DNA from: Halosolutus halophilus
Lineage (GTDB): Archaea > Halobacteriota > Halobacteria > Halobacteriales > Natrialbaceae
Assembly (NCBI RefSeq): GCF_022869805.1
Contig: NZ_CP094974.1
Span: 3,596,001 to 3,660,000, forward strand
Direction: 5' to 3'
DNA length: 64,000 bases
Shown: piece by piece, positions 1 to 64,000 of the stretch
Numbering within the stretch: the stretch's first letter is position 1
Layout of the letters: the number at the start of each line of letters is the position of its first letter
Notes under the pieces: generated by a model
Told to the model about the DNA's origin: nothing
The model's input: only the letters and a program-made list of their open reading frames with translations
Databases searched by the model: none
Made by a program: the position numbers and the translations under genes

Positions 1-115
1 CGTCGAGACCGCGGACGGCGACCTGATCGTCGGCGGCCAGGACGAACCCGACGACGTCGACGTCACGCAGGCCGTCGGCGTCGACGACGAGACGCCCGAG
101 CCAGAAGACGACTGA
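1..115 (+). CDS. C-terminal tail of an unidentified acidic protein (partial)
   Basis: The reading frame is open from the window edge and ends at a TGA at 113-115. The 37 visible residues are strongly acidic (ending PEPEDD), which is typical of haloarchaeal C-terminal tails. No catalytic or structural motif is visible, so no function is proposed. The GC-rich third positions agree with coding sequence. The 5' part of the gene lies outside the window. Confidence 0.6.
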   Translation, partial: VETADGDLIVGGQDEPDDVDVTQAVGVDDETPEPEDD

Positions 116-255
116 TCGGTACCAGTGTCCCGATCGGTCCCGTCGTCATCGATGCACCGTCCGAGACCGGTCGTCGCGGCGCGTCGATCGGTTCGAATCG
201 CCACCACGAACTGTTCACCGCGCTGTCCCGACCGCGCTCGTTTCGAGGAGGCTAA

Positions 256-1569
256 GTGGGCGGGGCCTCGCGGTCTCAGCAACGACCGAGTATGGCACTG
301 AACGCGAACGATCGCTCGATCGCGGGCTTTACGATGGCCGGCCACGCGCTGGTCCACTGGTTCGAGACGTCGATCCCGATCTTTCTCGTCGTCTGGCTCG
401 CCGAATTCGACGTCAGCGTGGCGCTCTTCGGCCTCGTCGTCGCGCTCGGTTACGCCCCGTTCGGCCTCGGGGCGCTTCCCGGCGGGATCCTCGCCGATCG
501 GTTCGGCACGAAACGACTCATCCTGGGGTGTCTCGCGGGCATGAGCGGTGCGTTCCTCGTCCTCTCGATCGGCACGTCGATCTACGCGATCGCCGTCGGC
601 CTGCTCCTGTGGGGCGTCGCCGCCAGCATCTACCATCCGGCCGGCCTGGCGCTCATCAGCACCGGCGTCGAGGATCGGGGCACCGTCTTCGCCTGGCACG
701 GCATCGCCGGCAACGCCGGCATCGCGCTCGGTCCGTTCGCCGCTGCGACCCTGTTGATCGTCCTCGACTGGCAACTCGTCGCCGCCCTGCTCGCGCTTCC
801 CGGGCTGGTGGCGGTCCTCTACGGACTCTCCGCGGAATTCGATCCCGCTGCGGCGGTCGAAGACGACGCCGACGCCGGCCCCGACGAGGCGCTCTCCCTG
901 TCGGGCCTGGTCGGCGACTCCCGGGCGCTGTTCGCGAGCGCCTTCGCGATCGTCTTCGTCATCGTCACCTTCGAGGGGCTGTACTACCGGGGGATGCTCA
1001 CCTACCTCCCCGAGATCCTCCACGGCCTCCCCGCGATGGACGCGCTCGAACTGCCGGCCGGCCTCGAGGGGATCGAACCGGCCGACTACATCTACGTCGG
1101 CCTGCTGGTCGTCGGGATGGCGGGCCAGTACGCCGGCGGCAAACTGACGAACCGCGTCGCGCCCGCCCGCGGACTGGCTGCGATCTTCGGGATCCTCGCG
1201 GTCCTCGCCGTCGCGTTCGTCCCCGTGACCGGGCTGGGACTGGGTGCGATCGCCGCCCTCTGTGGCGTCTTCGGCTTCTTCCTCTTCGCGATCCAGCCGT
1301 TCTACCAGAACGCCGTCGCGGTCTATACCCCACCGGACAGCCGCGGACTCTCCTACGGCTTTACGTATCTCGGGGAGTTCGGTCTCGGCTCGGCGAGCAT
1401 CGCGATCGGCGGCTTCGTCCTCGGGGGACTTCCGCTGGCGGCGTTTTTCCTGCTGATCGCCGGGTTCGCGGTCGCCGGCGGCCTCCTCTCGATCGGACTG
1501 GTCGCCGGACTCGATCGGTATCTCGTGACCGGGCACGCGCCGGAGAGACGGACCGACGTCGACGACTGA
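256..1569 (+). CDS. MFS transporter (12 TM, FSR/drug-efflux-like)
   Basis: This is a major facilitator superfamily membrane protein of 437 residues with about 12 hydrophobic segments. The cytoplasmic loop 2-3 signature (motif A) is visible as GGILADRFGTKR at residues 76-87. The opening of TM1 (AGHALVHWFETSIP) resembles the fosmidomycin-resistance (FSR) branch, but the substrate cannot be read from sequence. A GTG start is preferred because a Shine-Dalgarno-like GAGGAGG lies 4 nt upstream. An ATG 36 nt downstream (MALNAND) is a credible alternative that would shorten the protein by 12 residues. It appears monocistronic and is convergent with the solute-binding lipoprotein that follows. Confidence 0.85.
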   Translation: MGGASRSQQRPSMALNANDRSIAGFTMAGHALVHWFETSIPIFLVVWLAEFDVSVALFGLVVALGYAPFGLGALPGGILADRFGTKRLILGCLAGMSGAFLVLSIGTSIYAIAVGLLLWGVAASIYHPAGLALISTGVEDRGTVFAWHGIAGNAGIALGPFAAATLLIVLDWQLVAALLALPGLVAVLYGLSAEFDPAAAVEDDADAGPDEALSLSGLVGDSRALFASAFAIVFVIVTFEGLYYRGMLTYLPEILHGLPAMDALELPAGLEGIEPADYIYVGLLVVGMAGQYAGGKLTNRVAPARGLAAIFGILAVLAVAFVPVTGLGLGAIAALCGVFGFFLFAIQPFYQNAVAVYTPPDSRGLSYGFTYLGEFGLGSASIAIGGFVLGGLPLAAFFLLIAGFAVAGGLLSIGLVAGLDRYLVTGHAPERRTDVDD

Positions 1570-1583
1570 ATCGCGGGACCCGC

Positions 1584-2963
1584 TCACGCGAGCCAGTGCG
1601 GTTCGAGGTACCCGGTTTCGGTCGTCACCTGGTCTTCGGGCCAGATAACTTCCTGTGAGCCACCGTCGCCGTTCTCGTCTGCCTGCCACTGGAAGAAGAC
1701 CGCCTGCACGTTGTCGGGCCCGTAGATGACGTCGTGAGCGAACTCGTGATCGTGGTCGTAGAACTCGATGGTCCCGGTGACGCCGGTGTACTCGGCGGAT
1801 TCGAGTTCCGGGACCAGTTTCTCGGAGTCGACCGTCCCGGCCCCGTTGGCGACGTGGGCGAACAGTTTGATCGCGTCGTAGGTGATGTAGCCGGTGTAGA
1901 CGGGATTGGTGCCGTACGCGTCCTGGTACGCCTGGATGAAGCCCTGGGTTTTGGGGGTAATCTCGCTCTGTGCCGTTGCGCTGGTATAACTGACGCCGTA
2001 CCTGCACAGCCCGTTCGTCTCGTTCCAGTAGGCCGGAATCTGCATCGGGACGTGGATGCCGCCGAACGCGAACGGTTGCGGGCGGGGCGGGACGTCCGGG
2101 CGATTGGGATACGCCCAGTCGAGCAACGCGTCGGTCCCGGTGTGGGCGGTCGAGATGAAGGCCACGTCGGCCTCGTTCGCTGCGACCCGCTCGTAGATGT
2201 CCGAGAAGTCCTCCGTCGCGGGGGGATACCGCTCTTCGACGGCGATCTCCACCTCGTCGATGTCGCCGAGCTGGTTCTGGTAGACCTCCCACGGCCCTTC
2301 CGTCCACTCGTAGTCCTCGACGAGGACGGCGATCGAGTCCCAGCCGATATCCGCCCCCATGTCCTGGAGGAAGTCGATCTGGACCTGCCCGAGGTCGTAG
2401 TTGTTGACGGGGCCGACCCGGAAGTGGTACTTGTAATCCTCGTAGTTGCCGGGCCGGGTCTCGCTCACCAGGGCACTCGCGGCCGCCGTCGCGGCCCCCG
2501 AGGTGAGATGGAGCGTCTCCTGTTCGGCGATGTCGTCCATGATGTTCATCAGCGCCTCGCTGGCGAACACGCCGACGGTCACGTCGGCACCGTGATCGAG
2601 GATCAGTTCCTGGTACTTGCGCCTGGCCTCGAGCGGACTGGCCTTGGTGTCGACGACGACCCGCTCGACGTCGCGGCCATTGATGCCACCGGCCTCGTTG
2701 AGTTCGTCCACCGCGACCGTCGCCGCGTGTTCGATCGATCGGCCGATGAAGTCGCTCTCGGGTTCGGGAGCGAGGACGCCGATCGTGACCGGGCCGTCGT
2801 CGTCGTCGTTGCCCGCGATCGTCCCGTACGTGTCGAGACAGCCGGCGAGCGACGCGACCGTCGCACCCCCGGCCGTCGTCCTGAGGAGTTGGCGGCGGTT
2901 CAGCCCGCTTGCTCGGCCGCCGTCGGGGCATTTCGTCCCGGTCCCACTGCAACTGTCGTTCAT
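1584..2963 (-). CDS. Tat-exported lipoprotein, branched-chain amino acid/amide-type ABC substrate-binding protein
   Basis: A 459-residue type I periplasmic-binding-fold protein of the LivK/UrtA class. The N-terminus has a Tat motif (NRRQLLR, residues 22-28) and a lipobox LAGC with the acceptor Cys at 42. It should therefore be exported folded and lipid-anchored on the outside of the membrane. Family features include the opening strand VTIGVLAPE, the GGINGRDVERVVVD turn, and the late YTGYITYDAIKLFAHV segment. No permease or ATPase genes flank it, which is unusual because these proteins normally sit in liv-type operons. It may serve a remote transporter or act as a sensory partner for the divergent transducer gene beside it. 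A TATA-like box (read TTTTAG on the minus strand) about 24 nt upstream of the ATG suggests a leaderless mRNA. Confidence 0.88.
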   Translation of the reverse strand: MNDSCSGTGTKCPDGGRASGLNRRQLLRTTAGGATVASLAGCLDTYGTIAGNDDDDGPVTIGVLAPEPESDFIGRSIEHAATVAVDELNEAGGINGRDVERVVVDTKASPLEARRKYQELILDHGADVTVGVFASEALMNIMDDIAEQETLHLTSGAATAAASALVSETRPGNYEDYKYHFRVGPVNNYDLGQVQIDFLQDMGADIGWDSIAVLVEDYEWTEGPWEVYQNQLGDIDEVEIAVEERYPPATEDFSDIYERVAANEADVAFISTAHTGTDALLDWAYPNRPDVPPRPQPFAFGGIHVPMQIPAYWNETNGLCRYGVSYTSATAQSEITPKTQGFIQAYQDAYGTNPVYTGYITYDAIKLFAHVANGAGTVDSEKLVPELESAEYTGVTGTIEFYDHDHEFAHDVIYGPDNVQAVFFQWQADENGDGGSQEVIWPEDQVTTETGYLEPHWLA

Positions 2964-2982
2964 TCTGCACGGTCGTTTCGAC

Positions 2983-2990
2983 CTAAAATT
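2983..2990 (-). promoter_or_regulatory. TATA-like promoter box for the solute-binding lipoprotein gene
   Basis: Minus-strand AATTTTAG lies 20-27 nt upstream of the ATG. That is the spacing expected for a leaderless archaeal transcript. It is called from spacing and AT content only. Confidence 0.4.
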
Positions 2991-3134
2991 CTTAACGTTT
3001 GTGGACGGGAACCATTGACAACCTCGATCGTCCTCGCCCGATCAACTCCGAAAATTCGGCCGGAGAGATCGGTTCAACCGATCGGGCGTCTCACTCACGA
3101 TAGATCAGTATCAATAGCGATAATCGCGGCTGAC

Positions 3135-3142
3135 AATTTATG
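3135..3142 (+). promoter_or_regulatory. TATA-like promoter box for the transducer gene
   Basis: AATTTATG sits about 29-36 nt before the chosen ATG in a locally AT-rich patch. It supports the start choice against the long spurious upstream extension of the same frame. Confidence 0.4.
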
Positions 3143-3170
3143 TGCCGGTAACGTCCTCCGTGGACTATCA

Positions 3171-5777
3171 ATGGGCTCCGTCCGACGACTGGTACCGGCG
3201 GCCATCCGACGCAGATACGCGGTCAAGTTCGGAATCGCGTTGCTCTTACTCGGGCTGTCGGTCGGATTGATCGGGTTCGTCGCGACCGCCGGAATAACTA
3301 ACGAAGTAGAAGAGCGGGTCCAGAACGACCACGCCTCTTTCGCCGGCCAGGAAGCACAGAATCTGCAGATGTGGAACGAGCAAAACGAACACACGATCGG
3401 AAGCCTCGCCAGGTCCGACGCCGTCGCGAGTGACGATCCGGCGCGGATCCAGGAACGGTTCCTCGAGTGGGAGGAACATCAGGACGTGGACATCTTCTCG
3501 ATCTCCTACGTCGATACCGAAAACGGGACCGTGCTCGCGAGCACCGACGATGCCCTCCGTCGACAGCCGATCGATCGGATCGAAGGCGTACCGGTCGAGG
3601 CCCACGACGAAGCCGGTCAGGACGTCCCCTGGGTCTCCAAGGCATACACGACCGAGAGCGAATTCGGGCAGGAGACGGCCGTCATCACGTACGTCATGCA
3701 GACGCCCGACGACCGGAACCGGACGATCGTCTATACCGCCGATCTCGAGGCCTACGCGACGCGGCTCGACGAAGACGAGCACGTCACGACGATGGTGCTC
3801 GACGGCGACGACGAGGTCATGCTGGACAACGCCGGCTACGGCGAGGACCACGCGACGCTCGGCCACGCGTACGGCGGCAACGACGAGATCCTCCAGTCGG
3901 CGCGAACGAACGGCTCGACCACGATGCAGATCGACGGGTCGACCGCCACGGCGATCGACGACGGCGACGGGAGCTACGGCTTCACGGACGAGGAACACGT
4001 CGTCAGTTCGGCCCGCGTGCTCGGCACCGACTGGGTCGTCGTCACCCACGAACCGACCGCCGAGGCGTACGGGTTCGTCACCGCCGTCGACCAGTACGGG
4101 ACGGTCGCGACCCTTCTCGGAGTGCTACTGATCGGGATGGTCGGCGCCGTGCTCGGTCGGAACACGGCCGTCGCGATCGATCGGCTCACCGACAGGGCCG
4201 GCAGGATGGAGGCAGGCGACCTCGACGTCGACCTGGAGACGGACCGGATCGACAACATCGGCCGGCTCTACCAGGGCTTCGACTCGATGCGCGTGGCGCT
4301 GCGCGAACAGATCGAGGAAGCCGAAGCGGCCCGCGAGGAGGCCGAACGCGAGCGCCAGCGCGTCCAGAAGATCAACGACCACCTCGAGGCGAAAGCCGCC
4401 GAATACAGCGCGGTGATGGGCGACGCCGCCGCCGGCGACCTCACCGCCCGCGCGGACACCGACAGCGAGAACGAGGTGATGGAACAGATCGGGACGGACG
4501 TCAACGAGATGCTCGACGAGATCGAGGAGACGGTGGCCGACCTGAACCGGTTCGCATCCGAGGTCGCAACCGCCTCCGAACAGGTGACGGCGTCGAGCGA
4601 GGAGGTCCGATCCGCCTCACAGCAGGTCACCGAGTCGATCCAGGAGATCTCCGACGGGGCCGAACGGCAGAACGAGTCGCTCCAGTCGGTCAACCAGGAG
4701 ATGAGCGGACTCTCGACGACGACCGAAGAGATCGCGTCCTCCTCGAACGAGGTCGCGGACATCGCCGAACGCACGGTCAACACGGGCCAGGAGGGACAGG
4801 AAGCGGCCCAGGAGGCGATCGCCGCGATGGACGACATCGAAACCGAGGCGGAGGGTGCGGTTTCCGAGATCCGCCGACTCGAGGACGAGGTACAGCAGAT
4901 CGACGAACTGATCGCCTCGATCTCCGATATCGCCCACCAGACCAACATGCTGGCGCTGAACGCCAACATCGAGGCCTCACGCTCCGCCGGCGCCGAGGAG
5001 GACGAAGGGTTCTCCGTCGTCGCGAAGGAGGTCAAGACCCTCTCCGAGGACGTCGCGGAGGCGGCCGACGAGGCCGAAGATCGGCTGGAGGCGATCCGCA
5101 AGCGGACCGAACAGTCCGCCGCGGAGGTCGAGGGGACGAGCGACCGGATCGAGGCCGCCAGCGACCAGGTCCAGGAGGCCGTCGAGTCCCTCGAGGCGAT
5201 CGCCGATCTCGCGGGTGAGACGAACGTCGGCGTCCAGGAGATTTCCGCGGCGACCGAAGAACAGGCCGCAACGACCCAGGAGGTCGTCGCCATGGTCGAC
5301 GACGCGGCGACGATCTCCGAGGAGACCACCTCGGAGGCCGAGAACGTCGCCGCCGCCGCCGAGGAGCAGACGACGGCACTGACCGAGGTGACGAAATCCG
5401 CCTCGAAGCTCTCCGGACAGGCCGCCGAACTCTCCGAGGCGCTCGATCGCTTCGATACCGACGTCGATCGATCGACCCTGCGAGAGCGGGAGTCGTCGAC
5501 CGTCGGGGACGGGTCGGAGAGTGCGACCGTGTCGACCGGCGGATCGGCTACCGATCCCGGATCGTTCGACGAGGAGCGGGACCTCACGCTCGAATCGGAC
5601 ACCGAGGCCGAACCGCTCCCGCCGGTGAACGACGACGACGTGCTCGACGAATCGGAGGTCGCGACCGACGACGCGGCGTCCACGGCCGAAGACGAGACGG
5701 ACGAGTCCGACGACGCCGAATCCGCCACCTCCGGGGACGTGTTCACGTTCGGTGACCAGCCCGGTGACGCCGAGTAA
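3171..5777 (+). CDS. Methyl-accepting chemotaxis protein / halobacterial transducer (Htr type)
   Basis: An 868-residue membrane receptor. TM1 is at about 21-40, an extracellular sensor region follows at about 41-310 (dCache-like size), TM2 is at about 312-330, and then a HAMP domain (ending near IDNIGRLYQGFDSM). A long coiled-coil signalling domain follows. The CheA/CheW-binding hairpin tip is clear near 583-620 (IAHQTNMLALNANIEASR, then GFSVVAKEV). Glutamate/glutamine-rich helices on both sides are candidate methylation regions. The last ~100 residues are a low-complexity acidic tail. The frame stays open far upstream, but similarity, TM1 position and the TATA-like box all support the ATG used here. 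No che genes are nearby. Divergence from the binding-protein gene makes a binding-protein-assisted sensor conceivable, as an inference. Confidence 0.92.
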   Translation: MGSVRRLVPAAIRRRYAVKFGIALLLLGLSVGLIGFVATAGITNEVEERVQNDHASFAGQEAQNLQMWNEQNEHTIGSLARSDAVASDDPARIQERFLEWEEHQDVDIFSISYVDTENGTVLASTDDALRRQPIDRIEGVPVEAHDEAGQDVPWVSKAYTTESEFGQETAVITYVMQTPDDRNRTIVYTADLEAYATRLDEDEHVTTMVLDGDDEVMLDNAGYGEDHATLGHAYGGNDEILQSARTNGSTTMQIDGSTATAIDDGDGSYGFTDEEHVVSSARVLGTDWVVVTHEPTAEAYGFVTAVDQYGTVATLLGVLLIGMVGAVLGRNTAVAIDRLTDRAGRMEAGDLDVDLETDRIDNIGRLYQGFDSMRVALREQIEEAEAAREEAERERQRVQKINDHLEAKAAEYSAVMGDAAAGDLTARADTDSENEVMEQIGTDVNEMLDEIEETVADLNRFASEVATASEQVTASSEEVRSASQQVTESIQEISDGAERQNESLQSVNQEMSGLSTTTEEIASSSNEVADIAERTVNTGQEGQEAAQEAIAAMDDIETEAEGAVSEIRRLEDEVQQIDELIASISDIAHQTNMLALNANIEASRSAGAEEDEGFSVVAKEVKTLSEDVAEAADEAEDRLEAIRKRTEQSAAEVEGTSDRIEAASDQVQEAVESLEAIADLAGETNVGVQEISAATEEQAATTQEVVAMVDDAATISEETTSEAENVAAAAEEQTTALTEVTKSASKLSGQAAELSEALDRFDTDVDRSTLRERESSTVGDGSESATVSTGGSATDPGSFDEERDLTLESDTEAEPLPPVNDDDVLDESEVATDDAASTAEDETDESDDAESATSGDVFTFGDQPGDAE

Positions 5778-5831
5778 CGGCGACCGCCCCCGCCGATCCA
5801 CCGCAACCGCGGGTTCTCCGCTGGGCGCGAA

Positions 5832-7190
5832 TCACGCCGACGCCGTCAGAGACGCACCGTCCGTCTGATCCGGCGATTCCGAACTCCCGTCGAGCCGATC
5901 GGCACACGCCAGTCCTGCGTCGATTGCCCCGCCCAGCCGTCGCTCCGGATAGTGTGGCGCGCTCGCGACCCCGGCGTAGTAGACGCCGTCGGCCACCTCG
6001 TCGGCGAGATCGACGGGGACGAGTGCAGTCCGATAGCCGGCCTCGTACACCGGCTGCCGGAACCGAGTCGTCTCGACTGCCCGGAGGTCGGTCCGGTCGA
6101 ACGCCGGGAAACACGTCCCGAGCGCCTCGAGCCACCGGCGCTCGATCGTCGCCGGCGATTGGTCGCGGGCGGCGGAACGACCGCCGTCGAGGAGGTAGTA
6201 TTGGTGGTGCCCGTCGTACCGGTCGACGGCCACGAACGCCGTGTGCGCGACGAGTTCGTCGAACGGCGCGTCCGCTCCCATCGTCACCCGATACACGTCG
6301 GTCAGCGGCGTCGTCGTCGAGACCCGGACGCAGGTCCGCGTTCGCATCGGGAGCGAACAGCGGTAGCCGGTCAGCCCCTCCAGCTGGGCCGGCCCCGTGG
6401 CGATCACGACGGCATCGACGGCGTAGGACTCCGTGCCCGATTCGCCGGTCCGATCGACGGCGATCGACTCGACCGCGCCATCGACGTCGACGGCGGAAAC
6501 ACGCGCGTTCGTGTGGATTCCCTCGGGACCGATCGTCTCGACCAGCGCGTCGACGAGTCGAGCGGCACTGCCCGCGAGGTACCCCCGGACCTCTCGGCCG
6601 AATCGGGTCGTCTCCCGCTCGGCCCGGAGGTGATCGAGAACCCACGCGGCGCTGACCTCGGAGGCGCGGGAACCGAACCGCGCCGCGAGGAGGGGTTCGA
6701 AGAACCGATCGTAGACGCGCGACGACGCGTGCGCGCGGAGAAACCTTTCAGCCGAGACGTCGACGAACGCGTCGTGCTCGTCGTACGCGCCGGGGTTCGG
6801 CAGCGTGCGCGGGAACCCGCTGACGTCGACGCCGCTCCGCAGCGCCGCCAACCGCGCGGCGTCGCCGAACGAGAGGTCCGGGAGGGCGACGAACTCCCAC
6901 GGCGCGTCCGTCGGGTGGACGGTCCCGTCGACGTACCGCCCGGTTCGAGTCGGGTGCCATTCGAGGTGGGTCGCGAGCCCCAGATCCGCGAGCAGGGCGC
7001 AGGCCCGCTCGTCTCGCGGGCGGGACAGCGAGCAGGGGACGGCCTCGATCGGGTCACCGTTCGTCGCCGCTGTCCCGGCGACGCCACCGAGTTCGTCACC
7101 CGCTTCGAACACGCGAACGTCGTAGCCACGCTGGGCGAGGCTGGCAGCCGCCGCGAGTCCCGAGACGGTCCCACCGACGACGGCGATCAT
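5832..7190 (-). CDS. FAD-dependent oxidoreductase (protoporphyrinogen oxidase / phytoene desaturase-like)
   Basis: A 452-residue flavoprotein of the amine-oxidase/NAD(P)-binding Rossmann class. It begins directly with the dinucleotide-binding fold (IAVVGGTVSGLAAAASLA) and the following strand VRVFEAGDELGG, so the ATG is well placed although the frame is open further upstream. A late FAD-contact region appears near YYAGVASAPHYPERRLGGAI, close to the C-terminus. The middle resembles desaturases and HemY-like enzymes, and the substrate is not evident. The first glycine motif reads GGTVSG rather than the usual GxGxxG. The 3' end is convergent with the transducer gene, and the 5' end is divergent from homoserine kinase with about 100 nt between the start codons. 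Confidence 0.8.
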   Translation of the reverse strand: MIAVVGGTVSGLAAAASLAQRGYDVRVFEAGDELGGVAGTAATNGDPIEAVPCSLSRPRDERACALLADLGLATHLEWHPTRTGRYVDGTVHPTDAPWEFVALPDLSFGDAARLAALRSGVDVSGFPRTLPNPGAYDEHDAFVDVSAERFLRAHASSRVYDRFFEPLLAARFGSRASEVSAAWVLDHLRAERETTRFGREVRGYLAGSAARLVDALVETIGPEGIHTNARVSAVDVDGAVESIAVDRTGESGTESYAVDAVVIATGPAQLEGLTGYRCSLPMRTRTCVRVSTTTPLTDVYRVTMGADAPFDELVAHTAFVAVDRYDGHHQYYLLDGGRSAARDQSPATIERRWLEALGTCFPAFDRTDLRAVETTRFRQPVYEAGYRTALVPVDLADEVADGVYYAGVASAPHYPERRLGGAIDAGLACADRLDGSSESPDQTDGASLTASA

Positions 7191-7293
7191 GTCTCGACGA
7201 CGGCGGTGGTGGCTCTTTGCAGTTGCGGATGTGGGGCGCGGCCGGTCGTCGTCGTTCGCTACCTTTTTGCCTGCAGTCTCGGAAGAAATCGGC

Positions 7294-8175
7294 ATGCTCT
7301 CCGTGCGGGCACCGGCGACGAGCGCGAACCTCGGGAGTGGCTTCGACGTCTTCGGCGTCGCTCTCGGGACGCCGGCGGACGTGATTCGGGTCGAACGCGC
7401 GCCCGAAACGCGGATTACGGTCACCGGTGCCGGCAGCCAGTACATCCCGGAAGAGCCCGACCAGAACACCGTCGGTGCCGTCGCGGATGCCTTAGACGCC
7501 CCGGCCCACATCGAGATCGACAAGGGCGTCCGCCCCTCGTCGGGGCTGGGTTCGTCGGCTGCGAGTGCGGCCGGGGCCGCCGTCGCGCTGAACGCACTCT
7601 ACGATCGGGGCCTCTCGCGCGAGGAACTCGTCCCCGTCGCCGCCGAAGGCGAAGCCCTCGTCTCGGGTGACGCCCACGCGGACAACGTCGCACCATCCCT
7701 GCTCGGCGGGTTCACGATCGTCACCGACGACGGCGTCACGCAGGTCGACGCGTCGATCCCCGTCGTCGTGTGCCTCCCCGAAACCACCGTTTCGACCCGC
7801 GACGCCCGCGACGTCGTTCCCGAAACCACCTCGATGACGGACGTGGTCGAAACCGTCGGGAACGCGGCCACCCTGACCGTCGGGATGACCCGCGACGACC
7901 CCGACCTCGTCGGCCGCGGGATGGACGACGGCGTCGTCACGCCCGAACGCGCCGCGCTCATCGACGGCTACGACGCCGTCTCCGAGGCGGCACTCGACGC
8001 CGGCGCGACCGGCGTCACCGTCAGCGGGGCCGGCCCGGGCGTGCTCGCGGTCTGTCACGCGGCCGATCGACGCGGAGTCGCGGCGGCGATGATCGACGCC
8101 TTCGACGACGCCGGCATCGAGAGTCGGGCCTACCAGACGGCCGTCAGCGACGGGGCGCGGCTGTATCGCGACTGA
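7294..8175 (+). CDS. thrB: Homoserine kinase
   Basis: A GHMP-superfamily kinase of 293 residues that phosphorylates L-homoserine with ATP in threonine biosynthesis (cytosolic). It starts with the characteristic VRAPATSANLGSGFDVFG segment. The ATP-binding motif is PSSGLGSSAA at about 81-90, and the late glycine-rich motif is TVSGAGPGVLAV. The frame extends upstream to about 7189, but homology begins exactly at the chosen ATG. The next gene starts at an ATG that overlaps the TGA stop by one base, so the two are probably translationally coupled. No threonine synthase or homoserine dehydrogenase gene is in the window. Confidence 0.93.
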   Translation: MLSVRAPATSANLGSGFDVFGVALGTPADVIRVERAPETRITVTGAGSQYIPEEPDQNTVGAVADALDAPAHIEIDKGVRPSSGLGSSAASAAGAAVALNALYDRGLSREELVPVAAEGEALVSGDAHADNVAPSLLGGFTIVTDDGVTQVDASIPVVVCLPETTVSTRDARDVVPETTSMTDVVETVGNAATLTVGMTRDDPDLVGRGMDDGVVTPERAALIDGYDAVSEAALDAGATGVTVSGAGPGVLAVCHAADRRGVAAAMIDAFDDAGIESRAYQTAVSDGARLYRD

Positions 8176-8507
8176 TGGGGACCCCGACGGACGCCGGTCT
8201 CGCACTGCTCGCCCTCGCCGCGTTTCTCGGCGTGTCCCTCGTCGCCGGTGCCGAGTACTCGATCCCGTTCCTGTTCCTCGGCGCGGTCGGCACCGTCGTC
8301 TTCGAACTCCTGGCGTTTCGACGCGCGGACGCCGTTCGCCGGGTGTGGGAGCGCCGACCCGTCCAGGTCGCGTCGACCGCGGCCGCGCTCCTGATCGCGA
8401 TCGTCGGCGGCGTCGTCGCCCCGTCTCGAGTGCTCTCCGCGGGCGTCGGTGCGCTGTGCACCTATCTGCTCTTCCTCGCGATCGTCTTCGCCCGCCGTCG
8501 GTACTGA
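8175..8507 (+). CDS. Small haloarchaeal membrane protein
   Basis: A 110-residue hydrophobic protein with about four predicted membrane segments (roughly 8-27, 30-47, 67-84 and 86-105). A basic cytoplasmic loop (RRADAVRRVWERR) separates the two halves. The C-terminus is also basic (FARRRY). Its ATG overlaps the homoserine kinase stop codon by one base, indicating cotranscription and coupled translation. I do not recognise a named family and no catalytic residues stand out. Confidence 0.7.
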   Translation: MGTPTDAGLALLALAAFLGVSLVAGAEYSIPFLFLGAVGTVVFELLAFRRADAVRRVWERRPVQVASTAAALLIAIVGGVVAPSRVLSAGVGALCTYLLFLAIVFARRRY

Positions 8508-8565
8508 ACCGTTTCCGATCGTTTTCGACCGTTTGCAACCGATAAACGGCTCAACGAACACGAGG

Positions 8566-8573
8566 CTTATATC
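8566..8573 (+). promoter_or_regulatory. TATA box upstream of the DUF-type membrane protein gene
   Basis: CTTATATC lies 28-35 nt upstream of the ATG at 8601. It is one of the clearest TATA boxes in the window and implies a nearly leaderless transcript. Confidence 0.55.
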
Positions 8574-8600
8574 TAGGACGGAACTACAGTCGGGATACCG

Positions 8601-9158
8601 ATGACGAACGACGACTCACTGTCGGTAGTACCGACCATCGACGACGAGCACGTTTCTCCATTCGTTCGGATCACGCTGATCGTCGCGGCCGGACTCGCCC
8701 TGCTCGGCCTGATCGCGCTCCTCCCGGGACTCGATCGGTTCCTGTCGGTGCTCCCGGTGGCCGTCGACGCCGTCCTGCTCGCCGGAGCGACGTATCTCGT
8801 CGCGGCCGGCCTCCTCGCGGCCGTCCCACCGATCGACCGACTCGTCCGGGACAGTCTCGAGGGGCCCGATCGAATCGTCGCGGACGCCGCCGCGAGTGCG
8901 AAGTACCTCACCGCGTTCGTCGCCGTCCTCGTCGCGTACCACGGCTTTCGGCCCGCGTTCGAGCCCGTGATCGCCGATCTCACCGCGTCCTGGGTCTATC
9001 ACGCGGGGTTCCTGGTCACCGGGCTCGTCCCCATCGTGCTGATCGGTCGCCGACTCCGCCGGAGCCTGGATCCGGTCGCCGAACTGGTCACGGGGGCGCT
9101 CGTCCGGACCGCCGGAACCGACGGGGGCGATTCGAACGGGCGTCCACATCGCGAGTGA
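8601..9158 (+). CDS. Haloarchaeal integral membrane protein, four TM, unknown function
   Basis: A 185-residue protein with a short acidic N-terminus and about four membrane segments (near 22-45, 50-75, 95-117, 128-150). A polar, charged tail ends in DSNGRPHRE. The TM2-TM3 loop contains PPIDRLVRDSLEGPDR. No named family was recognised. A strong TATA box immediately upstream and an independent position suggest its own transcription unit. Confidence 0.65.
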   Translation: MTNDDSLSVVPTIDDEHVSPFVRITLIVAAGLALLGLIALLPGLDRFLSVLPVAVDAVLLAGATYLVAAGLLAAVPPIDRLVRDSLEGPDRIVADAAASAKYLTAFVAVLVAYHGFRPAFEPVIADLTASWVYHAGFLVTGLVPIVLIGRRLRRSLDPVAELVTGALVRTAGTDGGDSNGRPHRE

Positions 9159-9308
9159 CGATCTGATTCGAAGCGAGTTCTCATCGACGGTCGGAATCGT
9201 CCTCTTGATCGTCGATCGAGGAATCGAACTAACTCGACGCCGCCCGAATTTCTACGGTAGCTGTTCCCTATCACGGCGGTACGCGGTCCGTACCACCCGT
9301 AACTCGAT

Positions 9309-9316
9309 CTATAACG
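9309..9316 (+). promoter_or_regulatory. TATA-like box upstream of the pilin-like exoprotein gene
   Basis: CTATAACG lies 30-37 nt before the ATG at 9346, consistent with a very short 5' leader. Confidence 0.4.
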
Positions 9317-9345
9317 ATTACTGACGTTCACGAATCCCGAACGAA

Positions 9346-10863
9346 ATGGGGCGGGTGGTCCGACGCGATCGACCTGACGACCGTCGATCCGACGAGACAG
9401 GGGAGTACAGTTCGGAGGGATCGGCGTCCGGGATCGGGAGCCGTGGCCAGGTCCACGTCCTCGGGATGGTTCTGCTCGTAGGAGCCGTCGCGGTCGCGAG
9501 CGTCGGAATCGTGCTCCTCGGCTCGACCGCGCTCGACACGCGGGAGACGGCGGTCGAAACCGAACGCGCCGAGGAATCGCTGCTCGAATTCACCCACGCC
9601 GCGGAGACGGCCGCCGTAACCGGGCAGCGATCGTCGTCCGTCTCCCTCGGCCCCTTCGATCACGGCTCCGTCGAGACGACTCCGGACGACGGCCGCGTGC
9701 GCGTCACGCACGTCACCGACTCCGAAGCGGTGCTGTACGACGCCTCGCTCGGCACGGTGGCGTACGTCGACGGCGATACCGAGATTGCCTACCAGGGCGG
9801 CGGACTGTGGCGACGCGAGGGGAACGGCACCGTCCTGCTTTCCGACCCAGCCGTCGACTACCGGGACGGAACGCTCACGATTCCCGTCGTCCGCGTCACC
9901 GGAGACGGCGTCCAGGGCCGGTCGATCGACGCTTCGGTGACCCGATCGCGGTCCCCGACGAGGATCGACCTCCCCGATCACGACGCCGCTCGGGGGCACG
10001 CGACCGGCGACCTCCGGATCGAGATCGAGAGCGCGTACTGCGACGGCTGGGAGCGGGAACTCGAGGCGACGGTTCCGGGGAGCGTCGTCGAACGCTGTTC
10101 GGACGGGCAGCCAGGACGCGTGCGGATCGAACTGGCCGTCCCGCGGACGATCGATCCCGTCGACAGCGCCGTCGTCGCTCACGAGATCGATATCCATCGA
10201 AACGCACCGCCGATCGAGGGCGACGTGCGAACCGGTGCCGTCGACGAGGATCGGGTCAACGGGAGCGTGATCGACGCCGGGTACGAGTATCCGTCGGTCG
10301 ACGGACGGGTCGCCGAACTCGTCGACCGCTGCGAGGACCAGGGGTTCGAGGACCTTCCCGACGAGGTAACCGAGCCCGGACGGTACTGCGTCGACTCGAT
10401 CGACGACGCCCACACGTTCGACACCGCTGCGGGAGACATCGAGGTGGTCGTCCGCGACTCGATCGGCGACCCGAACTACCGGGACGAGTTGCGGTTCGAG
10501 GGGGAGAACGACCTGACGATCTACGTCGACGGCGACCTCTCGGCGCGCGGCAACGCCGTGATCGGGAACGAGTCCGACCCGTCCCGGACGCGCCTGCTGT
10601 TCTCCGCCGACGGGACCGCGACGACCGCGAACGGCGACCCGACGATTGCGGCGCTGCTCTACGCGCCGGATTCGACCGTCTCCCTCCAGGGCAATCCGAC
10701 GATCGACGGGAGTATCGTCGCCGAACGGGTCGAGATCGACAATATCGAACCCGGCGTGGTCCGGTACGACGATCGGATCGCCGGGGTCGGCCTCGCTCCC
10801 GGTCCCGGACCGCGCCTCCGCTATCTCGATGCGACCGCGTACGAACTCTCGATCGACGACTGA
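9346..10863 (+). CDS. Pilin-like secreted protein (haloarchaeal DUF7289-type)
   Basis: A 505-residue protein. After a charged cytoplasmic N-terminus (about 33 residues) there is a prepilin-like stretch GQVHVLGMVLLVGAVAVASV, followed by a long extracellular region rich in Asp, Val and short beta-strand signatures. This architecture (RGQ-H followed by one TM helix) is common in haloarchaeal type IV pilin-like or DUF7289 proteins. The family name is from memory and not certain. The C-terminal third has repeated NGDPTI/QGNPTIDGSI strands that resemble a right-handed beta-helix (polymer-forming/bactofilin-like) domain. Four cysteines in the ectodomain could form disulfides. It is probably membrane-anchored or part of a surface filament, and stands alone between two unrelated genes. 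Confidence 0.7.
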   Translation: MGRVVRRDRPDDRRSDETGEYSSEGSASGIGSRGQVHVLGMVLLVGAVAVASVGIVLLGSTALDTRETAVETERAEESLLEFTHAAETAAVTGQRSSSVSLGPFDHGSVETTPDDGRVRVTHVTDSEAVLYDASLGTVAYVDGDTEIAYQGGGLWRREGNGTVLLSDPAVDYRDGTLTIPVVRVTGDGVQGRSIDASVTRSRSPTRIDLPDHDAARGHATGDLRIEIESAYCDGWERELEATVPGSVVERCSDGQPGRVRIELAVPRTIDPVDSAVVAHEIDIHRNAPPIEGDVRTGAVDEDRVNGSVIDAGYEYPSVDGRVAELVDRCEDQGFEDLPDEVTEPGRYCVDSIDDAHTFDTAAGDIEVVVRDSIGDPNYRDELRFEGENDLTIYVDGDLSARGNAVIGNESDPSRTRLLFSADGTATTANGDPTIAALLYAPDSTVSLQGNPTIDGSIVAERVEIDNIEPGVVRYDDRIAGVGLAPGPGPRLRYLDATAYELSIDD

Positions 10864-10917
10864 TCCGAGGTCGGCCACATCGACGGCGCGTATCGACCGG
10901 CTCGATCGGCTGCGGCG

Positions 10918-11697
10918 TTACTTCGTCGGAGCACCTCTTCGCCAGCGGTGAGCGTAGATCCGGGGGAGAGCGTCGACTCTCGCCTGTCGGACGCTCTGCG
11001 GGACCGTCGACACTCTCGTGGAGACGCTGGCCGGGAGCGGGCCGTACGGGAGCGTCGAGACCGCCGTCGGGTTCTTCGAAATCGGTTTCCGGCCGAGGTA
11101 GCCGGGACCGCGTTGCGTCGACTCGTACAGGTCCTCGAACTTCGAATGGCCCTCGATAACCCCTTTACGAGCTGTTTTTGCGCCCTCTTTTACCTCCTGC
11201 TGGATCGCGGCGTTCGTCGCGTTGCCTTTCTCCTCCTCGCCGAACTTCCTGATCTCGGCCGCCGCTCTGGAGTCGCCGGAGGACCCGAGCGCATCGGGGC
11301 CGACGACGTCCTCGACTTCGGCCTTGAGCTGTCGGAGTTCCCTCTGGAAATCGACGAGATCGACGGTATTCCAGAGCTCTCGCAGTTTGATGGCGTGCCG
11401 GATCGTGCTGAAGTCCAGTGCCAGGTCAGGATCCTTCTCGCGGATCGCGTTCGGGAGTTCCTCCAGGTTGACGAGGTCTGGCAGGGCCGACACCTCGACG
11501 ACGTCCGGCAGCCGTTCGAGGTCGATCGTGTCCAGGAGATCCTCGACTTCTTCGACGACGTCCCACAGTTCCTTCGCCGTCGACGACAGCGTCTCGTCCG
11601 AGCCGTCGCCGTCCGTTTCGCGGAACAACCGCTCGATTCCAGCTTTGATTTGATCGGACAGTTGCTCGAAGTTGGTTGGGGACGTCGCCTGACTCAT
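10918..11697 (-). CDS. Hypothetical acidic helical protein
   Basis: A 259-residue soluble protein. Residues 5-150 are mostly charged amphipathic helix (SDQIKAGIERLFRETD, KELWDVVEEVEDLL) with repeated L-x-x-LP motifs (LERLPDVVEV, SALPDLVNLEELPN). The C-terminal 90 residues are basic and poor in acidic residues, ending RWRRGAPTK, which is unusual for a haloarchaeon. The ATG giving MSQATSP is chosen because a T-rich box (GTTTTGT) lies about 23-30 nt upstream. The longer in-frame extension has no promoter support. I do not recognise the family. The charge split (acidic N-half, basic C-half) is the notable feature. Confidence 0.65.
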   Translation of the reverse strand: MSQATSPTNFEQLSDQIKAGIERLFRETDGDGSDETLSSTAKELWDVVEEVEDLLDTIDLERLPDVVEVSALPDLVNLEELPNAIREKDPDLALDFSTIRHAIKLRELWNTVDLVDFQRELRQLKAEVEDVVGPDALGSSGDSRAAAEIRKFGEEEKGNATNAAIQQEVKEGAKTARKGVIEGHSKFEDLYESTQRGPGYLGRKPISKNPTAVSTLPYGPLPASVSTRVSTVPQSVRQARVDALPRIYAHRWRRGAPTK

Positions 11698-11794
11698 ACA
11701 GGAAGTAGGCGGTACCGGGACAAAACGAGCGTGCTTGCCGAGCAGTAACGGATCCATCACGTCGGCGGACGAAATCGGGTCGAGAGGCCGTCAG

Positions 11795-12703
11795 TTAGAC
11801 GCCCCGGCCCTGCAACTGCTCTTCTTCGGGCAGGTCGACGTTCGCGTCGCCTTTCATTCCCTTGCCGAGGTTCTTCGAGATTTCGGCGAGCGCCTCGGGA
11901 TCGTCCCAGTTGTTGGTCGCCTCGACGATCGCCTCTGCCATCTCCGGCGGGTGCTCGGCACCGAAGATGCCGCTGCCGACGAAGATGCCGTCGCACTCGT
12001 GGTGCATCATGAGCGCGGCGTCGGCCGGCGTCGCGATGCCGCCGGCGGCGAAGTTCACGACCGGGAGTCGGCCCATCTCGGCGGTCTCGTGGACCAGCTC
12101 TGCGGGCGCTTCGATCTCGCGGGCGTAGGCCTCCCGTTCCTCGTGGGTCAACCCCGCCAACTCGCGGATGGCGCCCTTGATCGTCCGCTGGTGGTGGACG
12201 GCCTGGTTGACGTCGCCCGTTCCGGCCTCACCCTTGGTGCGGATCATCGCCGCGCCCTCGTTGATCCGGCGCAGGGCTTCGCCGAGGTCGCGAGCGCCAC
12301 AGACGAACGGGGCCGTGAAGTCCCGTTTGTCGATGTGGTAGGCGTCGTCGGCGGGAGTCAGGACTTCCGACTCGTCGATCATGTCGACGCCGACGGCCTC
12401 GAGAATCTGGGCCTCCTTGGTGTGACCGATCCGGGCCTTGCCCATCACCGGGATCGAGACCTCGTCGACGATCGCCTCGACGTCGGCGGGATCGGCCATC
12501 CGGGCGACGCCCCCGCGCTTGCGGATGTCCGCCGGGACCGCTTCCAGGGCCATGACGGCGACCGCACCTGCGTCTTCGGCGATGCGGGCCTGTTCCCTGT
12601 CGACGACGTCCATGATAACGCCGCCCTTCTGCATCCGGGCGAACCCTCGCTTGACGAGATCCGTCCCGCGTCGCAATTCCTCCAGATCGGTATCTTCGGC
12701 CAT
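11795..12703 (-). CDS. pdxS: Pyridoxal 5'-phosphate synthase, synthase subunit PdxS
   Basis: A 302-residue (beta/alpha)8 enzyme that makes PLP from ribose 5-phosphate, glyceraldehyde 3-phosphate and ammonia supplied by the glutaminase PdxT. The two catalytic lysines are visible: K89 in [10 protein letters not shown] and K157 in [10 protein letters not shown]. Other family blocks are [26 protein letters not shown] and [17 protein letters not shown]. Length matches the family. The pdxT partner is not in this window. The gene is divergent from the DUF1405 protein, with 135 nt between the start codons. Confidence 0.97.
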
Positions 12704-12838
12704 GCGGAGGCGTTAGGAACCACTGCACTTACGCGTGTCCTTTGTGGACGTGGGGCTTCGCGATCGACTCCGGCCCGGCGCCGGCCCCCGGCAATCGCTA
12801 TCGTTTTGGGTGTGCCCTTCGTCGCGCCGGACAACACG

Positions 12839-13540
12839 ATGTCCGCGTCGACCGGGATCCCCGATCGCGACCCGCTGCCGAGCTATCTCGCACCTGTGCC
12901 GAAGACGATCGAGGATCTCGGACTTCGGTTCGCGTGGCTCATCGTCGCGATCAACCTCGCGGGGACGGCCTTCGGCTTCTGGTACTACTCGGGCCAGTTC
13001 GCGACGACGGCGCCCGTGATGTGGCCGTGGGTCCCCGACAGCCCGATGGCGACGTTGCTCGTCGCGCTCGCGATCGCGGCGTGGAAACTCGGTCACGAAC
13101 AGCCCTGGCTGACTGCGCTGGCGTTCTTCGGAAATATCATCCTCGGACTGTGGACCCCCTACACGCTGCTGGTCTTCTCCGAGACCTACGCCGCGCAGAC
13201 CCACCCGCTGATGTACCAGTTCCTCTTCTGGAGTCACCTCGCGATGGTCGTCCAGGCCTACGTCCTCCACCGGATCACGGACTTCCCCGTCTGGGGGGTC
13301 GCCGCCGCGCTCGCCTGGTACACGAGCAACCTCCTCGTCGACTACTTCGTTCCGATCGTCGGCGAACCACATCACACGATCCTTCCCGTCCCGCGCGACG
13401 AACCGATGTTCCTCGCGGCCGACGCGCTGGGCGTCGTCGGCGCGGGCGAAGTCACGTTTACGTTGCTCGCGTGTTTCCTCGCGCTCGCGACGCGGGTCAA
13501 AAAGTGTGAAGCGGCTCGACCGCAGGGCGCCGACGGCTGA
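12839..13540 (+). CDS. DUF1405 family membrane protein
   Basis: A 233-residue polytopic protein with about six membrane segments. It matches DUF1405 in layout: an N-terminal TM with FGFWYYSGQF, then WVPDSP before TM2, then KLGHEQPWL and HRITDFP loops. The function of DUF1405 is unknown. The frame is open for more than 1 kb upstream, but the family N-terminus and divergence from pdxS place the start at this ATG. The C-terminus is basic. Its 3' end is convergent with a small wHTH gene. Confidence 0.82.
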   Translation: MSASTGIPDRDPLPSYLAPVPKTIEDLGLRFAWLIVAINLAGTAFGFWYYSGQFATTAPVMWPWVPDSPMATLLVALAIAAWKLGHEQPWLTALAFFGNIILGLWTPYTLLVFSETYAAQTHPLMYQFLFWSHLAMVVQAYVLHRITDFPVWGVAAALAWYTSNLLVDYFVPIVGEPHHTILPVPRDEPMFLAADALGVVGAGEVTFTLLACFLALATRVKKCEAARPQGADG

Positions 13541-13579
13541 CGTCCGGCGGACCCGGTGCTCTCGCGTCGCGATCCGTGA

Positions 13580-13930
13580 CTACGTGTGGTGCTGTGCGAG
13601 TTCGAGGTACGGATCGAGGTCCGCCGCGGCCGCGCGCCGCTCGATCGTTCCGGCCGCCCGATCGTACCGGACGACTCCCGAATCGATCAGTTTCGGCAGG
13701 TGCGTGTGGTGGAAGGCGGTCGTGATCGCAGCGAGTCGTTCGCGCGTCGGACCACCGTCCCGGTGGGCGAGTTGTGCGGTGACGTCGTCGATCGACACCG
13801 CCCCGACTTTCTGGGACAGGTAGTACAGCGCTGCCCGGCGCTGTTCGTCGAGCAACAACTCGAACACCGTGTCCACGGGGAGCGTTGCGTGGCCGGACGA
13901 AGTTTCTGCGTTGGAGATATCGGTCTTCAT
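13580..13930 (-). CDS. Small winged-helix protein (DUF7344-type)
   Basis: A 116-residue one-domain protein. The pattern VDTVFELLLDEQRRAALYYL, then SIDDVTAQLAHRD and HTHLPKLIDSGVVRYD, matches the small haloarchaeal winged-helix domain named DUF7344, often a regulator or output domain. The recognition helix should fall near TRERLAAITTAFHHTHLPKL. A strong AT-rich TATA-like element (minus-strand CTATATTTAA) lies about 106-115 nt upstream of the ATG, implying a longer 5' leader of about 80 nt. The only closer sequence is GC-rich. Confidence 0.78.
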   Translation of the reverse strand: MKTDISNAETSSGHATLPVDTVFELLLDEQRRAALYYLSQKVGAVSIDDVTAQLAHRDGGPTRERLAAITTAFHHTHLPKLIDSGVVRYDRAAGTIERRAAAADLDPYLELAQHHT

Positions 13931-14278
13931 GGGTGCTCTGTACTCGGCTTACACGGCTCCGGACGACCCGTCGACTCACGGCGACTTCAGCAGAGCACAC
14001 CGCTCGATTGGTCACTCTGGACATCAATCTTCCGTTAAATATAGGATAGTATGGCTGTTTTCCGGACAAATACTCGTCGTCTGGTGAACGAGACGGTGTA
14101 GACACAATAATAGTCCATTACTCGGCACAGCAGTCCACTGATCGCACCGTCACTGCTGGACCTCAACTGCGACGGAACCTCGAAATCGGACGGGGGCACG
14201 TCGGCAATCCCGACGGGGATCGATCCGGTCGAACGAACGGGCCGGTCAGCCCACGGTTGGGCGTCGGAACCGTCGCCG
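13931..14278. other. Intergenic region between wHTH gene and valS
   Basis: This holds the upstream region of the wHTH gene. A conspicuous AT-rich patch around 14030-14060 contains the TATA-like TTAAATATAG, likely the minus-strand promoter. The remainder (14100-14278) is downstream of valS. No credible gene was seen on either strand. Apparent open frames here are shadows of flanking GC-rich sequence. Confidence 0.5.
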
Positions 14279-16942
14279 CTACTCGAGGATCACGACCGCG
14301 GACTCGGTCTCGAGCATCTCGCCGTCGCCCGAGTACGTGCGCTCGAGTTCGACCTCGAAGAGGTCGTCGTCGAGTTCCTCGCCGGCGACCCGGAGGACGC
14401 CCGCGTCCTGATCGATCTCGTACTCGCCGCTCTCGATGCCGGCGTCGATTTCGCCGACCTTCGAGCCGTACTTCGGACCGAGCGTCGAATAGTCGAGGTC
14501 GATCGAGGCGACCTCGGTCGAGATTTCGGGTTCCTCGTCGAGCAGGGTCAGTTCCCGGACGTGCATCACGTTCTGAATCGCGTCCTCGAAGCCCTCCACG
14601 GGTCCGTAGACCGAGACGGATTCGAGGTCGGCGTTCAGCGGCAACTGGTTCTCGCTCTTGTGCCGCCGAAGCGCGGAGATGACCTCCATCGCCGTCTCGC
14701 CGGCCGCGAGATCGGCCTCGTATCCCAGGGGTTCTGGCCAGTCGCGGGTGTGAATGCTGTCGAGGTCCTCGGCCTCCGTGTCCGCGTAAACCGTCTGCCA
14801 GATCTCCTCCGTCACGTGCGGCAGGAACGGGGCCCACAGTTCGAGGAACGTCCGGTGGGCCGTCCGCAGCGCGTACTGCGTCGAGGGGTTGTCCTCGCGG
14901 CCCTTGGCGATCTCGAGGTAGTCGTCGCAGAAGGTGTTCCAGAAGAACGTCCGCAGCCGATCGCGGGCCTTCGCGAACTCGTAGTCCTCGAACTGGGACG
15001 TGAGCTCATCGATGGCGTCGTCTAACTCTGCGAGGAGCCAGCGATCGATCGCCTCGAGTTCGTCGGGTTCCTCGGGCTCGGCGGGCGCGAGGGTGTCGAC
15101 GAGTTTCGAGGCGTTCCAGAGCTTGCGCAGGAGTTTCTCGCCCGCGGTCAGGTCCTTCTCCTGGTAGGGGAAGTCGTCGCCGACCGCCGCACTCGCGGCC
15201 CAGAACCGCACGGCGTCGACGGGGTACTCCGCGAGCACCGCGTCGGGTTCGACGACGTTCCCCTTCGACTTGGACATCTTCTCGCGGTTCTCGTCTAACA
15301 CGTGACCGTTGATCATCGTCGCGTCGAACGGCACCTCGCCGGTGTGCTCGTAGCACTTGACGATCGTGTGGAACAACCAGAACGAGATGATGTCGTGGCC
15401 CTGGGGACGGAGGTCGAACGGGTAGAGTTCGGGGTGTTCCATCGTGAACGCCTCCGCGTCGGCGTCCCAATCCCAGCCGGCGTTGATCAGCGGCGTGAGC
15501 GAGGAGGTCGCCCACGTGTCGAAGACGTCCTCTTCGGCCTCGAACTCGTCGTGGCCGCACTCGGGACAGGCGTCGACCGGCGGGTCGTCGCTCAGGGGAT
15601 CGACCGGCAGGTCCTCGCGATCGGCCACGATCTCGTGATCGCAGTCGGCGCAGTACCAGACCGGGAACGGGATCCCCGAGTCGCGCTGGCGCGAGATCAG
15701 CCAGTCCCACTCCAGCCCTTCGATCCAGTGGCGGTAGCGGGTGAACATCTTCTCGGGGTACCAGTCCATCTCCCGGCCGGCCTCGAGGTACTCCTCCTTG
15801 TGGTCCAGGATCTCGACGTACCACTGCTTGGAGACGCGGAACTCGACGGGGGTCTCGCAGCGCTCGTGGACCTGCACCGTGTGGGAGATTTCCCACCGAT
15901 CGCGCAGGGCACCCTCGTCGTCCAGATCCTCGACGATCGCCTCGCGGGCCTCTTCGGTCGAGAGTCCCTCGTACTCGCCGGCGAGGTCGGTCATCGTCGC
16001 GGACTCGTCGATCGCCACTCTCAGCGGCAGGTCGTGGGCCTGGTACCACTCGATGTCCTTCTGGTCGCCGAAGGTACAGCACATGACGATCCCGCTGCCT
16101 TTCTCCATGTCGACGCGGTCGTCCGCGATGATCGGCACTTCCTGGCCGAAGATCGGGATACGAGCCGTCTCGCCGACGAGGTCCTGGTTCTCGTCGTCGT
16201 CGGGGTGGACGAAGACGGAGACGCAGGCGGGCAACAGTTCGGGGCGCGTCGTCGAGATGACGAACTCCTCGCGCGGCGCATCGTCGCCGACGACCTCGAA
16301 CGCGATGTCGTTGAAGTGCGAGCCCCGCTCGTCGTCCTCCATCTCGACCTGCGAGATGGCCGTCTCGCACTCGGGACACCAGATCGCGGGAGCCTTCTTG
16401 CGGTACTCCCGGCCCTTCTCGTAGAGGTCGAGGAAGGACAGTTGCGAGATCCGCTGGACGCGCGGTTCGATCGTCTTGTAGGTGTTCGACCAGTCGATCG
16501 AACACCCGAGTCCCTGCATCTTCTCCGTAAACTCGGCCTCGTACTCCTGGCAGACCTCGCGACAGAGGTTCTGGAACTCGCGGCGCTCGTAGTCCTGGTG
16601 GCGGATGTCCAGTTCCTTCTCGGTCAGGCGCTCGCTCGCGATCCCGTTGTCGTCGTAGCCGAACGGGAACAGGACCTCGCCGTCGGCCATTCGCTGGAAG
16701 CGCGCGGCGAAGTCCTGCAGCGTGTGACCGTAGAGGTGGCCCATGTGCAGGCTGCCCGACACCGTCGGCGGCGGCGTGTCGATCGCGTAGACGGTGTTGG
16801 GGTCCCGTTCGGCGTCGCCCTCGTAGGCGTAGACCTCCTCGTCGACCCACCGTTCCTGCCAGCGGGATTCGACCGTGTCGGGGTCGTAGCCCCCCTCGAG
16901 GCTCGGTTCGTCGCGGTCCTGTTCGGGTGCGTCCATACTCAT
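14279..16942 (-). CDS. valS: Valine--tRNA ligase
   Basis: An 887-residue class I aminoacyl-tRNA synthetase that charges tRNA-Val in the cytosol. The HIGH motif appears as HMGH at 66-69 (within TVSGSLHMGHLYGH) and KMSKS is intact near residue 553. The editing (CP1) domain, the zinc-like cysteine clusters (CPECE, CADCDHE, CPECGH) and the anticodon-binding domain follow in the expected order. The start is either MSMDAPEQ (used here) or MDAPEQ two codons later. A minus-strand GGTGAG motif lies just upstream of both and does not discriminate well. The open frame upstream of this point lacks homology. Transcribed alone. Confidence 0.97.
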   Translation of the reverse strand: MSMDAPEQDRDEPSLEGGYDPDTVESRWQERWVDEEVYAYEGDAERDPNTVYAIDTPPPTVSGSLHMGHLYGHTLQDFAARFQRMADGEVLFPFGYDDNGIASERLTEKELDIRHQDYERREFQNLCREVCQEYEAEFTEKMQGLGCSIDWSNTYKTIEPRVQRISQLSFLDLYEKGREYRKKAPAIWCPECETAISQVEMEDDERGSHFNDIAFEVVGDDAPREEFVISTTRPELLPACVSVFVHPDDDENQDLVGETARIPIFGQEVPIIADDRVDMEKGSGIVMCCTFGDQKDIEWYQAHDLPLRVAIDESATMTDLAGEYEGLSTEEAREAIVEDLDDEGALRDRWEISHTVQVHERCETPVEFRVSKQWYVEILDHKEEYLEAGREMDWYPEKMFTRYRHWIEGLEWDWLISRQRDSGIPFPVWYCADCDHEIVADREDLPVDPLSDDPPVDACPECGHDEFEAEEDVFDTWATSSLTPLINAGWDWDADAEAFTMEHPELYPFDLRPQGHDIISFWLFHTIVKCYEHTGEVPFDATMINGHVLDENREKMSKSKGNVVEPDAVLAEYPVDAVRFWAASAAVGDDFPYQEKDLTAGEKLLRKLWNASKLVDTLAPAEPEEPDELEAIDRWLLAELDDAIDELTSQFEDYEFAKARDRLRTFFWNTFCDDYLEIAKGREDNPSTQYALRTAHRTFLELWAPFLPHVTEEIWQTVYADTEAEDLDSIHTRDWPEPLGYEADLAAGETAMEVISALRRHKSENQLPLNADLESVSVYGPVEGFEDAIQNVMHVRELTLLDEEPEISTEVASIDLDYSTLGPKYGSKVGEIDAGIESGEYEIDQDAGVLRVAGEELDDDLFEVELERTYSGDGEMLETESAVVILE

Positions 16943-17307
16943 GTTCTCACCGCCCGGCGCGGGCGTCGTCGGTGCGTCGGTGCGATACGCAGGTGGTCGG
17001 TATTCATAGCTACTACTGGCCCTTGATCGGTGAATTCTGATCGGCGACAATACATCCGTCGAAACGGGGTTGGAAATGCGGGGCTATGGGGCCCCTACGA
17101 AAACCGTGTCGCGTGGGCCGGCGAACGCGGCCGTGGCCGCGCCGACGCGGGTCATGGTGCCGTGTAGGATCGATACGATGTTAGTTGTTTCGTCGTCGGC
17201 GTCGTCGTCACCGGGTCGTCGACGCTGGATCGGGGACTGCGACGGCGTTTGGGAGTCGGTGATCCGTCTCCGAACAGTTATTTCGCTTCCAGAGCGATGA
17301 CCGACCG
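16943..17307. other. Intergenic region upstream of valS
   Basis: It contains the valS leader, with GGTGAG close to the start and an AT-rich GCTATGAATA about 65 nt upstream on the minus strand. It also contains the probable promoter (TTATTTCG near 17279) of the following small membrane protein. A short minus-strand open frame ending near 17084 (residues ATAAFAGPRDTVFVGAP) has good codon bias but no promoter or recognisable start, so it is not called. Confidence 0.4.
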
Positions 17308-17517
17308 ATGCTCCCCGCCAACGGAATTCACGGATACGTCGGCGTTCAGGCCGCGTTTTACGCGTACGTGGCACTCACGCTCGGGATCACGATCGGGCTC
17401 CGGTGGCTGGGCGTCCCGACGAACCTGGCGGTCGTCGCGTTTCTCGTGGTCGGGGCCGTGCTCCTGGTGCCGTTCTGGCCGCTGTTCGCCGAACACCATC
17501 CGGAACACGCCGATTGA
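17308..17517 (+). CDS. Small two-TM membrane protein
   Basis: A 69-residue protein with two hydrophobic helices (about 12-31 and 38-58) separated by a short RWLGVPTN turn and ending in an acidic/His tail (FAEHHPEHAD). A TATA-like TTATTTC lies about 24-30 nt before the ATG, supporting a leaderless gene. The third-position GC and clean topology argue that it is real. The family was not recognised. Confidence 0.6.
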   Translation: MLPANGIHGYVGVQAAFYAYVALTLGITIGLRWLGVPTNLAVVAFLVVGAVLLVPFWPLFAEHHPEHAD

Positions 17518-17540
17518 GTCGACCCCGACACCGCAGTCGC

Positions 17541-18203
17541 CTACTCCTGCTCCGATCCCGACGTCTCCGTACCCAGGTGGATCACGGCCCGCGAATCGCT
17601 CACGTGGCTCACCTCGCCGTCGAGGTACGCCGCCAGCCGATCGAGAAAGCCCGCCTCCGCGTGGTGTTCGTCGGCCCTGACGAGCGTGATCCGATCGTGA
17701 CTCCGCGCGTCGTAGTCGCCCTGCATGATCACCGAGAATAGCTCTCGCGGGGTCACCGGTTCGCCGGCGTCCAGACGCGCGGCGATCCCCTCGAGGGTGG
17801 ACTCGACGGACGTCTCCACCTCGAACGTGACGTCGACGGAGACGCTCTCGTCCCGATCGGTCGCGGCGAGGAACTCCTCCGAACTCCTGATCGCGGGTTC
17901 GAGGACGTCCTCGAAGTCGACGCCGTACCGCTCCGTGCCGAGGTAGACGAAGGCGACCATTGCGCGGAGTCCGTCGAGGAAGGCGTCGTCCGTCGTCGTC
18001 GCCTCGAACACCTGCCGCCGATCCTTCGCCGGGAGGGTGTGCAACAGCAGGTCGAAGTCGAGCACCCCCGCGCGAATTCGCCGTCGGATCCGCGCCTCGG
18101 CGTTTCGCTTCGATTGCTCGTGGTCCATCTCCCGCTCGCCCAGCAGGTACGCCCGGTCGGCCGGACTGAGGACGCCCCGTTCGCGATCGATTTCCGTGTC
18201 CAT
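17541..18203 (-). CDS. Conserved hypothetical haloarchaeal protein
   Basis: A 220-residue soluble acidic protein. The N-terminal block (GVLSPADRAYLLGEREMDH, then RRRIRAGVLDFDLLLHTLP) looks like a conserved helical domain of a haloarchaeal family. The C-terminal part contains SRAVIHLGTETSGSEQE. No enzymatic motif is visible. The ATG giving MDTEIDRERG is preferred over an upstream in-frame GTG. It is divergent from the MMPL exporter with only 44 bp between start codons, so the two promoters must overlap. Confidence 0.7.
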   Translation of the reverse strand: MDTEIDRERGVLSPADRAYLLGEREMDHEQSKRNAEARIRRRIRAGVLDFDLLLHTLPAKDRRQVFEATTTDDAFLDGLRAMVAFVYLGTERYGVDFEDVLEPAIRSSEEFLAATDRDESVSVDVTFEVETSVESTLEGIAARLDAGEPVTPRELFSVIMQGDYDARSHDRITLVRADEHHAEAGFLDRLAAYLDGEVSHVSDSRAVIHLGTETSGSEQE

Positions 18204-18214
18204 AATCGATATCC

Positions 18215-18221
18215 GATTATA
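18215..18221 (+). promoter_or_regulatory. TATA box in the 44-bp divergent intergenic region
   Basis: GATTATA lies 27-33 nt upstream of the MMPL gene ATG. It gives a leaderless start for the plus-strand gene. On the minus strand the same AT patch lies only 12-18 nt before the ATG of the divergent gene, so how that gene is transcribed is not clear. Confidence 0.45.
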
Positions 18222-18247
18222 CGACACCGGTTTCCATCCGAAGCACT

Positions 18248-20929
18248 ATGAATCACCCGGTCCCAGTAGCCACCGATGACCACGAACTGGGGCTGGATCG
18301 ACGGATGACCGGGGGGATCGCGGGCCGGTACGCCGACGCGATCGTCTCGCACAGTCGACTCGTCGTCGTGCTCGTCCTTTTGCTGACCGGCGTGGTCGCT
18401 GCCGGTGCCGCGATCGGCGAGAGCGAAGACGGAGGGATCGGGCAGTTCGACGTCGACTCCGAGGAGACGGCAGCACAGGAGGAGATCGAGGCCACGTACG
18501 ACACCGACGACGCCGTCGTCGCCCAGATCGTCGTTCGCGACGAGGGCGGCGACGTCCTGACTCGCGAGTCCCTGCTGGAGGGGCTCCGACTCCAGCAGGA
18601 GATCCGCGAGGACGACGAGTTGAACGCGACGCTCGACGACGGGGGCATCGTCGGCCTCGAGAACGTCGTCGCGACGGCCGCCGTCTTCGAAGACCGGCGG
18701 GCCGAGGGAGACGGTCCGCCGGACGCGACCGAGCCCACGCTCGACGAACAGATCGCGGCCCTCGAGTCCCGATCGGACGCGGAGGTCGAGGCGCTGCTCG
18801 CCGACGTGCTGGCTCCCGACGCCGATCGGGAGGGGGACCAGGCCGGGCGGGCGAGCGGGGCCGGGGATCCCTCCGAGTTCCTGCCGACGGACTACGAACT
18901 CGGCTCGACCACGGCTGACGCTCGCATCGTGTTCGTCTTCCAGGTCGACGACAGCAGCCCCGACGAGGATCCCGAGGCCGCCTACGAGGCACAGGTCGCG
19001 ATCGATCGACTCGTCGAGGACCGGTTCGACGACGCCTTCGTCTTCGGCCAGGGGGTCGTGGACGAGGCCTCCGCGAACGCCGTCGGCGACAGTTTCGCCA
19101 TCATCACCCCCGTCGCGCTCGTGCTCGTCCTGTTCGCACTCGGGGTCGCCTATCGCGACGTCGTCGACGTGCTGCTCAGCCTCGTCGGCATCGCGGTGGT
19201 GATGGCCTGGCTCGCGGGCATCACTGGCTGGCTCGAGATCCCGTCGAGCCAGTTGCTGATCGCCGTCCCGTTCCTGCTGATCGGGCTGAGCATCGACTAC
19301 TCGCTACACGTGATCATGCGCTTCCGCGAAGCGCGGGCGGGGCTGCTCGATCGCGACGGCACGGCAGCCGACGGCGGCTCCGATCGGGGCGTTCGAGCCG
19401 GAATGACGGCCAGCGTCGCCGGAGTCGTCGTCGCGCTGGCGGCCGCGACGTTCTCGACCGGGATCGGGTTCCTCTCGAACGTCGTCAGTCCGCTGCCGGC
19501 GATTCGCGACTTCGCGGTCCTCTCCGCCGGGGGAATTCTCGCGACGTTCGTCGCCTTCGCCGTCCTCGTGCCGGCGCTGAAAGTCGAGGTGGACGACCTG
19601 CTCGAGACCCGGGTCGGGATCGATCGCCGGAACCAGCCGTTCGGCGCGGGCGCGGGACTCGCCAACCGGGTCCTCTCCGGCGGCGTCGGGGTCGTCCGAC
19701 GCGCGCCGATCGCGATCGTTCTCGTCGCGCTCGTGCTGGCAGTCGGCGGCGCGTACGGTGCCGCGGGCATCGATACGGAGTTCAACCAGGCCGACTTCCT
19801 GCCGGAGGACGCCCCGGAGTGGGCCAAGTCCCTCCCCGGACCGCTCGCGCCGGACACGTACACGATCAGCGACGACGCGGCGTACCTCGGAGACAACTTC
19901 CGGGAACGCGGCGAGGGCAGTCGGACCGAGATCCTGATACGCGGCGACGTAACCGATCCGGCGACCCTCGCGGCGATCGAGGACGCGACCGCGGACGCCG
20001 ACGGGTCCGACGGGACGATCGTCGTCCGATCGGACGGCCGGGCGGCGATCGAGAGCCCCGTGACGGTGCTCCGGGAGGCCGCGGCCGAGAACGAGTCCGT
20101 CGCCGCCGCACTCGACGAGCGCGACACGAACGGTGACGGTCTGCCGGACGAGGACCTCGCGGGCCTCTACGACGTGCTTTACGAGGCCGACGAGGACGCC
20201 GCGTCGTCGGTGCTCCATCGAACCGGTGACGGCGGCGATCGCGAGTACGAGTCGGCGCGCCTCCTCGTGAGCGTCCGCGGCGACGCGGCCGTACAGGACG
20301 CCGCGGACGACACCCGGACGGTTGCGTCCGCGATCGAGGCCGGCGGGCCCGTGACGGCGACTGCGACCGGCGGGCCGGTCACGACTGCCGTCGTTCAGGA
20401 CGCCCTGCTGGAGACGCTCGTCCAGGCGTTCGCCGTCACGCTGGTCGTCATCTTCGCGTTCCTCACCGTCCTCTACTGGGTGCGCTACCGCTCGCTCTCG
20501 CTCGGGGCGGTCACGCTCGCCCCGGTCGTGGCCGCGCTCGCGTGGCTGCTGGGGACGATGGCGCTGCTCGATCTCCCGTTCAACAGCGAGACGGCGGTCA
20601 TCACCAGTCTCGCGATCGGGCTGGGCGTCGACTACAGCATTCACGTGGGCGAACGGTTCGTCGACGAGCGGCGGGGAGCCGATGGCACCTCGGAGTCACT
20701 CGACAGTGCGCTCGCAGCGACCGTCACCGGCACCGGCGGGGCGCTGTTCGGCAGCGCACTCACGACGGCGGCGGGCTTCGGCGTGCTCGCGCTCGCACTG
20801 GCTCCGCCCCTCCAGCGATTCGGGCTCGTGACCGGGCTGAGCATCGTCTTCGCGTTCGTCTCCTGTCTGACGGTTCTGCCGTGTCTGCTCGTCCTGCGGG
20901 AACGACTGCTCGGGCGAATCGCGACCTGA
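18248..20929 (+). CDS. MMPL/RND-superfamily transporter
   Basis: An 893-residue exporter with the duplicated RND layout. TM1 is near 36-56, a large extracellular loop follows (about 57-275), and TM2-6 are near 278-445 (with GLSIDYSLHVIMRFRE, the TM4 proton-relay region). TM7 is near 478-500, a second loop follows, and TM8-12 run to the end (with the matching GLGVDYSIHVGERFVDE). The paired IDYS/VDYS motifs show the internal duplication. These proteins use the ion gradient to move lipids or hydrophobic compounds. The archaeal substrate is unknown. The leaderless promoter described beside it supports the ATG. Confidence 0.9.
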   Translation: MNHPVPVATDDHELGLDRRMTGGIAGRYADAIVSHSRLVVVLVLLLTGVVAAGAAIGESEDGGIGQFDVDSEETAAQEEIEATYDTDDAVVAQIVVRDEGGDVLTRESLLEGLRLQQEIREDDELNATLDDGGIVGLENVVATAAVFEDRRAEGDGPPDATEPTLDEQIAALESRSDAEVEALLADVLAPDADREGDQAGRASGAGDPSEFLPTDYELGSTTADARIVFVFQVDDSSPDEDPEAAYEAQVAIDRLVEDRFDDAFVFGQGVVDEASANAVGDSFAIITPVALVLVLFALGVAYRDVVDVLLSLVGIAVVMAWLAGITGWLEIPSSQLLIAVPFLLIGLSIDYSLHVIMRFREARAGLLDRDGTAADGGSDRGVRAGMTASVAGVVVALAAATFSTGIGFLSNVVSPLPAIRDFAVLSAGGILATFVAFAVLVPALKVEVDDLLETRVGIDRRNQPFGAGAGLANRVLSGGVGVVRRAPIAIVLVALVLAVGGAYGAAGIDTEFNQADFLPEDAPEWAKSLPGPLAPDTYTISDDAAYLGDNFRERGEGSRTEILIRGDVTDPATLAAIEDATADADGSDGTIVVRSDGRAAIESPVTVLREAAAENESVAAALDERDTNGDGLPDEDLAGLYDVLYEADEDAASSVLHRTGDGGDREYESARLLVSVRGDAAVQDAADDTRTVASAIEAGGPVTATATGGPVTTAVVQDALLETLVQAFAVTLVVIFAFLTVLYWVRYRSLSLGAVTLAPVVAALAWLLGTMALLDLPFNSETAVITSLAIGLGVDYSIHVGERFVDERRGADGTSESLDSALAATVTGTGGALFGSALTTAAGFGVLALALAPPLQRFGLVTGLSIVFAFVSCLTVLPCLLVLRERLLGRIAT

Positions 20930-21112
20930 TAAAAAGACGGGACTCGACTGACCGGTCGCCAGCTAATCGCACGGATTCGGGGACGGGTCGTGCGGGTAAC
21001 GCTCGGAGACAGCGACGACCCGCTCGGTGAGTCCCGACATGGTCCGTACGCGTTCCGTATCGCCCGTTCCAACGCACTGAAGAGCTATGCTGACACTCGT
21101 CGTCGAGGTCGT

Positions 21113-21586
21113 ATGGCATCGAACGATCGGAGCGCCATCGCCGAGACGGTCGAGCGACTCGTCGACGAGGTGTCTTCCTGGACAGGGGTCACCGCGGGCG
21201 AGCATCGGTTCGGCGGTACCGAGTGGCGGGTCGGCCCGCGGGAAATCGGGCACGTCCACGCCCGGGGAATGCTCGACATCGCGTACCTTCGGGCGCTTCG
21301 CGACGCGCTGATCGACGAAGACCTGACGGGGGTTCACCACCTGCTCGCCGAGTCCGGCTGGACGACCTTCTACATCGAGGACCCCGCGGATTACGACCGC
21401 GCTCGATGGCTCGTCCGGCTGTCGTACCTGTATCACGTGTCCGTACTCGTGACGACGCCCGCCGGTGCCGAAACGTTCGCGACCGTCGACGTCGATGCCG
21501 AACTCGACGCGATCGAGCCCAGCGACGCCGTTCGTGCCGCGTTCGAGCGACGACGGCCGGGACGAGCGGGTCGATCGGACGAGTGA
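21113..21586 (+). CDS. Luciferase-domain (DUF5519) family protein
   Basis: A 157-residue protein. The pattern HRFGGTEWRVGPREIGHVH, then LADSGWTTF-like AESGWTTFYIEDP and DRARWLVRLSYLYH, matches the small Pfam Luciferase domain (DUF5519) found widely in prokaryotes. That name derives from a domain in fungal/bacterial proteins and does not show light emission. The biochemical role is unknown. The chosen ATG (MASNDRS) precedes the domain closely, and the extension upstream is not conserved-looking. It is convergent with the DUF6293 regulator, and both end within 30 nt of each other. Confidence 0.8.
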   Translation: MASNDRSAIAETVERLVDEVSSWTGVTAGEHRFGGTEWRVGPREIGHVHARGMLDIAYLRALRDALIDEDLTGVHHLLAESGWTTFYIEDPADYDRARWLVRLSYLYHVSVLVTTPAGAETFATVDVDAELDAIEPSDAVRAAFERRRPGRAGRSDE

Positions 21587-21614
21587 TCGCCTCTCGCGCG
21601 TCTCCCGTCGACTC

Positions 21615-22502
21615 TCAGTTGTCCGAGTGGGCCCGGACCCAGAGTTCGCCGATCCGCGAGAGCCGCGTCCGGTAGGACTTCCCGTGTTCCTCGCGCTCGA
21701 TGTATCCCTTGCCGCCGGGACCGAGCCGATCGACGTTGTAGATCACCTTCGAGCGGAAGCTGTCGGTGTACTCCTCGTTCAGTTCGCGGGCAAGCGATTC
21801 GGCGAGTTCCGAGACGGAATCGAACTCGCCGTCCTCGCCGAGTTTGAACAGGACGAGTTCCTCGAACGGCTTGACGTTCGAAAAGGAGGTGACCGGGAGT
21901 TCGACGATGTGACTGCCGTCGATCTCTTTCGCGCCGATCGTCGTCCCCCGCTCGTCGAACTCCGAGAGCAAGTTCCGGGCGCTCTCGAGACGGCTCCCGA
22001 TTCGATCGTCCTCGACGGAGTCCTCCTGGAGGTCCTCGAGCAGGGTGATCTGCTCGCGCAGTTCTTCGGCCAGTCCGGTCTCTAAGTACTTCTCCGGGGC
22101 GGTGTAGTAGGTGTGGATCTGTTCGCGTTCGTCCTCGCGTTCGACCATCAGCGAGTTGGCGGCCGTCGCGAACGCGAAACTGACGGTCCGGGGCATCGCG
22201 GCGACGTTAACCCAGACCTCGTTGCCCCGATCGAGTTCCGCGGTGATCAGGTTGTAGGCCTGCTCGAACGCCTCGTCGTAGTCGTAGACGTCCTCGAGGA
22301 CGAACCGTTCGGTTTCCGCGCCGAGCAGGTTCCGGAAGTCCGTCTCGAGTTTCTTCGAGAGGTGTCGGGAGTACTCGACGTTCGCCTCGCTGCCGACGGC
22401 CCCCTCGAGCAGGATGACGCTGTCGACGTCGATCTGATCGCGCACCAGCGGCGCGATCAGCCGATCGTAGTCGAAGCCGACCGGAACGATGTGCGTTTGC
22501 AT
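21615..22502 (-). CDS. HFX_2341/DUF6293-type regulator with CARF-like N-domain
   Basis: A 295-residue protein. The N-terminal 150 residues form a Rossmann-like domain (THIVPVGFDYDRLIAPL, then NEVWVNVAAMPRTVSFAFATAAN) that resembles the CARF/Csa3-type ligand-binding fold. The C-terminal part (PFEELVLFKLGEDGEFDSV, then LSRIGELWVRA) looks like a winged helix. This combination is the haloarchaeal HFX_2341/DUF6293 family, thought to be ligand-controlled transcription regulators. A strong TATA box 23-31 nt upstream fixes the ATG as a leaderless start. No cas genes or CRISPR repeats lie in the window, so any nucleotide ligand is unproven. Confidence 0.8.
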   Translation of the reverse strand: MQTHIVPVGFDYDRLIAPLVRDQIDVDSVILLEGAVGSEANVEYSRHLSKKLETDFRNLLGAETERFVLEDVYDYDEAFEQAYNLITAELDRGNEVWVNVAAMPRTVSFAFATAANSLMVEREDEREQIHTYYTAPEKYLETGLAEELREQITLLEDLQEDSVEDDRIGSRLESARNLLSEFDERGTTIGAKEIDGSHIVELPVTSFSNVKPFEELVLFKLGEDGEFDSVSELAESLARELNEEYTDSFRSKVIYNVDRLGPGGKGYIEREEHGKSYRTRLSRIGELWVRAHSDN

Positions 22503-22524
22503 ACGTGGTACAGCGGGGCGGCAG

Positions 22525-22533
22525 TAATAAAAA
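22525..22533 (-). promoter_or_regulatory. TATA box of the DUF6293 regulator gene
   Basis: Minus-strand TTTTTATTA lies exactly 23-31 nt upstream of the ATG and is the most AT-rich block in the interval, supporting leaderless transcription. Confidence 0.6.
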
Positions 22534-22626
22534 CCACCAGACTCGCGACTGTTCGACCACGAGACTCGCGACTGTGCTGTCGCTGTCGGCGGATTCGGGT
22601 GCCTGTTACGGACGATCTCGAGTCGG

Positions 22627-23976
22627 TCACGTCGAGTCGGTCCGTTCACCCGCGTTGGGCGCAGCCTTCGGTCCCGCGTCGGTGACGACCGATCGGTCGG
22701 GCAGTTCCGGGGACGGTTTCCGCCCCAGCGTGAGCAGGCGCTCGGTGAGCGTGATTTCTTCCGCGCTGGGGCTCGGTTTCTCGATTTCCTCGTACTCGAC
22801 TACCACGCCGTCGGGCCCGGAGGTAATGCGAACGATACACAGCTGATACGACGGGTAGAACACCGGCGGGAGCACCCCCGCGACGACGTCCCGGCGGTGG
22901 AGGCGCTTCAGCCACGTCCCGGTGTTGACGAGCAGCCTGTCTTCGACTTCGGTCAGCTTCGGTCGGTGGGTGTGGCCGTAGCAGAAAATTGCCGTCTCAG
23001 GCCGGTCGGCGAACACGTCGCGAGCGGCCTCCTTGTACGGTTCGTCGGGATCCACGGTGAGGTCCGTCTCGAAAACCCCGAACCGATCGACGGTCTCGCC
23101 GACGTCACGGAGGAGGAAGTAGATCGGGATGCTAACGAGGAGGATCACGCCGGCGACTGCCGCATTGACGACGAGGAGGAAGTGGACGGCCTCCCCGACC
23201 AGGCCCAACTGGGCGAGCACCGTATCCGTCGTCTCGACCGGCATCGTCCAGATGCCGGCTACGTCCAGCCCCGCCAGCACCGCGAGGACGACGCTGACAT
23301 TGAACAGTAACAGGAAGGGGATCGCGGCGTACCGCAAGACGGGGTTCATCTCCCGGTAGAAGTACTTCGAGAGGAGCCAGCGAGGTACCCGATCGGTCGG
23401 CGTGACCGCCTGGACGTCCTTCAACCAGTTGAACCGCCCCCGATCGGATAGCTGGCCCGCCCGACTCGTCACGTGCGTGTTGTAGTGGTACCCGATCGGG
23501 GTTTCGTACGGATTGCCGTAGTCCTCGAAGCGGTTGTTGGGATCCTGCTGGTGGCCGTGTTCGAAGTGGATCGTCCGATCGCCGACCCGTCGGGTGAGCG
23601 ACTCGGACTGAACGAGATCGACGTTGTACTCGGCCAATCGCTCGACGTACTCGTCGTACGCGGCGAGTTCGTTGTCGTGGTTGCCCGGAAGCAGCGTGAT
23701 CGGCACCGATTCGCCGGTCGCGCGCAACTGTTCGAACAGTTCGGGATAGCGCTCGGTCAGGACGTCGAATTTCTCCAGGCCGTCGAGTTCGGTGAACTCC
23801 CACAGTCCGAACGCGTCGCCGTTGATCAGTAGTTCCGCGTCTTCGTCGATCGTCTCCAGGCGGTCGAGGAATTCGAGCAACTCGTCGAGAAAGTCGACCT
23901 TACCCAGTTGCTCGTCGCCGCCGATGTGAAGATCGCTGATCACGTAGTAGACCGGACCGTCGGCATCGTCGGCCAT
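22627..23976 (-). CDS. Membrane-associated calcineurin-like metallophosphoesterase
   Basis: A 449-residue enzyme with an N-terminal two-metal phosphoesterase domain: SDLHIGG (D15, H17), INGDAF, LPGNHDNE, HGHQQDP and late GHTHRPKL. Two transmembrane helices (PFLLLFNVSVVLAVLAGL and a second near VAGVILLVSIPIYFLL) are inserted before the last metal motif, so the catalytic domain is membrane-tethered. The LpxH-like layout (phosphodiester hydrolysis near the membrane) is suggestive, but the substrate is unknown. The TATA-like box lies 25-32 nt upstream of this ATG (MADDADG). An ATG 12 nt further upstream (start 23988) is an alternative with worse promoter spacing. Confidence 0.85.
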   Translation of the reverse strand: MADDADGPVYYVISDLHIGGDEQLGKVDFLDELLEFLDRLETIDEDAELLINGDAFGLWEFTELDGLEKFDVLTERYPELFEQLRATGESVPITLLPGNHDNELAAYDEYVERLAEYNVDLVQSESLTRRVGDRTIHFEHGHQQDPNNRFEDYGNPYETPIGYHYNTHVTSRAGQLSDRGRFNWLKDVQAVTPTDRVPRWLLSKYFYREMNPVLRYAAIPFLLLFNVSVVLAVLAGLDVAGIWTMPVETTDTVLAQLGLVGEAVHFLLVVNAAVAGVILLVSIPIYFLLRDVGETVDRFGVFETDLTVDPDEPYKEAARDVFADRPETAIFCYGHTHRPKLTEVEDRLLVNTGTWLKRLHRRDVVAGVLPPVFYPSYQLCIVRITSGPDGVVVEYEEIEKPSPSAEEITLTERLLTLGRKPSPELPDRSVVTDAGPKAAPNAGERTDST

Positions 23977-24000
23977 CGCGTCAGACATTCGAGACCAATA

Positions 24001-24008
24001 CGTATAGT
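24001..24008 (-). promoter_or_regulatory. TATA box of the metallophosphoesterase gene
   Basis: Minus-strand CTATACGT is 25-32 nt upstream of the ATG at 23976 but only 13-20 nt from the alternative ATG at 23988. The spacing favours the shorter protein. Confidence 0.5.
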
Positions 24009-24146
24009 GGTGATCCCGGCAGTTCGCGAGGTGTCTCACTCGGACGGGATACCGGTCACTTCCCTGCTGATCGGGTACGCTGGACGGCGAGTCCCGTTCG
24101 CCGTAGCCGGTCAACATTCATACGCCAAATCGTTGCAATCGGGACT

Positions 24147-25790
24147 ATGTCGCTGCCCCCGACGATCGAGAAGGTCACGGAGATAGACCGGGAGCGGCCC
24201 CTGACGCGAGTCCCGGTCGAACTCTATCCGATCGCTCTCCTCGCGGCTGCGCTTCGGCTGTTTCGGCTGGAATCCGAGAGTTACTGGGTCGACGAAGTCG
24301 TCTCGGTGACTACCGTAACGTCGAACACGCCGTACGAACTCCTGATCAGCGTGCCGGGGAACGATCCCCACCCGCCGTTCTACTATCTCCTCCTTTCCGG
24401 CTGGACCGCGGTCTTCGGAACGACCGAACTGGCCACGCGACTGCTGTCAGCCCTCGTCGGCGTTGCCACCGTCGTCGTCCTCTACGGGGTCGGTCGACGG
24501 CTCTTCGATCGGGAAGTCGGGGCGATCGCAGCGTTGCTCGTCGCCGTCTCACCGTTCCACGTCTGGTACTCTCAGGAGGTACGGATGTACAATCTGCTCG
24601 CGCTGCTGACCGCACTCTCGTTCTACTGGTTCGTACGGATACAGGCGGCGAAATCGGCCGACGAAGGCGGTGTTCGGGGCGATATCGGGTACGTCGTCTC
24701 CGCGGTCCTCCTCGGCTATACGCACGTCTTCGGGCTGTTCGCGATCCTCGCGCAGAACGCGTACGTCTTCTCTCGGCCGCTCGTCCGGATCGTCCCCCGA
24801 TCGCGACTGACCGTCCGCCGCTGGATCGCCCTCCAGGGGATCACCGCCGTTCTACTCCTTCCGTGGGCGGTGCGGTTGTTCCGCCGCGTGACGGCAGCGC
24901 ACGCCGGCGAAGCGAGCAACGTCTCGTGGATTCCGCTGCCGACGGCCGAGACCGTTTGGCAGACGTTCGCCGCGTATCTCGGCGGCTACCTGTTCGATGA
25001 GTCGCTCCCGATTCTCGTCTCGCTCGTCGTCGCGGGTTGTCTGGTACTTGCCATCTCGAGTGACCGACGTACGGCGGCGGAAACCAACCGCCAGGACGCA
25101 CCGGTAAACGCCGTCTACGTGACTCTCCTCTGGCTCGTCGTCCCGATACTCGTCCCGATCGGCCTCTCGTACGTCGTCACGCCGATCTTCGTGGATCGGT
25201 ACTCGATCGGGGCGTCGCTGGCGTTTTTCCTCTTGATCGCGAACGGCGTTCGGACGGTCTCTCGCCCGACGCTTCGGTACGTCGTCGTCGGGATGCTCCT
25301 CGTCGGCCTCGTCATGCCGCTCCCGACGTACTACCAGGCAGACCAGAAAGAGCAGTGGCGGGAGGCCGCCGCCGACGTCGAGTCGACCGTCGACGGCGAC
25401 GACGTCGTCCTCGTGAGCAGACCGTTCACGGAGCGGACGTTCGGGTACTACTTCGATCGGTCGGACGTCGCCACAGTTCGGATCACGCCCGACGCGTCGG
25501 CCGACGAAATACGGGCGGCCGTCGACGGACACGACGACGTCTGGATCGTACTCTCGTATACCGATTCGTCGACCGACCAGCGGATTCTGCGGGCGGTGGA
25601 GAACCGCTCCGAGTACCGCGGCCCGGTGGTGGAGAACCGGTACAACGGAATTACGGTTGTCCGGTTCGAGCGCACGTCAGACCAGAATAGACGAATAGAA
25701 TCGCCGACGGCGCCTTCGTCGCCGATCGAGTCCGATCGAATACGAACGATTCGACCGGTGAGCACCTCGCTGGAGATGCCGAACCGCTAG
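24147..25790 (+). CDS. GT-C glycosyltransferase, GT39/ArnT-like
   Basis: A 547-residue polytopic protein of the dolichyl-phosphate-sugar-dependent (PMT_2/GT39) type. The first extracytoplasmic loop has the acidic pair WVDE at 47-50, followed by DPHPPFYY at 73-80. The TM3-TM4 region has SQEVRMY at 142-148, a typical GT-C signature. About 11-12 TM helices precede a soluble extracellular domain (from about 400). These enzymes move a sugar from a polyprenyl-phosphate carrier to an acceptor outside the membrane. It opens the surface-glycan cluster. Its stop codon overlaps the stop of the opposite-strand neighbour by four bases (convergent CTAG). Confidence 0.85.
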   Translation: MSLPPTIEKVTEIDRERPLTRVPVELYPIALLAAALRLFRLESESYWVDEVVSVTTVTSNTPYELLISVPGNDPHPPFYYLLLSGWTAVFGTTELATRLLSALVGVATVVVLYGVGRRLFDREVGAIAALLVAVSPFHVWYSQEVRMYNLLALLTALSFYWFVRIQAAKSADEGGVRGDIGYVVSAVLLGYTHVFGLFAILAQNAYVFSRPLVRIVPRSRLTVRRWIALQGITAVLLLPWAVRLFRRVTAAHAGEASNVSWIPLPTAETVWQTFAAYLGGYLFDESLPILVSLVVAGCLVLAISSDRRTAAETNRQDAPVNAVYVTLLWLVVPILVPIGLSYVVTPIFVDRYSIGASLAFFLLIANGVRTVSRPTLRYVVVGMLLVGLVMPLPTYYQADQKEQWREAAADVESTVDGDDVVLVSRPFTERTFGYYFDRSDVATVRITPDASADEIRAAVDGHDDVWIVLSYTDSSTDQRILRAVENRSEYRGPVVENRYNGITVVRFERTSDQNRRIESPTAPSSPIESDRIRTIRPVSTSLEMPNR

Positions 25791-27148
25791 CCGCGATCGG
25801 TTCGGCTCGGCCACCCGTCACACCGTTGTCTGTCCAGTCGATCGTCGGTCATCGCGACCCATCGTACTTCGTTCCAGCTCAACCGGTAGTGGCAGGTTCC
25901 GGGTTGCAGTTGCTCCCAGTAGATGGTCTGCATCGACGGGACGTCCCCATCGGCCGGCGATATCGGCAGGGGCTCCCCCTCCGCTTCGGCGTCCTGTTGC
26001 ATCGTCTGCAGCGTCGACTGCGGGTACGGCGAATCCTGGTGCCAAACGACCCCCGAGAGGACCAGCAGTCCAACGACGGCGACGACGGCGGCGACGGCTG
26101 TCCACTGATGGCGGTTCGTCCGGGTCGCGTCGTCACTGCGGCGGTCCGTCGGACCCGATCGGCGCGCGATCACCCGTTCGACGGCGACGGCGACGCCGAT
26201 CGCGACGAAGGCGAGCCAGAGGAACGCGTCAGTCGAGCCGTCCAGGTCGACGAACAGCACCTGAAGGGCGAGTAACAGGCCGCCCGCCGGCACCCACCAC
26301 AGCCCCCGGAAGTCGCGGACGGCGGCGTGGGCCCAGCCGTAGAGAGCTACCGGAAGCAGTACCGACCCGTAGCCGAACACCAGCAGTATCGTGTAGACGC
26401 GCTCGGCCAGGGTGTACGACGATCCAGCGGTCAAGGGCGCGACCACCGTCTGTACGACCATGGGGACGAGCGCGCCCGCGGCCGCGAATACCAGGACGAC
26501 GATCCCGGTCACGACGCCGCCGCCGGCGATCGCCCGGAGCGCGTTCTTCCCACCGGCTCGCTGGTACGCCATCCCGACGACCAGCGGCGCGAAGACCATC
26601 CCCGACTGCCACGACCCGGCGCTCAGCGCCGCGGCGGCCCCGGCGAGAAACGGCCGATCGCGGAGGGCCAGCGCGAGCGCCAGTGTGCCGAAAAACAACG
26701 CGTAAATCTGGGCCCGAACGCCTTCCGGGGAGAGGAGGAAGAGTTCCGGGACGACGAGCATCGTGAGGCCGGCGGCGACCGCCGCCGCGTTCTCGCCGGT
26801 CACGAGGTACGCCACCCAGCCGACCAGCAGGACGCTCGCGCCGGCGACGAGCACCGTAAGCGTCACGCTGAGCCCGTGCAGAACGAGCATGTTTCCGCCG
26901 GAGAGGGCGGCGAGAGCGGCCGTGATTCCGAACGGGACCGGCGGGTTTACGTCCCAGACGTCGAGGTACGGAACGCCGCCCTCGAGGACGTACCAGCCCG
27001 TGTGCTGGAAGAACGCCGGGTCGGTCGCGATCGTCGGCCACTCGGTGAGGAGATACGCGGCGAATCCGCCGATGAACAGGACGGCGACGATCGAACCGAG
27101 GATGGCGAGCCAACTGGAACGAGACTCGATGCGGGAACGGACGACCAT
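25787..27148 (-). CDS. DolP-mannose mannosyltransferase-like GT-C protein
   Basis: A 453-residue integral membrane protein of about 10-11 TMs. The first outer loop holds WDVNPPVPFG (65-74), the acidic motif of this haloarchaeal mannosyltransferase-type GT-C family. A C-terminal ectodomain follows the last TM (after VVWHQDSPYPQ) and contains two cysteines. The donor would be a polyprenyl-phosphate sugar, although mannose is a family-level name and not proof. One nucleotide separates its ATG from the stop of the upstream SDR gene, so the pair forms an operon (SDR then transferase). Confidence 0.75.
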   Translation of the reverse strand: MVVRSRIESRSSWLAILGSIVAVLFIGGFAAYLLTEWPTIATDPAFFQHTGWYVLEGGVPYLDVWDVNPPVPFGITAALAALSGGNMLVLHGLSVTLTVLVAGASVLLVGWVAYLVTGENAAAVAAGLTMLVVPELFLLSPEGVRAQIYALFFGTLALALALRDRPFLAGAAAALSAGSWQSGMVFAPLVVGMAYQRAGGKNALRAIAGGGVVTGIVVLVFAAAGALVPMVVQTVVAPLTAGSSYTLAERVYTILLVFGYGSVLLPVALYGWAHAAVRDFRGLWWVPAGGLLLALQVLFVDLDGSTDAFLWLAFVAIGVAVAVERVIARRSGPTDRRSDDATRTNRHQWTAVAAVVAVVGLLVLSGVVWHQDSPYPQSTLQTMQQDAEAEGEPLPISPADGDVPSMQTIYWEQLQPGTCHYRLSWNEVRWVAMTDDRLDRQRCDGWPSRTDRG

Positions 27149-27149
27149 T

Positions 27150-28241
27150 TCAGATTCGCTGTGAGACTTTTTTCGCGACGGCGAGAGCGCCCTGGTCCCA
27201 CGCGACGCGGTGGTCGAGACCGGTCTCGTCGGCCTCCTCGTCGGCGTCGTAATTCTCGAGGTACCACCTGTACGTCTCCACGAGCGCCTCCTGGTTGGAG
27301 TACTCGGGCTCCCAGCCGAGGCCTTTCAGTTTCTCGACGGAGACGTAGGAGTCCTCGTGGGCCGTCTCGTAGACCCACGGGTACAGCGGGGAGAGGTTCA
27401 GTTTCTCCAGTACGCGGAGGACCGCGACCGTGAGGAAGGCGGGCGTCCCGATCGTTCGCTTGCCCGTCTCCGCGTAGTCGATCGGCGCCTGGAAATCCTC
27501 CTTCATCGTGCCGAACTCGTCGGCACCGACGTTGAACGTGTCGTTGACCGCTTCCTCGTCTCCGGTGAGCAGCAGTTCGACGGCGGTAACGAGGTCGTGG
27601 ACGTGCAACAGCTGATAGCGGTTGTTCCCCCAGCCGACGAGCGGGACGTTCGCGCCGTCTTCGATCCAGTCGAACAGCACCTGAAACACGCCGAGTCGCT
27701 GCGGTCCGATGAACGTCTTCGGGCGGAGGATAGGGACGCACATTCCCATGCGGCGGAAGTCCTGACAGACCTTCTCGGCCTGGATCTTGGCCTCGCCGTA
27801 GGGTCCGACGCCGTCCAGGGGCGATTCCTCGGTGATGGGATGTTCGTCGTGGGTTCCGTACACCGCAGTCGAGGAGATGTAACAGACCCGATCGACGTCG
27901 CGCTCGTTCGCCGCCCAGAGCACGTTTCGCGTTCCGTCGATGGTCGTCTCGCGGATGCGATCGGCGTCCCACAGCGGGAGCGCGGCTGCCGTGTGCACTA
28001 CGGAGGTGGCGCCGCTCTCCTCGAGCGCATCGGCTACGTCTCCCTCGCTCCGGACGTCCCCCTCGACGAAGTCGATGCCGTCCGTGTCGTCTTCCTCCTC
28101 GAAGGGCTTGAGGTCGAACGCGGTGACGTCCCACCCCTGGTCGCGGAAGTACTGGCACGTGTGAAGGCCGAGGAATCCGGTGCCTCCCGTGACGAGAACC
28201 GAGCCGCTCGCGTCGTCGCTTGCGCGCTCACTATCGCTCAT
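27150..28241 (-). CDS. NAD-dependent epimerase/dehydratase (extended SDR)
   Basis: A 363-residue extended short-chain dehydrogenase. The Rossmann motif is GGTGFLG at 19-25, with downstream SSTAVYG (S/T catalytic residue) and the catalytic pair Y148xxxK152 (YGEAK). An acidic residue follows strand 2 (AFDLKP), which favours NAD(H). The substrate pocket region (PLVGWGNNRYQLLHVHD) is typical for nucleotide-sugar or lipid-linked sugar epimerases and 3-beta-HSD-like enzymes. As first gene of a two-gene operon with a GT-C transferase, and close to a DPPR-synthase-like gene, it may epimerise or reduce a lipid-linked sugar. The ATG giving MSDSERAS is preferred over an upstream start. Confidence 0.85.
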   Translation of the reverse strand: MSDSERASDDASGSVLVTGGTGFLGLHTCQYFRDQGWDVTAFDLKPFEEEDDTDGIDFVEGDVRSEGDVADALEESGATSVVHTAAALPLWDADRIRETTIDGTRNVLWAANERDVDRVCYISSTAVYGTHDEHPITEESPLDGVGPYGEAKIQAEKVCQDFRRMGMCVPILRPKTFIGPQRLGVFQVLFDWIEDGANVPLVGWGNNRYQLLHVHDLVTAVELLLTGDEEAVNDTFNVGADEFGTMKEDFQAPIDYAETGKRTIGTPAFLTVAVLRVLEKLNLSPLYPWVYETAHEDSYVSVEKLKGLGWEPEYSNQEALVETYRWYLENYDADEEADETGLDHRVAWDQGALAVAKKVSQRI

Positions 28242-28731
28242 CGTGATATCAAACGGGACGTCAATACGGCGCCTCAATAGTGTATCGGCGTTTAGCGGGG
28301 CTTGTACTGGCCGGATTCTCTTTATACAACGCCGAAACTGAGGACGTGGTGGTGCAATCGAACGAGCGTCGAGTTCGCAACGAGCAATCGTTTTCGATCG
28401 TGAAATCGTGGAATTCGCCCGCTAGCGGGGCAGTGGTTCGAACTGCAATGGTACGTTACTTTACTGGTCTTCCCGACCAGCCCCAGTTGCTCGAGTAAGC
28501 GGTTCTTGGGAGTAGCACACGGCAGATGCGTGGCATTCGAAGGGGGGTATCACACCCCGCCCGCTCGGTTTCTCTTCTCGAAACGAATCATCCGACCGAC
28601 CAGTAGTACCGCCTTCAGTTCGGACGAACGATCGCTGGTCACCCGTTGCCGGTTAGCGTACCCGTATAACCGTAAATCGATCACAAGCAAGCCGGATCTT
28701 TTTGCTGTCCTGTGTGGGGCGATAGAGACAG
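28242..28731. other. Divergent intergenic region inside the glycan cluster
   Basis: About 490 bp between divergent SDR and UbiA genes. It has lower GC than its flanks and includes CTTTATAC near 28319 and CGTATAACC near 28660, candidate TATA elements. A 72-codon open frame from 28280 has poor codon bias and no family resemblance, so it is not called. The length would accommodate regulation of both halves of the cluster. Confidence 0.45.
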
Positions 28732-29646
28732 ATGGCCCGCGCCTACCCCGACCAGAGTCGGTTCGTGGTGACCGTCTCCGGCCTGGTAAAGGAGATGCGC
28801 CCCTGGCAGTGGTACAAGCAGAGCGTTCTGCTCCTGGGGCTCGTCTTCTCCAAGAGTCTGTTCGATCCGGTCGCCGTCACAAACGTCGCCCTCGGGATCG
28901 TCGCCTTCTGTGCCGTTGCGGGCACGACGTACATCGGCAACGACATCCTCGACGTCGAGGAGGACCGAAATCACCCCCGGAAGAAACACCGACCCATCGC
29001 CAGCGGACAGGTATCGGTCCCCGTAGCGGTGACGTTCGCGTTCGTGCTCTTCGTCGGCGGACTCGCACTCTCCTGGTACATCGGCCCGCTGTTCCTCCTC
29101 GTCGTCCTCACCTACCTCGGCCAGAACGCGTTCTACTCCTCGTTTCTGAAGGAGATCGTCATCGTCGACGTGATGGTCATCGCGATCGGGTTCGTCCTGC
29201 GGGCGATCGCGGGCGTCGTCGCCATCGACGTCTACCTGAGCCCCTGGCTCGTCGTCTGTACGTTCCTCGGGGCGCTCATGCTCGCGCTCGGGAAGCGCCG
29301 CCACGAGATGGCCGTCAGTAACGATCCGGCCGCGTCGCGCTCTACCCTCGCCGAGTACACCGAAGAGACGCTCGACCAGTTACTCGTCGTCGTACTCGCC
29401 GCGCTGGTCGTCTCCTACTCGCTCTACACGTTCTTCCGGGGCGGATTGTGGATGATGTCCACGCTCCCGTTCGCCTTTTTCGCCGCCTTCCGCTATCACT
29501 TCCTCGCCCACACGCAGAACCTGGGCGGCGACCCAAAGTTCCTCTTCGGTGATCGACCGTTTCTCATCAATCTCGTCGTCTGGGGCCTTCTCATCGTCGC
29601 GGTCCTTTACGAGGTTCCGGCCCGACTACTCGGAATGATCGCGTGA
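28732..29646 (+). CDS. UbiA-family prenyltransferase, decaprenyl-phosphate phosphoribosyltransferase-like (DPPR synthase)
   Basis: A 304-residue UbiA-superfamily membrane enzyme with about nine TMs. The first Asp-rich motif is the DPPR-synthase form NDILDVEEDRNHPRKKHRP (70-88). The second conserved block is GKRRHE at 187-192, which in this branch replaces the usual second Asp-rich motif. DPPR synthases attach 5-phosphoribose from PRPP to a polyprenyl phosphate, and the mycobacterial enzyme begins arabinan donor synthesis. The opening RPWQWYKQS also fits. The following PHP gene begins 31 nt downstream and the flippase-like gene after that, suggesting a three-gene operon. Confidence 0.85.
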   Translation: MARAYPDQSRFVVTVSGLVKEMRPWQWYKQSVLLLGLVFSKSLFDPVAVTNVALGIVAFCAVAGTTYIGNDILDVEEDRNHPRKKHRPIASGQVSVPVAVTFAFVLFVGGLALSWYIGPLFLLVVLTYLGQNAFYSSFLKEIVIVDVMVIAIGFVLRAIAGVVAIDVYLSPWLVVCTFLGALMLALGKRRHEMAVSNDPAASRSTLAEYTEETLDQLLVVVLAALVVSYSLYTFFRGGLWMMSTLPFAFFAAFRYHFLAHTQNLGGDPKFLFGDRPFLINLVVWGLLIVAVLYEVPARLLGMIA

Positions 29647-29677
29647 CTCCCTCACACCACTCCGCATCGAGACGAGC

Positions 29678-30364
29678 ATGACACGACGATACGATCTCCA
29701 GGTGCACACGGACGCTTCGCCCTGCTCGAGCGCGTCCCCCGATCGCGTGGCGGCGGCAGCGGCCGACGCCGGACTCGACGGGATCGCCGTCACCGACCAC
29801 GACACGCTCGCCAACGTCGACGCCGTTCGGGACGCCGCACCCGACGATCTCGACGTGGTCCCCGCAGTCGAGGTGACGACGACCGAGGGGCACCTCCTGG
29901 CACTCGACGTCGCGGAGGCGCCGCCCCAGACTGATCCGCTGACGGTGGTCGACCACGTCCACGAGCAGGGGGGCGTCGCCGTCCTCTCGCACCCGTTCGA
30001 CACCCTTCGACAGTACTACGAGACGGACCTCGACGCCCTCGCAGACGCCGTCGACGGGGTCGAAGCGGTGAACTCCCGCTGCGTCCGCTCCCGGTTCAAC
30101 GAGCGCGCGGCGGCGTTTGCGGCCGCCCACGACCTGGCGGTGACCGGCGGGAGCGACGCTCACTTCCCGATGGAAGTCGGCCGCGCGTACACCAGCGTCG
30201 AGGGCGACGGGGCGCTCGCGGACGCCGTCCGCGACGGGTGCGTGCGGCCGAGCGGTCGCGGACGGTACCTCACGGGGCACGTCGCGACGAAATTCCACCA
30301 GTTCCGCACCGCCACCAGTCGCGCGGTCACGAGCCTTACCTCGGGGGGATTCCTGCGGCGATGA
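29678..30364 (+). CDS. PHP-domain phosphoesterase
   Basis: A 228-residue metal-dependent phosphoesterase of the polymerase-and-histidinol-phosphatase fold. Motifs seen in order are DLQVHTDASPCS (first metal motif, with Q8 in place of the first His of the usual HxH), AVTDHDT (38-43), AVEVTTTEGHLLAL, SHPFDT and GGSDAHFP. The TrpH-like arrangement suggests hydrolysis of a small phosphate ester. Its place between a DPPR-synthase-like gene and a flippase-like gene makes a sugar 5-phosphate on a lipid carrier an attractive but unproven substrate. Its stop codon overlaps the next ATG (ATGA), indicating translational coupling. Confidence 0.82.
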   Translation: MTRRYDLQVHTDASPCSSASPDRVAAAAADAGLDGIAVTDHDTLANVDAVRDAAPDDLDVVPAVEVTTTEGHLLALDVAEAPPQTDPLTVVDHVHEQGGVAVLSHPFDTLRQYYETDLDALADAVDGVEAVNSRCVRSRFNERAAAFAAAHDLAVTGGSDAHFPMEVGRAYTSVEGDGALADAVRDGCVRPSGRGRYLTGHVATKFHQFRTATSRAVTSLTSGGFLRR

Positions 30365-31326
30365 GCGACTACGGCGAGACCATCGTCGATCGCGGCCGGG
30401 CGGTCGTCCGCGACCACGGCGTCTGGCTGACGGCGCTGCTCTCGGTCGTCGTCTTCCTCGGCCTCGCAGTCTACGCGGACGTCGGCGACGTGACGAGCGC
30501 CCTCGCCACCGTGGACTGGCGGACGTTCGGGGCCGTCATCGGCCTGACGACCGTCGGCTACGGCTTCCGCTTTGCCAAGTGGCACTATTACCTCCGGCAT
30601 CTGGAGATGGACGTCCCGCTCGACGCGAGCGCCATCGCCTTCTTCAGCGGCCTGATGATGGTCGTCACGCCTGGGAAAGCCGGCGAGATCTGGAAGGCGT
30701 GGTTCCTCCGGGACAAACGCGGCGTGCCCGCGAGCAAGACCACCTCCGTCGTCGGCGCCGAGCGCATCACGGACCTCATCGCGCTCGGTACGATGGCCGC
30801 GCTCGGGTTGCTGATCTACAGCCGATCGTCGATCCCCATTGTCGTCGTCCTCGGCGCCATCGTGGCCGGTATCGGCCTGCTCCAGTGGCGACGGGCGAGT
30901 CTAGCAATCCTCGGACGACTCGAGTTGCTCCCGGTCGTCGGCGACTACGCCGCCGAACTGGAGCAGTTCTACGAGAGCGCGTACCGCCTGTTCCAGTTCC
31001 GCCCGCTGGTCGTCTCGACGCTGTTCAGCCTCGCGGCGTGGGGACTGGAGGGCGTCGCGCTCTGGCTGGTACTCGACGGCTTCGGCGTCGAGGCGGGCGT
31101 CGTAATCGGCCTGTTCGTCTTCGGTCTCGGATCGGTCGTCGGCGCGGTATCGATGCTCCCCGGAGGGATCGCGGCGGCGGAGGCGTCGATGGTCGGCGTG
31201 CTACTCACGTTCGGCTATCCAGAAGCCGTCGCGGCCGCCGCCACGATCGTAATCCGCGTAGGGACGCTGTGGTACGCCGCAGCGCTCGGCACGGCGGTGT
31301 TTCTCACGTACAAGGCGACTCGGTGA
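30361..31326 (+). CDS. Flippase-like membrane protein (LPG synthase TM / UPF0104 family)
   Basis: A 321-residue polytopic protein with about eight TMs. It contains the family blocks YGFRFAKWHYYLRHL, MMVVTPGKAGEIWKAWFL and, late, LGSVVGAVSMLPGGIAAAE. The family (lysylphosphatidylglycerol-synthase TM domain, AglD-C-terminal-like) is often linked to flipping or modifying lipid-linked sugars. The soluble synthase domain of MprF is absent. The ATG overlaps the PHP stop codon by four bases, so both are translated from one mRNA. In this cluster the likely role is handling of polyprenyl-phosphate sugars across the membrane, as an inference. Confidence 0.85.
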   Translation: MSDYGETIVDRGRAVVRDHGVWLTALLSVVVFLGLAVYADVGDVTSALATVDWRTFGAVIGLTTVGYGFRFAKWHYYLRHLEMDVPLDASAIAFFSGLMMVVTPGKAGEIWKAWFLRDKRGVPASKTTSVVGAERITDLIALGTMAALGLLIYSRSSIPIVVVLGAIVAGIGLLQWRRASLAILGRLELLPVVGDYAAELEQFYESAYRLFQFRPLVVSTLFSLAAWGLEGVALWLVLDGFGVEAGVVIGLFVFGLGSVVGAVSMLPGGIAAAEASMVGVLLTFGYPEAVAAAATIVIRVGTLWYAAALGTAVFLTYKATR

Positions 31327-31420
31327 GCGATCCGCTCCAGCATCGACCAACGTGAACGCGTCGAGACCGAGTCCGGACCGAGATCGGAGCGATCGGAACC
31401 GCAGGCGATCCCCGTCCTGA

Positions 31421-32725
31421 TCACCGACCGCCGTTGATCCGGCGCCAGCCGAAGATACCCCCCTCCGCACAGAGCCACAGCGCCCCGAGGGCGATGCCGA
31501 CGACGTGTAACACCTGCGGGAGGTGCATCCACGTCGGGAAGACGTACTGGGCCATGCCCTCCCACTTCCGAATCGTCGACTCGAGGGGGCCGGGCTCGCC
31601 GTCGACCGCGGTCAGTTCGTCCCCCGGTGGGACGTCCGATCGTTCGTCGACCCCGATGCGATCGGCCTCGTACGGCAGCGGAATGACCTTCCCATCGAGA
31701 TCGTCGAACTGCCAGACGATCTCGCCGTCTGGATCGACCTCGAGCACGCGGTTGTTCCGGGAATCGGTGATGAGCGTGTTCCCGTTGGGCAGTCGGTCGG
31801 CGTCCCGGGGCCACTGGAGGCGCTCGCTCGAGGGGCCGGTGTAGCGCCAGACGCGCGATTCGGAATCGACCTCGAGTTCGACGATGCGGTCGTTCCCGCT
31901 GTCGGCGACGACCATCGTCCCCTCGGATTCGATGCGGTGGGGATTGTGCTGTCGTTCGAGCGTGCTGTGGTTCCCCGGCTCGCCGACGACGTCGACGACC
32001 TCGTCGGTCTCGGGATCGACCTCGACGATCACGTCGAAATTGCGGATGCTCATCTGGAAGTTGCCGTTCTCCAGTCGATCGATGTCGTTCGCGTGCGTCC
32101 AGTCGTCGTGTTCCCCGTCCTTCTCGGGACCGCCGTACTCCTCGTAAAACGGCGTGCCGGGCGTCAGGTGATCCTCTGCTTGCCACTCCCAGGTGATCTC
32201 ACCGTCGCGGTCGACGGTGAACGCGCGATCGTTCCCCATGTCGACGATCGCCGTCTCGCCGTTCTCGAGGCGCTCGAAGTCGTGGACCTCGTGGTCGGCG
32301 ATGAACTCGTCGTACCAGTCGTACTCCCAGACGACCTCCTTCGACTCCTTGTCGATCTCGACGACTCGATTGTGGACGCAGTGATCGTCCTCCTCCTCGT
32401 ACTCGAGGTACTCATCGTCGCAGTCTTCGGCGGGCGTCCTGACGGCGACGGCCGCGAGCACCGTCCCCTCGTCGAGCTGTTCGACGCCGAACACCCGCGA
32501 GTCCGGCACCGACCACTCCCAGGCGACCTCGCCGTCGGGCGTCAGCTCGACAACTCGGCCGTTGTCGTTGTACGAATGGACGCCGACGAGCGTGTTCCCG
32601 GGGTACTTCTCGTCGTCGGTTACGACTCTCGGATCGCGATCGACAACGGCCGCCTGGACGCCGAGTGACACGATCAGGAGGACGATGACGACCGAAGCGA
32701 CGGTGACGCGAGTTTGCTGGTTCAT
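31421..32725 (-). CDS. Arylsulfotransferase (ASST)-family protein, membrane-anchored
   Basis: A 434-residue protein with an N-terminal TM/signal anchor (about 7-27), a beta-propeller domain and a C-terminal TM near VVGIALGALWLCAEGG. The propeller blades carry repeated G-E-I/V-x-W-E-W/Q-F signatures (GEVAWEWS, GEITWEWQ, GEIVWQFD) and the family histidine regions DWTHANDIDRLENGNF and NPHRIESEG. ASST enzymes move sulfate between phenolic or other donors and acceptors outside the cytoplasm. With a surface-glycan cluster next door, sulfation of a glycan or lipid is possible. A purely structural propeller role cannot be excluded. Confidence 0.8.
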   Translation of the reverse strand: MNQQTRVTVASVVIVLLIVSLGVQAAVVDRDPRVVTDDEKYPGNTLVGVHSYNDNGRVVELTPDGEVAWEWSVPDSRVFGVEQLDEGTVLAAVAVRTPAEDCDDEYLEYEEEDDHCVHNRVVEIDKESKEVVWEYDWYDEFIADHEVHDFERLENGETAIVDMGNDRAFTVDRDGEITWEWQAEDHLTPGTPFYEEYGGPEKDGEHDDWTHANDIDRLENGNFQMSIRNFDVIVEVDPETDEVVDVVGEPGNHSTLERQHNPHRIESEGTMVVADSGNDRIVELEVDSESRVWRYTGPSSERLQWPRDADRLPNGNTLITDSRNNRVLEVDPDGEIVWQFDDLDGKVIPLPYEADRIGVDERSDVPPGDELTAVDGEPGPLESTIRKWEGMAQYVFPTWMHLPQVLHVVGIALGALWLCAEGGIFGWRRINGGR

Positions 32726-33420
32726 ACGGACACTGGTCAGTTAGATCGGTTGAGGAACGAGCAAGTCGGAGAGTTCAGGTGATCGTCCAGCACACAGACC
32801 TGATCGGCGAGAGCTACAAGACGGAAAGAAATTAATCTAGGGCATGCGAGCGGACGGCGACGCCCAGCAGGGCGTTTGCCGTCCGACTCCACGCGACCGG
32901 TCGGTCACTTCGAGAGGTACAGGATACTCAGCAGTTATCTGGTGGGAGACACTCTCATCGGGCGATTCGAGACTGGATTCCGAAACACATCCGAAGGCTT
33001 GCGGTTCAACAGAGCCGGAACTGAAAGTGAGAGACGGTGACCGCCCCGGTTCATCGCTCGAGCGCGAGGACGGTCACGTCGGCACGCCGGCGGGATCACC
33101 GACGATCCGACCGGCGAGAAGTGAACATGAGCGCACACCGGGAGGTGTGATCACAGGCCACAGCCACAAGGGTTGACTAACTTCGGATTCGCGTTCGGTT
33201 CGTCTGCACGTTCAGTCGGAATCACCTCACAACAGTATTGACTGTATGTCTGGTAATAAAGCTTATTGTGGAGACAAAACATGGATTTATCCGAGATTTA
33301 ATTATTGAATGACCCCTATTCTGGGCGAAGAATTGAGCATAACTCCAATACGAGTTCGGTGCGACTGAGACAAGTTGACATCCGCCCGATTTCGATCGCC
33401 GTGCGAGTCGATCGCGATAC
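32726..33420. other. Long intergenic region, AT-rich at its distal end
   Basis: Nearly 700 bp upstream of the arylsulfotransferase gene and downstream of the bat-type regulator gene. GC falls sharply at 33225-33310 (many TA steps, TAATAAAGC, TTTAATTATTG). A GGAAAGAAATTAATC patch lies near 32823. A 110-codon plus-strand frame at 32844-33176 has irregular codon use, many Arg/Ser/Thr residues and no recognisable domain, so it is not called. No tRNA, RNase P or transposase signature was seen. Confidence 0.5.
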
Positions 33421-35952
33421 TCAGTCGTCGGTCGCCGCCGTTCGTGTCGTGTCCGGTTCCTCGACGATTGCCGCGATCAGTTTCTGTTGTGCTGACCGGA
33501 GGTGTTCGTGGAAGGTCGCGGGCGAGACGTCCAGCGTGGTCGCGATCTCCTCGCCGGAACTGTTGCGAGGCCACTCGAAGTAGCCGGCGTAGTAGGCGGT
33601 CTCGAGGGCGCTGCGCTGCCGATCGGTCAACTCGTGAGCCAGGCGTGACTGCAGTTGTCCGATCGACGCGTTAGAGGGGGTGACCTGTCGACGGGCGATG
33701 GTTCGCACGCCGGGATAGACCTCCTCGATCGCGTCCGTGACGGCCCTGACGTTGGTGTCCTGGGGGAAGTGAAGCGTGGTGGTGTAGGTCCCGTCGTGGA
33801 TCGCAGCGGACTCGACGTAGCCGCCGTAGCCGTCGATGACCGAGAACATCGGCGGCGACGTGATCTCGAGTTCGAATCGGACCTCGTCGCCCGATTCGTC
33901 GAGCGCGGTGACGCGATCCCAGTGGGGAACGCACTCGACGAGTCGTTCGAAATCCGGGAACGTGTCGACCGACGTGGTGCCGTACTCGAGGTACTGTTCG
34001 TCCCCGATGCTGACGACGCGGTCGAACTGGACCGACTGGTCGGTCATCGAGGGGCCGTCGAAGAATTCGACCGCGTCGTCGATGACGAGTTCGAGTTCGA
34101 TCACCGTCTCGCCGAGCAGGACCCGTTTGCGCTCGCGCGCGGCGATCGCGTGGCCGAGGATCTCCCCGAGTTGGCCGACGACGGTTCGCTCTTCGTCGGT
34201 GAAGGCCCGGCTGCGAGCGCTGGTCACGCCGAGGACGCCGTACAGTGCGCCGTCGTGCGTGATCGGAACCGCGGCAACGGCCCGGTAGCCGTGTTTCCGG
34301 GCGTCCTCCTGCCAGGGTTCGAAGTCGGGGTCGGTGAGCACGTCGTTCGACACCTGGAGTTCCTGCGTCCGGACTGCCCGACCGAGCGGGCCCAGACCGG
34401 CGGGGTCGTCGGGATCGGTCGAGAGCGGAATCGACTCGAGATAGCCGTCGACGCCCGCCTCGACCCGCTCGAACACCGTTCCGTCGGTCGGGTCGACGGC
34501 GGCGACGAAGGCGAACTCGTAGGACGGCGATTCGGCGAGCGATTCGCAGATGACCCGCTCGAGGTCGGTCCTCGAGGAACCGGTGACGATCGCGTCGTTG
34601 AGGTCGTGCACGACGGTATGGACGTGATCGAGTGCGGTCAACCGTTCACGCTGTCGCTCGAGTTGGCGTTCCCGCGTGCGGGCCTCGGTGACGTCCCGGA
34701 GAATCGAGAGGTGGATCCCGGGGAGGACGTCGGCGACGGCGTTACACTCGACGACGCGTTCGTCGCCGTCGGGCCGGACCAGCGAGAACGAACCGCGGAA
34801 CCGGCCGGTGTCGAGAAACTCTTCCCACGCCGTTTCGACGTCGTGGTCGTCGTGAACGAACTCCATCAGCGATCGGCCCCGGAGCGCCGATCGGCTGGTG
34901 TCGAGCAGTTCGCAGGCGGCCGGGTTGGCGGCGACGATCTCGTCTTCGTCGCCGAGGAGGATCGCGTCGTGTGCGTCCTCGAAGACGGACCGGAACCGCT
35001 TGCCATCCGACTCGAGCCTGTGTTCGCGCACTCGCCACGGCGTTCGGTCGCATACGTGAACGGTGACGCCCGTCTCGTCGGGGTAGAGCCGCGCCTCGAT
35101 CCAGCCGTCGATCGGGGGGTGATACTCCTCGACCGCGATCGGCCGCTGGAGTTCCATCGCGCGTTCGTGGGCGGCCTGGAACAGCGCCGGGTCGTCGTCG
35201 CGCCCGTCCGCCGCACCGTCGAGGCCGAGCAGGTCACACGCCCGTTCGTTGACGTGCGTGTACTGCAGGTCCGCATCGAGCGCGTAGAACCCGTCCCCGA
35301 TGCGATCGATCGCCGTCGAAAGCGCCGCCCGGTGATCCTCGGCGGATCCGCCGATCGGGTCGTCGGTCTCCTGTTCGGGTACCCGTTCGTCGGCGGTCGT
35401 GTGCCCTCCCGCGACGGGACTCTCGGTAGCGTCGGAATCGATCGGAACGGTCGCGACGACCCACTCCGTTCCATCGTCGCGTTTGCTGACCTCCAACTGG
35501 TGCGTACACGGGACCTCTTCGCCGGTGTCGGTCCGGAGCGTGAGATCGAGCGTGGCGCGCGCACCGTTCGCTCGCCGTTCCGCGGTCCCGTCGTGGCTGT
35601 CACCCGCGGGTTCGTCTTCGCCCTCGGTTCCGACGTCGTTCCCTGCAGTTCCGGCGTCGCCGTCGGCCCGCGCCGTCCTCGCGGCCGTGCCATCGCGGAT
35701 CGTCTCCGTAAGCGTCCGAACCAGCGTCTCGACGCGATCCCCTCCAGCGTCGGAGTAGACGAGCGACACGTGTTCGTCCAGGAGGCGATCGGCTTCGTAG
35801 CCGGTCAGCGTGGCGAACGCCTCGTCGACGGCGACGAACCTGCAGCGGGAGTCGAGTTTGTAGGACGCCACGCTGGTATCCGACAGCGTCCCTCGTGCCG
35901 ACGGTGGCGTCCTCTGCCAGCCGGTGGCTGGCCACCGTCTGTCTGCTGTCAT
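33421..35952 (-). CDS. PAS/GAF sensor with bacterio-opsin-activator HTH (bat-type regulator)
   Basis: An 843-residue soluble sensor-regulator. It starts with PAS-like domains at about 25-90 (FVAVDEAFATLTGYEADRLL), 205-300 (QYTHVNERACDLLG) and 305-415 (VAANPAACELLDTSRSAL). A GAF domain at about 440-585 follows (SYEFAFVAAVD, then TSARSRAFTDEERTVVGQLG). The C-terminal bat domain ends in the HTH_10 helix-turn-helix (LTDRQRSALETAYYAGYFEW, then ATTLDVSPATFHEHL). This family includes Bat, the light/oxygen-responsive activator of bop in Halobacterium. Long insertions rich in Asp, Gly and Thr interrupt the first PAS. No opsin gene is nearby, so its regulon is unknown. The start at MTADRRW is the first ATG. 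Confidence 0.9.
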   Translation of the reverse strand: MTADRRWPATGWQRTPPSARGTLSDTSVASYKLDSRCRFVAVDEAFATLTGYEADRLLDEHVSLVYSDAGGDRVETLVRTLTETIRDGTAARTARADGDAGTAGNDVGTEGEDEPAGDSHDGTAERRANGARATLDLTLRTDTGEEVPCTHQLEVSKRDDGTEWVVATVPIDSDATESPVAGGHTTADERVPEQETDDPIGGSAEDHRAALSTAIDRIGDGFYALDADLQYTHVNERACDLLGLDGAADGRDDDPALFQAAHERAMELQRPIAVEEYHPPIDGWIEARLYPDETGVTVHVCDRTPWRVREHRLESDGKRFRSVFEDAHDAILLGDEDEIVAANPAACELLDTSRSALRGRSLMEFVHDDHDVETAWEEFLDTGRFRGSFSLVRPDGDERVVECNAVADVLPGIHLSILRDVTEARTRERQLERQRERLTALDHVHTVVHDLNDAIVTGSSRTDLERVICESLAESPSYEFAFVAAVDPTDGTVFERVEAGVDGYLESIPLSTDPDDPAGLGPLGRAVRTQELQVSNDVLTDPDFEPWQEDARKHGYRAVAAVPITHDGALYGVLGVTSARSRAFTDEERTVVGQLGEILGHAIAARERKRVLLGETVIELELVIDDAVEFFDGPSMTDQSVQFDRVVSIGDEQYLEYGTTSVDTFPDFERLVECVPHWDRVTALDESGDEVRFELEITSPPMFSVIDGYGGYVESAAIHDGTYTTTLHFPQDTNVRAVTDAIEEVYPGVRTIARRQVTPSNASIGQLQSRLAHELTDRQRSALETAYYAGYFEWPRNSSGEEIATTLDVSPATFHEHLRSAQQKLIAAIVEEPDTTRTAATDD

Positions 35953-36045
35953 GACCGTTCACAAACGGTCGTCATGGATAAGCGTACCGGGCAACGATAC
36001 CGATCCGGTCGAAATCAGGGTCCAGACGGGATCTGGTGCAGTTCG

Positions 36046-36669
36046 TCACTCTTCGGCGGACGACTCGGGATCGATCGATCGGACCAGGTGCGCGATCCGC
36101 TCGCGATCGCGGTCCGGTTCGACCCGTAGCTCTTCGCCGATCGTCGCCGCAACGTCGGCCGGCACCTCGAGGGGGGTCGTTCCCCCGGCCATCCCGTAGG
36201 TCGTCTCGGTTGGCCAGACGGCGACGTGCGTCTCGGCCGGGAGTCGATCGGGGCCGATCGCGGCCACCTCGGGTGCGACTGGGTAGGAGACGTCGAGGAC
36301 GAACCACCGCCCTTCGGTGCCGTTGGCGGCCTCGAACGAGTGCGTTTCCCGGGTACCCTCGACCACGAACCCCTCGTCCTCGATGGTGTCGACGAACTGT
36401 CCTCTGGCCTTCGGGGCCGCCACCGAGAACACGGCTCTCGGCGAGACGCCGAGCGCCGACAGCGGCGGCGAAAACGCGAGATCGACCGCAAACAGCGATC
36501 GAATCGGAACATCGCTCGCGCCGAGTTGGGCCAGCGTCGACGCCGTCTCGATCGGTTCGTACAGCGTCGTCTCGGCGGTGATCGAGGCGACCAGCACGGA
36601 CGTCGTCCCGGTCCGGGTGCCGGCGGGTCGCCACGTCCCGGCCAGCGACTCGGGCAGCGTGATCGTCAT
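36046..36669 (-). CDS. Hypothetical haloarchaeal protein
   Basis: A 207-residue soluble acidic protein with alternating beta-strand-like segments (TSVLVASITAETTLYEP, SRAVFSVAAPKARGQFVD, RWFVLDVSYP). The C-terminus, ending SIDPESSAEE, is acidic. There is no signal peptide, TM helix or catalytic motif. A possible beta-sandwich/lipocalin-like fold is only a guess. It lies between a bat-type regulator and a symporter gene, both on the same strand, with short gaps. Confidence 0.65.
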   Translation of the reverse strand: MTITLPESLAGTWRPAGTRTGTTSVLVASITAETTLYEPIETASTLAQLGASDVPIRSLFAVDLAFSPPLSALGVSPRAVFSVAAPKARGQFVDTIEDEGFVVEGTRETHSFEAANGTEGRWFVLDVSYPVAPEVAAIGPDRLPAETHVAVWPTETTYGMAGGTTPLEVPADVAATIGEELRVEPDRDRERIAHLVRSIDPESSAEE

Positions 36670-36757
36670 GGCGGTCGCCTACGCTCTCGATCCATTTCCG
36701 CTTTCGGTGTGCCGGTTCCGGCCGGCAATTTCTCGGGGAGCGGGATCGAACGGCCCC

Positions 36758-38227
36758 TCAGTCCGCACCGAGTCCGTCGAAGTAGAGCGCCCGGCGTTCG
36801 TCGGGTGCAGGTGCGGTGACGAGCGAGACGCCGACGGTGACGACGAGACCGATCGCCATCCCGACGATGCCGGCGGTCCAGCCGGCGTACGCGCCCGGAA
36901 CGGCCGCGACGAAGATACTCGCGAGGTAGAAGGCCTGGCTGACCACGATCCCGGCCGTAATTCCCGCTCGCGTCGTCCGTCGCCAGTAGAGCGCGACCAC
37001 GACGGGCAGCGCGAGTTGCGCGAACCCGCTGAAGGCAGCGTCGCCGAGTTCGAACAGGGTTGCGGGGTTGACGAGGCTCGCGCCGAACGACGCGGTCGCA
37101 AAGAGCACGACGCCGACGCGGGCGAGGAAGTCCTCGCGCCGATCCGAGAGGGACCGATCGACGAAGGGGCGGTAGAGGTCCCGGGTGAAGTACGACGATC
37201 CCGAGAGCAGCATCGAGTCCGAGGAGGACATCATCGCGGCCATCGCCCCGGCGATGACCAGCGCGGCGAACCAGACGGGCGTGAACTCCGCGAGCACCGC
37301 GGGGAGGACGTTCCCGCCCTCGGGAACCGCGACGTCGAGGCCGCGGGCCCACGCGCCGAGCATGAACGCCGGAACGAACAGCAGGACACAGAGGACCGGC
37401 CAGAGCGCGAACGATCGCTTGAGCACCGTCTTCGAGCCCGCCGCGAAAAAGCGCTGGTTAACCTGCGGGAACATCGCGACGCCGAACCCGATCACGATCG
37501 CCGTCGAGAGCATCCACTGCGGGGTGTAGAACTCGCCCCCGAGCGCGAGATGGCCGGCCGCCTCGGCTTCGAGCGCGCCCGTCGCGACCCCGGGGCCGCC
37601 CACGATCGCGAGCACCCACATCGTCGCGGCCCACGTCGTGACGAGCATGAACGCCCCCTGGAGGGTGTCGGTCCAGGCGATGCCGCGCATTCCGGCGACG
37701 ACGACGTAGAGGATCATGAAGGCCGTGATCAACCCCGCGCCGACCGCGTAGGGGACGGCCCCCTCGGTCAGGGCCTGTAACGCCGTGCCGGCCCCCACCT
37801 GCTGGAGCATCACGTACGGGAACAGCCACAGGAGGCTCACTCCCGCCACCAGTCCGCGGAGCCGTCGGGAGGCGAACCGATCGCCGAGCATCTCGCCCAG
37901 CGTCACGAACCCGTACTGCTGGCCCAGTAGCCACTGCTTGTAGCCGATCACGTACCAGAGGATCGCGAAGATGATCCCGTCCATCAGCCCCATCACGAGG
38001 ATCCACTCCGGCCCCTGGTGGTAGGCGATGTTCGGCCCGGCGAAGAACGTAAACGCCGACAGCAGCGTCGCGAAGGTCGTAAACAGGAGGACGACCGTCC
38101 CTAGCGTCCGGCTCGCGAGGTAGAAGTCCTCGGCGGTTCGATCGGTCAGCCGGTAGGCGACCAGCCCGATCGACAGCGCCAGCAGGAGGTAGCCGACGAT
38201 TATCCCGAGCTGGAGCGCCAGGCTCAC
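36758..38227 (-). CDS. Sodium:solute symporter (SLC5/SSS family)
   Basis: A 489-residue permease with about 13 TMs. It shows SSS features: AYHQGPEWILVMG, the TM5/6 region with YVVVAGMRGIAWTDTLQGAF, and the QVNQRFFAAGS loop. The family couples Na+ to uptake of a solute such as pantothenate, proline or a carboxylate; the closest relatives in layout are PanF/YhjB-like. The ATG overlaps the stop of the upstream DUF3311 gene by four bases, the standard SSS-DUF3311 arrangement. The substrate cannot be deduced from this context. Confidence 0.92.
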   Translation of the reverse strand: MSLALQLGIIVGYLLLALSIGLVAYRLTDRTAEDFYLASRTLGTVVLLFTTFATLLSAFTFFAGPNIAYHQGPEWILVMGLMDGIIFAILWYVIGYKQWLLGQQYGFVTLGEMLGDRFASRRLRGLVAGVSLLWLFPYVMLQQVGAGTALQALTEGAVPYAVGAGLITAFMILYVVVAGMRGIAWTDTLQGAFMLVTTWAATMWVLAIVGGPGVATGALEAEAAGHLALGGEFYTPQWMLSTAIVIGFGVAMFPQVNQRFFAAGSKTVLKRSFALWPVLCVLLFVPAFMLGAWARGLDVAVPEGGNVLPAVLAEFTPVWFAALVIAGAMAAMMSSSDSMLLSGSSYFTRDLYRPFVDRSLSDRREDFLARVGVVLFATASFGASLVNPATLFELGDAAFSGFAQLALPVVVALYWRRTTRAGITAGIVVSQAFYLASIFVAAVPGAYAGWTAGIVGMAIGLVVTVGVSLVTAPAPDERRALYFDGLGAD

Positions 38228-38502
38228 CGCGTCTCACCTCCGGTACCGGCGTCCCGCCCGCGATCGGGACCGGTCGTGTCCCCGGTCCTGACCTCGCGGC
38301 TCGGTTCGATGCCGATCCCCCACGCCCGCTGGGCGAAGGCCCAGAAGACGATCGACGCCAGCAGCATCCAGCCGACGTGCCACCACAGCCACAGCGGGAG
38401 GCCGGCGACGATCGTCGCCGACCCCCACAGGAACCACGGAATCGCCAGTGCGCTGAGGACGATCCCGATCGCGATCCAGCCCCAGAGTTCGAGACGACGC
38501 AT
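38224..38502 (-). CDS. DUF3311 small membrane subunit of the SSS symporter
   Basis: A 92-residue protein with two TM helices (about 6-27 and 38-57), with PWFLWGSATIVAGLPLWLWWH between them and a charged Asp/Gly-rich tail. It matches DUF3311, which routinely precedes an SSS symporter and may be an accessory subunit. Translational coupling (ATGA overlap) with the symporter gene supports this. The ATG giving MRRLELWGW is chosen because the DUF begins there; the longer in-frame extension is not conserved-looking. Confidence 0.85.
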   Translation of the reverse strand: MRRLELWGWIAIGIVLSALAIPWFLWGSATIVAGLPLWLWWHVGWMLLASIVFWAFAQRAWGIGIEPSREVRTGDTTGPDRGRDAGTGGETR

Positions 38503-38636
38503 ACTCTGGTGTCGGGACTGGCGTCGGTAATCCTTTCCGTTTGCCGATCGATGGCACGGCTCACGGACCGGCTCTCGACCGCACCGCGGTCGGGCGATTC
38601 GACTAACTAAAAGAGCGATTTCACCGAGGAAAAGGA

Positions 38637-38643
38637 GTATAAG
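38637..38643 (+). promoter_or_regulatory. TATA-like box of the membrane-anchored wHTH gene
   Basis: GTATAAG lies 30-36 nt upstream of the ATG at 38673, preceded by the purine-rich GAGGAAAAGGA, which may serve as the BRE. Confidence 0.5.
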
Positions 38644-38672
38644 TGTCGGCCAACGAATGAAAGTCAACGAGT

Positions 38673-39563
38673 ATGGCCCGTCTGTTTCCCTTCCGATCCG
38701 AGCCCTCGACGCGGGACGGGCAACCGCGCGTCGTCGACCTCGAAGGCGAGGACGCCGACGCAGTCTTCAGTGCTCTCTCGTCGACGACGGCTCGCGAGAT
38801 TTACGCGCGACTCGACGACGAACCCGGGACGCCGAGCGACGTCGCCGACACGATCGACTCCTCGATCCAGAACGTTCGCTACCACCTGGAGAAACTCGAA
38901 GACGCCGGCCTCGTCGAGGTCGTCGACACCTGGTACTCCTCTCGTGGCAACGAGATGAGCGTCTACGCGACCACCGACGGGCCGTTGATCGTCACGAGCG
39001 ACGAGTCCACGGCGTCACAGCTGAAGACGGCCATCTCGCGGCTGATCGGCGGCATCGGCGCGCTGGCGGGCGGCAGTCTCCTCGTCCAGTACGCGCTCAC
39101 CCGCCGGTTCGAGGCCGGCGGCGCCGAATCGGCCTCCGGCGACGGGGCAGTCGCGCCCCGTGCCGGTGATGCTGACGACGGCGAGCCAACGAGCGTGACC
39201 GAAGGCGGCGAGGACACCGGGAACGAATCCGCCGACGACGCAGACGACGGTTTCACTACCGAGGACGTCGAGGAAGAATCCGACGCGGCTGAGGAGATGG
39301 ACGATCCGGGAACGGCGGACGCCGACGATCCGGGCGTAGCGGACGCCGACGATGGGAGTTCCATCGATCCCGACTTCGACGTCGATCCCAGCGGGTCGGA
39401 AAACGCGACCGATCCCGGCGGCCCCCTCGACCTAGACGGCGGGGCGGAGGCTGTCGAGACCGTCTTCGGGACGATTCCGCCTGGGCTGCTCTTCTTCCTC
39501 GGGGGACTCGTCGTGTTGCTCGCCGTCACGGCCTACTGGTACTGGTACCGGCCGGCGTACTGA
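38673..39563 (+). CDS. Membrane-anchored winged-helix transcription regulator
   Basis: A 296-residue protein. Residues 20-100 form an ArsR-like winged helix (ADAVFSALSSTTAREIYARL, PSDVADTIDSSIQNVRYHL, LVEVVDTWYSSRGNEM). A first hydrophobic helix lies near 113-134 (RLIGGIGALAGGSLLVQYAL). An acidic low-complexity linker of about 120 residues (DADD and DPG units) leads to a second TM helix near 268-290 (PPGLLFFLGGLVVLLAVTAY). The layout puts the DNA-binding domain in the cytoplasm and the linker outside if both helices span the membrane. It is a separate transcription unit with its own TATA box, directly upstream of dnaG. Confidence 0.85.
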   Translation: MARLFPFRSEPSTRDGQPRVVDLEGEDADAVFSALSSTTAREIYARLDDEPGTPSDVADTIDSSIQNVRYHLEKLEDAGLVEVVDTWYSSRGNEMSVYATTDGPLIVTSDESTASQLKTAISRLIGGIGALAGGSLLVQYALTRRFEAGGAESASGDGAVAPRAGDADDGEPTSVTEGGEDTGNESADDADDGFTTEDVEEESDAAEEMDDPGTADADDPGVADADDGSSIDPDFDVDPSGSENATDPGGPLDLDGGAEAVETVFGTIPPGLLFFLGGLVVLLAVTAYWYWYRPAY

Positions 39564-39671
39564 CGGCCGGATCGTGCCACAGGTCAACAGGTATTTGCCC
39601 GTCACCGACCACATTCTACGTAAACCGGTTTCCGGACGCACGTATCGTCCCCTCGCGGGGACGGATCTCCA

Positions 39672-41123
39672 ATGGAAGATACCTCGAAATACCTCATTCA
39701 CGCGGACGTGACGGCCGACGGGGTCGTCGAGCGGAGCGACGTCGTCGGTGCGATCTTCGGCCAGACCGAAGGGTTGCTCGGCGACGAACTCGATCTCCGC
39801 GATCTGCGCCAGTCACAGAAAGTCGGACGGATCGACGTCGACGTCTCGAGTACAGGCGGCCAGTCACACGGTCATCTCACGATCGCGACCAGCCTCGACA
39901 AGGTCGAGACGGCCACGCTGGCCGCCTCACTGGAGACGATCACTCGCGTCGGCCCCTGCCGGGCCGACGTCGAAGTGACCGAGATCGAGGACATCCGGGC
40001 GGCGAAACGCAAGGAAGTCGTCGATCGCGCGAAGGAACTCCTCCGGACGGGGTTCGACGACAGCGTGATGTCTTCCGAGGAAATCCTCGCGGAGGTCCGC
40101 CAGCACGTCCGCGTCGAAGACATCACCGAGTACGAGGGACTGCCCGCCGGCCCGCGCGTGACCGACAGCGACGCGATCATCGTCGTCGAGGGTCGATCGG
40201 ACGTTCTCACCATGCTCAAGTACGGCATCAAGAACGCCATCGCGGTCGAGGGGACGAACGTCCCCGATGCGGTGGCCGAACTGACCCGTCATCGCACGGT
40301 CACGGCCTTCCTCGACGGCGATCGGGGCGGCGATCTCATCCTCGAGGAACTCTCGCAGGTGGGTGACGTCGATTACGTCGCGTTCGCGCCGTCGGGGGAG
40401 TCCGTCGAGGAACTCGATCACCACCAGCTGTTCGCCGCGCTCCGGAACAAGGTCCCCTACGACACCGTCTCCGGGATGAACGAACCCCGCGAGGCCGTCG
40501 CCGCGACCGACGGCAGTTCGACGCCCGCACCGCCGCCGGACGAACGCACGAGCGCGTCGTCGCTCGACGACGGCACGTCCGAACAGGCCGGCGCGGAGGA
40601 ACCGACCACGATCTCGACGGCGGACACGGGCGGCGGGGCGGCGACGGCATCGCCCGATCCGGGGCCGGTGACACCCGTTCCGGAGTCGACCGACGACGAC
40701 CAGGGGACGGCGCCAACCGGGGACGCAGACGTGGACGCGGACACGACGGCCGAACCGTCCGCGGAGGACGATCAGGAGTCCACCGCTACGGACGACCCGG
40801 AGACGATCTACGACCACGCGACGGCGGTCATCCGCGCCGGAACCGACACGGCCCGGTTCCTCGACGCCGATGCCGGCGTGATCGAGGACGCACCGGCGAG
40901 CGAGGCCTACGGGGCCCTCGAGGACCTCGATCCGGTGCCGACGACCGTGCTCCTCGACGAGATCCTGGGCCAGCGACTGCTCGACCTCGCCGCTGATCGG
41001 GGCGTCGATCGGATCATCGCGCGATCGCTGGGCCAGTTCACGAAACGCCCCACGAACGTCCGGATTCACGCGATCGACGACGTCGCGGAGACGTCCCCGG
41101 AGACGGATTCGACGTCGACCTGA
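39672..41123 (+). CDS. dnaG: DnaG-like primase (archaeal)
   Basis: A 483-residue archaeal DnaG homologue. The N-terminus MEDTSKYLIHADVTADGVVE is the family signature, and the Toprim domain runs from about 168 to 260 with E173 (VVEGRSD) and the DGDRGGD block at 215-221. The archaeal protein has been linked with the RNA exosome as well as with priming. A Thr/Asp/Pro-rich acidic linker (about 280-375) joins the Toprim core to the C-terminal domain. Its length exceeds most archaeal DnaG because of this linker, which is common in haloarchaea. Transcribed alone. Confidence 0.96.
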   Translation: MEDTSKYLIHADVTADGVVERSDVVGAIFGQTEGLLGDELDLRDLRQSQKVGRIDVDVSSTGGQSHGHLTIATSLDKVETATLAASLETITRVGPCRADVEVTEIEDIRAAKRKEVVDRAKELLRTGFDDSVMSSEEILAEVRQHVRVEDITEYEGLPAGPRVTDSDAIIVVEGRSDVLTMLKYGIKNAIAVEGTNVPDAVAELTRHRTVTAFLDGDRGGDLILEELSQVGDVDYVAFAPSGESVEELDHHQLFAALRNKVPYDTVSGMNEPREAVAATDGSSTPAPPPDERTSASSLDDGTSEQAGAEEPTTISTADTGGGAATASPDPGPVTPVPESTDDDQGTAPTGDADVDADTTAEPSAEDDQESTATDDPETIYDHATAVIRAGTDTARFLDADAGVIEDAPASEAYGALEDLDPVPTTVLLDEILGQRLLDLAADRGVDRIIARSLGQFTKRPTNVRIHAIDDVAETSPETDSTST

Positions 41124-41209
41124 ACGGCCCCCGTGATCCCTGTGCTCGTCTCTCAGAGCCGTTCGCAGGCGAGAAGTTGATAGGTCGGTAGCCACGAGTT
41201 CGACGCACG

Positions 41210-41395
41210 ATGTCACCTCCGCCAGCGTTCGCCCTTCTCTTGCTCGGCTGCTGGGTACTGATGACGTTCTCAGTGACGTATCAGGCAGGATCCAATCAGT
41301 CGCGTGCAGTCCGACACGTCGATTCCGACGACGGTGACGGCCGGATCGAGGGGAACGCCGCCTCGTCGGACGTCGGGTCGCTCTCGGACGACTGA
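41210..41395 (+). CDS. Small single-TM protein
   Basis: A 61-residue protein with one hydrophobic helix (FALLLLGCWVLMTFSVTY, about 6-23) and an acidic, Ser/Asp-rich tail ending SLSDD. The compact N-terminal TM followed by an acidic tail is common in small haloarchaeal membrane proteins. No family was recognised. A weak AT-rich patch (GTTGATAGG) lies about 30-38 nt upstream. Confidence 0.5.
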   Translation: MSPPPAFALLLLGCWVLMTFSVTYQAGSNQSRAVRHVDSDDGDGRIEGNAASSDVGSLSDD

Positions 41396-41679
41396 TCGGA
41401 GCCTTTGAACTCCGGATCCCGGCTCCCGTTTCGGAGCCGCCGGGGCCGATCGCCGTGGACTCAGACGTGACCGTCGAGATCGATCGCTTCGGCGTGGGGC
41501 GCGACGGCGAGTTCCGGTCGCGCGTGCCCGATCGAACCGGTCCGAGCGCCCCGTCGACGATTCCCCGCTATCGCTCGGCCGACCGAACGTCGTGTCGTCA
41601 CGATCGAACCGCGCCGTCGAAACGAGGTCCGTTCCAGCGGGTGGGTTCCCGATCGGAAAACGCGGTCGACCGGACGGCC

Positions 41680-43041
41680 TCAGCCGAGCACGGCGAACGA
41701 GAGCACGAGCAGCGCACAGATCAGCGCCCCCGACAGCGTCGCGAGGAAGTTCACGCCCTGGTTGCCGAGTACGGACCCCTCGAGGGTCGCTCCGAGGAGA
41801 CTGTCGACGGTCATCCCGACGAAGCCGGCGGCGACGATGATCGCGGCCCCGAGGGGGTCGACGTCGGCGAAGAGGGCGTACGCGATGCCAGCGACGACGG
41901 CCGCACCGACGATCCCGGCGACCTCTCCCTGCCACGTGACCCCGCCGTCGGTGCCGGGTTCGACCGGTTCGAACGTGGTGATCAGGCGCGGCGTCTCGAA
42001 GACGCTGCCGATCTCGCTGGAGAGCGTGTCGCTCATCGCCGTGGCGACCGATCCGGCGAACGCGAAGAGGAACAGGGTCGGTTCGGGGTCGCCGGGGAGC
42101 AACGTTGCGGAACTGGCGGCGTAGCCGAGCACGGCTGCCAGTGCGACCGCCGCGTTCCCGAGCACGTTGCCGCTGCCGCGAGCTCCGTTGTTGTCCTCGG
42201 CGACGCCGAGGGCTTCTTTCTTCTCGTAGCGGAACTTCGTCGAGAGCCCGCCGATCGCGAAGAAGGAGATGAGGACGGCGAACCAGCCGTAGCCGCCGAG
42301 TACGATCGTCAGCAGGCCCAGCAGGATGCCGGTGAGCATCCCCGCGATCGAGGCCGTCTCGAGGGCGTAGGAGGCGTAGCCGAAGGCGACGGTGATCGCC
42401 AGTGCGGCGAGGATCTCGACGATCCCGAGTGCGGGTTCGAGTTCCGCGAGCAACCACAGGAGGAGACCGACAGAGAGCATGACGACCGGATCGTCGTAGA
42501 GGAAGAGCACGTCACGCAGCAGGGCGGCGAGCAACGCGCCGCAGGCCGCGAGAAAGAGCATCGCCGGCAACTGCGGTGCGACGACCGTGGCCCCCTGCTC
42601 GAGGCTCATCGAGGCGGCCATTCCGGCAACTGCGACGGTCGTCGCGAACAGACAGAACGCGGTCACGTGAACGACGTCGTCGTCCGTTCGCTGGCGGGCG
42701 AGCTGTTCGCCGACGTTCCCGTACCCGATCAGGAGGACGGTTCCGACGAAGACGGTGACCGACATCGAGGACGTGACCGAGATGAGTCCCAGCGCAACCC
42801 CCGCGAGCACGAACGTTATCAGTCCGTAGAGGCGGTTGTCCTCGTAGTCGCCCGGGTAGGCGAGCAGGTCGAAGAGCGGTCCGTCTGTGACGGCGAACGC
42901 TCCCAGCAGGACGACCGCAGCGATGGACAGCAGGACGACCGCAGCGATGGGTGTCGCGGCCCGCGGACCGACGATCGGGACGGCGAGCGTGAGCGTACAG
43001 AGGACCGCGAAGACGCCGGCTCGCCGAACGGGTGCAGTCAC
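41680..43041 (-). CDS. DUF92 (VTE6-like) integral membrane protein
   Basis: A 453-residue protein with about 12-13 TMs and the DUF92 core in the C-terminal half. The GGLSTKFRYEKKEALGVAE loop (conserved K-x-R-x-x-x-K-x-x-x-G) and the SDTLSSEIGSVFETPRLITT and GADGFVGMTVDSLLGATLEG-like blocks are diagnostic. The plant homologue VTE6 is a phytyl-phosphate kinase, and the fold is related to CTP-dependent lipid kinases. An isoprenoid phosphate is therefore a plausible substrate. GTG start. Two TM blocks near the N-terminus (AAVVLLSI, AAVVLLGA) come from an exact 24-bp tandem duplication. The neighbouring genes are cis-prenyltransferases, which fits isoprenoid metabolism. Confidence 0.85.
   Translation of the reverse strand: MTAPVRRAGVFAVLCTLTLAVPIVGPRAATPIAAVVLLSIAAVVLLGAFAVTDGPLFDLLAYPGDYEDNRLYGLITFVLAGVALGLISVTSSMSVTVFVGTVLLIGYGNVGEQLARQRTDDDVVHVTAFCLFATTVAVAGMAASMSLEQGATVVAPQLPAMLFLAACGALLAALLRDVLFLYDDPVVMLSVGLLLWLLAELEPALGIVEILAALAITVAFGYASYALETASIAGMLTGILLGLLTIVLGGYGWFAVLISFFAIGGLSTKFRYEKKEALGVAEDNNGARGSGNVLGNAAVALAAVLGYAASSATLLPGDPEPTLFLFAFAGSVATAMSDTLSSEIGSVFETPRLITTFEPVEPGTDGGVTWQGEVAGIVGAAVVAGIAYALFADVDPLGAAIIVAAGFVGMTVDSLLGATLEGSVLGNQGVNFLATLSGALICALLVLSFAVLG
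42904..42950. repeat. Exact 24-bp-period tandem duplication within the DUF92 gene
   Basis: A 23-nt unit (CAGCAGGACGACCGCAGCGA plus TGG) occurs twice with one base between copies, giving a 24-nt period. It is in frame and encodes IAAVVLLS followed by IAAVVLLG in the N-terminal TM region, i.e. an eight-residue insertion relative to a single copy. Confidence 0.85.
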
Positions 43042-43263
43042 GATATCCGATCCTTTCTGTGGCGTTCACTTGAACCTTCGTGAAGTGGGCTCGTGTGGGT
43101 TTTCACCGACTTCAGCGCCTCTGACACGTATCCTCGATCGGTCACCGTTCCGATTGATCAGTCCGCCGAAAAACGGCGTTTCGCGCTCGGCTCCACGTTC
43201 TGCGATCGCGACGGCGGCGACCGAACCCACAACCCGTATTGCACTCGACGAAAAACACCGACT

Positions 43264-43869
43264 GTGGGCCTGTACGAACAATATCTTGCGTACCGGATCC
43301 GTCACCACGACGGCGACCTCCCCGAGCACGTCGCGCTGATCATTACCGAACGGGATCTCCTCGAGGAAGGTGCCTACGAGACCCTGACGGACTTCTTCGA
43401 GTGGGCGTTCGAGTACGCCTCTCGCGTGACCGTCTACGTGAGCGTCCTCGACACCGCGGCGGTGCCGACCCTGCGGCGCGAACTCGAGACGATCGACGCG
43501 CCACGGGAGGTCGCCGTCCGCGGCCCCGGCGACAGGACGCCCGCCGACGCCCCGATCCAGATCGGCATCGGACTCGGCGGCAAACACGAGTTCACGAGTG
43601 CCGTCCGGAACCTCGCCGAGAGCGTCGACGCGGGCGACCTCGACCCCGATCGGATCGACGACGAACGCGTCGAGCAACACCTGATCTTTCCCTCCGAACC
43701 GGACCTGGTCATCAAGACCGGCGCGGAACGGCTCTCGGACTTCATGATCTGGCAGTCCGTCTACTCGGAACTGTACTTCACCGACGTCAACTGGCGGGAC
43801 TTCCGCAAGCGGGATTTCCTGCGAGCCGTCCGAGAGTTTTGCAACCGATCGCGACGGTTCGGTCGGTAG
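43264..43869 (+). CDS. Degenerate cis-prenyltransferase paralogue (UppS-like, lacks catalytic DGNRR)
   Basis: A 201-residue UPP-synthase-family protein. Its N-terminus (YEQYLAYRIRHHDG, then EHVALIITERD) aligns with the nearby true synthase (YEQLLTREISG, THVAVIQDGNRR) but replaces the DGNRR catalytic motif with TERDL. The C-terminal half keeps the family form DLVIKTGAERLSDF then WQSVYSELYFTDVNW, ending NRSRRFGR with an RxG at 198-200. This is the pattern of the non-catalytic eukaryotic subunit NgBR/Nus1: no catalytic Asp, RxG retained. GTG start; a TATA-like CGTATTG lies 23-29 nt upstream, supporting a leaderless mRNA. It may instead have another role. Confidence 0.8.
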   Translation: MGLYEQYLAYRIRHHDGDLPEHVALIITERDLLEEGAYETLTDFFEWAFEYASRVTVYVSVLDTAAVPTLRRELETIDAPREVAVRGPGDRTPADAPIQIGIGLGGKHEFTSAVRNLAESVDAGDLDPDRIDDERVEQHLIFPSEPDLVIKTGAERLSDFMIWQSVYSELYFTDVNWRDFRKRDFLRAVREFCNRSRRFGR

Positions 43870-43877
43870 TCCGCCCG

Positions 43878-44108
43878 TCAGGACGCAGCGTCGGAGTCGA
43901 TCGTCGGGCGGACGACGGCCAGAAACGTCGCGAGCACGCCGACCAGCAGGAGCACGAGTCCGCCGCCGATCGCGAGGAACTCGACCGATGTCGTGTGGTC
44001 GATCGCCGCCGCCGGATGTCGAAGAGCACCGTTCACTGCGAGCGCGAGGAAGACGGCGAGTCCGACCCCGATCGTTCCGGTCCCGGACGCGAACAGACGG
44101 CGGTCCAT
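43878..44108 (-). CDS. Small two-TM membrane protein downstream of uppS
   Basis: A 76-residue protein with two TM helices (about 12-30 and 44-67). The first follows RRLFASGTGTIG and the second is EFLAIGGGLVLLLVGVLATF. It starts 92 nt after the uppS stop on the same strand, so cotranscription is likely. The end is convergent with the UppS-like paralogue gene (gap 8 nt). Function unknown; its position between two cis-prenyltransferase genes is suggestive only. Confidence 0.65.
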   Translation of the reverse strand: MDRRLFASGTGTIGVGLAVFLALAVNGALRHPAAAIDHTTSVEFLAIGGGLVLLLVGVLATFLAVVRPTIDSDAAS

Positions 44109-44200
44109 ACTCGAGGTTCGTAGCCGCCCGAATTGGAGGTTTCGATCGACGCGACGCCTCGATCGGGACGCTGTCCGTTGCGATCGACGGAATCGCGCCG

Positions 44201-45151
44201 TCAGTCGGCGGCCGTCGTCCCCGCCTCGATCGTCTCGAGGTCGTCCTCGTCGGGTCGTTCGGCGATCGGGAGCGAGTCCCGGAACCGGGCGACGATCGAC
44301 CGCGCCTCGGGGAGGTCGTGGTCGCTGACGGCACCGAGCAGGGCGAGCGCCCGGCGGGCGCGGGTCCGCCGCCAGGACTCTTCCCGGGATTCGTAGGTGC
44401 GGATGCCCCGGAGGAAGTCGGTCTTCGAGAACTCCGGCCAGTACGGCGTACAGAAGAAGACGGCTGCCTCGTTGCCGTTTGCGTGCCACGGCAGGAAGTT
44501 CGAGGTGCGCTCGTCGCCGCCCGTCCGGATGATCAGGTCGACGTCGCGGACGGGGTCGTCGTACAGTCGCCGTTCGATCGTCTCGACGTCGATTTCGGCG
44601 GGATCGATGGACCCCGCTTCGACGTCGGCGGCGACGCCCCGTGCCGCCTCGAGCAACTGCGATCGGCCGCCGTACGCGAGGGCGATGTTGAGGACGAACT
44701 GATCGTAGCCGCGGGTGCGCCGTTCGGCGTAATCGACGGCGTCCCGGACCCGCTCGGGTAACTGGTCGACGGCACCGATCGCGCGAATGCGGACCTCGTT
44801 CTCGTGGACCCGATCGGCGTCGGCGAACTCCCGGAGTTTCTCGCGGAGGAGGTCGAACAGGGCCTCGCGCTCCTCGGGCGGGCGCTCGAAGTTCTCCGTG
44901 GAGAAGGCGTACAGGGTCAGTTCCTCGACGCCGATCTCCTGGCACCACTCGAGGACCTGTTCGGTCGTCCGGGCACCGGCACGGTGGCCCTCCGTCTCGT
45001 CCTCGCCGTTTCGGCGGGCGTACCGTCGATTGCCGTCCTGAATCACTGCGACGTGGGTCGGCGCGCCGGAGATCTCTCTGGTGAGCAATTGCTCGTAGGC
45101 AGCGTCGACGCGCTGGCGAAGCCACCGCTTCATCGGTCTATTGGACGTCAT
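44201..45151 (-). CDS. uppS: Long-chain cis-prenyl diphosphate synthase (UppS family)
   Basis: A 316-residue cis-prenyltransferase that extends a prenyl diphosphate with IPP units to make the long-chain polyprenyl (dolichol-type) carrier. The catalytic block DGNRRYA (D39 to A45) is intact, followed by YAFSTENFERP and IRTGGDERTSNFLPW with a downstream Glu for Mg2+. A segment after this (HANGNEAAVFF) departs from the bacterial WQ-x-x-Y-x-EL-YF form, and the C-terminal tail is longer and acidic with no RxG. The paralogue about 330 nt away has the converse features. ATG choice is either this (MTSNRP) or the later MKRWL codon. Confidence 0.93.
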   Translation of the reverse strand: MTSNRPMKRWLRQRVDAAYEQLLTREISGAPTHVAVIQDGNRRYARRNGEDETEGHRAGARTTEQVLEWCQEIGVEELTLYAFSTENFERPPEEREALFDLLREKLREFADADRVHENEVRIRAIGAVDQLPERVRDAVDYAERRTRGYDQFVLNIALAYGGRSQLLEAARGVAADVEAGSIDPAEIDVETIERRLYDDPVRDVDLIIRTGGDERTSNFLPWHANGNEAAVFFCTPYWPEFSKTDFLRGIRTYESREESWRRTRARRALALLGAVSDHDLPEARSIVARFRDSLPIAERPDEDDLETIEAGTTAAD

Positions 45152-45323
45152 CGATGACTATGTGTCTTGTGTGTTACTCCACGACAGTGATAGCGTGACA
45201 CACACTGCGGCCGTGATCGGCGGAACTCCGCCGAACGGGGCCGACGAAGACCCGTCAAATGACGAGTAGGCCGGCGCTCGGGAATCGTGACGGCTATCCG
45301 TCCGGCCCCCGTCGATCCGAGCA

Positions 45324-45728
45324 ATGGCAGACGCAATCGACGACGACCTCTACCAGCGAACGAAGGCGCTCCTCGAACCCGGCGACATCGAACTCAACGG
45401 CGCGATCGTCCACACCGACTACAGCGGGCAAGAAGACGTCCAGATGATGCAGGCGACGATCGACGTCGGTGACATCATCGCTGAGCACTCGGGGTACGAT
45501 CCGAAAGATTGCTACGTCTACTCGGGCAACGACGACACCGACTTCTCGTCGAACCAGCATCAGGGACTGACCCTCGACGACGAGGAGTTCGTCTGGGAGT
45601 GCCAGCAACTCCTGCGCGAGGGGAGTTTCGACATCGTCATTTACTACGAGGCGAGCGCCGACCACGAGGCGATCCTCGACGACGTCCGGGAACTGGGATT
45701 CGAGGTCACCGGTGTCGAAGGGGAGTAG
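45324..45728 (+). CDS. DUF5778 family protein
   Basis: A 134-residue soluble, very acidic protein. Blocks such as DDDLYQRTKALLEPGDIELNG, AEHSGYDPKDCYVYSGN and HQGLTLDDEEFVWECQQLL are typical of DUF5778, a haloarchaeal protein of unknown function. The C-terminal half ends with IVIYYEASADHEAILDDV and GFEVTGVEGE, a ferredoxin-like alternation of strands and helices. It is a single gene between divergent/unrelated neighbours. Confidence 0.82.
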   Translation: MADAIDDDLYQRTKALLEPGDIELNGAIVHTDYSGQEDVQMMQATIDVGDIIAEHSGYDPKDCYVYSGNDDTDFSSNQHQGLTLDDEEFVWECQQLLREGSFDIVIYYEASADHEAILDDVRELGFEVTGVEGE

Positions 45729-45879
45729 CCGTTCGATCGGACGCGAGGTCGAGTACCGATCACCGTCCGGGCGGAGTCGTCGGGCTAACTAGGACGACAG
45801 ACGATCGCGGGGACCGATAGCCGACCATCGCCGCCAGTCGGTCGATCCCGGTTCTCGCCACCCGATCGGTCCCGGTTCG

Positions 45880-45887
45880 CTTATACA
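45880..45887 (+). promoter_or_regulatory. TATA box for the siroheme decarboxylase gene
   Basis: CTTATACA lies 23-30 nt upstream of the ATG at 45910, the ideal leaderless spacing. It probably drives the whole tetrapyrrole group. Confidence 0.6.
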
Positions 45888-45909
45888 CCGCGACTCCTGA
45901 TCATCCCGT

Positions 45910-46989
45910 ATGAGCACGGCCGTCGACCTCACTGATTGCGAACGGGCGATCGTCAACGCCTTCCAGGGCGGGTTTCCAGTCGTCGATCACCCCTTCGAAG
46001 CCGCCGCAGCCGCCATGCGCGATCGCGGGGTCGACATCGACGCGAGGACGCTACTCGAGACGATTCGTGACCTGGACGAGCGCGGCGTCCTCTCGCGATT
46101 CGGGCCGCTCGTGAACGCCCAGGAAATCGGCGGGGCGGCGACGCTCGTCGCGATGCACGCGCCCGAGGACCGGTTCGACGAGGTCGTCGAGCAGGTCAAC
46201 GCCCACCGCGAAGTCGCACACAACTACGAGCGCGAGCACCCGCATCTCAACGTGTGGTTCGTCGTGAGCGTAGCCGACGAGGATCGGGTCAGGGAGGTGC
46301 TCGACGCGATCGAGAACGAGACGGGCCAGGAGACGTACAACCTGCCAAAACAGCGGGAGTTCCGCGTCGAGGCCAAGTTCTACGTCGACGGCCCGTTCGA
46401 CGGCTCCGGCGACGACCCCGCCGGGATCGATTGCTCCGATCTCGGCCCCGACGTGACGCCGACCGACGCGGCGACGCTGTCGCCGTCCGAACGCGATCTC
46501 GTCCTCGAGATTCAGGACGGCCTCCCGCTCTCGGAGACGCCCTACGCCGACGTCGCCGACGCGATCGAGCAGGACCCGGCGTGGACCCGGGAGACGATCA
46601 AACGGTTCGAACGCGAGGGGAAGATCCGCCGGATCGGCGTCGTCCCGAACCACTACGCGCTCGGCTACACGGAGAACGGGATGACGGTCTGGAACGTCCC
46701 CGACGACGTCGTGAGCGAGGTCGGGCCGGCGGTCGCCGCGCTCCCGTTCGTGACCCACTGTTACGAGCGCCCGCGCCACGAGGGCGTCTGGCCGTACAAC
46801 TTCTTCGCGATGACCCACGGCCGCAGCGAGGACGAGAGCGACCGCCGGATCGAACAGGTTCGCGAGACGATGGCCGACTACTGGGACGTGGCCGACGACG
46901 ACTGGGACTCGCTGTTCTCGACGCAGATACTGAAGAAGACCGGCATTCGTCTGGAGGAGCGCGCCGAAGCGAACACGACAGCCGACTGA
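45910..46989 (+). CDS. Siroheme decarboxylase, AhbA-AhbB fusion
   Basis: A 359-residue protein made of two Lrp/AsnC-like halves. Each begins with a winged helix (TDCERAIVNAFQGGFPVVDHP and SPSERDLVLEIQDGLPLSETP), followed by a ferredoxin-like domain. The first half has HNYEREHPHLNVWFVVS and the second HCYERPRHEGVWPYNFFAMTHG, the AhbA/AhbB signatures that bind siroheme and decarboxylate it to didecarboxysiroheme. In many organisms the two are separate genes; here they are fused. The next two genes (precorrin-2 dehydrogenase, HemA) supply the same pathway, which supports siroheme-dependent heme synthesis. AhbC and AhbD are not in the window. Confidence 0.88.
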   Translation: MSTAVDLTDCERAIVNAFQGGFPVVDHPFEAAAAAMRDRGVDIDARTLLETIRDLDERGVLSRFGPLVNAQEIGGAATLVAMHAPEDRFDEVVEQVNAHREVAHNYEREHPHLNVWFVVSVADEDRVREVLDAIENETGQETYNLPKQREFRVEAKFYVDGPFDGSGDDPAGIDCSDLGPDVTPTDAATLSPSERDLVLEIQDGLPLSETPYADVADAIEQDPAWTRETIKRFEREGKIRRIGVVPNHYALGYTENGMTVWNVPDDVVSEVGPAVAALPFVTHCYERPRHEGVWPYNFFAMTHGRSEDESDRRIEQVRETMADYWDVADDDWDSLFSTQILKKTGIRLEERAEANTTAD

Positions 46990-47026
46990 GTGACCGAGTA
47001 AAACCGGATGGATCCCTGATCGCACA

Positions 47027-47683
47027 ATGATTCCACTCGTGCACGACTTCTCGAACGCGACGGTACTCGTCTTCGGGGGCGGCCCGGTCGGAGCCCGCAA
47101 GGCCCGCCGATTCGCCCGCGAGGCCGAGGTGGTGGTCGTCAGTCCCGCCTTCGCCGATCGGGACTTCGGCGACGCCGAACTGGTCCGGGCTGCGCCGGAC
47201 TCATCGGCCGTCGCGGACTGGCTCGATCGGGTCGACCCGGCGCTGGTCGTCGCGGCGACCGACGACGAGGCGGTCAACGCGGCCGTCGCCGACGTGGCCC
47301 GGGAGCGAGGGATCCTCGTCAACCGTGCGGACGAGTCCGGCGCCCGCGATCCGGGGAGCGTCGTCGTTCCGGCGACCGTTCGCGAGGATCCGGTCGTCGT
47401 CTCGATCGCGACCGGCGGGACGGCGCCCGCCCTGAGCAAGTATCTCCGGCAGGAACTCGAGGATACCCTTTCGGGTGCCGGCGAGATGGCCGCGCTCTGC
47501 TCGGCGCTCCGATCGGAACTCAAAGCGCGGGACGTGCCGCCGACGCGCCGCCGGGAGATCGTCACCGACGTCGTCAATTCGCCGGATGTTTGGACAGCTT
47601 TACGTACCGGTACTTCCAACTATCCCCAAGTGATCGAGGACGTGCTCGGCGAGGAACCGTCTACGGGAGGTGATCGGCCGTGA
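47027..47683 (+). CDS. Precorrin-2 dehydrogenase / sirohydrochlorin ferrochelatase-like (CysG N-domain)
   Basis: A 218-residue enzyme that oxidises precorrin-2 to sirohydrochlorin with NAD+ and may chelate iron. The Rossmann motif is VFGGGPVGARKARRF at 15-29, and VVAATDDEAVN and GTAPALSKYLRQELE are typical of SirC/CysG. The C-terminal helical domain is short. Start at MIPLVHDF. The stop overlaps the hemA GTG by four bases, so the two are translated together. The gene follows the Ahb fusion by 37 nt, consistent with one operon. Confidence 0.9.
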   Translation: MIPLVHDFSNATVLVFGGGPVGARKARRFAREAEVVVVSPAFADRDFGDAELVRAAPDSSAVADWLDRVDPALVVAATDDEAVNAAVADVARERGILVNRADESGARDPGSVVVPATVREDPVVVSIATGGTAPALSKYLRQELEDTLSGAGEMAALCSALRSELKARDVPPTRRREIVTDVVNSPDVWTALRTGTSNYPQVIEDVLGEEPSTGGDRP

Positions 47684-49044
47684 GGTCGGCCGGGGTCGTC
47701 ACGGCCGCTCGCGTGACACACCAGAGCGGCAGCGTCGACGATCTCGCTGCCGCGACCCCCGAGAGCCAGCGTGCAGGCGTCTCCAGGCTGCTCTCCGTCC
47801 CGGAGATCGACGAGGCGTTCGTGCTCTCGACGTGTAACCGGGTCGAGGCCTACGTCGTCAGCGCCGACGCCGCCGTCGGACGAACCGTCGTCGAGGAGTT
47901 CTTCGCGGTGACCGACGACGACGCACTCGTCGTGACGGACCACGACGAGAGCCTGCGTCACCTGCTGCGTGTCGCGTCGGGGCTGGAATCGGTCGTCCTC
48001 GGCGAAGACCAGATCATCGGACAGGTTCGGACGGCCTACGAGGACGCTCGCGCCGCGGGCGGAATCGGGTCGATGCTCGAGGCCGCCGTGACGAAGGCGA
48101 TTCACGTCGGCGAACGCGCCCGTACGGAGACCGCGATCAACGAGGGCGTCGTCTCGCTCGGCTCCGCGGCCACGAAACTCGCCGCAACCGAGATGTCACT
48201 CGAGGGGGCGACGTCGCTGGTCGTCGGTGCCGGCGAGATGGGACGGCTCGCCGCCCGAAGCCTCGCGGACGCCGGCGTGGACGAGGTCGTCGTCGCGAAC
48301 CGGACCGTCTCTCACGCCGAACACCTCGCCACGGAACTCGCTGCCGAGGCCAGCGTCGCTCCGCTCGAGTCGCTCGAAACCGTCGTCACCGAGGCGGACG
48401 TGGTCGTGACCGCGACCGGCAGCGACGAACCCGTACTCGAGCCCCAGCACCTCGCGACCGACGACGCCGCTCCCGACGCCGACGACCCCGAGGACGCCGA
48501 TCCGGACCGGGTGATCGTCGATCTCGGCCAGCCCAGGGACGTCGCCCCGGCGACGGGATCGCTCCGGTCCGTAACGGTCTACGACCTGGACGATCTCGAG
48601 TCGATCACCGAGGAAACCCGGATCCAGCGTTCCGACGCGGCGCGCGAGGTCGAGTCGATGATCGACCACGAGTTCGAGTTACTCTGTGACCAGTACAAAC
48701 GGGCCCGCGCGGACGAGGTCATCGCCGCGATGTACGAGTCCGCCGAGCGGATCAAGCGACGCGAACTCGAGACGGCTCTCTCGCGGCTCGACGACGACTT
48801 TTCCGACGAGCAACGCGAGATCGTCGAGGCGATGGCCGACTCGCTGGTCAGCCAGTTACTCGCCCCGCCGACGAAGAGCCTCCGGGAGGCCGCGGCCGAG
48901 GACGACTGGAGCACGATCAACACGGCCCTGCAACTGTTCGATCCGGAGTTCGGCGACGACGGCCCACTGGCTCCCTCGTCGGTCGTGGGGACGCTCGGCT
49001 CCGATCGGACCGACGCCCAGATCGGCGCGATCGACGACGACTGA
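47680..49044 (+). CDS. hemA: Glutamyl-tRNA reductase
   Basis: A 454-residue enzyme that reduces glutamyl-tRNA-Glu to glutamate-1-semialdehyde, the first committed tetrapyrrole step. The nucleophilic cysteine is C52 in LSTCNRVEAY. The NADPH-binding fold starts at LVVGAGEMGRLAARSL. The C-terminal dimerisation helix (ITEETRIQRSDAAREVESM onward) is present. A GTG start overlaps the upstream stop (GTGA), so translation is coupled. A Thr/Asp-rich acidic insertion near DEPVLEPQHLATDDAAPDAD lengthens the NADPH domain. Confidence 0.96.
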   Translation: MRSAGVVTAARVTHQSGSVDDLAAATPESQRAGVSRLLSVPEIDEAFVLSTCNRVEAYVVSADAAVGRTVVEEFFAVTDDDALVVTDHDESLRHLLRVASGLESVVLGEDQIIGQVRTAYEDARAAGGIGSMLEAAVTKAIHVGERARTETAINEGVVSLGSAATKLAATEMSLEGATSLVVGAGEMGRLAARSLADAGVDEVVVANRTVSHAEHLATELAAEASVAPLESLETVVTEADVVVTATGSDEPVLEPQHLATDDAAPDADDPEDADPDRVIVDLGQPRDVAPATGSLRSVTVYDLDDLESITEETRIQRSDAAREVESMIDHEFELLCDQYKRARADEVIAAMYESAERIKRRELETALSRLDDDFSDEQREIVEAMADSLVSQLLAPPTKSLREAAAEDDWSTINTALQLFDPEFGDDGPLAPSSVVGTLGSDRTDAQIGAIDDD

Positions 49045-49103
49045 CGCTCGGCTCCGATCGGAACGCTCGGGAGGTCCCGCGTCGGGGACGTACCGGGCAC
49101 AAT

Positions 49104-49111
49104 CGTTATTT
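49104..49111 (+). promoter_or_regulatory. TATA-like box for the pterin dehydratase gene
   Basis: CGTTATTT lies 24-31 nt upstream of the ATG at 49135 and supports that start over an upstream in-frame ATG at 49114. Confidence 0.45.
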
Positions 49112-49134
49112 GGTTGGCTTGCGTTCGGCTCCAC

Positions 49135-49416
49135 ATGGCCGACCTGCTTTCCGACGACGAGATCGCCGACCGACTCCCCGACGAGTGGGACCGCGAGGGT
49201 GACGAGATCGTTCGAACGTACGAGTTCGACGAGTACCTTCGTGGTGTCAACTTCGCCCAGATGGTCGGCGAGATCGCCGAAGCGCAGTTTCACCATCCCG
49301 AGATCGTCATCCGGTACTCGGAGGTCGAGATCCGGCTGACCTCCCACGAAGAAGGCGGCATCACGGACGACGACGTCGAGATGGCGACCCTGATCGAGTC
49401 CGAGCGCACCTCCTGA
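49135..49416 (+). CDS. 4a-hydroxytetrahydrobiopterin dehydratase (pterin carbinolamine dehydratase)
   Basis: A 93-residue enzyme of the PCD/DCoH fold. The active-site HHP is at 53-55 (FHHPEI), followed by the second conserved block YSEVEIRLTSHEEGGITDDD. It dehydrates 4a-hydroxy-tetrahydropterin, or acts in a molybdopterin-linked pterin role. It begins 90 nt after hemA and ends 30 nt before the LWR-salt gene. The ATG giving MADLLSDDE is supported by a TATA-like box at the right spacing. Confidence 0.93.
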   Translation: MADLLSDDEIADRLPDEWDREGDEIVRTYEFDEYLRGVNFAQMVGEIAEAQFHHPEIVIRYSEVEIRLTSHEEGGITDDDVEMATLIESERTS

Positions 49417-49446
49417 CCCGCTCCGGATCGTCCGCTTTCGAATCAG

Positions 49447-49839
49447 ATGCACGGACAGTACGTCTTCCGCGTCACGCTCCGATTCGCGTCACCGCGAGAC
49501 GGGGTCACCGTCGATTCGGCAACTGACGAGACGACGGTCACGGTCGCGCGCGAGGCTCCGGAACCGGGTCGCGAGGGGTGGCTGTTCTTCCGGGACACGC
49601 TCTGGCGCGGCGAGATCGGCGACGACGCGTACGGCCGCGAACTCGCCGCGGAGTGGCTCGGGCTGCCCCGCGATCGGATCGAATCGGTCTCGTTTCGCGA
49701 ACTGCAGGTCGACGAGGCGTACTTCGAGGCGCTGAAAACCGAGATCGCGGCCGATCTCGACGCGTTCAACGCCGAGAACGTCTCCGAGGTCCTCTCGAAG
49801 TACCTCGGTTCGAGTATCAGGGTCACGGACGGCGAGTGA
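49447..49839 (+). CDS. LWR-salt protein
   Basis: A 130-residue haloarchaeal protein that carries the LWRGEIGDDAYGRELAAEWLGL block from which the family is named (LWRG near 55). The N-terminal half is beta-rich (YVFRVTLRFASPRDG, TTVTVAREAPEPGREGWLFF), and the C-terminal half is a helical ALKTEIAADLDAFNAENVSEV. Function unknown; the family is restricted to Halobacteria. It directly follows the pterin dehydratase. Confidence 0.85.
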   Translation: MHGQYVFRVTLRFASPRDGVTVDSATDETTVTVAREAPEPGREGWLFFRDTLWRGEIGDDAYGRELAAEWLGLPRDRIESVSFRELQVDEAYFEALKTEIAADLDAFNAENVSEVLSKYLGSSIRVTDGE

Positions 49840-49966
49840 CGTCCGCGGCGATCGACACCGGCGGCCCGACCGATCGTCGACGGGTGTCCGCCGTCACTGG
49901 TCGGCCGTCGCCGCTGACACGTAAGCGATAAACATTTACTGGAGAATCCCGTACATCTGTGTCCCG

Positions 49967-50596
49967 ATGGTCTCCGACTACGAGTTCTGGCTGCTCGATC
50001 TCGACGGCACGCTCGTCGACGTCGAGTGGTCGTACACCCGAGAGGTGTTCGATCGGGTCGGGAATCGGCTCGATCGCGAGTTCACCGATCGGCAAGCCGA
50101 GATCCTCTGGCACGGACTGACCGGCTCCCGGGATCGCCAGCTTCAGGAGTGGGGAATCGATCCCGACGAGTTCTGGACGGCGTTTCACGAGGAGGAGGAT
50201 CCGCTCGTCCGTGCCGAACAGACCTATCTCCACGACGACGCCGCGTTCGTCGCCGATCTCGACGAACCGGTGGGCCTGGTCACCCACTGCCAGGAGTTCC
50301 TCTGTGAACCCGTACTCGACAACCTCGGCATCCGCGACTGGTTCGACGCTCGCCTCTGCTGTACCGAAGAGACCGGCTGGAAGCCCGATCCCGGCCCCGT
50401 CAAGTCGGTCATGCGCGATCTCGGCGTCGCACACAACGGTCATCGAGGCGTGCTGGCCGGTGACGGTGCCTGTGACGTCGGTGCCGCGTGGAACGCCGGT
50501 CTCGACGCGATTCACGTCGAACGGCTCGGCCACGATCGGCGCGGCCAGTGTGTGCTCGGGGACTACCGCGTGCAGTCGTTCGACGACCTGTACTGA
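49967..50596 (+). CDS. HAD-superfamily hydrolase (phosphoglycolate phosphatase-like)
   Basis: A 209-residue HAD phosphatase with the four motifs visible: DLDGTLVDVE (motif I, nucleophile Asp), the Thr/Ser region VGLVTHCQEF (motif II), the Lys in GWKPDPGPVK (motif III) and GDGACDVGAA (motif IV). The alpha-helical cap (EVFDRVGNRLDREFTDRQAE to LVRAEQTYLHDD) matches the C1-cap phosphatases. Substrate unknown. The gene is alone between the LWR-salt gene and a convergent bat-type regulator gene. Confidence 0.9.
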   Translation: MVSDYEFWLLDLDGTLVDVEWSYTREVFDRVGNRLDREFTDRQAEILWHGLTGSRDRQLQEWGIDPDEFWTAFHEEEDPLVRAEQTYLHDDAAFVADLDEPVGLVTHCQEFLCEPVLDNLGIRDWFDARLCCTEETGWKPDPGPVKSVMRDLGVAHNGHRGVLAGDGACDVGAAWNAGLDAIHVERLGHDRRGQCVLGDYRVQSFDDLY

Positions 50597-50632
50597 CCGA
50601 TCGTCCGAAACGGCGGTCGACGTCGTGGTCGG

Positions 50633-51277
50633 TTACGGCGGATTCGTCGCGGGCTGTAGTTCTTCGTCGACCAGCGTCTCGTAAGCCCGTCGCAGCCGTT
50701 CCGAGAGTGCCTGGTGGGAGATTCCGAGTTCGGACGCGAGTTCCTCCATCGAGATGTCCCGCGGAATCTCGAAGTACCCCCGCTCGAGTGCGGCCTCCAG
50801 CGCCTCCCGCTGCTGGGGGGTCAGCTGCGTCTCCCTGCTGACCGCGTTCGAGACGTCGGTTACCCGCCGGAGATCGACGGTGACGCCGCGCTCGACGAGC
50901 CGATCGTGGACGGCACAGAGGGCCTCTCGATCGTGGTACCGGACCCTGACCTGCCACCAGCCGTCGGTGCCCCACGCCTCGAGCAACGAGCCGCCGTCGG
51001 CGAGCAACTGGTCGCACAGACTCATCGTCTCGTTCGTAAACGTGACGTCGTACAGTAGTCGGTTGTCCGCTTCGACGAGCAGTTCGTACGCCTCGATCGA
51101 CGGATCCGCCTCGAACGCTGCTGCAGCCGCGGTGTGGTCGACACCGGATACCCAGAGACAGGGGTGCGTCCGGGAGACGGCCGATTCGAGTTCGACCGTC
51201 GCTTCGGGAACGCGGTCGAAAACGACCGCGAGGGACGTATCCGGCGCCGGAAGCCGGAACTCGGCTATAGTCGACAT
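50633..51277 (-). CDS. Bacterio-opsin-activator-type HTH_10 regulator (short form)
   Basis: A 214-residue bat-family regulator without PAS or GAF domains. Residues 1-145 form the bat N-terminal sensor-like domain (FRLPAPDTSLAVVFDRVP, THPCLWVSG, MSLCDQLLADGGSLLEAW). The C-terminal HTH_10 is LTPQQREALEAALERGYFEI then MEELASELGISHQALSERL. The ATG is chosen over a GTG one codon upstream because the TATA box lies 24-31 nt from it. These regulators are abundant in haloarchaea; target genes are unknown. Confidence 0.9.
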   Translation of the reverse strand: MSTIAEFRLPAPDTSLAVVFDRVPEATVELESAVSRTHPCLWVSGVDHTAAAAAFEADPSIEAYELLVEADNRLLYDVTFTNETMSLCDQLLADGGSLLEAWGTDGWWQVRVRYHDREALCAVHDRLVERGVTVDLRRVTDVSNAVSRETQLTPQQREALEAALERGYFEIPRDISMEELASELGISHQALSERLRRAYETLVDEELQPATNPP

Positions 51278-51300
51278 CACGACACGTACACCGCGGCCAC

Positions 51301-51307
51301 GTAAAAA
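51301..51307 (-). promoter_or_regulatory. TATA box of the short bat-type regulator gene
   Basis: Minus-strand TTTTTAC is 24-30 nt upstream of the ATG. The same T5-AC box is used by the downstream molybdopterin gene. Confidence 0.55.
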
Positions 51308-51334
51308 CTGCTGTCGAGCCGATCGTGACAGTCG

Positions 51335-53218
51335 CTACTGCTGATAGTCGGCCGATTCCAGCGCACGAGCGAGGTTCCGGACGCCCGCTTTCTCGCGTCG
51401 GTCCGGATTCGCGAGGACGCGCACCGGCTGGTCGTCGATCGGGACGAACCCGAGGTCGAGTCGATCCGCGGTCGTGCGGAGTCCGAGACCGGCGTCGGCG
51501 TCGCCGGCGATGACCTTCCGGGCGGGACTCTCGTGGGCCCGAAGTCCGAGGTCGAAGCCGTCGATCGCCTCGACGAGGTCGTGGCGAGTTGCGTCACGCT
51601 CGTCCGCGAGGTCGGCGATCGCCCCCCCGAGGCTCGCACGCAGGCCGGAGTCGGTCGTGCGATTGACGAACCGCAGTTCCCGGTCGACCAGGTCGGCCAG
51701 CCCTTCGATCTCGTCGGGGTTCCCCGGTCGGACGACGAGTCCCCACTCGCGGTCCCAGCCCCCGAGCGACGCCGCCTCGATCTCGCGATCGATCGGGCCG
51801 GCGACGACGGCGACGTCGGGGACGCCCTCCCGGAGCCGTCGCAGACCGGGCCGAGAGCCAACCGAGAGATAGCGTGGGTTCTCGAGATCGTCGAGCAGTC
51901 GGTTGAGGGTCGGATCGTCCTCGCCGACGCCCAGCAGCGTCGGCGGGCGAACGTCCGGGGAGAATAGCTGGACGGTGACGGACTCACCTTCGTCGAGGTA
52001 GTCGGTTCCGGGATCGACCGCGACGACGCCGTCCGCTTCGGCGAGACTTGTCGTCGCGCCGCTGCCCTTGTCGACGGGGTAGACGAGCGTTTCGCCGTCG
52101 CCGTCAGTGACCGTTCCCACCGGCATCAGCCGAAGCCGTCCCTCGCCGTAGCGCTCCTGTCTGGCCATCCGGCCCTCGACGGTCGCCGCGTCGGGTTCCG
52201 GAAGCCCGGCAGCCTCGCGGATCGCGGGGGCGACGAACGTCCGGAAGACCATCATCGCGGAGACGGGGTAACCCGGGAGTCCGACGTACGCGGAGCCACC
52301 GGAAGACGAGCGGTCCTCGGAGGCGTTCAGTCGGCCGACGAGCATCGGTTTTCCCGGCTTGACCGCGACGCCGTGGAGCAGCAACTCCCCTCGCTCCTCG
52401 ATGACCCGGTAGATGACGTCGACCGCGCTCGCGCTGGTCGACCCCGAGGAGAGCACGAGGTCGCACTCCGCGGCGGCCTCGCGGAGCACGCGCTCCATCT
52501 CGTCCTGATCGTCACCCGCGTGGGGATACAGCACGGCTTCGCCGCCGGCGTCCTCGACCCCCGCGGCGATCGTGTAGCTGTTGACGTCGTAGATCTCGCC
52601 GCGATCGCTGTCGACGGCCTCGCCGGGCCGGACGAGTTCGTCGCCCGTCGAGACGATGCCGACCCGCGGCCTGGCCCTGACCGGGACCTCGTCGATCCCC
52701 AGCGCGGAGAGCAGGCCGACGTCTCGGGGCGTGATCCGCGTCCCGGGGCCGAGCGCGCGCTCCCCCGCGGCGACGTCCGCCCCGGCGAACATGACGTTGT
52801 CGCCGGGGGCGACGGAGGTGCGGATAAGAACCTCGTCGCCCTCCGTATCGGTTCGTTCGACCGGTACCATCGCGTCGGCACCGGCTGGCATCACCGCGCC
52901 CGTCGAAATCTCGACGGCGTCGCCCTCGCCGACCTCGATCGCGGGTTTCTCGCCGGCGTGTACCGTCCCCGTGAGTGTCAACCGTGCCGGGTCCGCTTCG
53001 TCGGCCCCGAACGTGTCCTTCGCCCGGAGGGCGTACCCGTCCAGACTCGCCCGATCGAAGCCGGGCACGTCGAGTTCGGCGTCGAGGCGGGCGACGAGCA
53101 CCCGTCCGCGGGCGTCAGCGAGCGAAACGCGTTCGACGCCACCCTCGAGCGAGAGGGAGGCGATCGCCTCGCGTGCCTCCTCGGGGGTCGCGAGGTCGCG
53201 AAACTCCTTGCGGTCCAT
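51335..53218 (-). CDS. MoeA-type molybdopterin biosynthesis protein fused to a PBP-like domain
   Basis: A 627-residue two-domain protein. Residues 1-400 are MoeA: FDRASLDGYALRAKDTFGA, then STGAVMPAGADAMVPVE, GIVSTGDELV and SGSTSASAVDVIYRV. Residues 405-627 are a substrate-binding-like (PBP) domain with YLSVGSRPGLRRLREG and GLVVRPGNPDEIEGL, a fusion known in archaeal MoeA homologues. MoeA inserts molybdenum or tungsten into molybdopterin; the PBP part may sense molybdate or cofactor. The ATG giving MDRKEFRD is 23-30 nt from a strong TATA box; longer extensions of the frame are not homologous. A second MoeA gene lies 2 kb away. Confidence 0.9.
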   Translation of the reverse strand: MDRKEFRDLATPEEAREAIASLSLEGGVERVSLADARGRVLVARLDAELDVPGFDRASLDGYALRAKDTFGADEADPARLTLTGTVHAGEKPAIEVGEGDAVEISTGAVMPAGADAMVPVERTDTEGDEVLIRTSVAPGDNVMFAGADVAAGERALGPGTRITPRDVGLLSALGIDEVPVRARPRVGIVSTGDELVRPGEAVDSDRGEIYDVNSYTIAAGVEDAGGEAVLYPHAGDDQDEMERVLREAAAECDLVLSSGSTSASAVDVIYRVIEERGELLLHGVAVKPGKPMLVGRLNASEDRSSSGGSAYVGLPGYPVSAMMVFRTFVAPAIREAAGLPEPDAATVEGRMARQERYGEGRLRLMPVGTVTDGDGETLVYPVDKGSGATTSLAEADGVVAVDPGTDYLDEGESVTVQLFSPDVRPPTLLGVGEDDPTLNRLLDDLENPRYLSVGSRPGLRRLREGVPDVAVVAGPIDREIEAASLGGWDREWGLVVRPGNPDEIEGLADLVDRELRFVNRTTDSGLRASLGGAIADLADERDATRHDLVEAIDGFDLGLRAHESPARKVIAGDADAGLGLRTTADRLDLGFVPIDDQPVRVLANPDRREKAGVRNLARALESADYQQ

Positions 53219-53240
53219 ACCGGCCCTTCGCGTGCCGGGG

Positions 53241-53248
53241 GTAAAAAC
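53241..53248 (-). promoter_or_regulatory. TATA box of the MoeA-PBP gene
   Basis: Minus-strand GTTTTTAC-like block (plus strand GTAAAAAC) lies 23-30 nt before the ATG, confirming the start of the fusion protein. Confidence 0.55.
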
Positions 53249-53310
53249 GTCGGTCGAACGGGGCGGCCCGGTCGGTCCGATCCGTCTGTGACGTGTTCCC
53301 AGACGACAAC

Positions 53311-53317
53311 GATTAAG
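53311..53317 (+). promoter_or_regulatory. TATA-like box of the beta-lactamase-fold gene
   Basis: GATTAAG lies 25-31 nt upstream of the ATG at 53342 in the short divergent interval with the MoeA-PBP gene. Confidence 0.45.
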
Positions 53318-53341
53318 CGTTCGCACCGAGAGTGCCGACCT

Positions 53342-54469
53342 ATGTCTCGTCTCGCTGCGACCGATCGCGAGCGCATCGCCGCGCTGTTCGACCGTCAACT
53401 CGAACTCGGATTGCACCACGGCGCGCAACTGGCCGTCTACGTCGACGGCGAGGAGGTGCTCGACCTCGCGGGCGGGGTCACGGGACCCGAGGGCGAGGAG
53501 ACGACGACTGCACAGCGACACGTCCTGTTCTCCAGTACGAAACCCTACGCGGCCGTCACGTTGCACGGCCTCGTCGACGAGGGGGACCTCTCGTACGACG
53601 ACCGCGTCGTCGATCACTGGCCCGAGTTCGCCGACGAGGGAACGGAAAAGGCGGAGATCACGGTCCGGCAGGTGCTCAGTCACACCGCGGGACTCACGCA
53701 GGGCGAGATCGACGAGCGCCCCGATCTCTGGGACGACTGGGACGCTTGCGTCGAGCAGATCGAGGCGATGGACCCCGTGTTCTCGCCCGGCGAGCGGCCG
53801 GCGTATCACCCGCTCACGTTCGGCTGGCTGGTCGGGGAACTCGTGCGCCGGGTGACCGGGACGCCGATCGAGGACGCCGCCGCCGAGCGCGTGTTCGACC
53901 CGCTCGGGATGGACGATACCGGAATCGGCCTCCGGGACGACGAGGACGACGACGTGGCCACGCTCGTCGCCTTCGAGGAGTTCGATCGCTGTCGGGACCC
54001 CGGGGAAGGGCTGGGCGACCACACCGAGGTGGCGGCACCGTTCAATACCGAGGCGGTCCACCGGTCGGTCATCCCCGCCGCGACCGGTCTCGGAACCGCA
54101 AGCGACATGGCCCGGTTCTACGCCTGCCTCGCCAACGGCGGCGAACTCGACGGGACCCGGATCCTCTCGACGGAGATCGTCGAGGAGATGACGGCACTCG
54201 AGGCCGAGACGGACGCGGACGGCACGCTCGGGCGACCGGGTCGGTTCGCGCTCGGGTTCTGGAAGGGGGGCACGACGGCCGATCCCTACGGCTCGCTCAC
54301 TCCCGAGTACGTGTTCGGCCACGCCGGTCTCGGGAGCAGCGTCGGCTGGGCCGACCCCGAGGCGAACGTGGGCTTCTCGTACGTCACCAACGGCGTTCGC
54401 GAGGGATCGTACGAGCACGTCGCCCGCGTTCGACAGCTCGCCGACGCGGTCCGGGTGGCGATCCAGTAG
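53342..54469 (+). CDS. Serine hydrolase, class C beta-lactamase fold (EstB-like)
   Basis: A 375-residue penicillin-binding-fold hydrolase. The nucleophile motif SxxK is S64-S65-T66-K67. The tyrosine motif is read as PAYHPLTFGW, and the late KTG-equivalent is HAGLGSS. These fit the esterase/beta-lactamase family VIII (EstB) rather than a true beta-lactamase. It is cytosolic (no signal peptide). It lies between two MoeA genes and is divergent from one of them, and no link to molybdenum metabolism is evident. The frame extends far upstream, but the start here is the only ATG matching the fold's N-terminus and the TATA box. Confidence 0.88.
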   Translation: MSRLAATDRERIAALFDRQLELGLHHGAQLAVYVDGEEVLDLAGGVTGPEGEETTTAQRHVLFSSTKPYAAVTLHGLVDEGDLSYDDRVVDHWPEFADEGTEKAEITVRQVLSHTAGLTQGEIDERPDLWDDWDACVEQIEAMDPVFSPGERPAYHPLTFGWLVGELVRRVTGTPIEDAAAERVFDPLGMDDTGIGLRDDEDDDVATLVAFEEFDRCRDPGEGLGDHTEVAAPFNTEAVHRSVIPAATGLGTASDMARFYACLANGGELDGTRILSTEIVEEMTALEAETDADGTLGRPGRFALGFWKGGTTADPYGSLTPEYVFGHAGLGSSVGWADPEANVGFSYVTNGVREGSYEHVARVRQLADAVRVAIQ

Positions 54470-54567
54470 GACCCGGCCTCACCAGCAGGGCCAGCGGGCG
54501 ACCGACGTTCGGCCGGTGCCCTCGAGATGACAAGGTTCTCGGATCCGTGACACGTCCGATCGATCGG

Positions 54568-55107
54568 ATGGCCACGAACGTGGATCGCGACCTCGTCGCG
54601 GATTACCTGGACCGGTACGGCGAGACGCAGGGCGTCCTGCCGGACCGACTGGAATCGTTCGGTGTGCAGTACCGTGAACAGGGGTATCTCACTCGCGAGC
54701 AACTGTACGAAATCGCCTACGAATCCTCGACGCGAAGCGCCTACCACGTCGAGTCGAACCCCGAGGATCGGTGTCGGACGGTTACGGCGAACGTGCTCGC
54801 CGTCGACGACGACTTCTCGAAGATCCAACTGCTGACCGGGCTCTCGGGATTCAAGGCCCCGACGGCCTCGTGCGTGCTGACCGCGCTCGATCCGTCGACC
54901 CACGCCGTCGTCGACACGCGCGTCTGGGCGACGCTCGATCGGTTCGACTACCTCGACGGCCGAAAGGAGTCGTTCGACGCCGCCGATTACGTCGCGATGA
55001 TCGAACCGATCCGCGAGATCGCTGCGGAGACGGGCTTCTCCCCGGCAGAGGTCGGCTACGCACTGTTCGCCTACGACGACGAGCACCGCGAGGGGACGCT
55101 TCACTGA
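54568..55107 (+). CDS. Hypothetical protein, possible helix-hairpin-helix-like fold
   Basis: A 179-residue, helix-rich acidic protein. The segment LLTGLSGFKAPTASCVLTAL then PSTHAVVDTRVWATLDRF resembles the glycine-rich HhH and following region seen in DNA-glycosylase-like and related HhH families. The usual catalytic Lys/Asp pair is not obvious, so base-excision activity is not claimed. An in-frame GTG 21 nt upstream (giving VTRPIDRM) is an alternative start. It follows the beta-lactamase-fold gene by about 98 nt on the same strand. Confidence 0.6.
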   Translation: MATNVDRDLVADYLDRYGETQGVLPDRLESFGVQYREQGYLTREQLYEIAYESSTRSAYHVESNPEDRCRTVTANVLAVDDDFSKIQLLTGLSGFKAPTASCVLTALDPSTHAVVDTRVWATLDRFDYLDGRKESFDAADYVAMIEPIREIAAETGFSPAEVGYALFAYDDEHREGTLH

Positions 55108-55161
55108 GGCCTGCCGGTCCCCGATCGTCGCACCCGTTCCGATCGAACCGATCGCGAGACG

Positions 55162-56478
55162 CTACGGATTTACTTCCCAGTTCTCGACGGTGACCGTCTC
55201 GCCGGCCGGGATCCCTTCCCGATCGTCGTCGACGACGACCCAGCCGTCGGCCAGCGCGACGCTCGAGAGGACGCCGGAGCCGCTGGCTCGCGTCGGGATC
55301 GCCGCGAAGTCGGGGTCGTGCCCGCCGGCGTCACGTTTCTCGAGTTGGACCCGCGCGAACGTCCGGGTACCCGGTTCGCTCGCGATCTTGCGATCGAGTT
55401 CCGCCCGCACGCTCGGGTGGGGATCGGGCGTCGTTCCCTCGAGCCAGCGCAGGGTCGGCCGGAGGAACTGGACGGCGTTGACGATACAGGCGACGGGATA
55501 GCCCGGCAAGGCGAGGACCGGCGTCTCCTCGACGACGCCGAGACAGACGGGGTGGCCCGGTTTGAGGCCGACGCCGTGGACGATCACCTCCCCGAGGTCG
55601 TCTATCACCTCCGGGATGAGGTCGCGCTCGCCGACGGAGGAACCGCCGGTCGTGACGACGACGTCCTTCGTCAGGTCGCGCTGGATGGCGACCCGCAGCG
55701 ATTCGGGGTCGTCCGTGACCACGTCGCGGTAGGTCGCCCGCGCGCCCCAGCGCTCGGCCAGTCGGGAGACGGTGAGACCGTTCGTCTCGATCACCTCGCC
55801 CGGATCGGGATCGTCCGCGACGAGTTCCTCGCCCGTCGGGACCACGCCCACGGTGGGCCGCTGGGCGACGTCGACCCGCGCGTAGCCCGCCGATCGGAGC
55901 AAGCCGAGATCCGACGGGCGGAGTCGGTGGCCCGGATCGTAGAGCGTCTGGCCCGCTTCGACGTCTTCCCCGATCGGGGCGACGTTCTCGCCCTCCGCGA
56001 CGGCGTCCTCGACTTCGAGTTCGCCCATCGACTCGAGTTCCGCGACGTGTTCGATCATCACGACGGCGTCGGCGCCCTCGGGGAGCGCGCTCCCGGTGTG
56101 GACCCGCGCCGCCGTTCCGGGCGCGATCCGATCGGCGGTGGTGTGGCCGTCGCCGCCCTCCTCGCCGTCTCCGCCAGCGGGCTCTGCGATCCGGAGGACT
56201 TCGGGCGACCGATCGCTCGCGCCGAAGGTGTCGCTGGCGCGGACCGCGTAGCCGTCCATCGCCGCCCGCTGGTAGTGGGGCACGTTCCGTGCGGCGGTGA
56301 TGGACTGGGCGAGGGTCCGCCCGTCGGCGCGCTCGATTTCGACGGTCTCGATCCCCGTACGCGGCCCCGCGTCGTCACCGTCGGGGACGACGGCGTCCCT
56401 GAGGACCCGTCGCGCCTCGTCGACGGGAGTCCGTACCTTGAACCCGGCTTCCGTGCGCTCCCGATCGGCACCTTCCAT
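55162..56478 (-). CDS. moeA: Molybdopterin molybdenumtransferase MoeA
   Basis: A 438-residue MoeA with no PBP extension. The family blocks are RAAMDGYAVRASDTFGA, VHTGSALPEGADAVVMIE, VGVVPTGEELV, VTTGGSSVGERDLIP and LALPGYPVACIV. It catalyses metal insertion into molybdopterin-AMP in Mo-cofactor synthesis. The start is MEGADRER. A second, PBP-fused MoeA lies nearby on the same strand, with the esterase and a hypothetical gene on the other strand between them. A T-rich CTTTTGG lies 26-32 nt upstream. Confidence 0.94.
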   Translation of the reverse strand: MEGADRERTEAGFKVRTPVDEARRVLRDAVVPDGDDAGPRTGIETVEIERADGRTLAQSITAARNVPHYQRAAMDGYAVRASDTFGASDRSPEVLRIAEPAGGDGEEGGDGHTTADRIAPGTAARVHTGSALPEGADAVVMIEHVAELESMGELEVEDAVAEGENVAPIGEDVEAGQTLYDPGHRLRPSDLGLLRSAGYARVDVAQRPTVGVVPTGEELVADDPDPGEVIETNGLTVSRLAERWGARATYRDVVTDDPESLRVAIQRDLTKDVVVTTGGSSVGERDLIPEVIDDLGEVIVHGVGLKPGHPVCLGVVEETPVLALPGYPVACIVNAVQFLRPTLRWLEGTTPDPHPSVRAELDRKIASEPGTRTFARVQLEKRDAGGHDPDFAAIPTRASGSGVLSSVALADGWVVVDDDREGIPAGETVTVENWEVNP

Positions 56479-56576
56479 ACCCTGAAGTCGGGTCCCCGGG
56501 AGCCAAAAGCGTAGGGGCCCGCACGTCGCCGCCGACGTGTCGATACACTTACCGTACTGTCCGGGAGAGTCACCGT

Positions 56577-57398
56577 ATGGCCGTGCCGTCGATCGGTCCC
56601 CTCACACTCGTCGCGCTCCTGATCGTGGCCGCGGGCGCCCTCCTCGCGCTCGTCTACGGGGTCCGCGAACTCAGGCTCGCATCCCGCGTGCTCCGATCGC
56701 GCCCGGACGCGGTGCTCGACGCGCCGAACGGCGGTTCGATTCAGCTCCGGGGAACCGCCAGACCGGAACGCGGCCGCCTCCGATCGCCGTTCACTGACAC
56801 CGCGTGTCTCGCATACGAGTACGTCGTCGAGGAGGCCCGGGATTCGAAGCACGGGCGGTCGTGGACGACGATCGCGTCCGGCGACCGGTACGTCCCGTTT
56901 CGACTCGCCGACGGGTCGGGAAGCGTGCTGATCGAGCCGCCGGGTGCCGACTTCCGGCTGGAGGAACACGCCCGAATCGCCGTCGACGGCGGTTCCCGCC
57001 CGCCGGCCCCGATCCGGGAGTTCATCGACCGGACCGAGGAGGTCGACAGCCAGAACCGGCGGCTGGACCTGCGGCTGTTCGAACTTCGCACGGGGACCGA
57101 TCGACGCTTCCGGGAGCGCGTCCTCGAACCCGGCGAAGAGATCCACGTGCTCGGCACCGCGCGGTACGATACGACCGCCTCCCGGCGTTCGGGCGAGGTG
57201 AACGCCGCCGTCGGGATCGACGAACGGGTGCTGGCCGACAGTCGCTGGGTCCGATTGCGCCACCGACTGTTCGGGTATCCGTTCGTCGTCTCCGACAGCA
57301 CCGAACGACGGCTCGGGTTCCGTGCCGGACTCCGGGGGGGCGGGACCGTGGTGGCCGCGATCGCCGCGAGCGGCCTCGCGATCGCGTGGCTCCTCTAG
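56577..57398 (+). CDS. Two-TM protein with GIDE/BAM-like domain
   Basis: A 273-residue protein with an N-terminal TM (about 6-28) and a C-terminal TM (about 250-272). Between them is a soluble beta-rich domain whose layout (FTDTACLAYEYVVEE, then LEPGEEIHVLGTARYD) resembles the GIDE/BAM domain of eukaryotic mitochondrial E3 ligase MUL1. The terminal RING finger of MUL1 is absent. Prokaryotic members have unknown roles, so ubiquitin-ligase activity is not suggested. It is followed by hsp20 and the ABC1 kinase genes on the same strand. Confidence 0.7.
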   Translation: MAVPSIGPLTLVALLIVAAGALLALVYGVRELRLASRVLRSRPDAVLDAPNGGSIQLRGTARPERGRLRSPFTDTACLAYEYVVEEARDSKHGRSWTTIASGDRYVPFRLADGSGSVLIEPPGADFRLEEHARIAVDGGSRPPAPIREFIDRTEEVDSQNRRLDLRLFELRTGTDRRFRERVLEPGEEIHVLGTARYDTTASRRSGEVNAAVGIDERVLADSRWVRLRHRLFGYPFVVSDSTERRLGFRAGLRGGGTVVAAIAASGLAIAWLL

Positions 57399-57482
57399 AA
57401 CGCCGTCGAGGCCACTCGACCGGTGCCGTCCGAATCGACCGCGACCGCGGCCTTTTTCGTATCGGCGTTCGAATTATCAGTT

Positions 57483-57845
57483 ATGTCAGCGCTCCGCGAC
57501 GCGTTGCGGGACCTCTCCGAAGACGTCTTTTTCGACCTCCTCGAAAGCGAGGACGCCTACCTGCTGGTGCTCGACGTACCCGGCGTCTCCACCGACTCGC
57601 TCGACCTGTCGATCGAGGAGGGTCACATCTCGATCGAGGCACGCCGGGAGAAAGATCCCGACGACGACTACCACTACCTCGAGGAGAATCGGTCGCTCTT
57701 TCTCGACGTCGAATTGCCCCTTCCGACCGACGCGACCGATTCCGGGTCGGAAGCGACGGTCGAACGCGGGGTCCTGGAACTGCGACTTCCGAAGCGAACG
57801 GAGGTCGACGAAACGACGATCGATGTCGTCGACGGTGACGTCTAA
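57483..57845 (+). CDS. Hsp20/alpha-crystallin family small heat-shock protein
   Basis: A 120-residue protein with a short alpha-crystallin domain: AYLLVLDVPGVSTDSLDLSI, HISIEARREKDPDDDYHYLE, SLFLDVELPL and ERGVLELRLPK. The latter is the conserved A-x-x-x-G-V-L-x-L-x-x-P-type signature. It may be a chaperone or a GvpH-like variant, although no gas-vesicle genes occur here. The ATG giving MSALRDALRD fits the domain, and a T-rich box (CTTTTTCG) lies about 28-35 nt upstream. The ABC1 kinase starts 17 nt after the stop. Confidence 0.88.
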   Translation: MSALRDALRDLSEDVFFDLLESEDAYLLVLDVPGVSTDSLDLSIEEGHISIEARREKDPDDDYHYLEENRSLFLDVELPLPTDATDSGSEATVERGVLELRLPKRTEVDETTIDVVDGDV

Positions 57846-57848
57846 CCC

Positions 57849-57855
57849 GAGGTGA
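57849..57855 (+). promoter_or_regulatory. Shine-Dalgarno motif that points to a CTG start codon
   Basis: GAGGTGA matches the anti-SD of archaeal 16S rRNA over seven bases. It is followed after six bases by CTG at 57862, in frame with the ABC1 kinase. The frame contains TGA at 57853-57855 inside this motif, so translation cannot begin further upstream. No ATG or GTG exists between this stop and the conserved N-terminal residues. Confidence 0.55.
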
Positions 57856-57861
57856 CCGAGA

Positions 57862-59568
57862 CTGGCTCAGCTCCGCGCCTACAAGCGTTTCGTCATCGTC
57901 GCGTGGCACTTTCTCCCGCTGTTGCTCGCGTATGCGCGCGATCGGCGGCGGTTCCTGCTGTTCGGTCGCCGTCGACGGGTCGATCCCGCGACGCATCGCC
58001 ACCGTGCGGAGGTCCTGCTCGAGTCGCTGTTGACGCTCGGCCCGACGTTCATCAAACTCGGCCAGTTGCTGTCGACCCGTCCCGACGTGCTCCCGCCGGA
58101 GTACATCGACGTGCTCTCGGCGCTGCAAGACGAGGTACCGCCGGCCGACTGGGTCGAGGCGAAACGGGTCCTCGAGGACGAACTCGGCCCCGTCGAGGAG
58201 CGGTTCGTCGAGTTCGACACCGACGCGATCAGCGGCGCGAGCCTGGGACAGGTGTACCGGGCACGTGTCGACGGGCAAGTCGAGGTTCGGGACGACGGCA
58301 CAGCGCGGGAGGTCGTCCACGACGTCGCGGTCAAGATCCGCCGCCCGAGCATCGAGGACCTGGTGGAGGCCGACCTGCGGGTCGTCCGCTGGTCGCTCCC
58401 GATCCTGATGTACTTCGTCGACGACTCGCGGGCCTTCTCGCTCGAGAACCTCGCCGACGAGTTCGCCAAGACGATCCGCGAGGAGATGGACTACGAGCGC
58501 GAGGCGACGATGCTCTCCGAAATTCGGGAGAACTTCGACGACGACGATCGGTTCGTCATCCCCCGCGTGATCGAGAGCCACTCGGGACCGCGCGTGCTCA
58601 CGATGGAGTACATCGAGGGGACGAAGATCAACGACGTCGCGGAACTCGATCGCAGGGGGATCGACCGGACCGCCATCGCGGAGAACCTGCAGCGATCGTA
58701 CCTCCAGATGATCATCGACGACGGGGTCTTCCACGCCGATCCGCACCCGGGGAACCTCGCGGTGACCGACGAGGGTCGGATCATCTTCTACGACTTCGGG
58801 ATGTCCGGCCGGGTCGACGAGTTCGTCCAGGAGAAGATCGTCGACTTCTACATCGCGGTCGCCAACCAGGACATCGACGCGATCCTCGACGCGCTGATCG
58901 AGATCGGTACCCTGAGCCCCGAGGCCGATCGGGGCGTGATGGCGGAGGTGATGGAACTGGCGATCGAAGACGCCCGCGGGCAGGACATCGAACAGTACCG
59001 CGTCCAGCAGATCGTCGGCCAGATCGAGGACTCGATCTACGAGTTCCCCTTCCGCCTGCCGAAGAACCTCGCGCTCGTCCTGCGGGTCGCGACCGTCGTC
59101 GAGGGGGTCTGCGTCACGCTCGATTCGAACTTCGACTTCATCGCGACCGCGACCGACTACCTGACCGAGCAGGGCTACCGCGAGGAGTCCATCCGCAAGT
59201 ACCTCGAGAACTCCGGCGAGCAACTCCGCCGGTCGGGCGAGTCACTGGCCCGGATCGCGCCGAAGACCGAACGCGCGCTCGATCGCCTCGATCGCGACGA
59301 CCTCCACGTCCGCATCGGCGTCGAGGACTCGAAGGGCGTCTTCGACACCCTCGCCCGACGGCTGATCTACGGCATGCTGCTGACGATGTCGCTGTTCTCG
59401 ATGGGCGTCCTCTACGCGCTGGAGGCCCCGGAGGCGTCGATCGTCGCGGCGGTCTTCTCGGCTCTCGTCGTCGTGTTACTCTACCGATCGTTCCGGGAGC
59501 CGAAGTCGATCGGCGCGAAGCCACAGTTCACGCGGCAGAACCTCCGGCAGCGCCGTCGAGAGGAATAG
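57862..59568 (+). CDS. ABC1/UbiB (AarF) family atypical kinase
   Basis: A protein-kinase-like ABC1 family member, 568 residues if translation starts at CTG (508 GC-rich codons of homology follow; a TTG at 57922 would give 548). Motifs are TFIKLGQLLSTRPDVLP, ISGASLGQVYRA (Ala-rich loop replacing the kinase glycine loop), VAVKIRRPS, HADPHPGNL and YDFGMSG. Two C-terminal TM helices anchor it. It affects ubiquinone/isoprenoid quinone metabolism in bacteria and mitochondria. The segment LRAYKRFVIVAWHFLPLLLA upstream of the TTG resembles the normal family N-terminus, supporting the CTG start. Confidence 0.85.
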   Translation: MAQLRAYKRFVIVAWHFLPLLLAYARDRRRFLLFGRRRRVDPATHRHRAEVLLESLLTLGPTFIKLGQLLSTRPDVLPPEYIDVLSALQDEVPPADWVEAKRVLEDELGPVEERFVEFDTDAISGASLGQVYRARVDGQVEVRDDGTAREVVHDVAVKIRRPSIEDLVEADLRVVRWSLPILMYFVDDSRAFSLENLADEFAKTIREEMDYEREATMLSEIRENFDDDDRFVIPRVIESHSGPRVLTMEYIEGTKINDVAELDRRGIDRTAIAENLQRSYLQMIIDDGVFHADPHPGNLAVTDEGRIIFYDFGMSGRVDEFVQEKIVDFYIAVANQDIDAILDALIEIGTLSPEADRGVMAEVMELAIEDARGQDIEQYRVQQIVGQIEDSIYEFPFRLPKNLALVLRVATVVEGVCVTLDSNFDFIATATDYLTEQGYREESIRKYLENSGEQLRRSGESLARIAPKTERALDRLDRDDLHVRIGVEDSKGVFDTLARRLIYGMLLTMSLFSMGVLYALEAPEASIVAAVFSALVVVLLYRSFREPKSIGAKPQFTRQNLRQRRREE

Positions 59569-59699
59569 GAGTCGGCGAGTGCGCGACGTCTTCGATCGGC
59601 GGAGAGACGTCGGACGCCGATCGACTCGGACGATCGATCGCTCAGGCCGCCTCTTCCACGTGGTCTCGCTATCGATCCGTCGGGATTGCGTTGCAGACG

Positions 59700-60310
59700 T
59701 CAGTTCCCAGTCCTCCGCTCGATCCGGATGACGTAGAAGCCGACCAGCCCTGCGTAGATGTTGAGCCGGCAGACCCATTGCGTGGTCGTGATACGGCGAT
59801 GTGAGGCGAAAGTGGCGGTTCTGGACGTCGTGGACGTCCGTGACGAATCGAGGACCAGTAACTCCGTCCGGCGATTTCCACTTATCGGCTCGACCGTCGC
59901 TCTCTGGCTCGACGTTGAGTCTGGAAACGGGTTACCGTGCGAACGTCCGGAACAGGACCATCGTAATCGGGATAATCCTCGGGTTTCGTTCCCCGATCCG
60001 CTCGTCGGCGTTCGGAAGGTGCTCCGTGGGCGGATGACTGCTGTCGAAACGGACCTCGATCCGCTCGTTACGACGCGCCCGGGTGATCGCCCGGGAAACT
60101 GCCCGTCGAACCCTCAGAGCGTAGTTTCGGGAAGATCCGGGCGGAGTTTCTCGGAAAACTCTACCGCCGGAATCGATCGCGGTTGCACGTATTCGTCGAG
60201 TTCGGGTAACGACCGTGCGACAGCACTCTCGGAACTCACAGAGAGGACCCCGGCGATCTCACTGCTTTGGCGGTCGCTTTCAGCACCCTGCGTCGAGTGG
60301 GTGCCGTTAT
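59700..60310 (-). pseudogene. Decayed CotA-like multicopper oxidase fragment
   Basis: Reading the minus strand in shifting frames recovers, in order: a Tat-like TRRRVLKATA, a signal tail AGVLSVSSESAVA, LPELDEYVQPRSIPAVEF, KLRPDLPETTL followed by an in-frame TGA where Trp is expected, GFDGQFPG, ARRNERIEVRFDSSHPP, NVEPESDGRADKW, SPDGVTGPRFVTDVHDVQN, the copper-ligand motif PYHDHAMG and RLNIYAGLVGFYVIR, then a stop. This is the N-terminal third of a spore-coat-CotA-type multicopper oxidase with at least three frame changes and one nonsense mutation. The C-terminal copper sites are absent. The intact parent gene is not in the window. Confidence 0.75.
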
Positions 60311-60790
60311 CTACAACTCGGTTTTACATGATTAGTTATTAGCAAACAACGGCAGGATCTATACGACAAGATTCCAGGCTGTGATTTCTGCGGGTAGTTT
60401 CGTACTGGTCAACTGGACCGATCGACGCCGAGATCTACCGACGGACACGGTGGGAGTCGCGGGATTTGTTGAGAACGCTTTTCAGTCATCTTTCAGGGGT
60501 GGATCATCGTTGCGCGGTTGCCGCCCGTCGCGGTACGTGTGTCCACCGGCGCAGCGTGCCGCCTCTGGTGCAGTAAGGCCCTCTATCCGTCCGCAGTTTC
60601 TCTCGTACCCTGCTCCGGTATCGATTTTCCGATCACTTTGAAAATTCGATAAGGTTCGCATTCCAAACGCTCTCCGCCGGTTAATTTGGTTAGATATCTA
60701 CTGATACGTAGACAATACTGTGTCTTAATTATATTACTAAAATCATACTAATATCGCCGCTATCCGGTTATCAGAACGGGTGGATTCCAG
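60311..60790. other. AT-rich intergenic region upstream of the LVIVD genes
   Basis: GC drops from the oxidase remnant to the first LVIVD gene. The last 90 bp (60700-60757) are very AT-rich (TTAATTATATTACTAAAATC) and precede CTATCCGG/TTATCA elements at 60759-60773, which should hold the promoter. A possible minus-strand 59-codon frame is listed separately. No transposase or repeat was recognised. Confidence 0.45.
60482..60661 (-). CDS. Possible small protein, 59 residues
   Basis: A short minus-strand frame starts MRTLSNFQSDRKID and ends GRQPRNDDPPLKDD. The central part contains two cysteines (NCGRIEGLTAPEAARCAGG), spaced as in small zinc-binding domains. Codon bias is good only in the second half, and the start is AT-rich, so it could be a remnant like the oxidase next to it. 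A minus-strand AAATTAAC lies about 21-28 nt upstream. Low confidence. Confidence 0.2.
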   Translation of the reverse strand: MRTLSNFQSDRKIDTGAGYERNCGRIEGLTAPEAARCAGGHTYRDGRQPRNDDPPLKDD

Positions 60791-62089
60791 ATGCGACAGA
60801 ACCGACGTTCGATGCTGAAAGCGTTGGGCGCAAGTGCCGCGATCGTCACTGGCGCCGGGGCAGCGAGCGCGACGAGCGCCGACCCGGGTCAAAACCGAAA
60901 CCGATCGGGTCGCCCGAAGAAGGGGCGCCTGCACAAACTCGGTCACTCGCTGCTCTCGGACCCGCCGGGAGGGTACGCCGAGGGAGTCATCCGATCCGAC
61001 GGGCAGTACGGGCTGCTCGGTAGCTTCCTCGGGGAAGGAGGGAGCTTCCTCGTCGACCTCTCGAACCCGACCGATCCGACCGAGGCCCACCGCGTCCCCT
61101 CCTCGGCAGACGTGCGGAACGCGGACGTCGCGTTCGATCCGCGCGACGGCCTCTACTACCGGACGCAGGAACCGAACGTCGACGGTGCCGAGTTCGTCGG
61201 CGTCGAGGTCGTCGACTACGGGTACGACCGGGGGACGCCGGAGAACCCCGTGATCGCCGGGGAGATCCCGGCCGGTCCGACGCACAACGTGTTTCCCCAC
61301 CCCGAGGCGTCGATCCTCTACACCACCGAACACGACGGGATGGGCATCTGGGATGTGACCGATCCGACGAGCGCGGAGTCGCTCGGCGTCGTCGGTCCGG
61401 ACGCGGACCTCCACGACGTCGTCGTCGACCCCGACCGCGAGCTGGCGCACCTCGCGTTCATCGGCGGCGGACTCGACGGCTACGTCGTCATGGACGTGAG
61501 CAACCCCGCCGCGCCGACCGAACTCGGGCGGTTCGACTACGCCGGGCGCCCGGGGTACACCGAGATCGGCACGGCCGGCTTCGAGAACTGTCACTACGCC
61601 GACTACGATCCCGAACGGGATCTCGTGGTCGTGGGCGACGAGATCGGTTTCGGCGTCCCCGGCGGCAAGCATATCTTCGACGTCGGCTGGGACGATGGGT
61701 CCCCCGAGGATCCCCGCCACGTCGGGTTCACGCACTCGCCCAACGCGGAGGTGATGGACGAACCGATCGAGTTCCTCGACTGGACGACGCACAACCACGA
61801 CGTCATCCCGAAGGGCAACACGACCCTGCTGGTCGACGGCGGGTACCGCGAGGGGGCGTGGGTCGCCGACATCACCGATCCGACCGACCCGACCCCGACC
61901 GATCGCTACGCGACGCTCGACAGGGTCGACGAGGCCGACGGGATGCTCATCCCTGAGAATCCGCCCGTCGCCTGGAGCGCCGACTACAGCCGCGAGCGCG
62001 ACCTCACCCTCGTCGCCGACCAGGAGACCGGCGTCTACACGTTCAAGGTCACACCCGGCGCCGCGAAGGGCGGGAGGGGAAAGAGATGA
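60791..62089 (+). CDS. Tat-exported LVIVD-repeat beta-propeller protein (copy 1)
   Basis: A 432-residue secreted protein. The Tat signal RRSMLKALGASAAIVTGAGA at 5-24 is followed by repeated LVIVD-type blades of the form V-x-x-LSNPTDPTE/DVTDPTS/DVSNPAAPTE/DITDPTDPT. These repeats build a beta-propeller. There is no lipobox, so it should be released or cell-wall associated. It is the first of three adjacent paralogues. Histidines in DWTTHNHDVIP and PTHNVFPHP might bind metal, as a guess. The C-terminus is Lys/Arg/Gly-rich, odd for a haloarchaeal exoprotein. Confidence 0.85.
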   Translation: MRQNRRSMLKALGASAAIVTGAGAASATSADPGQNRNRSGRPKKGRLHKLGHSLLSDPPGGYAEGVIRSDGQYGLLGSFLGEGGSFLVDLSNPTDPTEAHRVPSSADVRNADVAFDPRDGLYYRTQEPNVDGAEFVGVEVVDYGYDRGTPENPVIAGEIPAGPTHNVFPHPEASILYTTEHDGMGIWDVTDPTSAESLGVVGPDADLHDVVVDPDRELAHLAFIGGGLDGYVVMDVSNPAAPTELGRFDYAGRPGYTEIGTAGFENCHYADYDPERDLVVVGDEIGFGVPGGKHIFDVGWDDGSPEDPRHVGFTHSPNAEVMDEPIEFLDWTTHNHDVIPKGNTTLLVDGGYREGAWVADITDPTDPTPTDRYATLDRVDEADGMLIPENPPVAWSADYSRERDLTLVADQETGVYTFKVTPGAAKGGRGKR

Positions 62090-62156
62090 TCGACCGATCG
62101 TTCGAGCGATCGCTGTATCGGCTCGAAACTGACCGCGAAACCACGAGATACAATAC

Positions 62157-63467
62157 ATGCCACTAGATCCGACACCGTCACGACGAACCGTTATCAAATC
62201 GCTCGCCGCTGCGGGTGTGCTCGGCAGCGCCGACGCTGCGAGCGCCGACCCGCCCGGTGAGCGGGACGAGCAACTGCGACTGTTCAGCGAACAGGCTGCT
62301 GACAACGCGATGGAGGTCGTCACGCAGCAGAACCACGCTTACGTGGCGACCGGCGACGGGATGGCGATCGTCGACTGGCGAAACCCGTCCCGACCGGAAC
62401 TCGTTGCCGACATCGAGGCGTCCGATCCTGACGAGATCGGCGGCGACGACGAGGGTTCAGTCGGCGGCATCCTCGACGTGAAGGTCGACGGCGACCTCGC
62501 CGCGATGGCCCACAACGGCGGGACCGGTATCACGACGGTCGACGTCAGCGATCCCGAGAACCCGGACGAACTGGCGTTCCAGAACGCCGGACACGGCGTG
62601 CACAACGCCTTCCTGAAGGACGGGTACGCCTATCTCACGATCAACGAGTCGGACGAGAACGTATTCAGTGAGGCGCGCACGGATATCGTCGACGTCAGTG
62701 ATCCGTCGGATCCCGAGAAGGTCGGCGAATACCGACTCGGCGACGACTTCCCCGAATTCGCGGCTGCGGGGGTCAATCCGAACCACGACGTGTACGTCCA
62801 GGGCGACCTCCTGTATCAGGCGTACTGGGACGCGGGTGTCGTCGTCGCGGACGTGAGCGACCCGACCGACCCCGAGCTAGTCGCTCAGTTCGGCGACGCT
62901 CCCGGGGCAGACACGCCGCAACCGGACCCGTTTCCGGTAGAGCGATACTACGCTGGCGAGGGTAACGCCCACTACGTCCAGCCCTCGCCCGATGGCGACC
63001 TCACGTTCGTCGGCGACGAGAAGTTCCCCGGCGCCTTCCAGGAAGATCCCCCGACCGAGGAGTTCGGTGGCGTCCGGATCTTCGACACGAGCGACTGGAA
63101 CGACGTCGAGCAGGTCGGGTTCATCGCGCCGCCGGACGTCGACGTCGGCCTCCGCACGTCGCACAACTTCGACGTGACGGCCAACCGCATCCACACCTCG
63201 TGGTACAACGGCGGCGTCCGGGTCCACGATATCACGGACCCGACCGACCCGGAGCTGCTGTACTCCTACAATCCCGAGGGGTACTCCTTCTGGACAGCCG
63301 TGCGCGGTCGCGGGTTCACGCTCGGCGGTATCTACGGCGCCAGGTCCGACATCCACGACGGCGGCGTCGTCTTCCTCCACGCCGACCGCGGGCAGCGGCG
63401 AGCGCCCTCGTTCGAGGGGTCGGCCCCGCCCAGCGGCCCCGAGATCGACGTCGACGAGGAGGAATAG
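62157..63467 (+). CDS. Tat-exported LVIVD-repeat beta-propeller protein (copy 2)
   Basis: A 436-residue paralogue of its neighbours. The signal is RRTVIKSLAAAGVLGSADAASA. Blades are marked by MAIVDWRNPSRPELV, VDVSDPENPDELAF, DIVDVSDPSDPEKV, VVADVSDPTDPELV and RVHDITDPTDPELL. The conserved QNHAYVATGDGMAIVD block is very close to copy 3, so these two are the most recent duplicates. Ends acidic (DEEE), unlike copy 1. The interval from copy 1 is only 67 nt and to copy 3 only 28 nt, suggesting an operon. Confidence 0.85.
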   Translation: MPLDPTPSRRTVIKSLAAAGVLGSADAASADPPGERDEQLRLFSEQAADNAMEVVTQQNHAYVATGDGMAIVDWRNPSRPELVADIEASDPDEIGGDDEGSVGGILDVKVDGDLAAMAHNGGTGITTVDVSDPENPDELAFQNAGHGVHNAFLKDGYAYLTINESDENVFSEARTDIVDVSDPSDPEKVGEYRLGDDFPEFAAAGVNPNHDVYVQGDLLYQAYWDAGVVVADVSDPTDPELVAQFGDAPGADTPQPDPFPVERYYAGEGNAHYVQPSPDGDLTFVGDEKFPGAFQEDPPTEEFGGVRIFDTSDWNDVEQVGFIAPPDVDVGLRTSHNFDVTANRIHTSWYNGGVRVHDITDPTDPELLYSYNPEGYSFWTAVRGRGFTLGGIYGARSDIHDGGVVFLHADRGQRRAPSFEGSAPPSGPEIDVDEEE

Positions 63468-63495
63468 CCCTCAAACGGAATCTCAGATCAGAACC

Positions 63496-64000
63496 ATGGC
63501 CCAGCGATACACCCGACGCACGACACTCAAAGCCCTGGGCGCTGCAGGCGCCCTCGGGAGCATCGACACGGCGAGCGCAGACCCACCGGAGCGAGACGGG
63601 CTCCGGCTGTTCGGCGAGCAGGCGATCGACGGCACGACCGAAGTCGTCACGCAGCAGACCCTCGCGTTCGTGGCGACCGGTGACGGCCTCGCGATCGTCG
63701 ACTTGCGCAATCCGGGACGCCCGGAGTTGCTTGTCGACACCGAAGTACCCGGAACCGGCGTCAACGACGTCAAAGTAGACGGAGATCTGCTCGCAATCAG
63801 CAGTCAGGCCGGCGATCAGGACGAAGACATCGGAACGCACTTCTACGATGTCAGCGATCCCACCGATCCCGAGTTCCTCGGCACCTGGGTCGAACTCCCG
63901 GCGGGCGTCCACAACCACTACCTCGACGGCGACGTCGCGTACATCTGCCGGGAGTTCCCCTTCGACGACAGCGCGCTGAAGATCGTCGACGCGAGCGACC
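63496..64000 (+). CDS. Tat-exported LVIVD-repeat protein (copy 3, truncated by window edge)
   Basis: The first 168 residues of a third LVIVD-propeller paralogue; the frame runs off the window end. The Tat signal is RRTTLKALGAAGALGS. The segments QQTLAFVATGDGLAIVDL and FYDVSDPTDPEFL mirror copy 2. The start ATG follows the copy 2 stop by 28 nt. Completeness cannot be judged. Confidence 0.82.
   Translation, partial: MAQRYTRRTTLKALGAAGALGSIDTASADPPERDGLRLFGEQAIDGTTEVVTQQTLAFVATGDGLAIVDLRNPGRPELLVDTEVPGTGVNDVKVDGDLLAISSQAGDQDEDIGTHFYDVSDPTDPEFLGTWVELPAGVHNHYLDGDVAYICREFPFDDSALKIVDASD

Follow-up and report, generated by a model that had tools for sequence, protein, structure and literature searches.

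Homodimeric E. coli UppS carries both halves of the cis-prenyltransferase active site on one chain. Human DHDDS borrows part of its active site from its partner NgBR: the RxG backbone of the NgBR tail binds the S2 phosphate, and the terminal carboxylate of that tail contacts R37 and R85 of DHDDS (PMC7573591). A C-terminal helix-turn-helix of DHDDS makes the tetramer and prevents a homodimer from completing its own active site, and DHDDS alone shows weak homodimer activity (PMC7573591). The yeast counterpart combines Rer2 or Srt1 with Nus1. An archaeal example, formed by MM_0618 and MM_1083 of Methanosarcina mazei, reportedly goes back to a study by Emi et al. 2019. PMC8131916 describes this pair as a heteromeric cis-prenyltransferase with C45-50 products. 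The MM_0014/MA1831 type, of the same family, is homodimeric. Our literature searches outside subscription journals found no paper on a haloarchaeal heteromeric cis-prenyltransferase.

The window analyzed here is a 64,000-nucleotide stretch of the complete 5.06 Mb chromosome of the haloarchaeon Halosolutus halophilus (NCBI: NZ_CP094974.1). The only PF01255 genes of this chromosome, here termed A and B, converge within the window with 331 bp between their stop codons (Table 1), which bears out the sequence-only reading of two UPP synthase paralogues about 330 bp apart. Both score above the PF01255 gathering cut-off of 27 bits, B at 235 bits with a full-length match (residues 37-258, E 7e-70) and A at 92 bits with a match confined to residues 98-200 (E 6e-26). 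We propose, with a probability of roughly 0.9, that A and B are the obligate subunits of a heteromeric cis-prenyltransferase that makes the C55/C60 precursor of a dolichol-type carrier. The halves united on the UppS chain would here be divided between two proteins, which share the UppS fold; B resembles UppS in its substrate residues and A in its C-terminal half.

Table 1. Features of the A/B locus (positions numbered within the window)
Feature	Position	Strand	Remarks
Neighboring DUF92 membrane protein, divergent from A	41680..43041	-	PF01940, E 1e-60
Gene A, putative noncatalytic NgBR/Nus1-like cis-prenyltransferase subunit	43264..43869	+	201 aa, GTG start
TERDLL, A residues 28-33, at the place of DGNRR	43345..43362	+	invariant in 94/94 haloarchaeal A
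WQSVYSELYF, A residues 163-172, presumed dimer-interface strand (E169 equivalent to E213)	43750..43779	+	
RxG motif, A residues R198-F199-G200, followed by one residue and the stop	43855..43863	+	RxG in 54/55 A
C-terminal extension of B, about residues 262-316, in place of RxG	44204..44368	-	predicted helical
Gene B, putative DHDDS-like catalytic cis-prenyltransferase subunit	44201..45151	-	316 aa
HANGNEAAVFF, B residues 223-233, archaeal B-family signature	44453..44485	-	two-residue insert
DGNRR, B residues 39-43, catalytic Asp and allylic-diphosphate site	45023..45037	-	Asp, Asn and Arg kept in 54/54 B

To compare the two proteins across the phylum, we built an alignment of haloarchaeal sequences (94 A, 101 B) and of their counterparts in about 40 further genomes of Halobacteriota, with UppS of E. 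coli, human DHDDS and NgBR, and yeast Nus1 as references. The DHDDS and NgBR letters were identical to their PDB chains and those of E. coli UppS agreed with PDB alignments; the Nus1 fragment was two substitutions off, and the letters of the chain were used. Eight substrate residues were scored (D26, N28, R30, N74, R77, R194, R200 and S202 in E. coli UppS numbering). All eight are present in 54 of 54 B proteins and in none of 55 A proteins, where the maximum is three. The RxG motif has the reverse distribution (54 of 55 A, 0 of 54 B), the sole exception among the A proteins having Lys in place of Arg. The full substrate set is thus found on one subunit only, and RxG solely on the noncatalytic subunit, at its extreme C-terminus. 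The complementary losses noted in the sequence-only reading are exact and hold phylum-wide.

In A itself, T28-ERDLL occupies the DGNRR position, ExLYF and WQSVYSELYFTDVNW are kept and the chain ends in NRSRRFGR, as had been read from the letters of the plus-strand gene. TERDLL, E169 and RRxG are all invariant in the 94 haloarchaeal A proteins, which also back the GTG start. Across the phylum, all 55 A proteins keep E169 and end exactly one residue past the RxG glycine. Since the NgBR tail contacts the DHDDS site in the human complex, this fixed end is meaningful. TERDLL is not strictly conserved outside Halobacteria: methanogen A proteins have ISETDLL, VIAEDDL or MITEQDM at this place. Two loci, L152 and L153, encode an A eroded to about 165 residues that still ends in RRFG plus one residue; in these, the tail outlives the remainder of the domain.

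Like NgBR and Nus1, A has lost the catalytic Asp, keeps the E213 strand and has a single residue after its RxG (NxG in Nus1) at the C-terminus, and the ends of NgBR (RLGK) and Nus1 (NVGK) have the same geometry. VITE at the DGNRR place is also common to haloarchaeal A and NgBR, the haloarchaeal A consensus being LVITERDLL and human NgBR reading LVITEVEQ. Unlike NgBR, A has no N-terminal membrane domain; its N-terminus, MGLYEQYLAYRIRHH, shows no hydrophobic segment ahead of the domain. Identity between A and NgBR is only about 19-24%. A profile of A (A1) aligned with NUS1/NgBR chains end to end (17-202, E 3e-4 to 3e-3) and with catalytic enzymes mostly over the C-terminal half. An hhalign comparison of A1 with NgBR spanned 178 columns at 91% probability, a value owed in part to the shared cis-prenyltransferase domain. 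An AlphaFold2 model of A (mean pLDDT 84) returned cis-prenyltransferases generally in a PDB fold search, with no NgBR chain among the best 50 matches; what the search confirms for the predicted structure is the cis-prenyltransferase fold, not kinship with NgBR. That A would work like NgBR is well supported.

B shares with DHDDS the absence of RxG and the presence of predicted C-terminal helices. At or near the E213 position, it has a glutamate, where DHDDS has Cys. A PDB fold search with the whole B model gave human DHDDS chains as top matches over about 300 columns, although the superposition on DHDDS was loose (rmsd 8.4). The extension is modeled as helices 243-274 and 277-289 at moderate confidence (pLDDT about 60-90). 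D39-GNRR is present in B, in line with the sequence-only reading of the minus-strand gene; the same reading had called HANGNEAAVFF aberrant, which it is not. The segment is the ordinary archaeal B signature, with G226, E228, F233 and C234 each conserved in 101 of 101 haloarchaeal B proteins and W-x-A-x-G-x-E, including the two-residue insert, found in nearly all Halobacteriota B. The long C-terminus lacking RxG was observed as described, but it is no peculiarity of this gene, as Halobacteria B proteins in general extend 42-68 residues beyond the RxG column.

These features suggest how the two proteins may act together. B would supply the active site, in which DGNRR, the FSTENF..RP motif and R209, R215 and S217 would bind the allylic diphosphate and IPP. 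It would be unable to complete this site alone because its C-terminus continues as a helix instead of forming the RxG turn. The conserved WQSVYSELYFTDVNW strand would hold A, devoid of the catalytic half, in physical association with B, which would depend on this partner. The RRFGx tail of A would then cross the interface, where its RxG backbone and terminal carboxylate would make the two substrate sites of B complete, in the manner of the NgBR tail in the DHDDS site. By analogy with the DHDDS helix-turn-helix, the C-terminal helices of B may join two such units into a dimer of heterodimers. The product would be the polyprenyl diphosphate precursor of haloarchaeal dolichol phosphate, serving N-glycosylation and other glycoconjugates.

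Eukaryotic dolichol-type carriers exceed C70. Dolichol phosphate of Haloferax volcanii is C55/C60 (PMC3827465), which lends no support to a carrier that is "long" in the eukaryotic sense, as foreseen in the sequence-only reading. Because A and B are the sole cis-prenyltransferase genes of the H. halophilus genome, which contains no MM_0014-type enzyme, their natural product would be the C55/C60 carrier. The expected haloarchaeal product is thus shorter than that of the eukaryotic enzyme and also differs from the C45-50 products of M. mazei.

We then surveyed gene content in genomes of Halobacteriota. Our set of 145 Halobacteria genomes, each 90% or more complete, spans 59 genera. All 145 carry one A, with the match in two pieces in a few, and 144 carry B, the one lacking it being a 120-contig draft. 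The occurrence of A without a full-length UppS in many genomes, which would have spoken against the pairing, was not seen; the pairing fails in that single draft. In 110 Halobacteria genomes, no more than 6 kb separates the two genes, and in all 110 they converge. The 34 others retain both genes, either unlinked or on separate contigs. Outside Halobacteria, a search with the A profile showed A to be present along with B in 41 of 43 genomes, the remaining two carrying neither, and the convergent layout recurs in several other Halobacteriota families. At least two PF01255 genes were counted in 117 of 119 Halobacteriota genomes and none in two, the very genomes that carry neither subunit. The latter are MAGs of a single genus, about 91% complete, and their lack of PF01255 reflects either joint loss or incomplete assembly. 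Four haloarchaea have two B genes and a single A.

Two features of gene organization count against an obligate complex of A and B. Being convergent, the genes do not form an operon and are not co-transcribed, and they are unlinked in 34 of 144 genomes. The missing N-terminal membrane segment of A, unlike NgBR, and the moderate-confidence model of the B extension, with its loose superposition on DHDDS, also weigh against the proposal. Mirror-tree analysis was discarded as support, as the A-B distance correlation of 0.90 was no higher than that with DUF92 (0.89-0.91) and is uninformative.

Other readings of gene A can be weighed against this record. A receptor role has likewise been ascribed to NgBR, and this, along with the missing catalytic residues, would suit an A that is an independent, prenyltransferase-derived receptor, scaffold or lipid-binding protein unconnected to the reaction of B. 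The conserved parts of A, however, are those that would face a partner, namely the E213 strand and the RxG tail at its fixed end, even in the roughly 165-residue proteins of L152 and L153, and A converges with B in 110 of 110 linked cases; we hold such independence to be very improbable. The loss of DGNRR and an N-terminal half diverged from the family also recall a decaying uppS duplicate. Yet A is open and present in 145 of 145 genomes, its diverse alignment has more than 60 invariant columns, and the invariance of TERDLL in 94 of 94 haloarchaeal A marks a constrained gene rather than a decaying one. We give a pseudogene practically no credence, as conservation refutes it.

A stronger case can be made for B sufficing as a homodimer, with A a non-essential modulator of chain length, membrane placement or stability, given that B keeps every substrate residue and that DHDDS alone is weakly active as a homodimer (PMC7573591). 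Against this stand the absence of RxG from all 54 B proteins, set against its presence in 54 of 55 A, and the occurrence of A in as many genomes as B; for the relative in M. mazei, moreover, PMC8131916 states that the C45-50 products came from both proteins together. We judge a self-sufficient B unlikely. The assignment of one catalytic and one NgBR-like RxG subunit, by comparison, passes every available sequence test, accords with A and B being the sole PF01255 pair of the genome and has a precedent in M. mazei as described in PMC8131916. The same precedent removes the novelty that the sequence-only reading had implied for an archaeal heteromeric enzyme, since MM_0618 and MM_1083 are already described there as heteromeric.

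The relation of the haloarchaeal pair to the Methanosarcina enzymes was examined in a 117-row tree, in which A forms one clade (support 100), B another (89) and MM_0014-like proteins a third (100). A Methanosarcina genome in our set encodes an MM_0014 orthologue, closely similar to 7caq over its whole length, plus one A and one B, which fall in the same clades as haloarchaeal A and B, respectively. By elimination, MM_0618 and MM_1083 should be the Methanosarcina A and B, and relatives of the pair would then already give the mechanism biochemical support. The two systems are alike in being archaeal, in having two homologous subunits that act together and in yielding a glycosyl carrier lipid; they differ in that the haloarchaeal genes are usually adjacent and convergent and the C-terminal extension is longer in haloarchaeal B. 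Halobacteriota have three distinct classes of cis-prenyltransferase, namely A, B and the MM_0014 type. The third enzyme accompanies A and B in a few Halobacteriota (four loci), where it keeps all eight substrate residues and ends in ITLGG.

For the eukaryotic subunits, the trees are less informative. A free quick tree set NgBR/Nus1 apart from A on very long branches, and a tree constrained to group them with A had a log-likelihood 5.6 higher (AU p = 0.557), again with long branches. It is possible, though doubtful, that the catalytic/RxG split had a single origin predating the last common ancestor of Halobacteriota, and that eukaryotic DHDDS/NgBR was inherited from such an archaeal enzyme rather than arising independently. 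Literature searches outside subscription journals turned up no paper on an Asgard cis-prenyltransferase.

Two further genes lie close to the pair. The DUF92 gene is the sole PF01940 gene of the H. halophilus genome, occurs in 77 of the collected A/B loci, mostly those bearing A, and is divergent to A in most haloarchaeal loci. Because the DUF92 family includes the plant phytyl-phosphate kinase VTE6, this neighbor may take part in the metabolism of polyprenyl or dolichyl phosphate, a possibility worth testing. An ORF for a 76-aa protein with two membrane helices (43881-44108, minus strand) directly follows B in the gap separating the two genes; only 12 of 112 loci have an ORF like it, and we rejected it as a third part of the system.

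Together, the evidence says that a two-part enzyme is probably the rule across Halobacteriota, so that M. mazei is no special case. Eukaryotes and M. mazei already provide examples of such an enzyme; what is new is its haloarchaeal anatomy, the strict phylum-wide pairing, the corrected view of the B motif and the three-class picture. Gene A matches models named "undecaprenyl diphosphate synthase" and is liable to be misread as a redundant copy. The evidence says instead that A would be the obligate noncatalytic half of the only enzyme able to make the glycosyl carrier in these cells. Free of a membrane domain, A could provide simple, soluble models of how the RxG tail works, a mechanism that is altered in human NUS1 disease. 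The pair also lends itself to genetic testing in Haloferax and offers a way to approach the possible archaeal origin of the eukaryotic heteromeric enzyme.

Follow-up and report, generated by a model that had tools for sequence, protein, structure and literature searches.

The features described here lie near the right end of the window (the whole stretch of 64,000 nucleotides of Halosolutus halophilus DNA that was analysed). An ABC1/UbiB-like atypical kinase (PF03109), matched in 58 of 61 genomes, is coded on the plus strand at 57922–59568 and represents the conserved left flank of an insert. Behind it, on the minus strand (59710–60301), lies a relic of the front part of a multicopper oxidase (MCO) gene, followed on the plus strand by three intact genes: LV1 (60791–62089, 432 aa) and LV2 (62157–63467, 436 aa), both coding for LVIVD-repeat proteins (PF08309) with Tat-like signals, and the open reading frame LV3 (63496–64000, on to 64752 beyond the window, 418 aa), coding for an LVIVD-type protein. 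LV2 and LV3 also match TIGR04312, below its cut-off. Just past the window, at 64918–64989 (within L061) and near the right border of the insert, a piece of another LVIVD gene, the fourth, codes for 24 residues with 75% identity to LV2. A second LVIVD place in the host genome (L214 8087–9557; G000:C1, ~3.385–3.387 Mb) has an LV2-like gene and an LV1-like fragment of 80 residues, and no MCO was found in 19 kb there. A 194-aa ORF antisense to the relic (59758–60342, plus strand) is probably spurious; a gene finder might call it instead of the relic.

Reading the minus strand at 59700–60310 through its broken frames gives, one after another, TRRRVLKATA, SLPELDEYVQP, EFSEKLRPDLPETTL with a stop and GFDGQFPG, RARRNERIEVRFDSS, KPEDYPDYDGPVPDVRTVTRFQ, LNVEPESDGRADKWKSPDGVTGPRFVTDVHDV, TSPYHDHAMG, and RLNIYAGLVGFYVIR. 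All motifs named in the first-pass annotation, which had read this stretch as the relic of an MCO N-terminal domain, were found there. According to frameshift-tolerant alignment, DNA identity, and tblastn, the relic corresponds approximately to residues 7–222 of the 561-aa MCO L184 of genome G374, that is, to the N-terminal ~40% of the protein. The loss of the C-terminal part is thus real, with an extent of ~60% and not the two thirds given before. L184 is the best intact relative, with an alignment score of 591, 130 of 192 aligned residues identical (68%), and 76.7% DNA identity over 446 bases. The aligner was custom-written, and its controls used L187 as the reference (score 506); 100 first-order Markov shuffles of the relic region reached at most 57, and 154 segments of 800 bases from elsewhere in the window, on both strands, at most 62. 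When 35 intact haloarchaeal MCO proteins, with frames taken from loci found by DNA comparison, were used as tblastn queries, all 35 matched the window, and only at 59616–60296 on the minus strand, which bears out the claimed MCO similarity. Matches to the relic DNA are present in 12 of 61 genomes, mostly of the genus and family, and in 36 of 125 family genomes, the host genome being counted in both sets. Single-frame translations of the relic gave no Pfam match (0/3 frames) and nothing above chance in NCBIfam (one weak match, PhsA, E 0.016); family annotation would therefore miss the relic.

The MCO homology ends at ~59710. Between this point and the kinase stop (59569–59709) no MCO signal was detected, as for each of four queries between 12 and 42 of the 60 shuffles did equally well; MCO remains in this segment were rejected on these grounds, despite some tblastn pieces reaching 59616. 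No detached C-terminal MCO part was found elsewhere in the host genome, where only an intact paralogue and pieces of the relic were recognized.

The beginning of the relic, PTRRRVLKATA (60266–60301, minus strand), was identified by translation and aligns with PTRRTVLKAAG and PSRRRVLKVGT of intact relatives. It carries the twin-arginine motif expected of a Tat-exported protein, and the Tat signal attributed earlier to the former gene holds; the reading frame is lost immediately behind this motif. In the alignment, a TGA stop at 60116–60114 (60114–60116, minus strand; ETTL-stop-GFDGQFPG) stands in place of Trp of the intact relatives, as had been stated. The first copper motif, THFHG in intact relatives (HxHG type), is changed to T-R-F-Q followed by a frameshift (59921–59932, minus strand), with both His residues lost. 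The copper-ligand motif PYHDHAMG is retained at 59773–59796 on the minus strand, in accordance with the earlier reading, and the frame is lost ~4 bases further on. Indels were located near 60088 (−1), 59993 (−1), 59920 (−2), and 59769 (−2), with one further in the signal peptide near 60225–60266 and perhaps another near 59722. Frameshifts had been recognized before but undercounted at about three; there are at least five, in addition to the Trp-to-TGA stop and a deletion of 18 codons after YVQP/SIPAV. The frame change in the signal peptide, the 18-codon deletion, the TGA, and the indels near 60088, 59993, 59920, and 59769 are common to alignments with several references.

Among the four His-rich MCO motifs (HxHG, HxH, HxxHxH, and HCHxxxH), only YHDH is kept, and the last two fall within the missing part; the stretch is therefore a relic and not an enzyme. 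Neither is there an open frame of about 500–700 residues, given the stop, at least five indels, the deletion, and the truncation. The relic covers 37 columns that do not vary among 26 intact relatives; it departs from these at four, two of which are copper ligands. When intact MCOs were left out in turn, 0 to 4 invariant columns were changed, so that the relic stands out from most intact members and not from the divergent L015 (4 of 41). Compared with L184, the relic has 14, 22, and 62 differences at the three codon positions in 139 codons, a pattern still coding-like, with no clear excess at positions 1 and 2 such as long-term neutral decay would give. The death of the gene is therefore recent relative to its divergence. 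Intact homologues exist, disabling changes are present, and conserved residues are lost, and the relic is an ordinary pseudogene, judged to be young.

An intact MCO of 614 aa (L071; G000:C1, ~3.589–3.591 Mb) is coded in the host genome ~65 kb from the relic, outside the window; in a rough gene table its neighbours are common to those of the G002 gene L069. The earlier gloss of a lost surface oxidase needs qualifying, as this intact MCO of another lineage is kept. In the tree, the host MCO groups with the G002 gene at a starred node, and the relic is not in that lineage; it is placed beside L184 with support of 94/77, which is below the star level of the tool, and there is a warning from the tool that long branches are joined. 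Rows of L035, L039, and L118, which lack the motif used for cutting, were dropped, and L210, L211, and L213 are not in the tree.

The relic and LV1–LV3 are located in a block (59556–64000, extending past the window to ~65099) that G002, the closest relative with a kinase 94% identical, does not have. When the kinase loci were compared in blastn, homology with G002 stopped at 59555 and resumed at 65100, with 28 bases in between. The block is flanked by the ABC1 kinase on one side and, on the other, by a gene that begins at 65100 and is convergent with it; the missing side of the relic faces the border of the block next to the kinase. In G024 and G031 the kinase runs straight to the gene at 66530, and in G001 and G010 the kinase junction has ~6.0 and ~1.9 kb of other sequence, respectively. 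No full MCO gene exists at these five syntenic loci, where the first-pass annotation had proposed to look for one; this reflects the missing block, and not a stretch that had never held a gene. The local gene loss proposed there gives way to an insert. The borders revealed no transposase or target-site duplication (by eye and with a 10-base match only), and nothing convincing in the way of direct or inverted repeats. The junction 59556–66530 and its counterparts (L063–L067) vary in length, from ~7 kb here to 6.0 kb in G001, 1.9 kb in G010, and next to nothing in G024 and G031; an insertion hot spot possibly exists behind the ABC1 kinase.

The neighbourhood of LV1 was surveyed in 20 stretches around LV1-type genes, together with L072, L073, L077, and the locus of the window. 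LV1 with at least 60% identity was found in eight genomes other than the host, and in four of them (G374, G398, G162, and G208, the last two of one genus) an MCO adjoins it on the same strand. The remaining four (G418, G035, G062, and G230) have no adjacent MCO, and none was seen at 14 more distant LV1 loci, which are a selection from the match lists and not all matches. In G374, which has the best match of LV1 (65%), the gene order is MCO-LV1-LV2-LV3, with L184 directly upstream of the three, and DNA identity to the window is alike for the relic (77%) and LV1 (73%). The order LV1-LV2-LV3-MCO occurs in two Halobacterium-type genomes; in Halobacterium sp. TGN-42-S1 the MCO (L077) follows directly. 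MCO and LV1 are also neighbours on one strand of Haladaptatus plasmids (megaplasmids) of DYSN1, YSMS36, and QDMS2, one of which belongs to one of the four MCO-adjacent genomes, and in Haladaptatus sp. DYSN1 they are ~70 bases apart. In the window the pair is adjacent but divergent, and the MCO is dead. Class-wide, 29 of 391 genomes have an L184-type MCO (E ≤ 1e-150), 35 have LV1 (E ≤ 1e-60), and 14 have LV2 (E ≤ 1e-80). A search for LVIVD genes at 80 MCO loci from named genomes, many of them bacterial, gave a match in L077 only. No LVIVD gene is present in 16 kb around L210 and L211, MCOs nearly as close to the relic. Genome G285 codes for an LV2 homologue 81% identical to that of the window (L212 8557–9837), with no MCO in 20 kb; at another place in this genome (L211) there is an MCO of CotA type that is closely similar to the relic.

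A C-terminal MCO remnant lies directly after LV1-LV2 on the Halorussus aquaticus plasmid NZ_CP100402.1 (L209 8498–8644). It reads QYPWHCHILKHED, stop, SMV, stop, PFEVV, with both stops in frame, and shows that an LVIVD cluster has lost its oxidase a second time, independently. Among 22 other LVIVD loci inspected for MCO remnants, L209 has the only real one. The MCO matches nearest to the LV genes in L072 and L185 proved to be Tat signal peptides and not MCO remnants, and a weak MCO-like match in L190 (best E 1.2e-6) is more than 3 kb from LV1.

The best explanation, and very probably the correct one, is an acquired MCO-LVIVD block whose oxidase decayed while the propellers stayed. A CotA-type, Tat-exported MCO and three Tat-signal LVIVD propeller genes would have come from another haloarchaeon and landed between the ABC1 kinase and the convergent gene beginning at 65100. 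The oxidase gene may have been incomplete already on arrival, or its last 60% may have gone missing at the junction with the kinase, its remaining part having presumably been turned around in the insert. In the decay that would have followed, it acquired the nonsense change and the indels and its first copper motif was destroyed, with the propellers kept intact. Joint acquisition is supported by the best matches of the relic (L184) and LV1 lying side by side in G374; the joint arrival, the direction of transfer, and the order of events are inferred. The propellers would still work without the lost oxidase, or with the other MCO of the host. They are neighbours of the oxidase in other genomes as well, so that the expansion first read from them is not supported. 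The main loose end of the acquisition account is the inverted orientation: the relic points away from LV1, and MCO and LV1 share a strand in all linked relatives seen, so that one has to assume an inversion or else that the two arrived separately.

That an MCO fragment and the LVIVD genes reached a hot spot after the kinase independently is unlikely. The different sequences at this junction in G001 and G010, the relic orientation opposite to LV1, and the absence of an adjoining MCO at four of the eight closest LV1 loci would fit such separate arrival, but MCO-LVIVD adjacency recurs elsewhere, and the best relatives of both genes are neighbours in one genome, G374. Quite unlikely is loss in place, with the oxidase as an ancestral chromosomal gene of the junction and the propellers arriving or multiplying later. 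It would account for a relic divergent to LV1, which linked relatives do not have; against it are the 28 bases that replace the block in G002, the direct run from the kinase to the 66530 gene in G024 and G031, and the position of the relic outside the lineage of the conserved MCO of the genus. A sequencing or assembly artefact, with an intact gene misread, is very improbable, as the ORFs on either side are intact and open, the genome consists of a single contig, and base-call errors do not produce ligand substitutions, a deletion of many codons, or a truncation by 60%. It is hardly conceivable that programmed frameshifting and stop readthrough still yield a short copper protein: YHDHAMG, much of the sequence, and the codon-position bias survive, but at least five indels, the stop, and the 18-codon deletion are present, and the HxHG ligands are gone, as is the entire C-terminal domain, which carried the remaining ligands.

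Taken alone, the relic is just another pseudogene of a haloarchaeon, and the more valuable finding lies in what surrounds it. That LVIVD genes recurrently adjoin the gene of a secreted copper oxidase offers a testable functional link for propellers of little known function, and suggests that the propellers can outlive the oxidase. Tentatively, with slightly less than even odds, the exported CotA-type oxidase and tandem LVIVD propellers may form a mobile haloarchaeal module, chromosomal as well as megaplasmid-borne, from which the oxidase is repeatedly lost and the propellers stay, the window relic and L209 being two independent deaths. At the cell surface, either the oxidase or its substrate might then be held or presented by the propellers, which might serve another purpose where the oxidase is absent; such a surface scaffold or substrate-binding role is conjecture. 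A literature search gave no paper naming both LVIVD and multicopper oxidase, and this pairing, a little-studied gene partnership, is the part worth following.

L184 has Cu-oxidase_3 and Cu-oxidase_2 domains, and its nearest solved structure is Bacillus CotA (1gsk, E 1.1e-113, residues 39–539), which agrees with the CotA type assigned in the first-pass annotation. "Tat-exported CotA-type" is a fair name for the original gene, and by homology of its N-terminal cupredoxin domain the relic is a dead member of this type. L184 belongs to the same family as the CotA laccase of Bacillus, with the motifs YHDHA and RLN.YAGL.G in common. Bacillus CotA is a spore-coat protein according to the title of 1gsk, whereas its archaeal relatives have Tat signals. 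Compared with CotA, the relic is truncated and without HxHG ligands, and cannot encode an enzyme. The neighbours of the relic, and not the relic itself, belong to the LVIVD-repeat proteins (PF08309; TIGR04312, choice-of-anchor B). The studied haloarchaeal laccase is LccA of Haloferax volcanii, a secreted MCO. The subfamily of the relic is the haloarchaeal CotA-like MCO clade, with members in Halobacterium sp. TGN-42-S1 (L077), Haladaptatus sp. DYSN1 (WP_277506421.1), and Natronococcus sp. CG52; several members of this clade adjoin LVIVD genes and, unlike the relic, they are intact and, where linked, on the same strand as LV1.
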